A DNA stretch of 64,000 nt from NCBI GenBank assembly GCA_937625935.1, contig OW569345.1, positions 558,001-622,000 of the forward strand, given 5' to 3'. The position numbers and the translations under genes were made by a program. Position 1 is the first letter of the stretch. Each line of letters begins with the position of its first letter. Positions 1 to 64,000 of this stretch are shown here, one piece after another. Source of the stretch: Tetramitus jugosus (taxonomy: Eukaryota > Heterolobosea > Eutetramitea > Acrasida > Vahlkampfiidae). The notes below the pieces were generated by a model. The model searched no databases. It was not told where the DNA came from and saw only the letters and a list, made by a program, of their open reading frames with translations.

Positions 1-720
1 ACCCAGATACCCAATAAATGACACCATGTTTGTAAATCCACACAGTGTCTTTATCGTATCTATCTGTGAGAGCATCATGTATGGCAGGATGAACACGAGT
101 GAGAATCGAAACAGAACAAAGCCAAGAAACATGAATAGACCGTTGAGTACATAGTAAGGACTATCCTTCATTCCCATCTTGAGCATGATGACTCTCGCAT
201 TTACAAACGGAGTTGTAATCTCTGACAAGCAAAACATGACTACAACAACGTGGTAAACCCGATAGTAGCAGCATCCCAGAAGACAGGAAACAACGCACAC
301 ATGATGACAGAACATGCCCAGTCCTCCCAAACTCTCAAAATCCGTCATAATCAACAAATAATCATACAAAAAGTAACCAAGTGTCCCCGTTGAAGCCAAA
401 CTGAACGAATCACTCGTGTAAACAATATCCCAAGATTGAAACTTTGGATCATTCTTGTAGAAATAAATGGCTATAAAGCAGGAGTACAGAGCATGAATGT
501 TGGAGACTAATCTCGATCGAATATCCTTCCACTCACTTGAAGTGCAGCTTGCTTTTATCATCTCTATATACTTGGAAGGCAACAAATGCTCACTTATGCT
601 GTACAATCCGGCCCATAAGATGGTCGAGAGAGCGACCAACGACCAAAAATTAGCTGGTACGTCATGAATGAAATTTGCTTCTGATTGAAAGAAATTTCGG
701 CCTATCATTCTTCCTGACAT
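1..720 (-). CDS. TLC-domain (TLCD4/TMEM56-like) membrane protein, C-terminus missing
   Basis: An open frame of 240 codons runs from an ATG at 720 to the window edge, so the C-terminus lies outside. The first 45 residues are hydrophilic with one hydrophobic helix, and several further hydrophobic segments follow. In order I see a SRLVSNIHA segment, a GYFLYDYL segment, a MFCHHV motif and an EITTPFVNAR motif. These match the TRAM-LAG1-CLN8 domain of the TLCD4 group. Family members are polytopic ER or endosomal membrane proteins linked to lipid homeostasis. The ceramide-synthase lysine/histidine signature is not obvious, so I favour TLCD4 over LAG1. The exact substrate or role is unknown. Confidence 0.72.
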   Translation of the reverse strand, partial: MSGRMIGRNFFQSEANFIHDVPANFWSLVALSTILWAGLYSISEHLLPSKYIEMIKASCTSSEWKDIRSRLVSNIHALYSCFIAIYFYKNDPKFQSWDIVYTSDSFSLASTGTLGYFLYDYLLIMTDFESLGGLGMFCHHVCVVSCLLGCCYYRVYHVVVVMFCLSEITTPFVNARVIMLKMGMKDSPYYVLNGLFMFLGFVLFRFSLVFILPYMMLSQIDTIKTLCGFTNMVSFIGYLG

Positions 721-1648
721 TATTATTGGAATGATGTTGTTATGGTTTTGACTACTAGAGGAGTTTCAGTTATCCGCTAAATATACTAGCTATTATGATT
801 TGTTAAACAATAATTCACTAGTTGTGCTATTGTTTGAATGGTTGGATTTGAATTTTGCTTGCATAAAGAAACAGCTTGGTTGAGTACGGTCAAATATATA
901 ACCTGAGCTTCTCACCACGACAGTCCAGACTGATGTTCTTGAAAATACTCTCAGGTGATAAAATAAGCCCCCAGAATCGGCCAACCACAAAATATCATCG
1001 GAAAAATGAGTGCGAGAAATACCACATGAATTTTTTTGCTCGCCTCGTCTGGTGCTCATTTCCACAGACACCAGACATTGGATCACATGAAATTGTTTTG
1101 ACCGTGCAAACTCAACAATTTTAGATTGTACATGATGATAACGAACCATGCACCAAACTGATCATCATTGATGAGACATTCTTCAACGACAACGATATCT
1201 GTCTGACACAGTCCTTTTAGAGTTACTCACAGGCTCATCATGTTCCGGGAGAGAAACAGAGCTCGTCGTAGTGGCTCATCTGGCAATCCGTCTTTGAATT
1301 TCTCAATGTGAAATGACTTTTCATTTCCTTCAACCCCGCTCACACGCCCAGTCGACGTCACCAACATACTGTTTCCTTCCAATTTTGTCGAAGCCAAGCA
1401 GTGTACGAAACGACACCCGCACGTGAATGATGTGGCTTGCTGATTCTCCGTAAAAGCAACCCCCTCCCTGGAGTTATTGAGTGATGCTACAACGGTGATG
1501 ACGATATAACGCGTTGCTATTTACACACTCACACCGCACGAGAATCTTGTGCCTCAGAGCTGGACCAGTGAATTCAGTAATCAAGCAGCTAAAACTCAAC
1601 AACACCAACACACTATAACAACAAAGCTAACCTACTACAACACTGAAC
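721..1648. other. Intergenic region, no gene recognised
   Basis: This 928-bp stretch separates the divergent TLC-domain and ELO genes and should hold both promoters. The short frames at 793-1149 (minus) and 876-1124 (plus) overlap each other and show no recognisable domain. The last 60 bases before 1649 are rich in AAC and CAA, like other 5' untranslated leaders in this window. I see no RNA gene or repeat. Confidence 0.5.
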
Positions 1649-2539
1649 ATGTCATCTGAAACGACACAACAATTGCTCCAGAGCTATGAGAGCACATTCA
1701 CAGGCCTAACAAAGTATCAATACCATCTGTTTAACAACTACCTTCACACTGCACCATGGATCAGTGTCGTTGGTTATTTGCTCATGGTGTTCTTGCTGCC
1801 TAAAATTATGATTGCTATCCGTGGTGGTCGTTCCTCCTCCTCCACCTCATCACCACCATCCTCATCTCAACCACAAAAGTTTGGTCTTCTAAAGTACACG
1901 ATGGCATCATGGAACTTGTTCCTCTCTGTTCTAAGCTTGGTCATGATGGTTGGATTTGGTGCTCCATTTTTGAAGATTGTGCTTGGTGATAGAGGAGTTG
2001 GAGGTACGATCTGTGATGTGAAGCATGACTTGTTTGTTCCATCGAGTATGATGTTCTGGGCCAATATTTTTGTCTTTTCAAAGTACATTGAACTGTTGGA
2101 CACTGTGTTCTTGATTGTGAAGAATCCTGAGAGACCTGTGCCTTTCCTCCACTTTTATCATCATGCTACTGTGTTGGCATTCAGTTGGTATGCTGCTCAC
2201 ATGAGGTACTCTGCTGCTCTGTGGTCCATTTTGATCAATAGCTCTGTTCACTTGGTCATGTACTTTTACTACTTTTTGACAGAGTTGGGATATAGACCAA
2301 GTTGGGCTGTTGTGATCACTGTGACTCAAATTACACAAATGGTGGTTGGTGTGGCAATGAACGGTATCTGGGTGTACAAGTACATGACTGGTGCTGGATG
2401 TCAATGCGATGCACCTAATGCAATCATGATCTCTGCTCTCATCATGTACGGCAGCTATCTCCTTCTCTTTGTTCAATTCTTTGTCAAGAGATATAGCAAG
2501 AAGCCAAGCGCAGGCACTCCAAAGTCAAAGCAATTGTAA
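1649..2539 (+). CDS. ELO-family very-long-chain fatty acid elongase
   Basis: The 296-residue protein is a 3-ketoacyl-CoA synthase of the ELO family. It condenses malonyl-CoA with a long acyl-CoA in the ER membrane. The diagnostic HFYHH box (HxxHH) has its histidines at 168, 171 and 172, and is followed by the membrane segments and the TQITQMVVG region typical of the family. There are about seven hydrophobic segments and a Lys-rich C-terminus (RYSKKPSAGTPKSKQL) suited to ER retention. Length is usual for ELO proteins. The start ATG follows an AAC-rich leader. No intron is needed. Chain-length preference cannot be read from the sequence. Confidence 0.93.
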   Translation: MSSETTQQLLQSYESTFTGLTKYQYHLFNNYLHTAPWISVVGYLLMVFLLPKIMIAIRGGRSSSSTSSPPSSSQPQKFGLLKYTMASWNLFLSVLSLVMMVGFGAPFLKIVLGDRGVGGTICDVKHDLFVPSSMMFWANIFVFSKYIELLDTVFLIVKNPERPVPFLHFYHHATVLAFSWYAAHMRYSAALWSILINSSVHLVMYFYYFLTELGYRPSWAVVITVTQITQMVVGVAMNGIWVYKYMTGAGCQCDAPNAIMISALIMYGSYLLLFVQFFVKRYSKKPSAGTPKSKQL

Positions 2540-2793
2540 AGCTTTGAGACTCAAAGTCACTTGATCACCAAATTAAAAGCATGGTGTTTGTGGTGCATGC
2601 ACCAGTATTATCAAGTGCATTCACTTCCTTTCTAGGTTGCATCAAGACGATGACCAACGTGTGTGAGCATTCAATTGCCTTCTCACTCTCTGTCATGGAA
2701 TAATAAACGAATTATCCGCCTAAAAACTCACCACAATATTTCTGCCAAGAATCGAAAGCAAGCTTTCAAAAAAGAAAGAGCGCGTCAGAGTCT

Positions 2794-3534
2794 TTATTCT
2801 TCCTCGTAAACAACCTTGTATAGTTGAGAGCTTGCATCATGGCTTTGATTCACAGTCCAATTATCATTCATCCTGGCCAATAGTTCCTCAGAGTACAATT
2901 GACGAATGCTTGGCTTGTTCAACAGCTGCAAACAACCAAAGATTGGTTCCAAATGGAGTCGCATATAACCCTTGAACAATTCGATTCTTCCACCTCTGAC
3001 AACAATCGTATTGTTGTTATTTGATGCGTTTTGAAGTGCTTCTTGCAACACTGCCAATTGCTTTGGATGAGTCACTGTCAACACGACAGTACCAGTCTCA
3101 TCACCCACCACTGCCTCAGCTACAACGACTCTCGAACCCTTTCTGTTCATTCTTCCAGGTTGAGCCGTGTTTGAATAGAGAAGATCATTGATTGGCTCCA
3201 TCTCGATCATTTTCTTCATTTTAGCTTCAGTGGCAAGAACATTGATGGAGACTGGCTTGAGGACGAGATTGAGATTTCTGGTGCCTGGTTCCAATTGAGA
3301 CACCTTGATGAACCTTGGTTGCTTTTTGGTTTGTTGTTGTTGTTGTTGAGTGTTGTCTGATAATGTTGATACAGGTGTTGTTGATGTTGGTGGAGATGTT
3401 GTATTGTGGTTGCCATTGCTGGTGTTGTTGTTTTGTGCTGCTCCTGTTGTTGGTGATGTGTTGCTCCCTTGTTGATGCTTTGGGGAGGTGTTGCTGTCAT
3501 TTTGCTGAGATCTGCCTCTTCCTTTGTATGCCAT
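2794..3534 (-). CDS. SOSS-B/NABP-like single-stranded nucleic-acid-binding OB-fold protein
   Basis: The 246-residue protein starts with about 70 low-complexity residues (Q/N/T/S). An OB-fold begins at FIKVSQLEPGTRNLNLVLKP and continues through VVAEAVVGDETGTVVLTV and IELFKGYMRLHL. This order and wording match SOSS-B1/2 (NABP1/2), the ssDNA-binding subunit of the SOSS complex in DNA damage signalling. In this copy the OB segment holds an insertion between strands 1 and 2 and extends further at the C-terminus. It is convergent with the ELO gene, the two stops lying 254 bp apart. Another OB-fold ssDNA/RNA protein is the main alternative. Confidence 0.78.
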   Translation of the reverse strand: MAYKGRGRSQQNDSNTSPKHQQGSNTSPTTGAAQNNNTSNGNHNTTSPPTSTTPVSTLSDNTQQQQQQTKKQPRFIKVSQLEPGTRNLNLVLKPVSINVLATEAKMKKMIEMEPINDLLYSNTAQPGRMNRKGSRVVVAEAVVGDETGTVVLTVTHPKQLAVLQEALQNASNNNNTIVVRGGRIELFKGYMRLHLEPIFGCLQLLNKPSIRQLYSEELLARMNDNWTVNQSHDASSQLYKVVYEEE

Positions 3535-4103
3535 GGTTTCTAGAGAGTTCTGTTTGCTGTTGTTGGTGAATTTGTGTCAAATGTGATGATACTTGTTTTT
3601 GTTTTGCTTTGATCTTGTGACCTGATTTTCTTGAACTCCAGAGCACAGTAGACGCAGAACTTGGGCGGGAGGTTCCTGCAAAAAAAGATTTGTAATCTTC
3701 GGAATTCAAATTGAACTCAATAGTCCGACTTTCATTCCCTCACGAAAAGGTTGTAATTTTCAAGAAAAGGAAGGTGAAATACAATTTACTGAAACGGAAG
3801 GCTTAAGGTTGATTTTCATAATTTTATTGACATTGTTGGGTATGAACGAATGATGCATGTGAGACATCTCAACACACAATATTCAAAGTGTGGAAAGTAA
3901 GTAATGGGTCATCTTGGTCGGACAGAGCATGTGGTGGATGGGTCACACTCATCACATGCACACAGGGAGCAAATGTCGTTCAACAACAACAACAAGAACA
4001 TATAAAGAATACTTGTTTCGTCATCGTTGCTCAACCAAGTGTGTTTCCACTCTCAACGGTGTCCGTCCAACATGACCTACGTAAATTTCGAGACTCAAAA
4101 AAT
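3535..4103. other. Spacer between the OB-fold gene start and the GAR1 stop
   Basis: This 569-bp spacer contains the upstream region of the OB-fold gene and the 3' end of GAR1, both on the minus strand. A 70-codon minus frame at 3497-3709 overlaps the OB-fold start and looks like untranslated leader. I see nothing else. Confidence 0.4.
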
Positions 4104-5039
4104 TTAATATCCTCCTCTTCCTCTGCCTCTTGGAGCACCACGGCCACCGCCAAATCCACCACCTCTTGGAGCACCACCACCGCGGCCACCTCCGAAACCA
4201 CCTCTAGCGCCTCCTCGGCCACCACCAAAGCCACCACCACGGCCACCTCCGAAACCGCCTCTAGCACCTCCTCGGCCACCACCAAAGCCACCTCTAGCTC
4301 CACCTCTGCCACCGCCAAAGCCACCACGACCACCACCTTCGGTTCTCTTCTTCTTTTCCTTTGGTTCCAGTGGGCTCTTCTCTGGAGGAGGCAAAAATCG
4401 TTCTAGTGGCATCACACGTTGTGGGTTAATGAAACACTTGTCTCCAGTCTTAAACTTCTTTCCCTTATTTTCTTCGCTCAATTCAACTGAAAAGTAAACT
4501 TCAGTCAATGGACCAAGAACTTCATGCAATTTACCGAGCAGCGAGTAGTCCTCGTTGTAAACGTTTGACTCACAAAGTGGGATATTTTTATGAACATTCT
4601 TGAACAATAGTTCTTCCTTGGCGTGACGAACGTATTCTCCAGCAACTGCATTGTGTTTGTTACAAGTCAAACGAAAAAAAAATTTCACACAATCAGTATA
4701 AACTGCTGCATCAGTAATCCATTCAAACAAGAGTAGCAAAAAAAGAGAAAATTTTCAACAACAACAATAAGCACACATACGTTCAACAGAAGATGGAGGG
4801 AATTCCTCTCGACCACCACCACCACCGAAACCGCCACGGCCACCACCGCGACCACCACCACGTCCACCAAAGCCACCACCTCTTGGAGCGCCACCTCCAA
4901 AGCCACCACCACGGCCACCTCCAAAACCACCTCCTCTTGGGGCGCCGCCTCCACGACCACCACCGAATCCACCTCTTGGGGCGCCGCCTCCGAAGCCACC
5001 ACGTCCACCTCCTCTAGCATTAAATCCACCGCCTCTCAT
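4104..5039 (-). CDS. GAR1: H/ACA snoRNP subunit GAR1 (two exons)
   Basis: GAR1 is a core protein of H/ACA snoRNPs, which pseudouridylate rRNA in the nucleolus. Exon 1 is 5039-4781 and encodes an N-terminal RGG/GAR domain. The intron is 4780-4646 (135 bp, GTATGT donor, TGCAG acceptor). Exon 2 is 4645-4104 and carries the GAR1 core: GEYVRHA, the PLTEVYFSV segment, CFINPQRVMPLERFLPPP, then a second RGG domain. Splicing joins PPSSVE to LAGEYVR in frame and gives 266 residues. The two RGG domains flank the core, as in animal and yeast GAR1. The G-rich repeats create open antisense frames, which are not genes. Confidence 0.93.
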
Positions 5040-5523
5040 TTTCTTGTTTTATTATTGTTGTTGATGTTGTGAGTTTTTGTGTTTTTTGTTTTTCTTTGTT
5101 GTCGACGAACAGCACGGGGAAAAGTGATTTTCTGGTCTTAAAGAGCTCTCTGTGTGAAAAATGCTTTTTGGCTGTTTGACCCAAAAAGTTTGTTGCAGTG
5201 TTGATTCACCGATTTTCCTGAAGGTTTACAATCAAATGGCGGATGATGTGAATAAACTTTCTGTCGACTCCACCAACTTTCTGCATAGTGTGATCATCTC
5301 GAGATTTTCAATTGTGCATCATTCCATCATCTCAATCATCTTGCGTATGCACAAGTAGTCTCTACCAGGTACCTAAAGTCGATTTATCGGGATAATGAGA
5401 GGATAATTTGACTCCGACATCAAATAATCCGTCAAAATTCGCGCCCGATCTGGCCAAAAACTCTGAAAAACCAAACAAAGTGTCAGTCCTTAAATCTGTG
5501 TATGTGAAAGGTGGGGAAAAGCC
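5040..5523. other. Divergent promoter region between GAR1 and the SLC35-like gene
   Basis: This 484-bp stretch separates two divergent starts. A 65-codon plus frame at 5161-5358 has no recognisable feature. The motif ATTCGCGCCC (5437-5446), about 80 bp upstream of the SLC35-like start, resembles an E2F/DP site. That is a motif match only. Confidence 0.4.
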
Positions 5524-7086
5524 ATGGATAGCAACATATTTACAACAACTGAAGCTGCAGCAGTTGTCGCAGCCATTGATGAAAAAGCGACTGATCAACA
5601 ATCATCATCCATTGTTCCCGCAAACTCTTATCACAGTAACAATAACAATACTAATAATAATAATAACATAAATGACACATTGACAACAGTGATAGAAATG
5701 GAGAGTGTGCCCGAACAGAGTATTTCTGTTGCAATCAATGATGATAATGATGAGAGCAATAGTCACAACATCAATGATCAAGTGGAGGAGGAAGATGATG
5801 ATGATGGCGATGACGAGAATCAAAAATGGAATGAAGAAACAAACAATGGCAATAGTCATATACAAGACACTGTGAATAAGATTATGAACAATGAAACATT
5901 TGTGCAGTTGAGACAAGTGTTGAAACAGGCAATGATGAGATCCGGTCGTTACATTCTACTCTATTTCTTCAGTAGTATCAGTATGACACTATTTGTAAAG
6001 TATACAGTCTCCTATAGCAAGATTAGTTTTCCGTTGACTCTACTGGGGACACAACACGCGGTCAACACAGTGTTTTGTTACATGCTAGTGTGGTATATGG
6101 AGAATAGACGGTACATGAAGCAAGTACAGTTGAGTAAGAGTGTAAGTAGTAGTAGTGAAGAGAGTAACAATCATCAGAGTATGGTTGTGCCTCAGAGAAG
6201 ACGTATTTTAAAGTGGGAGACATTGAAGCAAATGGTGCCGTTTGGAGTGATGAGTGCAGTGGATTACGGATTGTCCAATTTGAGCTTTTTGTTCATTACG
6301 GTTACGCTGTACACAATGGTCAAGTGCTCATCACCCGTGTTTGTTCTTCTGACTTCATTTTTCGCAAAGATTGAATCGCCAAAGAAATTTCTGATCCTGT
6401 CGATTGTAATCATGAGCTTGGGTGTTGGATTGGCCACGGGAAGTAGTGTCGATTTTCATTGGATTGGATTTTTATTTGTGTTGTGTGCGAGTGTTGTATC
6501 GGGATTGAGATTGGTTTATGTTCAAACGGTGCTGCAATCTGATGATAGAGTATCATCCATGGTTGTTAGTGGAAATGGAGGTTCTTCCGAGCATTTAAAT
6601 AGCTTGGAGGTATTCATGTACTCTGCTCCTGTATTAGCATTGTCTGTTTTGCCGTTTGCCATGATTGTAGAGGGACCAAAGATGTCCAGAGTATTCCCCT
6701 CTCTGTCCAATATTCCTGCTGATCAATCTCTGTCTCTAGCAAAGACATTGTTTGTGACAAAGTTTCTTGGAACGTTAATGGTCAGCTCTTTCTTTGGATT
6801 CTGCCTTAACTTGAGCGAATTTCTGCTCATCAAACAAACTTCATCACTTACATACACTGTTGTGAGCACAGTCAAAGAGTTGTTAATGATTGCATTCGGT
6901 GTTATTGTGTATGGAGATAAGGTGACACTGATGAATATTTCTGGATTTTGCTTTAGTTTGATTGGAGTTCTCATGTTCAAGCTGTACAGATTTTCGAGCG
7001 TCATTCGTGAGAAGCAAGTCGCAGAGCAAGAAAGTTTGATCAATCACTCAGAGCAGGAACTGCAAAGCACTTCCCAGAATCAATGA
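5524..7086 (+). CDS. SLC35C2-like drug/metabolite (nucleotide-sugar type) transporter
   Basis: The 520-residue protein begins with about 140 hydrophilic residues rich in Asn, Asp and Glu. About ten membrane helices follow, matching the TPT/SLC35 fold. Supporting motifs are FGVMSAVDYGLSN, TLYTMVKCSSPVFVL, LNLSEFLLIKQTSSLT and TVVSTVKE, which resemble SLC35C2. Family members work in the Golgi or secretory pathway and exchange nucleotide sugars or triose phosphates; substrate here is unknown. The long acidic N-terminus is unusual and has in-frame Mets at 5524 and 5695, so the true start could be the second. A LINE has inserted 29 bp past the stop, next to an AATAAA (7107-7112). Confidence 0.82.
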   Translation: MDSNIFTTTEAAAVVAAIDEKATDQQSSSIVPANSYHSNNNNTNNNNNINDTLTTVIEMESVPEQSISVAINDDNDESNSHNINDQVEEEDDDDGDDENQKWNEETNNGNSHIQDTVNKIMNNETFVQLRQVLKQAMMRSGRYILLYFFSSISMTLFVKYTVSYSKISFPLTLLGTQHAVNTVFCYMLVWYMENRRYMKQVQLSKSVSSSSEESNNHQSMVVPQRRRILKWETLKQMVPFGVMSAVDYGLSNLSFLFITVTLYTMVKCSSPVFVLLTSFFAKIESPKKFLILSIVIMSLGVGLATGSSVDFHWIGFLFVLCASVVSGLRLVYVQTVLQSDDRVSSMVVSGNGGSSEHLNSLEVFMYSAPVLALSVLPFAMIVEGPKMSRVFPSLSNIPADQSLSLAKTLFVTKFLGTLMVSSFFGFCLNLSEFLLIKQTSSLTYTVVSTVKELLMIAFGVIVYGDKVTLMNISGFCFSLIGVLMFKLYRFSSVIREKQVAEQESLINHSEQELQSTSQNQ

Positions 7087-7154
7087 GCGTGCCTTCGCTA
7101 GAACACAATAAACCGAAAATTTCGCGCCAAAATTTTTTTTTTTTTTTTTTAATA

Positions 7155-7267
7155 CAACCATTTCGGTTGCTCACTTTATTCTCAATACATTTTCATCAGC
7201 CATCGCTCTTTGAGCGATGGCTCTTGGTCGTCTGATTAATTCCCAATGACGCTCGCAGAGCGTCATT
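7155..7267 (-). repeat. Three hairpins in the LINE 3' untranslated region
   Basis: Three inverted repeats lie between the RT stop codon and the poly(A) tail. The first is AATGACGCTC (7245-7254) with GAGCGTCATT (7258-7267), a perfect 10-bp stem that includes the stop codon. The second is AGCCATCGCTC (7198-7208) with GAGCGATGGCT (7212-7222), a perfect 11-bp stem with a 3-base loop. The third is CAACC (7155-7159) with GGTTG (7165-7169), next to the tail. Stems 1 and 2 share a CGCTC/GAGCG core. LINE reverse transcriptases often recognise such 3' structures; that role is inferred here. Confidence 0.75.
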
Positions 7268-9006
7268 GCTGTTGTTTCGCTTTTGTTGCGGTGAAGAGGT
7301 GAAGGAGAGTCGTGAGACATCTCCGTTTCACCCCATTCACAAAGGTTCTTGCTTTCTTACCGGCTTCTGTTGTTTTGATCCCAGTCGCTACCAGTCCGTT
7401 GGTGACCTCTTCGATGGCGTTTGTTTCTATGCCCATCATACCCTTCAGAAATTCTCTACTCGTCCGTCGCAAAGGACGCCTTTCCATCTTGCCATCCTTC
7501 AGTCGCACATTATCGAACCATATGTCGATACAGGACACACCCATGCTGGTAAGCTCCTTACTGACAGTCAACGCTAGACATCTTCTTGCATACACAGCCC
7601 TTGAGCCTCGAATGAGGCAGTGCAGCATACTTTCGGGTTCTTTGTTACACCAGACACACATTGAGGGCTCGGTGCCAGTGTTATAAAGACACCGAACAAC
7701 TTCCTCCGTGTGGAGAGTACCACTTCTGACCTGAAGCTGGAACCATTCCAGCCTTCTGTCAACAACGTGTGGGTACTTGAGAAAGCTGAAGTCTGCGCCG
7801 CTGTAGTTGTCATCTTTTTGAATCCACCAACGCTCGCTCTTCTCTACACGTGCATTTCTCTCCTGATCAAACAGGGCCTGTAGGTGTTCTCTACTCTCGA
7901 CTCTGAGGTTACCCTTGTACAGAGCAGGTTCATTTTTAGTGGAGTTTTGGCTAATGGGACACTGACAGGTCCTCATTTGCGCAATCAAAATGTTCAGTAT
8001 TTGGTGCGACTTTGCACCTATCCTACATGTTGGGAATAGTTTCTTGAATTCTTTGAAACAGATGGGATGTTCCTCTACAAGCAGTTGATTGCGGCTGACT
8101 ATACCTGAGAGGTAGAGTTTTTTGAGGATGGTGGATGGTACGTACCTTGCCAACCTAGACTCATCACACTGCGTAGTTGTATCAACAGTTAATCTGATCC
8201 CATGTGCGTGCATCCTGATGGCACACCACTTGTGGTAAGTTGACACGACATTCTCGAGTCTGTTGCTTGACTGAAATACATTCTCTTGTTGGAATGTTTG
8301 GTGGAGCTTGATGTCCTCAAGCGTGTCAAGGAACAGCCTACGAGCTTCAGTGTCTCTCTTACCGTTGATCATTGAGAACACAAACCATCCAGTCTGCGTC
8401 GCAATTGTCTCTTCAATGTCCTTTAGTCCTACTGACCCGAGCTCAAAGCCGATGGACAGTAGCTCAGTCGGGAACCTCTTCATTGCCTTCGACCCGAACT
8501 TCACTAATGATCTTCCCAGTGCATTAACTTTGTTCAACCACTCATCTGTCCAGTCAGTAAACTCTGATGCATAAGCGAATAGAGGATGGATGCACGTGTT
8601 CACCACCCGACTCACTTGTCTTGCGGTGAGTCTCATTATTTTGAGCCTAACAACCACCCTCTGTGCCTTTTGCCACGCTTGTTCTCTCTGTTTCTGGGTT
8701 GCACCCTTGAGATTCGTGTACAGACCCAGCGCACGAAACACCTGCCTGTTGTTTCTCCCCACCACCTTGGTGCCATCCACAGTAATGTCGTTCGATGACT
8801 TATTGTCCACTTTTCTGACATAAAGTTCCAACTTGTCAGGATGCATTGTCATTCGAAGCCAACCCAAAGCGGTAGACATTGCTTTGGCGGCAATTTCAAT
8901 GTCCTCCCTGGATTCAGCAAACAGATTACAGTCATCCACGTACGCGGCATTCCAGAGTCTCTGAGTCATCGCACCAAATCCTTTCACTTGACTTTTCACA
9001 TACAAC
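7263..9006 (-). pseudogene. LINE reverse transcriptase, C-terminal part only
   Basis: About 580 codons are open from the element's truncated 5' edge to a TGA at 7263-7265. There is no ATG at the front, since the frame enters from the duplicated target. The RT catalytic box YVDD appears near the start (AAYVDDCNLFAES), followed by the GWLRMTMHPDK segment of the palm and a long thumb/connection region. Near the C-terminus a CVWCN...LHCL zinc-knuckle lies where many LINE proteins carry one. Fingers, most of the palm and any endonuclease domain are missing, so the protein should be inactive. The exact LINE clade cannot be assigned from this part. Confidence 0.88.
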
Positions 9007-9062
9007 AAAATTTCGCGCCAAAATTACAAGGGGGAAAACAAAAATTGAAAGGAATAATATCA

Positions 9063-9135
9063 AGCATCTTGGCGCAGCGGTTAGCGCGACGGGCTCATAA
9101 CCCGTAGGTCCCAGGATCGATACCTGGAGATGCTA
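9063..9135 (+). tRNA. Initiator tRNA-Met (CAT)
   Basis: A full cloverleaf can be drawn. The acceptor stem is AGCATCT (9063-9069) with AGATGCT (9128-9134). The D stem is GCGC/GCGC and the anticodon stem ACGGG/CCCGT, with loop CTCATAA and anticodon CAT. The T stem is CCAGG/CCTGG with loop ATCGATA, and the discriminator base is A (9135). The eukaryotic initiator hallmarks are present: A1-T72 pair, three G-C pairs at the base of the anticodon loop, and A54/A60 in the T loop. No intron is seen. A TTTTT run at 9143-9147 can stop Pol III. Confidence 0.96.
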
Positions 9136-9142
9136 TCCAATC

Positions 9143-9147
9143 TTTTT
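9143..9147 (+). terminator. Pol III T-run terminator of the initiator tRNA
   Basis: Five consecutive T bases begin eight bases after the tRNA discriminator position, the usual placement of a Pol III terminator. Confidence 0.7.
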
Positions 9148-9350
9148 CAGTTTTCTGCCCATTTTCACACACTTCTGTCGGAGTGCCATTCTGTTCTCCT
9201 ACCAAGAGATGGCAGAGACAATTTTCGATTCAACACGCAAACTTTTCTTCCTGTTGGCTTCACACACAAAAAAATCATCGTTCCACTTTATCTTCATTGT
9301 GTGTTTTTTTCAACTCTCCCAACAACAACAAACAACCAATCAAAAAAGTC

Positions 9351-11996
9351 ATGCACATTCTTGGTCTCTCCTCCGCAATCGAATCAGTCACCTCTTCCAT
9401 TGCCACCACAAAGCTTCCAAACCAACAGTTTTCTCACTTGATTTTTGATGGTGTGACTGGTTTTGCAGAGTATGCTCTGATCAATGACAAGCCATTTGCT
9501 ACTGAGAGCAACGCTGATCAACATCAAGCACTCAAGTGGATCAACAGAGGAGACGAAAAAGCTTTTGCCACCTATGTCTACAAGTACATCAAGTCATTCT
9601 TGAGTGCTGGCATTCAGTTGACTATTGTGAACTGTGTTTCTGAGAGAACAGGCGGTGTTCAAAACGTCAATTACTCTTTCAAGAAGAATTTGACAAAGCT
9701 AAAGTACAGCAAGCTGTTTTATCGTGAAGGTGATGCATCACATGCCGATCCAAACAAGAACAAGGTGAAGCTCTTGCCAACTTTCCATTTGCTCGTTGTT
9801 CAACAAGTGTTGACTGCACTCAAGAGTGAATTCCCTCAATTGTTGAACTTGATTCAAACACCTGTTGAACCACACTTTGTCTCTGATTTGGCACAACACT
9901 GTGGATTCGAAAAGACTCTTGTCGTGACGAACAATGCTGATTTTTATATGAGTGAGAAGAATCAGTTGCAATTGTGCAGATTTTATGATCTTTCTGTGTC
10001 TATTTCTGCCAATAGCACTGAATCTGCTGCTGCTGCTGCTGAAATTTCTGTCAAGCCAACCAGTGCATCCGATGCGCTTGTTTTGTTGATGCGCAAATGG
10101 AATTTGGAGAGCTTGTTTGAACTCTATTTGACCATGTCTCTGATGAAGAATGATTACACTGAGGATGCTGATGTGAGAAAGTTTGTCGGCAATGACATGT
10201 TCAACTTTGAAAAGATTGCTGGTCGTGTCAGAGAGCACATTGACTTGTTGAAGGAAGATGAAACCATTACCGAGGCTCAAATTTCTGATGCTGTGATTGA
10301 AAAGGCTTACAAGGACAATGCTGCTGCTATTGAGAACAGCAAGAAGGCATTCAACGCATTGATTAGCACAAAAACTCAAACTGCAGGATCAGTCGATGAG
10401 AATCAAGTTGCTGCATCTCTTGTCCCAAGCTATACTGACAAAGCGAATACTTCCTCATTTGTTGAACATTTGAAGAATGGTGATTCCGAGTCATTGGTTC
10501 ACTTGTTGCAAAGCTTGCGTGTCACAGAGTCTGTTGATGCTTTGAGCTGCTCCACTGATACCTTCTCTCCTGAGGAGTTGTGGTTCCCAGTCAATGCTAA
10601 GCAAGTTGAGTATGCTTTGTTGAGCAATGCCTCTCCATACAAGATTGACGCATCTTTTGAAGAAGAAAAGTCATTCGAAGCAGTCAACGGTGGAAAGATT
10701 GACAAGGATTTGGTCGAAGTGAAAATTGCACAACAAGAAAAGGGAACTTACTTGAACCCTGGTAGTGAAAGAGTTCACGCATTCAAGAGAAACTATACTG
10801 CTTACGAAGTGAGCGACAAGGCAAAGAGCTTTATTAAGTTGTGGATGCCAGAAGACTCTCAACAAACTGTCGAAGAGTTTGAAAATGCTTTGAAGACTGT
10901 GCCAGCTGCATATCAACCATATGTTCTTGTTTTGAACAGTTTGTATCACTTGTTGTGCGCCAGAGATCCAAAGCCAAAGGTTGATTTTGTCTTCTTGAAC
11001 GAAATTGTGTTTGCTTCCCTCTTCTTGGATCAACCATTGAGTGATGTCAAGGAAGTTTCTGCCAAGTTGGGAACCAGCGGTAAGATTTACAATGAAGAAA
11101 TGAACAAATTGAACCAATTTGTCAATGCCAACTATTACAGATTCCACAGCTATGTTGAGTCTGGTTTGTTGAGCTACTTCAACTTTAGCAATGCTATGGG
11201 CTGGTTCGGTGATGCCTTCAACAACTTTGCTTCTGCATTGTTGGTCAATGGTACCTATGCTGCCTATTTGAGAACTTTGTTCAATGAAGAGCCAACCGTT
11301 GAAACACTCATCAACGCCATTCCAGAGGCCAACCGTGCAGCCTACACTGCCACCAAGGCAGCTATCAAGTCATTGGCTGACAAGGAAGTGAGCCAACACT
11401 TCTGGTTGGACGACGCTGAGGAGTCATTGAACTCCAAGACTATTTATGCTTCCAACATTCCATTTGACATGAAGGCAAGCGACTTCTACAGAATCTTTGA
11501 CGGAATTGCTCTCAAGAAGGTCTACCTCAAGTCTTCTATGTCTGGATCTGGTCACAGTGGCCGTGGTACTCTTGAGTTTGAAGATGAAGAGAACATGAAG
11601 AGAGCCTTGGTCTTGTTCAACAGATTGAAGTTTGGTGACAGATATTTGCACTTGACTCCATCAGCTGCAAAGTCATCCGTTGTTGCTACCGCTACCACAA
11701 CCGTTGAGAATGAAGAGCCAAAGGTTCTTCCATCATACAGCTCTCAAACAGTGATCGAATCAGCTGACGGACAATGGACAAGGCAGAACGCTATTGTGAG
11801 AGGTGGAAAGAAGGCAAAGGGCCGCGCAAGAGCTGGCATTCCTCTCACCACTTCCACTCCAACTTCCGCTCCTGCTGCCGAGGAAAAGAAGGGCAAGTCT
11901 ACCAACGCCAGCGCCAGAGGACGTGCTCGCAACACCAACACTGGAGAGCTCTTTGTTGACAACAAGTGGGGCGCTCTTCTAGATGATGCAGAGTAA
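9351..11996 (+). CDS. Asteroid/XPG-like PIN-domain protein with C-terminal RRM
   Basis: I chose the ATG at 9351 (881 residues). The frame is open further upstream, but that part is low-complexity and just follows the tRNA, and 9351 has a typical AAC-rich leader. The N-terminal 300 residues resemble the Asteroid branch of the FEN/XPG PIN-like family: SHLIFDGVTGFAEYAL, SAGIQLTIVNC, the LVVTNNADFYM segment and a helical region ending in NDYTEDADVRKF. Several acidic metal ligands of true nucleases appear to be missing. An RRM follows near the end (KTIYASNIPFD, HSGRGTLEFED). The C-terminus is basic and Arg/Gly/Ala-rich. This points to an RNA-binding protein rather than an active nuclease. Family assignment is moderate. 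Confidence 0.6.
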   Translation: MHILGLSSAIESVTSSIATTKLPNQQFSHLIFDGVTGFAEYALINDKPFATESNADQHQALKWINRGDEKAFATYVYKYIKSFLSAGIQLTIVNCVSERTGGVQNVNYSFKKNLTKLKYSKLFYREGDASHADPNKNKVKLLPTFHLLVVQQVLTALKSEFPQLLNLIQTPVEPHFVSDLAQHCGFEKTLVVTNNADFYMSEKNQLQLCRFYDLSVSISANSTESAAAAAEISVKPTSASDALVLLMRKWNLESLFELYLTMSLMKNDYTEDADVRKFVGNDMFNFEKIAGRVREHIDLLKEDETITEAQISDAVIEKAYKDNAAAIENSKKAFNALISTKTQTAGSVDENQVAASLVPSYTDKANTSSFVEHLKNGDSESLVHLLQSLRVTESVDALSCSTDTFSPEELWFPVNAKQVEYALLSNASPYKIDASFEEEKSFEAVNGGKIDKDLVEVKIAQQEKGTYLNPGSERVHAFKRNYTAYEVSDKAKSFIKLWMPEDSQQTVEEFENALKTVPAAYQPYVLVLNSLYHLLCARDPKPKVDFVFLNEIVFASLFLDQPLSDVKEVSAKLGTSGKIYNEEMNKLNQFVNANYYRFHSYVESGLLSYFNFSNAMGWFGDAFNNFASALLVNGTYAAYLRTLFNEEPTVETLINAIPEANRAAYTATKAAIKSLADKEVSQHFWLDDAEESLNSKTIYASNIPFDMKASDFYRIFDGIALKKVYLKSSMSGSGHSGRGTLEFEDEENMKRALVLFNRLKFGDRYLHLTPSAAKSSVVATATTTVENEEPKVLPSYSSQTVIESADGQWTRQNAIVRGGKKAKGRARAGIPLTTSTPTSAPAAEEKKGKSTNASARGRARNTNTGELFVDNKWGALLDDAE

Positions 11997-12172
11997 AAGA
12001 TGCAACATCTTCAGTGCCAGTGATCACATTAACTTGAGTGAATCAAAGCATTCGCTCTCTCGTCGAATCCAAAAAAAATAAAAAGTCACTTATTTTATAT
12101 GTATGTAAGTTTTATTTACAAATGCATTTAATGTACATGAATCGCGAGAGTGCTAATCCTCCAATCACTCGC

Positions 12173-12628
12173 TTACCAGCCTCTCTGCTTCCTAATGGTA
12201 AATGTAGATCGTGCAACATTGTCCTCATCCAACTCAAAGTCCACCACTTCCAATTGTGCCTGTTCAAACTTTGCAAGACTCTTCTTGTCAATCACCACAC
12301 CTACTCCTTCCTTCTCAATCACCACATCCGTCGCGGCATCCACTTGATTGTTCTCAGTGAAAAAGTATTGGATGGGATCGGGAATTTTTGGATTTTCATT
12401 GACTTTGATCCTGAGCTTGTGCTGATCAGGGCTCATCTTTCTGTCTCTATAGTGCTCCATAATGTGTTTCACACAAGCATCAGTCAGCGTCACCACTGGC
12501 ATCATCATACCACCTAGACGGCTATCACTGTGGAAGGATCGTTGCAGTCCATTAGATCCTGCATGGTGGCGATAGAGGGAAGAAGAGACGAAGGCTCTTC
12601 TCGTGTTGGTGGAGAGGGCTGAAAACAT
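12173..12628 (-). CDS. IscA/HesB-like protein lacking the Fe-S cysteines, probably mitochondrial
   Basis: The 151-residue protein has a basic, Ser/Arg-rich N-terminus of about 40 residues suited to mitochondrial import. An IscA-type core follows: VTLTDACVKHIMEHY, LRIKVN, IQYFF, then TDVVIEKEGVGVVIDKKSL, which is the most family-like part. A-type proteins carry iron-sulfur clusters on a first Cys after the LRIKV strand and a C-terminal CxC. Here neither is present: the first position reads NENPKIPDP, and the chain ends at RKQRGW. The fold may be kept for a non-cluster role. It is convergent with the upstream PIN/RRM gene. Confidence 0.72.
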   Translation of the reverse strand: MFSALSTNTRRAFVSSSLYRHHAGSNGLQRSFHSDSRLGGMMMPVVTLTDACVKHIMEHYRDRKMSPDQHKLRIKVNENPKIPDPIQYFFTENNQVDAATDVVIEKEGVGVVIDKKSLAKFEQAQLEVVDFELDEDNVARSTFTIRKQRGW

Positions 12629-12934
12629 GGCTCAAGCTATCACAAAGGAATGATGATTTTTTGGGTGTTATTGTTTGTTGTGTTTACGAGCTTTTGGTTT
12701 TGACAGCTTTTCGATTGGATCAAAGACCATGGGTGGGTACACGTATCGGGCGTCCATCTATTTTTAAAGATTTCATCTTTCTCCGTTGATGATGAGCACT
12801 ACAGCAAAACAACGGAGTACCTTCTCCTTCCTTTCCATTGGTTTAGTTCCCCTGACAACTTTTCTGAGAGTACATTCGAAGCCTTCATTAAAGGGCACTA
12901 GGAGCTGTCGAGTAGTTCACAGACATTCACAGCA
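12629..12934. other. Spacer between IscA-like and TPR genes
   Basis: This 306-bp stretch holds the upstream region of the IscA-like gene and the end of the TPR gene. A plus frame (12786-12995) overlaps the TPR coding end and is a shadow. Nothing else is seen. Confidence 0.4.
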
Positions 12935-14981
12935 TTACTTCTTTGTTGTAACTTTCTTCAGTTTTTCTGGAGTGATTCTCCCAAAATCTACTTGATAGTC
13001 GTACCATTTCTTCCTCATTGAATGGATAATCGCACTATCAGGACCAGACATAAGGGAGTACTTCCCATTGAAGGATCCAATTGCCAACTCACACAAAGAT
13101 AAGATGCGGGTAGATTGTTTCTTTGAGGGTTCGCTCTTCTTCTGCTTGGGATTGGCTGCAAGAGCTTCCTGTTCCTTGATTCGTCTTTCTTCTCGTTCTC
13201 TTGTGTCGAAAAGAGAAACAATGATGAATGCAACCATATCTCTTGTAGTGACCGCCTCTTCTTCTATTGGACTCAGATTTAAATAAAGGGGATTGGTTGG
13301 GATTTCCATGGGTTCAGGTGTGGTTGTTACTGATATTGTCGTTGACTTGGAGCTTTTGACTGTTCTCGTGCTAGACCGACTACCCTTTCGAGATTTCGGT
13401 TGGGATTCCAATTCTTCCAGTCTTAATAGTTTTATGAAGTTGGGCTCCCTTAGGTGTTTATGAGATATTCCCCCCTTAGATTGAAGTGCTCTCTCCAAGA
13501 GCGAGAAACTTTTTTGAAGGTCTAAACCTGATGGTTCGATTTGTTCGTGTATAAAAGGATACCTGAATAGATACCGTAATGCTGGTCCATAGTTGATTCC
13601 CAGTGTGTAAGCTATTGAAGAATAATCATGGCAAGCCAAATCAAGGTTTTGGGTTTGTATATAGCACTCGGCTCTATGCCGTAACGCCCTTGGAAGAGAC
13701 GACTCAAAGTTCATCTCAACACATATTGAATAGTTTTTGATCGCCTCAAGGAAATCCACATGTTGTTGAAACAAGATTCCTCGTATCAAGTATCCCTCTG
13801 ATTCTACCTCTAGAGGTTGGGTTCTATAATTTTCTCTCATATTCTCATGGAACTTGTTGAGAGAGCTAAATGCTTGTTCAAAATGTTCCCGACCCATGTA
13901 GTAACTAAGAAGACCAGTTTTTAAATGATAAAATGATTGGAGAGGATACAGCTTCAATAAGGATTGATACACAGAAATTGCTTCGAAATATTCTTCTTGT
14001 GCTTCATCTATTCGTTCAAGGTGGGTGTTAGTTGAATCTTTGTTGTTAAACAAGCTAGAGAGATCACTTACGTTCTAGAGCTGTTTGTTCGTACGGTTTA
14101 GCAAAATCAGGATCAATTTCTATCACTCGTTGAAAATCTTTAGTCGCTTCCTCAGTTTCTCCCATTTGTAAGTATACATCTCCTCTCAAGAAGTGTGCAT
14201 ATGCATTTGGTTGTTCGGTCTCCTCCGCCATCTTAATTGCTTCGTCAAAACAATCGAGAGCCCCCTCATTATCTTGTGTTGTTGCTCTACACTTTCCCAG
14301 AGTGATTAGCACTTGCACATTACTCGGTTTTTCCAACTTCAAGTACTTATCTAACTCGATTTTTGCCTCATCAGATAATCCCAACTGCACATAACATTCT
14401 CCCCTATTTAAGTATGGAGTAGGATCCATAGGGTCGAGATCAATAGTTTTCGTTAGCATATCGATCGCTTCTTCGTACATTTGTTTCTTCATCATAATTT
14501 TTCCACATAAATACAAGTCATCTCGTGTATGGTCCGAGGATAATATATCCATCATTATTGCGATTGCATCATCTAGGAGTTCTCCACTTTCATACAGTTC
14601 TAATGCATGGGAAATTGCATTTTCTTTCGAAATTTGTACCTCTTCATCGTCAAAGTAGTGCTCGCTTTCTCTCACACTTCTTCGGTACTCCTCAACCAAT
14701 TGTCGAGAGATTGGAGTACTGAATTGCTTAAAGTTTTGAGGGTACTCACATTTGGGTTGTCGTACTTTAAATCCATTCTTTTCTAAGTCAGCTAGAAATG
14801 TGGAGGGCTGACGAAAACGATTGGATCTGTTTCTCAAAATGTCACTCATTTCCCTCCTTCTTGACATTGTGAATTGGATGTCCTTGTTCTCTCTTACAAA
14901 ATTTGACTTGGTTCTTCCCAAAACAGTGTTCACTCCATCACTAGATCCTTCCTTCCATGTCAAACATGCTGAATCATTCAT
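12935..14981 (-). CDS. TPR-repeat protein (two exons)
   Basis: Exon 1 (14981-14072) encodes a basic N-terminus followed by about five tetratricopeptide repeats. Examples are KIMMKKQMYEEAIDMLTKTI, YLNRGECYVQLGLSDEAKIE and FLRGDVYLQMGETEEATKDF. The frame stops at 14064 just after a GTAAGT donor (14071). Exon 2 resumes with more TPR helices (EEYFEAISVYQSLLKLYP) and ends in a basic Ser/Thr-rich part. The best acceptor is the AG at 14009-14008, following a CTAAC, giving a 64-bp intron and 660 residues. Other in-phase AGs nearby would change only a few residues. The role is unknown; TPRs mediate protein-protein contacts. Confidence 0.75.
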
Positions 14982-15266
14982 CTCCCGATCGAATATTGTT
15001 TCCTCGCAACTGTAAACCAATCACTCAGGCCACGCGGTAAAATTCTTCCTTTTTCTCCTTCCAAGACAAATTTAGACTGACCACAAAAAGCACCACAACA
15101 ACATAAAAACTTCTGAATCGAAAGGACCTTGAGAACGGGAGCACAACAGGGCAAAATTTATTTGTGGAGAATCCGAACAATACACAGAACATAAACCGAA
15201 CTGAATATTAACTGTTGAGAAAAAAAGCGAAAAAGCTCACAAAAAGGATAACACTAAAGACCAGAC

Positions 15267-16847
15267 ATGTCGCAAAACAGTTATTTGACGTTTTATGAGA
15301 AGGCTGGTGTATTATTGGCCGGTGGTATTCAATTGGATGAGAATGAAGAATGGAAGGATGCCGTTCGTTACTATGCCAAAGCAATGGAGTATCTTTTGGC
15401 GGGAACGAGCTACGATCGCTTGCGGACACGTCGCGAGAAGAAGCTTCAACTGTTGAAACATGTCATGGAGCGTGCTGAAACGATACAAAAAATCTTGCAG
15501 AATACAACAACAAACAAGACTCCAGTTTCTCCAACCAATGCTTCAAAGAGTCCTCCAACTCCGACACCCAATGCGTCCACATCCAATCAGCAACAAAAGC
15601 CATTCCAGAAGTCTAACAACACCACCAATAATAATAACAAACCACAGAGTGCTGAAGTGGAGAGATTGAGACAGTCTCTGAGTGATGCAGTGGTCACTGA
15701 GCGACCCAATGTTCGGTGGGACGACGTGGCCGGATTAGAGAATGCAAAGAAGGCTTTGGACGAAGCAATCGTGCTACCAAGAAAGTACCCTCAGTTGTTT
15801 GTGGGTAAAAGACAGCCTTGGAAGGCCATTTTACTGTATGGACCTCCAGGGACGGGCAAGGTTTGTTTTGTTATTTTCCCTTCAATTAATTGCTTTCTCG
15901 CTTTGTTAAATGGATCGACTAACTCACGTTACGATTGACAGAGTTTGTTGGCAAAAGCTGCTGCATCGAACATGGATGAAACAGCAACGTTCTACTCTGT
16001 TAGCTCCTCTGATCTGATTAGTAAGTATCAGGGAGAGAGTGAGAAGCTCGTAAGAAATTTGTTTGAGATGGCTGCCGAAACAGCACCAAGTGTAATTTTT
16101 ATTGACGAAATTGATGCCATTTGTTCCAAGAGAGGAAGTGGACCCGATGAGAACGAGAGTAGTAGAAGAGTAAAGAACGAACTATTGATCAAGATGCAAG
16201 ACTGTCCCAAGGGAGTGTTTGTCTTAGGTGCTACAAATCGACCCTATTCGCTCGATGCTGCTCTTAGGAGAAGGTTTGACAAGAGAATCTATATCCCACT
16301 GCCAGAAGAAGCATCCCGGGAACAAATCATGAAGATTCATATGGGAGATGAGCCTTCAAAGCTCAAAAATCAAGATTATAAGAAACTGGCTCAAATGTCT
16401 GAGGGATACTCTCCTGCTGATCTCTCCATTGTAGTGCGTGATGCACTTATGCAACCCATTCGACAAGCTTTGAGAGCCAAAACATTCAAAAGAACTCCAA
16501 GTGGAAATCATTTGGTTGCTTGTGACGAATCAGAACAAGATAGTATCGAAATGTCGCTCTTCGACATTAAAGACCCAACATCCTTGCGAATCTCTGATCT
16601 GACATTGGAGAACTTTGAGCAATCATTTGCTCGAATAAGGCCTAGTGTTTCTGTACATGACGTCGCAGATGCAGAACGGTTTACTGCAGAGTTTGGAGAA
16701 GGAGAACTGGGTGCAAAGGCCCAAAACAGTTATGACTACAGTCATGCCAAAATGAATAGCAAGCCATCATCCTCTCCTAGTGTCTCACACGAAGAGTTGG
16801 GTAACTCTAGTGTAGTGACTGCTCCCAAGTTTCGTACCCTTGCATAA
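15267..16847 (+). CDS. VPS4: VPS4-type AAA ATPase of the ESCRT pathway (two exons)
   Basis: VPS4 disassembles ESCRT-III during endosomal sorting and membrane abscission. Exon 1 (15267-15860) encodes an N-terminal MIT domain (residues about 5-75), an Asn/Thr-rich linker and the first AAA part ending at Walker A GPPGTGK (Lys198). The intron is 15861-15941 (81 bp, GTTTGT donor, CTAAC branch, ACAG acceptor). Exon 2 (15942-16847) continues SLLAKAAAS, Walker B FIDEID (Glu254), ATNRP and RRFDKRI, then the C-terminal part with SVSVHDV. The total is 499 residues. A C-terminal extension of about 50 Ser-rich residues goes beyond the usual VPS4 end. Splicing exactly restores GTGKSLLAKA. Confidence 0.95.
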
Positions 16848-17071
16848 AATTGCTCAAACGCTTTTCTGTAAACATGAGCACCACCAGTCATCCAAGAAAG
16901 TCCGAAAATCGAATTCGATTCAAACGTCAGGGAATCCAGACAGATATTCCATTGGGAAACAAAAAAGCTTTCTAACGGAGAAAACACAAAAACCAAACAA
17001 CAACCACTTCATCATTTTCTATTCGTTTGATCCCAAACACAACAACACAAACAACAAATACAATAGAAGAC

Positions 17072-19324
17072 ATGAACATTGACATCTCCCACATTTCAGA
17101 ACAACAACTGGCCGAGCGTTTTGGTGCCCCACTCCGTATGCATTTCTATTTTTAGATTCATAGATGTTGTTTGACAATGGAGCAACCTTTTGTTCTCACA
17201 CTCACTCACACACTCACACACACAACAATTAATAAAATCATAATAATAGATCAACTGTTTCTTGATGCAGACGTTGATGGCGATGGTCACGTTTCCGCCG
17301 AAGAAGCCAAATTTTATTTTCCAAAATTCAATGTGCCTCAACAAGTTCTCCGAACTGTTTGGTCACAATCCTGTAAGACACGTGGTGGATTGACTCGTGA
17401 TGAGTTTGAAGTGGCCATGAAACACATTTTTGTCTTTTTGAGCACTCAACAACAACAGTCTCCTCACTTTGTTCCCATTAGAAGCTCACCTAGTCCATCA
17501 CCAATGAGTATGATGGGTGGCATCAACAGTGGAGGCAACACTCCAATGACACCAACAGTCAATGGCAATGGATCCATCAATTTTGCAATTACGCTGGAGG
17601 AGAAGAGTGCGTATGAGAGACACTTTCAGGGCATTGCACAGGGAGGTGTAACTGTGACAGAACAACAAGCCATGCCATTCTTCCAAAAGGCTCAATTGGA
17701 CGATGTGACTCTGCGTCAAATCTATCGCATCTCTGACTTTGAAAAGGACGGACTGTTGGACAGAGATGAATTTGTGATTGCGTTCCATTTGATTCGTTTG
17801 AAGAGAAAGAATCCAGTGATGCCTATCCCGGATCAAGTACCTGATGTTCTCGTCCCACCAAACAAGAGAATGTTGTTGATGGGAGGAAACAGTAGAGCTA
17901 GCATTGGCGGTGGAGTGATGAATCCACTCATGGTGCAGCAAAATAATATGAACAGACCACCATTGATGATGGGTGGTGGACCATCCTCATCAATCAATGT
18001 CTCAGGTATGAATGCAAGTCAAGTTGAAATGCATGTGAATCGTCTCATGGACGAAACAAAGGACGTTCAGGCAAATCTGTTCACCAATCAACAACAGAAT
18101 GAACAAAACAGAATTCGATTGGAAGAACTGATGAGACAAAAGGCAGAGTTGGAGCAACAATTGGACAGAGATCGCACTGATTTGAGACAGGCAGAGCAGG
18201 AGAAGATGAGATTAGATGTGCAGTCGGCCGAGTTGGAATCCAAGGTTGCTATTTTGACCAATGACAAGAATGAAATGCTTTTGCAAGTAGAGAGAGTGAG
18301 ACAGGAGGTCGCTCGTTTGAATGATATCTGTGCTGTCGCTCATCAAACAGAACAGGAATTGTCCTCTGAGATGAACGGTGTCAGATCTACACTCCAAGGT
18401 GGATTGGATGATTTTATCCAACTCAAGGAACAAATTACTGAATTGAACTTTAGAGTTCAAGAGATGCAACAAGAGAGAAGCAGCTCTGAACAAGCCGTGT
18501 TTTCAAAGACACAAGAAGCATCTCGTTTGCAAAGTGAGCTGAGACAGGCTCAATCAGCCTACAATCAACTCAGCACTGAGATTGCCGCCTTGAAAACAAG
18601 ACAGCAAGAATTTGAAAAGGTTGCTCAGTCAACCCAATCCGAACTCAATCAACTCGTTAATCAAAACAATGGCCTGAAGGAGCAATTGGTTCATTTGCAG
18701 AATCAGTCTCAGAACAATACCTCCTTCAGCAATACCAAGCTGTTGAAATTGAAGGAAGTGTTGAAGAAGGCAGAAACATTTGTCTCCGAGTTTGAAGATA
18801 CCATGAAGAAGGAATTCCCTGATCAAGCCAGTGCCATCTCACCAGTTTCCATCTCTTCTGCCAACTTCACTACTCGTTCTTCACCATCTCCACAAGTTGC
18901 TGCATCGAGCCCTCAACAAACATTCACCAAGCCTGCAACTCCTGTCTCTGTACCAACACCTGTGACTAGCTTCTCCCCTCCAGTGACTGCCACCCGACCA
19001 CACAGCACCTCCTCATTCGATGAGTTTGACTCTGAATTCGATGTTGATTTCGCACCTGCTCCAACAAAGACTGCTGTGACAGCATCTCCTCAACTTCCAC
19101 CTGCTCCACAACAACAACAAAACAAGATTGATGATGATTGGGGTGCATCCTTTGATCAGGGTAACACTGATGATGCCTGGAGCACATTTGACAACAACAA
19201 CTCCAAGATTACATCCGGTGGATTTGATGCTTGGGATGATTTTGGATCAGTCAACCCAGCACCAGCAGCCAAGCAAGCTGCTCCTAAGCCAAGTACCGAT
19301 GATGATGACTGGGCAAACTTCTAA
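17072..19324 (+). CDS. EH-domain endocytic scaffold (EPS15/Pan1-like, two exons)
   Basis: Exon 1 (17072-17135) encodes MNIDISHISEQQLAERFGAP and two more residues. The intron is 17136-17249 (114 bp, GTATGC donor, TAG acceptor). Exon 2 (17250-19324) completes the protein to 712 residues. The first EH-like domain has an EF-hand loop DADVDGDGHVSAEE, and the second has SDFEKDGLLDRDEF and FVIAFHLIRLKRK. A long Gln/Glu-rich coiled coil follows (about residues 320-530). The Ser/Pro tail has acidic DDDW/DDW and WANF motifs like adaptor-binding sites. EPS15-type proteins scaffold clathrin-coated pits. The first EH domain is only partly canonical. A Met at 17171 lies inside the intron and is not the start. 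Confidence 0.87.
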
Positions 19325-19510
19325 ACACTCCTTTAATACATTTACCAGTTATTTTGTAAACTTGTCTTGGAACTAGTTTAGAAGAACGCGGATTTTTCAA
19401 ATATTTGTCCGTGGCGCCAGAAAATACCACACAATATCGCACGCCATCGCACACATAGTCGCGCTCTCTTACAACACACATCGCTATTTCTCATCAGCAA
19501 AGTGCGAGAG

Positions 19511-21022
19511 ATGACAACCAAACAACAACAACATCAACAACAAATCCACAATCATCATCATCCTCAGGTGATGGCTACAGAGTCGATTACACCCATTGAA
19601 GACACTTTTGATTTGAATGAACCTTCTCGACGAAGCCTCGATTATCAACTCATGACACACGATTCACTCGATCCCATCGGCCATCATCACCAAAACATAA
19701 ATATGAAAAACAGTCATCACCACCATCACAGTAGAAATCACAGTCTAGATCACAATAACAATGATGATGACGGTGACTTGTTCACTGATTCTGTAGTCGA
19801 TACAGTCACTGAAACTGACATGTATCATCCAAGAGCAGGAGCAGCAAATAACCATCACAACAACAACAACAATAGCAATGATGACAATTCAATGACAATT
19901 TATGATCACAATGGACAAGCACAACAACAACAACAGAAACAAGCTCCTCCTCACATTTTCAAGAACCGTTATGAGCGAGTCCAATGGCTCATTTGGAACA
20001 CTCTCGAACAAGAGCACTTTACCATTGTGGGTACAGTAGTCAATGTCGCGATTCTTTGCTTAATTTTTGCAACCATTACAGGGTTTATCCTATCGACGGA
20101 TCATGTCATTCTGGAGAAGAATGTTTGGCTCGATTGGACCATTTTTGTGTTGGAAGACGTAGCCACAGTCATTTTTTTGATTGAGTACGTGCTTCGTTTG
20201 TTTGCCTGTACGGTGAGGCGGTCAAAATATGCGAGACATGGTGGAGTTCTCGGTAGAATACGCTTCTTTTTCTCTATTTGGAGCATTATTGATTTGTTGT
20301 CCGTGTTGCCTTCTCTGTTGTCCATGATTGTGTCTCTCGTATTCCATATCAAGAGTCGATCTGGTGTGAAATCGAGTCGAGACAATACGATTATCAAGGA
20401 ATTGGTATCATTGAGAATCTTGAGACTGTTTCGATTGTTGAAGGCGGAAAAGTATTTTAATGGATGGGGCTTTATTCGAAATGTTTTGGTCAAAAAACGA
20501 ATGGATCTCATTACATCCTTCTTTATTAACTTTGTGTTAATCTTGGCTACGAGTACCATTTTGTACTATGTCGAAAATGCGAGCTATATTGATCCGGTGA
20601 CTGGTCTCAAGGGCAATCCCAATTTCCGATCCATTCCCAAGTGCATGTACTATAGTTTGTTGACACTGTCGACGGTAGGACAGGGAGACATGTATCCTGT
20701 GACGCCTGGAGGTCGTGTCGTGGCCTGTATGTGTGCCATTAGTGCCATTTCTGCCTTTGCGATTCCTTCTTCCATTTTGTCATCGGGATTCATTGAAGAA
20801 GTTCAATTGAGAAAGGAGAGGAAACAGAGACAAAGAAAGGAGAAGGAGATTGAGATGAAGGAGATGGCTCGTCTCGAACAGGCACAAAACTCGAGAACCA
20901 GCATGAGCATTGATTTCACTACGTTGCCACACAGCAAGGTGATCACCGTAGGTAACATGTGCATTCACACATGTCCACACTGTAATCAAAACAGTGTAGT
21001 GATTACCCAAAACAAGCTGTAA
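19511..21022 (+). CDS. Six-TM voltage-gated K+ channel-like protein with TVGQGD filter
   Basis: The 503-residue protein has a 150-residue N-terminus rich in Gln, His and Asn, then six hydrophobic segments. S4 is SLRILRLFRLLKAEKYF with an Arg every third residue. The pore helix and filter read YYSLLTLSTVGQGDMYP; the filter is Thr388-Val389-Gly390-Gln391-Gly392-Asp393. Standard K+ channels have TVGYGD, so Gln replaces Tyr or Phe. S6 contains AIPSSILSSGFIEE, followed by a charged coiled coil and a C-terminal CIHTCPHCNQ zinc-ribbon-like motif. The fold supports a K+ channel, but selectivity cannot be assumed. The ATG at 19511 is the first in frame. Confidence 0.85.
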   Translation: MTTKQQQHQQQIHNHHHPQVMATESITPIEDTFDLNEPSRRSLDYQLMTHDSLDPIGHHHQNINMKNSHHHHHSRNHSLDHNNNDDDGDLFTDSVVDTVTETDMYHPRAGAANNHHNNNNNSNDDNSMTIYDHNGQAQQQQQKQAPPHIFKNRYERVQWLIWNTLEQEHFTIVGTVVNVAILCLIFATITGFILSTDHVILEKNVWLDWTIFVLEDVATVIFLIEYVLRLFACTVRRSKYARHGGVLGRIRFFFSIWSIIDLLSVLPSLLSMIVSLVFHIKSRSGVKSSRDNTIIKELVSLRILRLFRLLKAEKYFNGWGFIRNVLVKKRMDLITSFFINFVLILATSTILYYVENASYIDPVTGLKGNPNFRSIPKCMYYSLLTLSTVGQGDMYPVTPGGRVVACMCAISAISAFAIPSSILSSGFIEEVQLRKERKQRQRKEKEIEMKEMARLEQAQNSRTSMSIDFTTLPHSKVITVGNMCIHTCPHCNQNSVVITQNKL

Positions 21023-21842
21023 AGTTCAATAAAAGGAGATATCCTTTTATGCTGCTACTACTGTACGAGCTCGCAAATTCACTTGTAGAGCAACGGCCGT
21101 TTCAATCAAGTCTTATTTAGTCTCATGTCGGAGCACCCTTTTCTCAGTTTTATCGTTCTCATTACGATTGACAAACAGAGCCCTTGTCAGCAAATGCACG
21201 GTCGATTCCTTCAATTTCCACACACAAAACAATAACAGATATGTTTCAAAATAAAGGATTATAACCAGGCATGAAGGTTTTGTTATTAATTGATTTGAAA
21301 CACAAACTTCAAGTAAAATTGCTTCTTCTGCTGAACGGCTGATTATTGAAATCCGGAACAATATACTCTTCCAACATAGTCGATGGAGAGTTATGTGCTT
21401 CTGTGTGAGTTGCCAAGTTCACTCTAACACATGTACAAGAAAATTCACAGTGATCAATACAGCACCCTACCCTACAAATCGTCAGGTATTTCGTAATCCA
21501 TGAGAAGAATATTTCTATGATCAACTGAAGGAAATTGGGTAAATGGATAAATTGCAGGTTGATGAGAGTAAGCAGAGAAAAGCTTTCTGTTAAATGTGTG
21601 ACATCAACAATATTCCTCCCATTTTGTAAAATGGGTCCTTGTAATTGGCTCTGCCCTCATCTTTTCGTTTTTTTTTCTTAGGTAACTTGACGTTAAACTG
21701 ACATAGGGCTTCCTGTTTTGGGAATGCCGACAAGATATGACAGCCCGATTGACAGAGCGAAAACAGCGACCGGGCCAAATGGTATCGGCGGAACTGGGTA
21801 ACATAACCAAGTTTCCACACAAATCAAATCAAGAACAACAGA
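21023..21842. other. Intergenic region, no gene recognised
   Basis: This 820-bp stretch lies between the K+ channel gene and the DUF229 gene, both on plus. Several 70-80-codon minus frames occur (21113-21361, 21309-21524, 21590-21822), but none resembles a known protein and two overlap each other. I see no tRNA-like fold or repeat. Confidence 0.45.
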
Positions 21843-23498
21843 ATGAAGCTCAATAGACATGTTTTGACTCTTTCACTGAGGATATTTGTTGTCTTGTTGG
21901 TCGTGGTTGCATTTGTGCAGTACTTCCAGTCATTAGGCAAACCTCGACCGGAAACGGAGCACCATGAAGCTCAACATCTTCCTGAAGAACCGCAACATGA
22001 AGTGCAGTATAGTTTATCTGGGGTATCCCACGAGGATTTATTGGGCATGATAAGGACCCGAGCAAATTCTACTTGTCGCTTCGAGCCATATGACCTTCTG
22101 AAAAACAAGAGCACCAAGGATAAGCATCTTGGTTCATGCACACCGACTCACACATGGTTCAATCCCAAGACACAAACCATTCGCATGAAATGTCCCAAAG
22201 CAACTCAAGTACCACTCATTTACAACAATAATCGTTTCGCGGCTCACTTGATTGATGAACAGAACTGGATCATGTTTCCAAAAGAACTCTATCGCAAGTT
22301 TGATGAGTTTTCAGTGAAAGGCTTCGAAGTTATTCAGACAGCATGTGTTGACTTGGAGACCAAGTCGAGTTTTCACTCATTCTTTGCTCAAGCTGTGAGA
22401 GATGAGCGATTGGTTGAGGAGCGTAAAGAGGTGCTCAAGAACTGGCAAGCCCAGTACAACAACTCCAAGGCAAAACCAAGACCTCTGGACATTCATGTTA
22501 TTGTCGTGGATTCGACTGGCAGGGACTTTTTCCATCGTCACTTTGCTCATACGAGAGAGTACTTGGAAGAACTTGGAAGAGAAAAGGATCTGAGTGTGAT
22601 CGAAATGGAGCAGTATCAAGTGCTCGAAATCAACTCTTATCCAAACATGTACCAATTTTCAACTGGACTGGGCATCCCTTTGAACGAAAGTGCGCCACGA
22701 TATGACAAACGAGTCCAAGAAAGACTCAGCGGAAAGCCCATCAAAGTCCCATTGCTCTGGGATCACTTGAAACCAATGGGATATGTCTCTTCGGTTGGAG
22801 AAGATGTCAGTAACTCGCCCCACACTGCTGGTTCAATTTATGGGTACAGAAATCAAAAGCTAACTTACGACATTTATCCTTCATATCACCTCGTGGTTGA
22901 TCGAGTTACCAGACAGTTACGTTATCCCTTTGAGAATCGACATTGGCTGTGTCCATGTGCAGGAGACAAGTTTATGAGCAATCATATCTTTTCATTTGCA
23001 CGATCTATGTTTCAGGAGTATCATGATGTTCCAAAGTTTTTGATGACAGTCCACGATGAGCCTCATGACACAGTTGGAAATCAAGTGTTGATGCTTGATC
23101 CAGACCTCAAAAACTATCTCAAGTGGTTGCACACATCAGGAAGGTTCAAACACACAGCAGTGGTTCTGATGGCTGATCATGGACTTCACTATGGGCCACT
23201 TTATTCAAGAAACAAGACACAAGCTCTGTGGGAGCATGCAAGACCATTTGCAACATTTATTCTTCCAAAATATGTTGCCACTGATCAACTGAAGCAAAAT
23301 GCAAAGAGATTGGTCAATATAAGGGACTTCCACATGACAATTCGTGATTTGGCTTCGTTTCCGCACAGAAGCACAGAGAATAGTGTCAGTTCACTCGCAA
23401 GATCTCTGCTGCATGACACGATTAATATCAACAGAACATGCGAAGAGATGCAAGTTAATGCCAAGTATCGTATTGCATGTTCGAATTCCACCACATAG
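21843..23498 (+). CDS. DUF229-family type II membrane protein (alkaline-phosphatase-like fold)
   Basis: The 551-residue protein has one N-terminal hydrophobic helix (residues about 8-27), consistent with a signal anchor, and a lumenal or extracellular body. Motifs match DUF229: HVIVVDSTGRDFFHR (metal-binding Asp region), NMYQFSTGL, LWDHLKPMGYVSSVGED, VLMADHGLHYG and the DFHMTIRDL segment. The Asp-His pair in ADHG is the second metal site of the sulfatase/alkaline-phosphatase superfamily. Members are hydrolase-like proteins in animals and protists; the substrate is unknown. Intact length, no intron. Confidence 0.82.
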   Translation: MKLNRHVLTLSLRIFVVLLVVVAFVQYFQSLGKPRPETEHHEAQHLPEEPQHEVQYSLSGVSHEDLLGMIRTRANSTCRFEPYDLLKNKSTKDKHLGSCTPTHTWFNPKTQTIRMKCPKATQVPLIYNNNRFAAHLIDEQNWIMFPKELYRKFDEFSVKGFEVIQTACVDLETKSSFHSFFAQAVRDERLVEERKEVLKNWQAQYNNSKAKPRPLDIHVIVVDSTGRDFFHRHFAHTREYLEELGREKDLSVIEMEQYQVLEINSYPNMYQFSTGLGIPLNESAPRYDKRVQERLSGKPIKVPLLWDHLKPMGYVSSVGEDVSNSPHTAGSIYGYRNQKLTYDIYPSYHLVVDRVTRQLRYPFENRHWLCPCAGDKFMSNHIFSFARSMFQEYHDVPKFLMTVHDEPHDTVGNQVLMLDPDLKNYLKWLHTSGRFKHTAVVLMADHGLHYGPLYSRNKTQALWEHARPFATFILPKYVATDQLKQNAKRLVNIRDFHMTIRDLASFPHRSTENSVSSLARSLLHDTININRTCEEMQVNAKYRIACSNSTT

Positions 23499-23577
23499 GC
23501 TTTTTGAATGCGCGATGTTTTTTCAATCAAAAGAATGATATTTTGAATTGAGTTCGAGCTTTTTATTAGGGGGATTC

Positions 23578-24823
<1,246 letters not shown>

Positions 24824-25894
24824 ATGAACAATGTTAGCTTTTCAGTTCTCTCACCACCATCGTCCTCATCAGCAATGATCACCACCAACATTGTCAATCA
24901 ACAACAACAACCACCTCATCAACCACAAAATGCATCCTTCTCCTCTCCACATGCTGTTGGTGGTGAGTCCAATCGTTACATTATGAGAGCAAAGCTCACC
25001 AGTGCCAAAGCTCTCAGCACAATTCTCTCTACAGTCCTACTCAAGAAGACAACACGTGCCAAATTTCAATTATTGGACTCTGGTATCAAAGTTATTGTTC
25101 ATCACGAGAGCAAAGCTTTTCAGTGTGTTGCCTTTCTGAGAAAAGGTCTCTTTCAGTCGTATCATTTCTCATCGGATGCACCTGTCGAGTTTGAACTCCA
25201 GTTGGCCGACTTGATTGACTGCTTAAACTTTTATGGTGGATCTGCGAGTGGTACCTCTGTTTTTCTCAGTTTCCCCGGTGTGGAACGAACGTTGTCACTG
25301 TTGTTGAGTGAGGCGAGTAATCATGTCATGACGGATTGTGGACTTCGAACGTCAGAGGTCGATCATGATGTTGTTGATTATTCGTTTGGTAGTAGTGATT
25401 CGTCTCATGTGGCAATGATAAAGTTGGATGCCGATGTTCTCAAGGAAGCCATCACTGAAGTCGAATATCTGGAGAGTTCCATTACGATGGCATTCAAGAA
25501 GGTACCAGGTCAAGTGAACAATGATCCAACAGATCAACAACAACAACTGCAGGAAGATTTGAATAATGAACCGGTGGGTATGAGACTGTCATCTGAGGGA
25601 CATCAAGGTATCATTGATGTGCTCATGCTTCACAATAGTCCACCTGTTCACATGTACACTTGCACAGAGGATTGTTCATTCCGTTACTTGTTTCAACACT
25701 TTCAGCGCATTGGAAAAGCACTGTTGGGTAATCAAACGACAGCAACAATCAAGGTCAACCAGAGAGGCATCTGCTCTATCCAGCAACACATTCGGCAGGA
25801 GACAGATGACACGATCAACGTTGTAGAATACATTTTGGCACCAGAGCTAAATACGATCGATTCAGAGGATGGCATGGATGATTATCTAGAGTAA
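24824..25894 (+). CDS. RAD1: RAD1-like checkpoint clamp subunit (9-1-1 complex)
   Basis: I chose the ATG at 24824 (356 residues), which follows a typical leader. The first 45 residues are Ser/Gln-rich. The PCNA-like fold follows: SNRYIMRAKLTSAKALSTIL, KVIVHHESKAFQCVAFL, LADLIDCLNFYGG, DVLKEAITEVEYLESSITMAF and GICSIQQHIRQ. These match RAD1, which with RAD9 and HUS1 forms the 9-1-1 clamp loaded at DNA damage sites. An acidic tail (DSEDGMDDYLE) ends the protein. A Gln/Asn/Asp-rich insert lies in the middle, between the two PCNA-like lobes. Convergent with ADH5 downstream. Confidence 0.85.
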   Translation: MNNVSFSVLSPPSSSSAMITTNIVNQQQQPPHQPQNASFSSPHAVGGESNRYIMRAKLTSAKALSTILSTVLLKKTTRAKFQLLDSGIKVIVHHESKAFQCVAFLRKGLFQSYHFSSDAPVEFELQLADLIDCLNFYGGSASGTSVFLSFPGVERTLSLLLSEASNHVMTDCGLRTSEVDHDVVDYSFGSSDSSHVAMIKLDADVLKEAITEVEYLESSITMAFKKVPGQVNNDPTDQQQQLQEDLNNEPVGMRLSSEGHQGIIDVLMLHNSPPVHMYTCTEDCSFRYLFQHFQRIGKALLGNQTTATIKVNQRGICSIQQHIRQETDDTINVVEYILAPELNTIDSEDGMDDYLE

Positions 25895-25986
25895 GCAATC
25901 TCTAATGTACAAACAATGAACGAATAAACAAAATCTCAGGAGAGATTTATTTGTTTACAGCAATTACTTTTATGCTTCTAACATGT

Positions 25987-27539
<1,553 letters not shown>

Positions 27540-27618
27540 TTATCGAGGGAACAAAAATGACAATTGGTCAAACACCGGACTCATTTTATGTGAGGATTGC
27601 GTACGCAAAACATTTGGA

Positions 27619-28953
27619 TTACAATGCAGTAATGGAACAAATGTCTCTCAATCTTGCGGAAACTTCCTCTGCGGAGGCAACGGTGCAAGCATCTCTAATG
27701 TAAGATGCATACTCAATGTTTGCTTCATTGAATTGTCCGCAGTACTTTTCCATTGCTTGGACAGCAATCTTGTTACATGTTGGGTTCATGGTTCTAGAGT
27801 AGCAGTGATCACTGGCTCTTGCGGCAGCGTCCTTTGCTCTCACGACGTGCAAGTTCAATGCATGAGACAATGCACCAAACACAACATTGGCTCTCAAGTG
27901 TTGTCTCTGATGTTCTTTCAATTCCATTTGATACTTGTAATCGTTGCTCTTGCGAATCATGTTCAACAAGTAGTGTTCCTTGACCTTTCTGGAGCTCAAT
28001 GCATCACCACCAATCTTCACCAAAGGTGTTGGCATCATGAGACCGAGGCTGTACTGTGGTTCAGCTTGCTTCTTGTCTCCACGGAAGAAGAGAGACAATG
28101 GTTCTTCACTGATGGACTTTGTTCCGTATTGGCAAACATTTGATGTGTTGACTTGCTTCTTCAATGACAAGTATTGATCTTGGAATGTAACCTTGTCCAA
28201 ATTGTTCATCAACTTTGTTGTTTCCATCAAGTAATCAACAGAGAAGCAATCAGCCAAGTAAGTGTTGTACACATTGGAGGAGAAGCAAGCATAGCTTGAC
28301 TCAAATGGATTGGCAGCAGTCACTGCATACACATTCCACTCATCCTTCAACAAATTGTTGAACATGCTTCCAGATTCACATGCTTCAATATACATGACCA
28401 TCTCCTTGTACTTGTTTTGATTGTGCATCTGTTCAATGGTCTTTACGAGATCTTCAGCATGCAACACACTGAATCCTGGGAAGGCAATCAAACCAGGTGA
28501 GCCATGGTCACTGAAAAAGACAAAAATTCGGTCGTTTGGTCCAGAAGCGATCGTCTTCTTGCCAGGTCCCATATTTTCACCGCTCAAAATTTTTAAAAAA
28601 TTTTCTGGGGTCACGTCCTTGCCAGTGTAGTCCTTTGGTACGCCAGGATAGTTGTTTGGGCCTCCAGGGTAGTTGATGACTGTTCCAGGCTTTGGATTTT
28701 GACTATTGTTGGCAATATCATCATAGTGCATCACAATAATGTTCTCTTCTGGGATTCCGAGATTGACATACAGTTGATATGCGTGGTAAACGTCAGACTG
28801 GTGACGATAGTTGTAGTAGTCCTTGCTGCCAGCGACGAGCAAGACCCATTTCTTTCCTTGATCATCAGCAGCAGCAGAGGCAGTGGAGACAAGTGCGATG
28901 AGTAACAAGAGTGCGCCAAGCAGGAACACACAGGAAGCTTTTTGGAATTTCAT
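27619..28953 (-). CDS. Legumain / asparaginyl endopeptidase (peptidase C13), secreted or lysosomal
   Basis: The ATG at 28953 starts a 444-residue preproprotein with a hydrophobic signal peptide (residues about 6-30). The C13 core follows: KKWVLLVAGSKDYYNYRHQSD, the catalytic His150 in FSDHGSPG and the catalytic Cys192 in EACESGSMF. A C-terminal prodomain with spaced cysteines (CYSRTMNPTCNK, EKYCGQF) follows, as in legumains. The enzyme cleaves after Asn in lysosomes or vacuoles and can activate other hydrolases. Motifs and length are normal, so it should be active. Confidence 0.93.
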   Translation of the reverse strand: MKFQKASCVFLLGALLLLIALVSTASAAADDQGKKWVLLVAGSKDYYNYRHQSDVYHAYQLYVNLGIPEENIIVMHYDDIANNSQNPKPGTVINYPGGPNNYPGVPKDYTGKDVTPENFLKILSGENMGPGKKTIASGPNDRIFVFFSDHGSPGLIAFPGFSVLHAEDLVKTIEQMHNQNKYKEMVMYIEACESGSMFNNLLKDEWNVYAVTAANPFESSYACFSSNVYNTYLADCFSVDYLMETTKLMNNLDKVTFQDQYLSLKKQVNTSNVCQYGTKSISEEPLSLFFRGDKKQAEPQYSLGLMMPTPLVKIGGDALSSRKVKEHYLLNMIRKSNDYKYQMELKEHQRQHLRANVVFGALSHALNLHVVRAKDAAARASDHCYSRTMNPTCNKIAVQAMEKYCGQFNEANIEYASYIRDACTVASAEEVSARLRDICSITAL

Positions 28954-29163
28954 TGGAGTGTTGTTTGTTACTTTTATAATCAATGAGTTGTTCTTGTTGT
29001 TGAAAAAGAATCCAAAAATTCTTTATTTTGCTTCTCATGGCGGATGGGGGCTTCCAAGCTGCTGTGGGAATAACTCCCAGAAACGTGTTTTTTTCTCTCC
29101 AGCAAGAAGAATGAGAAGTTAAAAATAGCAGTTGAATACAACAATGGTGATTTTATGAAAGAT

Positions 29164-31311
29164 TTAGTCAGTCATGGTAAAGCATTCATAGGCTGATTCA
29201 TTCTTGTTGAAGAGCATGGCTTTCTTACGGAACTCGAGCGGGACAGAGTCTTCTGGTTCTTGGTCGTCGTGGTATTGTTGGTTGTTGTTCTTCTTGTTTC
29301 CTTTCCGCTTGTTCTGGTTTTGTGGGACGTAGTTGAATTCAGTGTCAAACTTTGTGTTGTAGTCACGAGATATCAGCTCTTTCAAGCTAAACTCTGCCTT
29401 GTTTTCCAGCAAGTTCTGTCTGAATTCCCGAGCAAAAGCAGCAACAGCAGGATCGTAATGACTCTTGAGAGCTTCAATTTCCCAGAGAGAACTGTCCATT
29501 GCTCCACACTCCTTCAAGTTTAGATTCTTAATGTTGAATGGTTCTTTGCCCTGATTTTCATCATTCTTGTACAGATCACTGTCCAATTGCAACACAGCAC
29601 TGTTTATCTTTTGCGTTAAACGCTTTCGGTTTCTTTCTGCAATTTCACTATTGTGCACCAGGAATCTCACTTTAGTGTGTCGCTTTAGCAAATTGTAGAC
29701 CATTGTAATGAGATAGAGAGATGCAAATGGAGGTACTTGCAAGGCTAAACGAGCAAACTTCTTTGCAAATGCAGCAACAATATAAGTAGTCAGATGCGTA
29801 GATCGAAGGAACATGTCAATTAGCTCCAAAAAGGTCTTTCTATAGCTCATATTGAACACTTCAGGTTCAATAATGCTATACAACTTCTCATAAAAGTTTG
29901 GATAGGACATGTTGTACTTTGTAATCAAGGTAAACAAACTTTTAACAGACAACAATGCAATGAATCCACCCTTGTTGAATGACGAGCTAATAAAGTCGGT
30001 CAACACAATTGGATTATCAAAGTTTGGAATAATGTGATCATCCATTCTCATCAACACAATCTGATAAATGATTCGAGGGATATCTGGAAGCAACAGGAAC
30101 GACAACCAAAACTTGCTGAAAATCTTCTTAAACTCGGCTGTGCTCTTTAGACCATCTGCCATTGTTTTCTGTACGACTGGCTTCTTGTTGTCCTTTTGTT
30201 TCTTGTGCTTCTTGCTTGATTCAACAACTGCGTCATCATTGTCCTCCACTGATTTCTTCGATTTGAAAAAGTAATTCATTTCCTCTTCTTCTTCTTCTTC
30301 GTCATCTCCTCCACCCATCATTGCAGCAAGTGCAAGTTCATCCTCTTCATCACCACCATTCATCTTGTCTGATGATGCTTCATTAAACAATGGTGCTGGT
30401 AGTTTGTCAATTACACCCAACACATTGGTGCAGAATGAGCCAATCGTGTTCAATGAATCAGAAGCTGATTTAGAGTTGTACTGTTGAACAACAGAGTACA
30501 GTGCACTCAACACCATAAACTTGACATCATTGTAACCAATCAAATACTCATTTCTAAAGTGTTCAACAGGAACAACAGGCACAAAGCTACTCGTAGTTGT
30601 CAGAGCAAACAAAAAGGCACTCAATAGTCCATACTTTGAAATGGCATAGCACTTTTGCATCTCCTTCTCATCATTCAACAAAATGTTCAAACTGTTCATT
30701 TCACACTTGATCAATTGCATAATCAAATCGACAGAGAGCCGTTGAATGACTTGTTCCTCACAAAACAAGTAGTCAAACAACACCTTTTGAAAAGATTGAT
30801 ATCTCTTTTGAATCCATTGTCTATATTTTTTGAGAGCTTCCTTTTCATTGGAGTCAGCATCATTGGACAATGTGGATGATGGAGTAGCGTCCAACATGAT
30901 CAACTGAAGCATAGATTCATTCTTTTCATGCTCTGAAAAATCCAATTGTAATTCATGATTGTTCCAATAGTGAACAAAAATGTTTGAAATACTCTTCAGG
31001 TAGCACACAATGAGCTTACAGTCCGTTTCGTCCTTTGCAAATTGAATGAGAGAGATGAGCAAGTTGGCATTGGTTTTGGATGAGGTGATTTTTTGTTCAA
31101 ATTGTTGAATTTGTTCCTTGTTTTGTGGTTTTTCGATTGCAGGTGTTGGTGTTGCTGTAGTTGCTTTTTTGGCGCTCTTTTGAGTCGTTTTCGCTTTTTT
31201 GGCGGGAGTGGAGGCAGTGTCGTTTGTTGTTGGTGCGGCTCTCTTTTTGTTGTTGTTGTTGTTGGTAGGAGTGGTTGCACTCTGTGTTTTGGTAGTTGCC
31301 TTCTTTGCCAT
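29164..31311 (-). CDS. NOC4: NOC4-like ribosome biogenesis protein (CBF/Mak21 family)
   Basis: The 715-residue protein has a 70-residue Lys/Thr/Ala-rich N-terminus and a central acidic stretch (EEDELALAAMMGGGDDEEEEEEE). The C-terminal half has the CBF/Mak21 domain: NPIVLTDFISSSFNKGG, LLSVKSLFTLITKYNMSYPNFYEKLY, STHLTTYIVAAFAKKFARLALQ and YLITMVYNLLKRH. This is the NOC4 signature; NOC4 with NOP14 helps make and export the 40S subunit. No intron is needed. The acidic spacer and basic tails are typical of nucleolar proteins. MAK21/NOC3 is less likely because of the C-terminal placement and motif wording. Confidence 0.88.
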   Translation of the reverse strand: MAKKATTKTQSATTPTNNNNNKKRAAPTTNDTASTPAKKAKTTQKSAKKATTATPTPAIEKPQNKEQIQQFEQKITSSKTNANLLISLIQFAKDETDCKLIVCYLKSISNIFVHYWNNHELQLDFSEHEKNESMLQLIMLDATPSSTLSNDADSNEKEALKKYRQWIQKRYQSFQKVLFDYLFCEEQVIQRLSVDLIMQLIKCEMNSLNILLNDEKEMQKCYAISKYGLLSAFLFALTTTSSFVPVVPVEHFRNEYLIGYNDVKFMVLSALYSVVQQYNSKSASDSLNTIGSFCTNVLGVIDKLPAPLFNEASSDKMNGGDEEDELALAAMMGGGDDEEEEEEEMNYFFKSKKSVEDNDDAVVESSKKHKKQKDNKKPVVQKTMADGLKSTAEFKKIFSKFWLSFLLLPDIPRIIYQIVLMRMDDHIIPNFDNPIVLTDFISSSFNKGGFIALLSVKSLFTLITKYNMSYPNFYEKLYSIIEPEVFNMSYRKTFLELIDMFLRSTHLTTYIVAAFAKKFARLALQVPPFASLYLITMVYNLLKRHTKVRFLVHNSEIAERNRKRLTQKINSAVLQLDSDLYKNDENQGKEPFNIKNLNLKECGAMDSSLWEIEALKSHYDPAVAAFAREFRQNLLENKAEFSLKELISRDYNTKFDTEFNYVPQNQNKRKGNKKNNNQQYHDDQEPEDSVPLEFRKKAMLFNKNESAYECFTMTD

Positions 31312-31699
31312 GATATGGAGTTGTTGGTGATTGTTTATTTAGTCCTTTGTTGCTTTCAGAAATGGTTTTTCACACGGGGAAAAAATTCACCTTACACATG
31401 TTGATTGAACTTGTATCGGAGAAAATGATCCAAATACGCGCCGAAATACAACAATTGTATCTCTCTAGGTGTGGATGTCATAAAACCCGATCTATCCCGG
31501 ACCAAATTGGGAGGTGATCTCCTTTGTGTGAATAATTTTGCTGAAATTCAACAAAATCAATTTAGGTTTCTTTTTTCTTGTTTCTATTTCCATGTTGATC
31601 AATGTTGTTGACATCCACACTTAAGCATGCTGATGTGCCAACATTTGTTTGAATTGAAAACACTATCAGATATAACATAACAAAGCAACACAATTAACA
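31312..31699. other. Spacer between NOC4 and the PQQ-like gene
   Basis: This 388-bp stretch lies between the divergent NOC4 and secreted PQQ-like genes and should hold both promoters. The segment ACGCGCCGAAA near 31436 is a weak E2F-like match. No gene is recognised. Confidence 0.4.
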
Positions 31700-33773
31700 A
31701 TGCATTCCTACAAATTCAACTCCTTTCTCGCTCTCTTCTTTTGTTTGACCTTAGTTGACATCTCACTTTCTCAGTTGAGTGGAACATCGGTATGGACTCG
31801 AGGATACAACAATGCCAGGACAGGGGCAAACCTAAGTGAGAAGACTCTCAACACACACAATGTAAATGTTCAACAATTTGGAAAGTTATTCTCAAGAAAG
31901 GTTGTTGGTCACATCTATGCTCAAATACTGTACGTTCCCAACGTCTACATCTCCAGCACTTCCAAGAACCATAACACAATCTTTGTGGCCACCCAATCCA
32001 ATAATGTTTATGCATTTGATGCAGATGACGTAAATAACAATAATCCACTGTGGCAAGTGAACTTGGGAACTCCATACTACACCTCGGATAATGATGTGGG
32101 AACTAATTGCGGATTCTTTCAAGACATTGCAATTGAGGTGGGTATCACCTCTACACCAGTGATAGACACTGGGTCCAACACAATATATGTCGTTGCTCTC
32201 ACGAAAGAAAATGGAGAGTTCAAACACAAGTTACACGCGCTGAGCCTCTCCGATGGCAGCGAGAAACCAAACAGTCCAGTTGTCGTTCAAGCAACTATAG
32301 CTGGCAATGGAGATGGGAGTTATGGAGGTCGTCTTTCGTTCCTATCTAAAACATCTCTTCAACGATTGTCTCTGGCTTTGATCAATGGAGTAGTGTACTT
32401 TGGTTTTGGTGGTTATTGTTTGTATGTATTCATCATCATTTATTATATGTACTTTTCTTTGCGGGAACCAGTTCAACTAATACAGATTTCCTTCTTCTTA
32501 TTAAATCAGTACTCCACCCTATCATGGATGGTTATTTGGATACGACAGTCAAACTCTTCAACAAAAACTCGTCTACTGCAGCACCCCCAACGGTAGAGGA
32601 GGGGGAATCTGGCAAGGAGGAGGCGCCATTACAAGTGATGGAGCATATCTTTATTTTGTGTCAACTAACGGTGACTTTGATGGAGTTACAAACTTTGGAG
32701 ACACATTCACAAAGATGAATCCAAGCAATGCCAAAATAGTTAGTTCATTTACACCTTACAATCAATACAGTATGTTTCAAGCTGATCTTGATGCAGGGAC
32801 AACTGGGATCACACTCATTCCCAATTCAGATTTGCTCCTGGGTTGTTCAAAGGTGGGAAGATGCTATTTGATGAATAAGAGTAACATGGGAGGTTACAAT
32901 CCAAATGCGAACAATATTGTTCAAGACTTCAATCCATCGCCAGAAGTCGGAGAGAGGTTTGGAGCTGGAGTTCACACTACTCCTGTTGCTTGGGAGTCTG
33001 CAAGCAAGGGAACATTGGTATATATATGGAGAGCAGCTGGAAAATTGCAAGCACTTCATTTGATTCGCAGTGGGTCATTAGGACAATTTGACCTGGGTCA
33101 GACAGAGACATCCAACATCGCTACAGCTGAATTCCCTGGTGGAATGCTGTCACTGTCAGCCGACGGTTCTTCTCAAGGTTCTGGTATTATATGGGCTTGT
33201 CATTCAACCACTGGATCGGCTAACCATATCATACAACAAGGTGTCCTGAGGGCAGTGAATGCGGAAGACATTAGTCAGGAGTTGTGGAATTCTGATCAGA
33301 ACAAAGCGAGAGATTCTGTTGGATACTTTGCCAAATTCAATCCACCAATGGTCATTAATGGTCGAGTGTATGTTGCCACCTTTGGTCAAGGAAGAGAATC
33401 CTACGTGCATGCTTTTGGCATACTCAATCCTCCAGTTCAACAATCTTCCGTTCAGATTAGTTTTCCCCAAGACACTTCCCAACATAATAGTGCTAGACCC
33501 CCTGCACCTGCCCCTTCCCCTGCTCCTGCTCCTTCTCCTTCCATACAACCAGAACCTTCTCCATCTCATTCACAGTCTCCCACTCCCTCACCAACCCCTC
33601 CACCCATCCACACTCCTACACCCACTCCTACATCATCTCCTCCCTCTCCTCCCGAGGCAGATCCATACGTCAATAGACCCCCAGCGGCACTTACCTCTTC
33701 CTCAGAACGCTATGTTCGTTCTTATAGTTGGTGGGTTTTGCTCTGCCTTGTTGGGGTCATGGTGTTGTTGTGA
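31700..33773 (+). CDS. Secreted PQQ-like beta-propeller protein with Pro-rich stalk (two exons)
   Basis: Exon 1 (31700-32421) starts with a signal peptide (about 24 residues) and an N-terminal VWTRGYNNARTGAN segment. The intron is 32422-32509 (88 bp, GTATGT donor, CAG acceptor). Exon 2 (32510-33773) continues TPPYHGWLFGYD, YFVSTNGDFDG, VAWESASKGTLVYIW, GSSQGSGIIWA and VINGRVYVATFGQG. These are the blades of a pyrroloquinoline-quinone-type propeller. A Pro/Ser/Thr-rich stretch and a hydrophobic C-terminus follow, so the protein is likely surface-anchored by a TM helix or GPI. The spliced length is 661 residues. The splice restores YC-F-TPPYHGW. Function and cofactor are unknown. Confidence 0.8.
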
Positions 33774-34049
33774 GTGATCAAGCCTTGTTGATTAGAAATT
33801 ATACTGAAACATCAACTGGTGCTCAAATCGCACCCAAGCGTTTATGGAGTATTCCAGGACCCCAAGATAAGAAGTGAAAACCTCCTCCATTCTCCTTTGT
33901 CTCTGAAAGACTCTATTCAAAGACAAAATGGAAAGGATAAAAGAGAAACAAACTCGATCAGAATCAAATTTACAACCATCAAGGATTGACTGGCGGTTTC
34001 TGACCAATTCTTTGGCTCAAACGAAAAATAAAAAAATAACTTTTTAAGG
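33774..34049. other. Spacer before the interrupted methyltransferase gene
   Basis: About 276 bp follow the PQQ-like gene. No 5' part of the methyltransferase gene can be recognised here; the run TTTTTAAG at 34041-34048 could be an old 3' splice site in front of its first visible exon. Confidence 0.35.
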
Positions 34050-34124
34050 TTTTTCTGCGGTCGCAATGGATGACTATATTGTTGTTAAGTTAGATGCCGA
34101 AGGCATCGAATACCACATTTTAAT
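34050..34124 (+). pseudogene. FkbM-like methyltransferase gene, left fragment, cut by element A
   Basis: The frame reads VAMDDYIVVKLDAEGIEYHI and runs into the mobile unit. Methyltransferase FkbM-type proteins carry DxVVxKxDxEGxExxVL at this point, an almost exact match. The remaining part of the same domain starts directly on the other side of the element (38118-38261). No upstream exon is seen; a possible acceptor ends at 34048. The right edge TTAAT (34120-34124) is repeated at the far junction. A gene fragment of this size cannot be functional. Confidence 0.75.
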
Positions 34125-34165
34125 TGTCCACAAAAAATACATACGCCTTTAACAAATCATTCTGT

Positions 34166-34647
34166 TTATTGATTAACAACTCTCCACCCTCCAGGTACCA
34201 ATTCAAATTGTTCCCATGAACATGCCAAGTAGAATCCCTTCCACTTCACATAACCATACCAAGAACCATTTTGATACTTCCAATCCAGAACATCATCAAT
34301 TTGATAGAACTGTCCATTGGAGGTGTAGTTTTGGTGAATGTGACAGTACTGGGTTCCACGTTTCCTTTGCAATTTGCACGGTAAGCCTGACTTGCAAACG
34401 GCCAAACAGTATGAGTACAAATTGTCCATATAAGACCTTATTGTTGATAGATTATTGACCATCGAAGATCGAAAATCCCGACACGTCAATACCAAATTCA
34501 ACATCTTCTACACCAAGGAACGAACCAACTAGATACACAAATAAATCAATATGTATATCGGTTATCGGTTCTTACTTTTCTTTTGACTCCAAACTTTACC
34601 AATTGTTGGTTATGTCTTCTTTTGGCGCCTTTTCCTTGTTTTCCCAT
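34166..34647 (-). pseudogene. Accessory F-box/zinc-knuckle/chromodomain-like gene, copy A, frameshifted
   Basis: The ATG at 34647 opens with MGKQGKGAKRRHN, a basic start missing from copy B. The frame is lost by a 4-base insertion (near 34550) in front of the F-box-like part and by a 2-base deletion (GTG to G, near 34505) inside it. The rest is open: CRDFRSSMVNN, then CKSGLPCKLQRKRGTQYCHIH (zinc-knuckle-like), then a chromodomain-like segment FYQIDDVLDWKYQNG...GYVKWKGFYLACSWEQF. The reading frames can be compared with copy B, where this middle and C-terminal part is intact. Not functional as it stands. Confidence 0.75.
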
Positions 34648-34660
34648 TTGTTCATTGATT

Positions 34661-34926
34661 TTTTTCATCAAAAAAACTTGCAAAAAACAGAAAACAAACA
34701 CTCTGAAGGACATCGTGAGAGCGAGTGACCTGATGATGAGTATGAGTTTTCTGACGTTTGTCAAATTCTGTCCTATTGATACCATTAGAGATTTTTCATC
34801 AAAAAAAACTTGCAAAAAACAGAAAACAAACACTCTGAAGGACATCGTGAGAGCGAGTGACCTGATGATGAGTGTGAGTTTTCTGAAGTTTGTCAAATTC
34901 TGTCCTACTATTGATACCATTAGAGA
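34661..34926 (+). repeat. Tandem duplication in element A, two units of about 131-135 bp
   Basis: The stretch from TTTTTCATCA to GATACCATTAGAGA occurs twice, at 34661-34791 and 34792-34926. The units differ by a few bases, for example CCTATTGATACC against CCTACTATTGATACC. Copy B has only one. The unit contains the start of the VPS35-derived part (in frame LKDIV..SDLMM). Confidence 0.85.
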
Positions 34927-34936
34927 GGTGTTGAAT

Positions 34937-35561
34937 TGTCCGATAACTTGAGTATTCAGATCTCATTGATGACACTTGCTCTTCAAACATATCCTGATAA
35001 CACTGACTATGTCAACAAGATTATTAATAACATTGCTAGTCAATTGAATAGCACTGCACTTGCTTCAGATGAAATTGTAGACATGTTGAAGCGATTGTTG
35101 TTGGTGCCACTCGAGTCATACAACAATGTGCTAACAGTTTTGAAGTTGGAGAAGTATGGTGATATTATTCATTCTCTTGGATATGAACAGAGAAAGTTTA
35201 TTGCACTGAGCATTGTGAGATGCGCACTTGACAATGGACACAAGATTTCAACATTTGAACAAGTGAACAAACCGTTTGATTTGATTCGTCCACTGTTGAA
35301 GACCAGACAACATTCTCACCTTCTGACGACTCACCAATAGCTGCAACATTGCTCGAAGATTTCGAAGAAGAACAGAACTTGATTGCCAGATTGGTTCATT
35401 TGTTTGACAATAGCGATTCTGATCAATTGTTTAAAGTTTTGGCCGCAGCCAGAAAGCACTTTGGTCAGAGTGGTGTCAAGAGAATTCAATACACATTGGT
35501 ACCGCTTGTATTCTCCTACTTGAAACTTGCTCAGAGAATCTACAATGCACACTGCAAATAG
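34937..35561 (+). pseudogene. VPS35 retromer fragment in element A, frameshifted
   Basis: The translated part reads LSIQISLMTLALQTYP, LKRLLLVPLESYNNVLTVLK, YGDIIHSLGYEQRKF, then stops. This matches the middle of VPS35 (retromer cargo-recognition subunit, alpha-solenoid). A 10-base deletion after CTGTTGAAG (relative to copy B) shifts the frame in front of the EEQNLIARLVHLF part. There is no ATG at the front; the VPS35 frame enters from upstream (IDTIREVLN) with a one-base shift. The fragment covers roughly a quarter of VPS35, so it cannot work as VPS35. Confidence 0.82.
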
Positions 35562-35900
35562 ACACCTCTTGTCGACTCTCCATCTTTTTTGATTGATTTG
35601 GTTGTTGTTGTTGCTGATGTTCGTTGTGCGACTTGTGTTTTTCGTTGTTGTTGTCGTGTCAGAGAGAAAGTTTTTCGTTGGTTCAAGATTGGATCGATAG
35701 GTGGAGATATTATAAAAAAATACAATAAATGTTGTATCAGTTTCTTCTAAGCTGCGGAATTGGTGCAGTTGTAACAATTTCCGTTGAGACTGTCTTTACA
35801 ACGGCAACGGCCATCTACCTCGGTTTAAAAAGCGCTGTCTTTTTCGCTGTTTGATTCAACTCACACAACAAATACAACACACAACAAATACAATAACATT
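35562..35900 (+). other. Fanzor upstream region in element A
   Basis: This 339-bp spacer separates the VPS35 fragment from the Fanzor ATG. It contains GTT-rich stretches, a TATAAAAA at about 35710 and an AACAAATACAAC-rich leader directly before the ATG. It probably holds the Fanzor promoter. The same spacer, also 339 bp, is found in copy B. Confidence 0.5.
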
Positions 35901-38028
35901 ATGCCACGAGGCGTGCCTAAGGACGGCAAGAGAAAGAGAAAGAGAGAGACTGTCAAAAAGAATGAATACTCATCACATTACGTGGTCAAGGTCGGTCTGA
36001 AGTCTCTGTTGTTGCATCATCCAACTCTGTTACCAATCATACAGACTCAAGCTCTGGAGATTACAAGGATTGCTCTTCGGCTCACAAGATTTATAAACAT
36101 ATTAGTTTTGAGGCACTTGGAGTCTGACTATCAAATCCCTTTATTAGATCAAGTGTTTCTTCAAAGATTAGGTTCTGTGTTGTTTGGACGCAATTCAAAA
36201 CCAAGAGACAATAACTTAAGTCTCATCAACGAGTCTGTCAACATGGACGATGTAGTAGTCAAACTCAGAAAGATTTATCAGAGTTTTGCCACGTCCATCA
36301 ATTATGTTGCCAGGTCTCTCAATGTCAACATCTCCAACATGCTCAAGTTCACATTGGAACCAAGACTGAGGAAGTATCTGAGGGTCAGAATCAATCAACT
36401 ACACAGTGATTCATCTATCCCAAAGTTAGAACAAAGAAGGGTTGTTGAGTTTATTATCAGAAGGTTGACATTTAGCACTCCAGTCCATGATTTTATCAAA
36501 TTGCCTCCAAAAGAGTTGATAGAGACGATTCCTGTGTTGATCCGAGAGGTTCGAACACTTGTTGGTGCTAAAACTGATGAAGTAATTGATGAATCATTTG
36601 TGAAGAACAACACCAATAACATGCTGAAGTTTTACTGGCATGTTCAACAATTTCTGATCAACAATGATATGAAATCGTTTGCACTACTTCCTTTGTCTCA
36701 TTTCAAGTGCAGGTGTATGGAGATTGGTACAAAGGAATTAGTTGATATGCTTAAACAGAAGAAGAAACAAGGAAGACAAAAGAAGGACGATGAGTCAACT
36801 GAATTGAATTACAATCTCAAGTGTTTGAATGTTGGAACAAAGAAAATTCAGATTGATTCAATCAGAACGGATGGTATCCAGGCCTCTGTTGTCGTCAGAC
36901 ACGAGCTAATTGGAAATCATAAGAATAACAAAGCAAAGGAATCCAAGGACATGAAAGAAGCAAAGAAGAGAAAGAAAGAAGCAAAATTGAATGAAGGTGC
37001 CGAATACTTGATTGGTGTTGATCCTGGTATCGTCACTTTGATGTCTTGTACTGACAGTGATAGTAGAAAGTGGGAGTTCTCCAACAAAACATACAGACAT
37101 CTATCCCATCATTCAAAGAACTCCAAGCGATTGTTGAAATACAAAGCAGAATGGAACGAAATGAATGAGAAGAACTTGGATGAACTCCAAAACTCAATCA
37201 AACAGGCCGGTGTATCAACAAGTGGTCTGTTCCTTGAACACATCAATTCTGTATTGAAAGTCGAGGATGATTTGTTGAATTTTTATTGCACCCCAAAGGT
37301 GAAGAGACTGAATTGGGATAGCTATATAATGAGAGATAAGACGATTGCCAATGTTATGAATGACTTTCGAAAGAGAGCAAATGGAAGAAGCATGTTAATT
37401 GGGATGGGCAATGCTGGTTTTGGTCATTGTTACAAAGGACATGCTCCAACACCAAAAGGGAGCGTCCAGATATTATTTCTTACGCACCCCCTAGGGAGGG
37501 GGTCTGAGAAATTTATTCAATATTTTATTCATAGGGGGTCTCTTGATCCCAATCCTAGTAGGAGAATTAATGTAACGTTCGAATTTACAGGAAAATGTTT
37601 TATTCAAATTTATTCAAAACAGGCAGGGAGGGGGTCAGAGGTGAATATAATATCTGGACGCTCCCAAAGGAAAGCTATTGAAAAAGTTGAATGAGCACTT
37701 CAATGTGAAAATGATCGACGAGTTCATGACAAGTCAGAAATGTCATCATTGCCATTCTCACATGAAGCCAGTCAAGCATAAGAGAATAGACAAGAATGGA
37801 GCGTTGAATGTCTCTGTCGTCCGAGGAGTTAAACAGTGTGCAACCACTAAATGTTTAGTGACTCACAACAGAGACATCAATGCGGCCAAGAACATGCTCC
37901 ATCTACTGAGAACAGAAATGGATGGACAGCCACGTCCCGATGCCTTCAAGAGGAAGAAAAAGGTCGCAAAAGAATTAATCAAAATGGTGGAACACCTCCA
38001 AGGCTCACTCCATCAAGCTGCTATGTAA
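35901..38028 (+). pseudogene. Fanzor (TnpB-like RNA-guided nuclease), copy A, broken by a MITE
   Basis: The N-terminal part and the RuvC-I region (EYLIGVDPGIVTLMSC) are open from the ATG at 35901. At 37458 a 208-bp MITE interrupts the gene between APTPKG and KLLKKLNEHF. The frame runs on through the insert, shifts and stops at 37692-37694. The C-terminal part (KMIDEFMTSQKCHHCH, zinc finger, HNRDINAAKNM) continues in another frame to 38028. Loss of the alternative Glu, zinc finger and RuvC-III Asp should abolish nuclease activity. Outside the insert it is nearly the same as copy B, for example Ile/Met and Leu/Ser changes near residues 165-174. Confidence 0.93.
37455..37668. mobile_element. 208-bp MITE inside Fanzor copy A
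   Basis: The insert 37458-37665 has perfect 18-bp terminal inverted repeats, GGGAGCGTCCAGATATTA at the left and its reverse complement at the right. It is flanked by AAA (37455-37457 and 37666-37668), where copy B has only one AAA at the empty site, so the target-site duplication is 3 bp. It encodes nothing. TIRs that begin GGG and a 3-bp duplication fit a PIF/Harbinger-type MITE, though the AAA target is not the usual TWA. The comparison with copy B makes the boundaries certain. Confidence 0.93.
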
Positions 38029-38116
38029 GTCCCGATTATGTAGGAGCGTTAAGGTGTCTTATCGGGAAATCATAATTTTTTATTATGGTTTGATCGACAG
38101 TAGACCGCCACCTTAA
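38029..38116 (+). ncRNA. Candidate Fanzor guide-RNA scaffold, copy A
   Basis: Directly after the Fanzor stop, TCCCGAT pairs with ATCGGGA around a loop that contains TTAAGGTG (38049-38056). A second hairpin (ATCATAAT with ATTATGGT) follows. The shared sequence ends in CACCTTAA (38109-38116), which is the exact complement of the loop, so a pseudoknot can form at the element's very end. TnpB and Fanzor guide RNAs come from this place and often end in such a pseudoknot. The guide would then be host sequence after 38116, starting TCGATATG. Transcription is not shown. Confidence 0.6.
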
Positions 38117-38117
38117 T

Positions 38118-38261
38118 CGATATGATGAAGCTGGTGCAATCAACTATGTTGATTTATTGTTGTGTGAGTACCATGAATGGATGGAGCCATATCCGGGTTT
38201 GGGTTGGAATTTGAGGTATATTCTGACCAAGATGGGTGTCAAGCAAGGTACTTGGATCTAG
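38118..38261 (+). pseudogene. FkbM-like methyltransferase gene, right fragment
   Basis: The frame reads EAGAINYVDLLLCEYHEWME and on to PYPGLGWNLRYILTKMG, ending in TAG at 38259-38261. Methyltransferase FkbM-type domains have ...AGxIxxxDELxxExH here. It continues the left fragment at 34050-34124. Joining the flanks with one TTAAT leaves the two frames out of register by one base, so there was also a later one-base loss, or the junction is slightly different. Confidence 0.72.
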
Positions 38262-38401
38262 AAGTGTAAATAAATGATGATTCTTTTCAACATTATAGGT
38301 GTCCATTCTCACATACTGTGAGAAATTGACTTTGCTATTCATGATCTCAAGCATTGTGAGCATTTATGGCGAAATACATGATGTCATTGACTAAGCCTAG
38401 T

Positions 38402-40100
38402 TTACTCATCCCGATCTCTCGCTTTTGCACTGACAATCTGGTGCGTGCTCGATGATATCACATATATACAATTGTCCCACGAGGTACACAGAATATAATC
38501 CCCACGATGTCTTATTGATTCTATTGAACCATGAACACGATTCATAGTGAGAGGAGTCTTGACTGGTTGTGTGAAATAGGGTAATTTGTTGGCTTGGGAA
38601 AAGTGTGAAGCCTGTTGTCGATTCCTTGAGTAGTAAAGTAGATTAGTGGATCTTTGAGATGAGAACCATGGCGACACATTCAACAAATGTTCGAACCACA
38701 ATCTTCTCTCGGAGATTAATGCACTCAATTTCTCGTGAGTAGGTGCATCTGGCAGCCACCCACAATTCCTCAGAAAGCTCTGATATTTGATCATATTCAG
38801 ACGCCTCACCGATACCTGTTCTTCGATACCCTCCAGCAACTACTTGTGTGGATGTCAGCCCCATGTTTCTCGTGTCGAATTTCACCTGGAAGAGGTACAA
38901 GTATCGGGACACAATAAAGAATTCCACTACCTTTTTATCCTCACTTATTCTGTATCCTACAGCTCCCAATATATTATCATCAAATTCTCTCGAATGTAGT
39001 AGTCTGAGTTGAGCAGATTGAGGATAATGGTAGAAAACGAGCAGAGAACGTTGAGTTACCAAGAATATGAAGTTCCTGATATTGCGACACCACACCACTG
39101 ATGTTAATACATCGTGCAAGCGATATATGGATAGTAGCTCTGAGCCAGAATACAGGCCAATAGAGTTTTCAGCTATCGCACAGTACATGTTTTCTCTTTC
39201 ATACATCTTCATCTGTTGGAAGGCCAAGAAACGTTCTCCGAAACGATGCTTGATCGAATGATAAATGGTCTTTCCGTTCAATGGGTTCCATACATGGAAT
39301 TGAGTGCTGTGCGTACCTAGAACGAATAATAGGTCAGGTGCAAAGGCATATCGATACCTTTGCTTCCAAAAGTGCAATTCATCATCACCATGCGCAATTG
39401 GCAGAGGTATGTCTCTTGTATAACCTGTCCATGAACAAGCCCAGAAACTACTCTGATAGTGTTCGACAGAATTAACGAGATGATGATAGTGCTTTGAGAC
39501 CAACATGACAGACAATGCAGATCGAGGCATACAGTACAACAAAATATTCATCCAACAATCTTTCGGCAAGGGACCTATCCTTGTATCCAGTTCTTGCCAA
39601 ATAGCATTGCTCAATTCCGGGTGAGTATCCTTCAATTCACACAGATAATCACGATAACTTGCTTCATTCTTCCTATACAAAGGCAGAAATATTTTCAAGT
39701 ATTCAACCCAAAGTGGAGCATTTTTGTCCACTTGAGTCATACATTGTCGTGCAACACTTTCATCCAAAACCTTCTTGCTCAAAATCTCTGATTGATAAAA
39801 GGATAATTGAATCAATCTGACAATGGCCTGTACATAGTATCTATAAACGTGATTTTCTGTTGCAGTCTCAGCGGAACTTTCCACATGACGAAACAGTGAA
39901 ATGGCAGCTTCAATTTGTTTATTGATCGCTGTAGTGTCAGCGATGGCTGCCTTTTGAGAACAGGTGTCAACAGAGTTCTTGAAGCAATTCCAAGATTCCT
40001 CTGCCTCGTTCATCAGGTTCTCCACTTCAAACTCAAAATCGTCCTCTTCAATCTCAAAATCTGAATCTGATCCATCAGAGTCATTGTCATAGTCGATCAT
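38402..40100 (-). CDS. F-box protein with WD-like C-terminal part; 3' end frameshifted
   Basis: The ATG at 40100 opens an acidic N-terminus (MIDYDNDSDGSDSDFEIEEDD is the style). A helical region follows, and an F-box at about residues 180-215 (GPLPKDCWMNILLYCMPRSALSVM). Then comes a beta-propeller-like part (FHVWNPLNGKTIYHS, NFIFLVTQRSLLVFY). The frame ends at 38643 after VECVAMVLISK. A better continuation (DPLIYFTTQG) lies one base off, and the final GDYILCTSWDNCIYVI part lies in the remaining frame, ending at 38402. Two small indels in the last 200 bases, or assembly errors, would explain this. F-box proteins recruit substrates to SCF ligases. Confidence 0.6.
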
Positions 40101-40246
40101 TTCGATGGATATCTTGAAGGATAAAAGTTTGATCTTTCTTGTGTTTTCTGTTCTGTTCTGTTGTTTCACGGAACAAGTTCTGAATGTATTTTTCCGAAAT
40201 AGATTGGGTGGATACCTCAAGGTTCAAACAGTTATCTCTGAACAAT

Positions 40247-59673: not shown

Positions 59674-60309
59674 CTATTTGCAGTGTGCATTGTAGATTCT
59701 CTGAGCAAGTTTCAAGTAGGAGAATACAAGCGGTACCAATGTGTATTGAATTCTCTTGACACCACTCTGACCAAAGTGCTTTCTGGCTGCGGCCAAAACT
59801 TTAAACAATTGATCAGAATCGCTATTGTCAAACAAATGAACCAATCTGGCAATCAAGTTCTGTTCTTCTTCGAAATCTTCGAGCAATGTTGCAGCTATTG
59901 GTGAGTCGTCAGAAGGTGAGAATGTTGTTTGGTCTTCCTCATCCTTCAACAGTGGACGAATCAAATCAAACAGTTTGTTCACTTGTTCAAATGTTGAAAT
60001 CTTGTGTCCATTGTCAAGTGCGCATCTCACAATGCTCAGTGCAATAAACCTTCTCTGTTCATATCCAAGAGAATGAATAATATCACCATACTTCTCCAAC
60101 TTCAAAACTGTTAGCACATTGTTGTATGACTCGAGTGGCACCAACAACAATCGCTTCAACATGTCTACAATTTCATCTGAAGCAAGTGCAGTGCTATTCA
60201 ATTGACTAGCAATGTTATTAATAATCTTGTTGACATAGTCAGTGTTATCAGGATATGTTTGAAGAGCAAGTGTCATCAATGAGATCTGAATACTCAAGTT
60301 ATCGGACAA
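59674..60309 (-). pseudogene. VPS35 retromer fragment in copy B
   Basis: An open 211-codon part matches the middle of VPS35: ISLMTLALQTYPDNTDYVNK, LKRLLLVPLESYNN, EEQNLIARLVHLFDNSD, ARKHFGQSGVKRIQYTL, PLVFSYLKLAQRI. It ends NAHCK-stop, far short of VPS35's C-terminus. There is no ATG at the front; the frame opens with TTG after an out-of-frame IDTIREVLN. The same one-base shift is in copy A, so it predates the split of the copies. It is captured host sequence and cannot make full VPS35. Confidence 0.85.
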
Positions 60310-60445
60310 TTCAACACCTCTCTAATGGTATCAATAGTAGGACAGAATTTGACAAACTTCAGAAAACTCACACTCATCATCAGGTCACTCGCATTCACGA
60401 TGTCCTTCAGAGTGTTTGTTTTCTGTTTTTTGCAAGTTTTTTTGA

Positions 60446-60925
60446 AAACAAGGAAAAGGCGCCAAAAGAAGACATAACCAACACCAACAATTGGTAAAGT
60501 TTGGAGTCAAAAGAAAAGTAAGAATAACCGATATACATATTGATTTATTTGTGTATCTAGTTGGTTCGTTCCTTGGTGTAGAAGATGTGTTGAATTTGGT
60601 ATTGACGTGTCGGGATTTTCGATCTTCGATGGTCAATAATCTATCAACAATAAGGTCTTATATGGACAATTTGTACTCATACTGTTTGGCCGTTTGCAAG
60701 TCAGGCTTACCGTGCAAATTGCAAAGGAAACGTGGAACCCAGTACTGTCACATTCACCAAAACTACACCTCCAATGGACAGTTCTATCAAATTGATGATG
60801 TTCTGGATTGGAAGTATCAAAATGGTTCTTGGTATGGTTATGTGAAGTGGAAGGGATTCTACTTGGCATGTTCATGGGAACAATTTGAATTGGTACCTGG
60901 AGGGTGGAGAGTTGTTAATCAATAA
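60446..60925 (+). pseudogene. Accessory F-box/zinc-knuckle/chromodomain-like gene, copy B, start lost
   Basis: The frame is open for 159 codons from a TGA to the stop at 60925, but has no early ATG. A 26-base deletion relative to copy A removed the ATG and left a TGA just in front. The part present is KQGKGAKRRHN (basic), IDLFVYLVGSFLGVEDVLNL (F-box-like), CRDFRSSM, CKSGLPCKLQRKRGTQYCHI (zinc-knuckle-like, CxxGxxCK...YCxxH), and a chromodomain-like end FYQIDDVLDW...VKWKGF...SWEQFELV. A start from an unusual codon cannot be excluded. It is divergent to Fanzor within the unit. Confidence 0.72.
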
Positions 60926-60961
60926 ACAGAATGATTTGTTAAAGGCGTATGTATTTTTTGT

Positions 60962-61252
60962 TTTGTGTATTACAATTTGTAAGAATGTTTTTGTAAAGTT
61001 AAACTATTGTCTCGTATATGTTTTTTTAATTGTAGTGTGAAGAATATACATGATGAGAAGACGAGGGAGGCAAAGATTCAGATGATCAAGTTGTATGGCT
61101 TTAGTGGGGAATTCCGGAGCGTTTGAATAGATTGCACGTGCAGCGGATATAAATCCTTCTTTTGCAGCTTCAAGATATGTCCTTAAAAAACACAAACACC
61201 AAGGGGAAGTTGAGAACAACAGCAACAACAACACCGAGGAAGAAACAAACTG
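60962..61252. other. Right flank of copy B
   Basis: A minus frame (within 61004-61187) reads TYLEAAKEGFISAARAIYSN and then PEFPTKAIQLDH, following a possible splice acceptor TTTTTTAAG. It looks like a coding remnant of an unknown gene, cut off near 61023. The 13-mer of copy B's left edge (GATATGTCCTTAA) recurs at 61174-61186. The leader of the next gene covers the rest. Confidence 0.4.
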
Positions 61253-64000
61253 ATGCGAGGTCTTCACGAAACAGAGGACATCACAGAGATATCCCCTTCT
61301 GAATCCATCAACAATGAAATGTGCACGGGCACATCACCTTCGCAGTCTCCTGTGACAATTTGTGACAACAACGACAAATCGAGCGAGACGGCTCAACAAA
61401 CACCTGAACAACAACAACCACAACAAGAACCTGTAATTCATCATCACCAACAACAACAACAAGAAACACCACCTTCACCTTTCCCAGCACCTTCTGCACT
61501 ACTCATGATTCCTTGGAGCATTGAAGAAACTGCTGTGGTCGTTACACCGGAAATATTTGCGCGCGCGGGACAATTACCGAAAGGACCACCGACGGAGATG
61601 GAGGAGCTCCGCCACACAACAAACAACAACACAGCCAAAATCGACATCTCCAACACCAACACCACAACAAGCATCAACACAGGCAAAATCGACACCGCGA
61701 CCAACATCAACATTCACCACACCAATAATAGCAATAATAATATTGTTCTTATTGATACTATTTATAGTAATAGCGGCAGTAGTGAACCACTCAACAGAGA
61801 GGAAGAAGAAGAAGAAAAACATTGTGTCATCATTTCTGACATTCAAATGTTTTCCCTTCCACCACTGCATCATGATGAAAAAACCCAGACTACTCCAATC
61901 ATAGAAACAATGACAAATAACACTACGAGTAGTACTGTGCCGTACATGATGAAAATGGAGGGTGAAGCTGATTGTTCAGATGATGATGAAGAAGAAGAGG
62001 CACAACAAGAACAGAATCACACTGTCGTCACTGCAACTACTACACCAACAACAACAATAGCAAGTGAGGAAAATGAGAATTTTTGTGACAAAAATGATGA
62101 AAAACAAACAACAACAACTGCAATGGCAGTCGTAGTAGTACCACTGGCAGACAATCATTCAGAAACAGAAACAACAATAGAAACAGAAGAAGAAGCAAAT
62201 GCTGTTCCATTGCTGTCTTTTTCAGTACCTGCAATAGTGTCATCACCATCTTCATCATCTCCACTACTGTTTTCAGAAGCAGAAAAAATTTTGAAAATTC
62301 AAGAAAATGTCATTGCCGAACTCAACTTGGAACAAATTCATGAAGATGATGATGATGATCATAGTGATGTCAGTAATGATAATGATAGTGACAGTGATGA
62401 AACCAGTACGAGTAGTCATAGTGATGCCAACAATACAACAGTCATTGAAAGAACAAGTCATGGGAATCAAAGTTTGAACAACAATGATGAGGAGTCAAAT
62501 AATAATGATGATGACGCTTCCACTGTATCTTCTCTTTTTGACAGTGACTCTGACAGTGACACCGATTTCGGCGAAAATATCGGAGAAAAAAAGCCAAATG
62601 CAGCAACAAATCAGAACAGGAATGAAAACAAGGATAACAAGACAACGACGTCGTTAGATGAGGAGCAATTTGTGCAAGTGGTCAATCACAAGAATCCACT
62701 CATTTCATCAGTGATCAAAATTCCAAAACTTCACTTGGGAGACATCATTGAAGAAACGATTCAAATTCTCAATAGCAAAGACACGATTGAAACCACCGTT
62801 TACACGGATGGTAGTAGCAGCAATCTGAGCAATTTGAGTAATAGAAGCAATCGAAGCAATGGTAGTCGTCGTAGCTCGATCGTCTTACAGAATAGCAGTA
62901 CGAGAGAAATGGCTTCACCATCGCCCTTTTCATTGCCTTCGTTGGAACGAATGTACAACAAGGAAATTTCGGCGTCGTCGACGTCATATCCTCATTACTA
63001 TCATTCGTCGACGGGCACGACAACGACAACTGCGACTGGAGCATTGAATTCCTTTCGCAGTGATCGTCCGTCTCTCACTCGAAAGATATTTACGATACCT
63101 GCATCGGTGATTGAGCCGTCATCTTCGTCATCGTCATTGTCGTTGTCATCGTCTTCATTGTTGAGTCATTCTGCTCATCATGACCACGCTGCTGTGACTC
63201 ATAACGATGATAGAGAAGCAGAAGAAGCAGCAGAAGAGGGATCATTGACACCTAGGCCATTATCATCATCCTTTTCTTCTCAGTTCAACAAGGGTTCATT
63301 CTCAATGTCATCATCGTCTTCATCCATGTCGCGGCACTCATCCTCATCGTCCATTTCATCACTATCATCCTCCATGTTTCTGCTGCACGATGATTTGAAC
63401 TCGTTTGATTTTTCGTTGAGTGACAAAACTCCAATGAACAGTGCAAGAACAGATACGAGTCGATGTAACTCTGCAAGGAACAGTGAATCGTTTGTGCATC
63501 CAACGAATTTGTTGAGTACGAGTGGTGGTGCAACGAGTTCGTTTTTGACCAGTGGTAGTTATCAGACACCATCTCTGTTGTCAAAGAAGAGGAGTCATGA
63601 GCGTATACAGAGCTTCCAGGCTCATCACCAATCAAAATCGTTGCCAAGCAGTAACAATACTTTGGCTACTGTTGGCAGTGCAATTATACAAGAGACAACT
63701 CCTGCCGCTACTAGTAAGGGTAAGGACTTGAGAAATGCGACGTACCAAGGAAACCACGATTCATTCACCGTGTCAGATTTGCGAATACGACCAAAAACAG
63801 TGAGTTATATGAACAATGATCCTTCTCTGCCTTCCATTGATTCACACAGTGCTCGCAAGAGTCTCTATTCTTCATACAAGATGAGCACCAATCATAATAA
63901 GCAGATGAGCGGTAATGTAGCTGTCAATGGTGATCATCAGCCATCACCCTCCATGTTCAGCATGAATTCTCCACAATTGTCATTGTCCAACAATAGTCGT
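61253..64000 (+). CDS. Large low-complexity Ser/Asn/Asp/Glu-rich protein, partial at right edge
   Basis: The frame is open from an ATG at 61253 to the window end (916 codons), so the C-terminus is outside. The first 500 residues are rich in Thr, Asn, Gln and acidic runs. One hydrophobic stretch, IVLIDTIYSN in style, is too short and polar for a sure TM helix. From about residue 450 there are Ser-rich blocks broken by short conserved-looking parts such as IKIPKLHLGDIIEETIQIL and LTRKIFTIPASV. A catalytic domain could lie beyond the window, as in many protist kinases or GTPase regulators. I do not recognise the family. Confidence 0.65.
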   Translation, partial: MRGLHETEDITEISPSESINNEMCTGTSPSQSPVTICDNNDKSSETAQQTPEQQQPQQEPVIHHHQQQQQETPPSPFPAPSALLMIPWSIEETAVVVTPEIFARAGQLPKGPPTEMEELRHTTNNNTAKIDISNTNTTTSINTGKIDTATNINIHHTNNSNNNIVLIDTIYSNSGSSEPLNREEEEEEKHCVIISDIQMFSLPPLHHDEKTQTTPIIETMTNNTTSSTVPYMMKMEGEADCSDDDEEEEAQQEQNHTVVTATTTPTTTIASEENENFCDKNDEKQTTTTAMAVVVVPLADNHSETETTIETEEEANAVPLLSFSVPAIVSSPSSSSPLLFSEAEKILKIQENVIAELNLEQIHEDDDDDHSDVSNDNDSDSDETSTSSHSDANNTTVIERTSHGNQSLNNNDEESNNNDDDASTVSSLFDSDSDSDTDFGENIGEKKPNAATNQNRNENKDNKTTTSLDEEQFVQVVNHKNPLISSVIKIPKLHLGDIIEETIQILNSKDTIETTVYTDGSSSNLSNLSNRSNRSNGSRRSSIVLQNSSTREMASPSPFSLPSLERMYNKEISASSTSYPHYYHSSTGTTTTTATGALNSFRSDRPSLTRKIFTIPASVIEPSSSSSSLSLSSSSLLSHSAHHDHAAVTHNDDREAEEAAEEGSLTPRPLSSSFSSQFNKGSFSMSSSSSSMSRHSSSSSISSLSSSMFLLHDDLNSFDFSLSDKTPMNSARTDTSRCNSARNSESFVHPTNLLSTSGGATSSFLTSGSYQTPSLLSKKRSHERIQSFQAHHQSKSLPSSNNTLATVGSAIIQETTPAATSKGKDLRNATYQGNHDSFTVSDLRIRPKTVSYMNNDPSLPSIDSHSARKSLYSSYKMSTNHNKQMSGNVAVNGDHQPSPSMFSMNSPQLSLSNNSR

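Follow-up and report, generated by a model that had tools for sequence, protein, structure and literature searches.

Does a Fanzor gene that lies twice, in opposite orientation, within 64,000 nt of the Tetramitus jugosus genome (contig OW569345.1, positions 558,001 to 622,000; hereafter the window) travel together with the sequence around it, and could its putative RNA-guided nuclease take part in this movement? A preliminary description of the window had read both copies as one composite unit, in which an F-box/zinc-knuckle/chromodomain-like gene, a VPS35 fragment and a Fanzor gene with a structured 3' end move as a block. The features of the two copies are as follows.

34130-38116, + strand: copy A, a left-truncated element with TTAA as its right end
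34169-34645 (C2:592169-592645), - strand: F-box/chromo-like gene of copy A, broken by 4 stops
34884-35551, + strand: VPS35 fragment of copy A, a frame with a 10-base deletion
35901-38028, + strand: Fanzor gene of copy A, interrupted
37458-37665, no strand: 208-bp insertion with inverted repeat GGGAGCGTCCAGATATTAT, lying in the copy A Fanzor gene
38000-38116, + strand: predicted guide-RNA scaffold at the right end of copy A, terminating in TTAA
38117-38136, + strand: right flank of copy A, the guide expected from published Fanzor anatomy
57310-57329, - strand: right flank of copy B, the guide expected on the same grounds
57330-61372, - strand: copy B, left-truncated and with internal deletions; right-end TTAA at 57330-57333
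57330-57446, - strand: predicted guide-RNA scaffold at the right end of copy B
57418-59334, - strand: open Fanzor gene of copy B (638 aa)
59684-60361, - strand: VPS35 fragment of copy B, a 215-codon open frame preceded by a host intron end
60446-60925, + strand: F-box/chromo-like gene of copy B, open

Two damaged copies in the window

We could confirm two mutually inverted copies at 34130-38116 (+) and 57330-60961 (-), with element sequence in copy B extending beyond 60961 to 61372. The VPS35 fragment was verified by Pfam (PF03635, E 1.8e-44) and by near-identity of its DNA to the resident VPS35 gene, the Fanzor gene by PF07282 (E 1.8e-9) and by its sequence relation to the proven Fanzor1 SpuFz1 (chain 8gkh, E 3.9e-12 with a single sequence and 2.1e-21 with a profile). 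The structured 3' end is real as well, the 150-nt right ends of A and B folding at -39.1 and -38.5 kcal/mol. The F-box/zinc/chromodomain assignment is only hinted at, by TRM13-CCCH (E 0.0017), F-box-like (E 0.14) and Chromo (E 0.35) scores that all fall under the Pfam cut-offs. Neither copy shows a recognisable left inverted repeat, and the stops, deletion and insertion listed above have damaged copy A. Copies A and B are damaged, left-truncated members of a TTAA-inserting inverted-repeat DNA transposon family that encodes Fanzor1, a putative RNA-guided DNA cutter. Segmental duplication of the 4-kb block was rejected, as the block is scattered over many contigs and bears its own ends.

Element ends and TTAA target site

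Complete copies of two end types have inverted repeats and TTAA on both sides with all three parts inside, the F-box-like gene being shortened in one of these types (type II). piggyBac transposons target and duplicate TTAA and have inverted repeats, and the TTAA target-site duplication is found here at both element ends and in host frames that read across one TTAA. In 19 of the 22 complete copies, which were taken into the flank-overlap test, the overlap of flank matches at the junction was 4 bases long in nine copies, 5-8 in a further nine and 2 in L017, the right end of which reads TTGG. Interrupted host frames were informative at L010, L012 and L024, frames elsewhere being short, and all three are longest across a single TTAA (331, 297 and 340 aa, compared with 117, 187 and 0 aa with two TTAA and 272, 229 and 271 aa without TTAA), which argues for mobility of the element. 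At L028 the host frame reaches 253 aa without TTAA, of which 232 belong to the left frame, ending at the TAA of TTAA. The target gene of L010 provides the single proxy for a paralogous empty site, an internal repeat that covers the insertion point ungapped (88%); searches at the 18 remaining complete copies and at the five scarred copies described below, the sites of which are unique, gave none. Helitron traits, i.e. lack of inverted repeats and of a target duplication, are not those of these elements.

In contrast to piggyBac, the five elements read (L010, L015, L024, L020 and L021) contain no frame >270 aa except Fanzor and encode no piggyBac DDE transposase, and no shared ends were found. 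The 12 PF13843 match rows of piggyBac type in the genome include none at a matching inverted repeat or element end; one of these loci, L040, was read, and end searches gave no matching end beside any piggyBac match. An autonomous partner with the same ends was sought by the left-end pattern and rejected, all 16 matches lying at Fanzor elements already known. We propose a non-autonomous, Fanzor1-bearing inverted-repeat DNA transposon, which would insert at TTAA by means of a transposase probably supplied in trans and, judging by the target site, piggyBac-like.

Fanzor gene and predicted guide-RNA scaffold

The 28 loci examined yielded 20 frames >560 aa, of which 17 contain the Fanzor1 motif D-X(125-275)-[TS][TS]XX-C4 finger-X-RD, as defined in the part of PMC3627910 drawn on here, the misses being L017 (deletion), copy A (insertion) and L034 (RG replaces RD). 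dN/dS amounts to 0.14-0.20 in most of the Fanzor pairs listed. The predicted scaffold at the structured right end would continue into the right flank, which would thus act as guide. Folding of the type III right end beats shuffled sequences (z -2.93) and leaves TTAA unpaired; for A and B a fold other than this one is predicted. In the predicted fold of the copy B right end, internal TTAAGGTG (within 57388-57400) pairs with terminal CACCTTAA, and pairing of internal TTAAGG with terminal CCTTAA is predicted for 12 of 19 distinct right ends (partially in L017), being absent from the predicted folds of L009, L014, L020, L030, L031, L032 and L033. The putative scaffold gave no match in Rfam.

Truncated copies and a model for their origin

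At least 39 right and at least 24 left ends were counted in the genome, and 17 one-ended copies retain the right end only, compared with two (L018 and L019) that retain the left (p 0.0007). As truncated copies were identified by the motif or the DNA of the right end, copies with a different 3' end would be missed. The truncated set omits L033, in which a diverged left end can be recognised; L050 showed no match to the element, and the one-mismatch end matches at C15:15258, C6:481148, C8:617477, C9:128853 and C32:442476 lie outside the set. In 5 of the 17 left-truncated copies, the left break carries a duplication of TTAA together with the first nucleotides of the right flank, i.e. of the expected guide (TTAA+12 in L009, +20 in L042, +22 in L043, +11 in L046 and +9 in C48). 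Break duplications that start at the TAM, here presumed to be TTAA, and do not exceed the guide would be expected of an RNA-guided homing element; the remaining 12 copies, A and B included, lack them. Mismatched flank pairs among truncated copies gave such a duplication in 0 of 272 cases and comparison with the flanks of complete copies in 1 of 323.

We consider it likely that these duplications are scars left when Fanzor, led by its guide, cut the empty site and the break was repaired from the right side. This model builds on what the sequences show, namely the anatomy of the elements with TTAA at each end, the captured gene fragment, the mosaic structure, the excess of right ends and the duplications, and from these we infer cutting in vivo, the TAM, the template, the transposase and the repair route. 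Following transposition, alleles in which this site is empty would be cut by Fanzor at a distance of up to about 20 nt past TTAA, the TAM. The right side of the break, homologous to the donor, would copy the right end inward, and the left side would carry TTAA and up to about 20 nt that are unmatched in the donor's left end. An early stop of copying followed by joining of the ends would then result in a left-truncated copy that bears a TTAA+n duplication. According to the sections of PMC10432273 used here, GtFz1 has the TAM TTAAN and cuts after 14-17 and 14-16 nt, while SpuFz1 cuts after 16-17 and 20-21 nt. Three of the five duplications (9, 11 and 12) lie below the published 14-nt minimum of the TTAA-type GtFz1; under guided cutting, trimming must therefore be assumed.

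The truncations at the 5' side together with total duplications of 13-26 bp would also be expected if transcripts of the element or its guide RNAs were reverse-transcribed at a nicked target, with variable duplications as in LINE insertions. Reverse transcriptases are plentiful, with 73 matches in the genome, and might have served an RNA-templated or LINE-assisted route; in the solo ends L041 and L042 the sequence sets in at the first scaffold stem or close to it, for which an RNA template would be the simpler explanation. However, all five duplications begin at TTAA, the element's own target, a retrocopy at a new location should bear the guide of its donor, and the right end of all 17 right-only copies passes directly into TTAA without an A-tail, which is partly built into a search with the right end as query. 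We hold this origin to be rather improbable.

Aborted repair could, without any Fanzor cut, follow excision by the transposase or a break within the element that is repaired from the empty homologue. Internal deletions in several copies are explicable by gap repair, and copying of the empty allele would place right-flank bases behind the left TTAA. Against this, excision would leave TTAA alone at the left side, copying of the empty allele predicts long and variable tracts instead of 9-22 nt, and the 17 right-only versus two left-only copies are given no reason, which makes this route unlikely.

In a quite doubtful variant of guided cutting, the primer for copying the guide RNA is provided by the cut target: once the cut at TTAA+n is made, the right DNA end would pair with the guide, from where scaffold and element RNA would be copied leftward by a reverse transcriptase, giving solo right ends. 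If true, Fanzor would act in RNA-guided, target-primed retro-homing, and prime editing would have a counterpart in nature.

Captured cargo and mosaicism

The VPS35 piece is a real capture from the resident VPS35 gene, as judged from the DNA identity of 98.1% in copy B and 96.8% in copy A. Its source lies on C22, the capture includes 43 nt of intron and, in L020-L022, also the native stop, and a fragment of a resident host gene thus lies inside inverted repeats, as in gene-capturing (transduplicating) DNA transposons. The exon fragment was probably captured once. For the F-box-like gene, capture from the host was rejected, its best match outside the elements scoring 20.8 bits; only three metagenome fragments match it, with 98-100% identity.

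F-box-like sequence is also present in 19 of 21 VPS35-bearing element loci and many VPS35 frames are open, as would be expected if the three parts were one co-adapted cargo unit in which VPS35 and the F-box-like protein serve the element. VPS35 is, however, missing from 10 of 31 Fanzor loci (a count that omits short fragments), its variants among 15 element copies look close to neutral, and type II copies carry a shortened F-box-like gene, so that we regard such a unit as very unlikely. Selection on the element VPS35 is not supported by these variants, and VPS35 is probably a passenger. Cargo, nuclease core and ends are reshuffled among elements, which repair among many similar copies might also bring about. 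Consequently, the view of a mobile, cargo-carrying element with a putative RNA-guided nuclease is supported by complete TTAA-flanked copies that carry all three parts. That the block moves as a unit holds for complete copies of both end types; the parts do not always travel together and form no obligatory unit, because of the VPS35-less Fanzor loci, which answer to the copies with the Fanzor gene alone that the preliminary description had named as speaking against it, and the reassortment of cargo, core and ends.

Comparison with known systems

GtFz1 from Guillardia theta and SpuFz1 from Spizellomyces punctatus are, like the nuclease here, Fanzor1 proteins. They cut 14-21 nt from the TAM, and the TTAAN of GtFz1 resembles the TTAA target. 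Many SpuFz1 loci are likewise flanked by inverted repeats, 11 with further genes inside, whereas the GtFz1 locus is said to be without them; traces of cutting in the native genomes are not mentioned in the parts of these papers cited here (PMC10432273, PMC11423790). The insect-virus Fanzor1 elements, e.g. SFav-1, share 4-bp TTAN duplications, 13-bp inverted repeats and the lack of a known transposase; their guide-RNA scaffold includes inverted repeat and duplication, the RNA extending about 15 nt beyond the latter. In contrast to our elements they are virus-borne, and the sections used mention neither captured VPS35 nor truncation scars (PMC3627910, PMC10711439). That one shell can hold different Fanzor regions has a precedent in the Sola2-type DFa-1, -2 and -3 of Dictyostelium fasciculatum, with near-identical 5' parts and mostly dissimilar Fanzor parts; these families differ from ours in having Sola2 ends, AWWT duplications and one transposase-encoding family (PMC3627910, in part).

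The pattern of truncation recurs in CRe-1, -2 and -3 of Chlamydomonas reinhardtii, Fanzor1 elements with an excess of 5'-truncated copies and duplications of about 7-19 bp adjoining a fixed motif (TTTT), which truncated copies show and copies with a normal 5' end lack; a Fanzor-less Helitron family compared there showed the pattern in 1 of 200 (section 8). Unlike here, their ends are of Helitron type and lack TTAA and comparable inverted repeats, some duplications are far longer (44-443 bp), and VPS35 cargo is not mentioned in the parts cited (Bao and Jurka 2013, PMC3627910). The one-ended transposition that these authors proposed for the Chlamydomonas Fanzor Helitrons would here mean use of the right end alone and is scarcely credible, since our elements have two inverted repeats with TTAA on each side and a transposase of the TTAA type, working at one end, should produce duplications of TTAA alone instead of TTAA+9-22. 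If guided cutting and repair from the right is true, an answer to the 2013 puzzle would be offered and a reason supplied for reassortment of cargo, nuclease and ends in such elements.

Ordinary genome assemblies would then keep Fanzor cuts as motif+n scars, which would point, with no experiment needed, to the TAM of a Fanzor not studied before and to the range of its cuts, and the scar test is applicable to any genome with a multi-copy Fanzor family. A 2023 Nature paper, in the part drawn on here, gives the biological role of Fanzor nuclease activity as unknown; our model, if true, would suggest RNA-guided homing in a eukaryote and illuminate this natural role. It would share with TnpB-driven spread of IS200/IS605 elements that the insertion site is recorded in the guide and empty sites are attacked, the latter, according to the sections of PMC11870625 used, differing in its bacterial plasmids, its other transposase and its experimental proof.

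Truncated copies and their scars

The eukaryotic genome holding the window (26.35 Mb, 56 contigs; contigs are given as C numbers, single loci as L numbers; the window is C2:558001-622000) was searched with copy A as query, yielding at least 99 matches, and 40 of 104 candidates were scored.

Copy A: 34130-38116, + strand, Fanzor element truncated on the left
Copy B: 57330-61372, - strand, Fanzor element truncated on the left

We counted at least 39 right and 24 left ends, with five one-mismatch end matches set aside. Both ends were present in 22 copies, only the right end in 17 and only the left end in two (sign test, 0.0007 for the right-only excess), and fragments having neither end also occur. 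In five of the 17 right-only copies, the right flank from TTAA onward is duplicated at the left break.

Duplications of the right flank at the left break of right-only copies
L009: 16 bases
L042: 24 bases, 2 mismatches
L043: 26 bases, one indel
L046: 15 bases
C48: 13 bases

These duplications stop within 3 bases of the first base of element homology, and the joined scarred sites matched only their own loci in the whole genome, leaving the overlaps unchanged. As a control, each left break was paired with foreign right flanks: those taken from the remaining truncated copies gave no pass of the duplication test in 272 pairs, those of complete copies one in 323. Of 19 complete copies tested themselves, only L010 passed, through a trivial TTAAGGTG. 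The duplication is absent in 12 of the 17 truncated copies, including A and B.

TTAA as probable insertion target

A search with the joined flanks covered 19 of the 22 complete copies. At the junction, the matches of left and right flank share 4 bases in nine copies, 5-8 in nine and 2 in L017, whose right end is TTGG. With a single TTAA kept, the host frames across the sites of L010, L012 and L024 stay open for 331, 297 and 340 aa; with two, they drop to 117, 187 and 0 aa, and with TTAA removed entirely they measure 272, 229 and 271 aa. The frame interrupted by L010 finishes in a RING finger and that at L012 has a weak F-box match, while a search for domains in that at L024 found none. In the gene disrupted by L010, an internal repeat, by its alignment a stand-in for the empty site, crosses the insertion point ungapped (88%). 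Overlaps, single-TTAA frames and this repeat together argue that TTAA is very probably the target duplication. None of 12 piggyBac-type matches in the genome coincides with an end match of these elements. The right flank of L032 recurs at C12:332775-332853 (100%, first base 35 past the junction) and at C17:407397-407493 (94%, first base 17 past it).

Predicted scaffold and proposed origin of the scars

A type III right end of 118 nt folds more stably than its shuffles (z -2.93), with TTAA unpaired in that fold. When 19 distinct right ends were folded at 150 nt each, the internal TTAAGG was paired with the terminal CCTTAA in 12, including the distant L029 and, only partly, L017; the pairing is missing in L009, L014, L020 and L030-L033. 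The pairing predicted for those 12 is of the kind published for Fanzor1 scaffolds, in which the target duplication is absorbed into the fold (PMC10711439). An Rfam search of the right end gave no match. The solo right ends L043:1120, L044:1029 and L055:134, of two end types, all begin at one shared A/T hairpin, either within its loop or next to it.

In published Fanzors, the sequence past the element's right end serves as the guide. GtFz1 requires TTAAN, with cuts at 14-17 and 14-16 nt; for SpuFz1 the cuts lie at 16-17 and 20-21 nt (PMC10432273). A Fanzor cut in the empty allele would leave a left piece bearing TTAA+n, unmatched at the donor's left end, and a right piece able to copy directly into the element's right end. 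If copying halted early, right ends would outnumber left ones, copies would be truncated on the left, and TTAA+n would be duplicated over no more than roughly the length of a guide; the three short duplications (9, 11 and 12 nt beyond TTAA) would require trimming. We propose that the scars probably stem from a Fanzor-guided cut of the empty site, repaired from the right; the weaker scaffold result makes this reading slightly less likely and a retrotransposition-like origin slightly more so.

A LINE-like origin by retrotransposition would account for truncation and duplication, and we keep it as an unlikely candidate because reverse transcriptases are common in the genome (73 matches) and two solo right ends begin near the scaffold's first stem; it explains the exact right end less well, and the search itself partly predetermined this feature. 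Repair after excision is about as unlikely, since it would give TTAA by itself, without +n, and one-ended transposition, which likewise yields just TTAA, is very improbable.

Element types and the Fanzor gene

After 20 fetched copies, A and B had been oriented alike, inverted repeats starting with TTAAGG were found at the element ends, and complete copies form three end-and-body types.

End-and-body types of complete copies
Type I: ends TTAAGGTGGC[C/G]GTCCACTG; 4.3-4.6 kb; L010, L011, L023
Type II: ends TTAAGGATGTAGTTCG; 3.4-4.0 kb; L012, L014-L017, L021, L022
Type III: ends TTAAGGTGGCGGTCTACC; 2.6-2.8 kb; Fanzor only; L024-L028, L030, L032

L020, L029, L031, L033 and L048 also have both ends but conform less closely to these types. 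In A and B, the body is of type I and the left end is lost. In 16 of the 24 counted left ends, TTAAGG is followed within 10-32 bases by CGTATAAATAG, possibly a promoter, with variants in several others. L020:2512-6592 is a mosaic in which F-box, VPS35 and Fanzor parts are joined to a left end of type III; it also has a small inverted piece. On C32, L029:1500-3700 (turned) is a minimal, distant Fanzor element with type II ends, of which it is perhaps the source; its frame is split in two, and its Fanzor shares 42-44% aa identity with copy B.

The published Fanzor motif is present in 17 of 20 frames above 560 aa. Fanzor dN/dS is 0.14-0.20 for most pairs listed and larger in the closest ones, and it is 0.55 for A, which is broken, against B. 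The Fanzor gene of copy A is interrupted at 37458-37665 by a 208-bp inverted-repeat element (GGGAGCGTCCAGATATTAT) with solitary matches on C30, C8 and C50.

Cargo capture and exchange

The preliminary description had the F-box-like gene, the VPS35 fragment and Fanzor moving as one cargo-carrying RNA-guided-nuclease unit. Short fragments aside, VPS35 and Fanzor occur together at 21 element loci, 19 of them also with F-box-like sequence, and a further 10 Fanzor loci have neither. VPS35 of this genome resides at L039 on C22; its closest named relative is that of Naegleria gruberi (56%), which suggests a heterolobosean as the likely host. Bases 1230-1910 of this gene are present in most element copies, 1230-1573 and 2174-2626 in L020-L022 (a 600-base in-frame deletion, with the end just beyond the native stop) and 1377-2545 in L034, which fits a single capture with deletions afterwards. 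Comparison with the host gene in 15 of the 21 copies gave 19 variable sites, four synonymous ones common to all 15 copies and 15 others (10 nonsynonymous, 5 synonymous), so that the variants among copies appear close to neutral. At L010:3607-3879, a tandem duplication of ~135 bp, possibly a shared promoter, spans the start of the capture and adjoins the divergent F-box-like gene; several copies have the same.

Aligned to copy B in 200-bp windows, L031 shows 98-100% identity across VPS35 and the following stretch. Identity then falls to 57-71% over eight Fanzor-core windows, rises to 84% in the window after them and is back at 99-100% at the right end; in finer steps, its last ~330 bases match at 97-100%, except for one 40-base block at 88%. 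L031-type cores, as 801-base stretches (99.4-99.5% to L031), also occur on C1 and C19 with type II and type I right ends, respectively. In L012, type II ends enclose a Fanzor that matches type III at 94-100%. These mosaics indicate that cargo and ends have been exchanged between Fanzor lineages. Fanzor dS reaches ~1.7 for most L031 pairs versus 0.03-0.045 between VPS35 and host, and the lineages look older than the capture.

Comparison with known Fanzor elements

Bao and Jurka (2013; PMC3627910) describe the same duplication pattern in three Chlamydomonas Fanzor1 families, where it lies next to TTTT. Of 200 copies of a Helitron that lacks Fanzor, they found it in just one. They propose one-ended transposition, leaving Fanzor's part in this difference undecided. 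In the mostly open-access literature, of which parts were available (including PMC10432273, PMC10711439, PMC11423790, PMC12633428, PMC3627910 and PMC11870625), we found no published link of such duplications to Fanzor cutting. Dictyostelium Fanzor families, as far as the same available sections of PMC3627910 describe them, offer a precedent for shell-and-core mixing as seen here. The elements are a variant of already known Fanzor transposons, with the scars as the part of most note.
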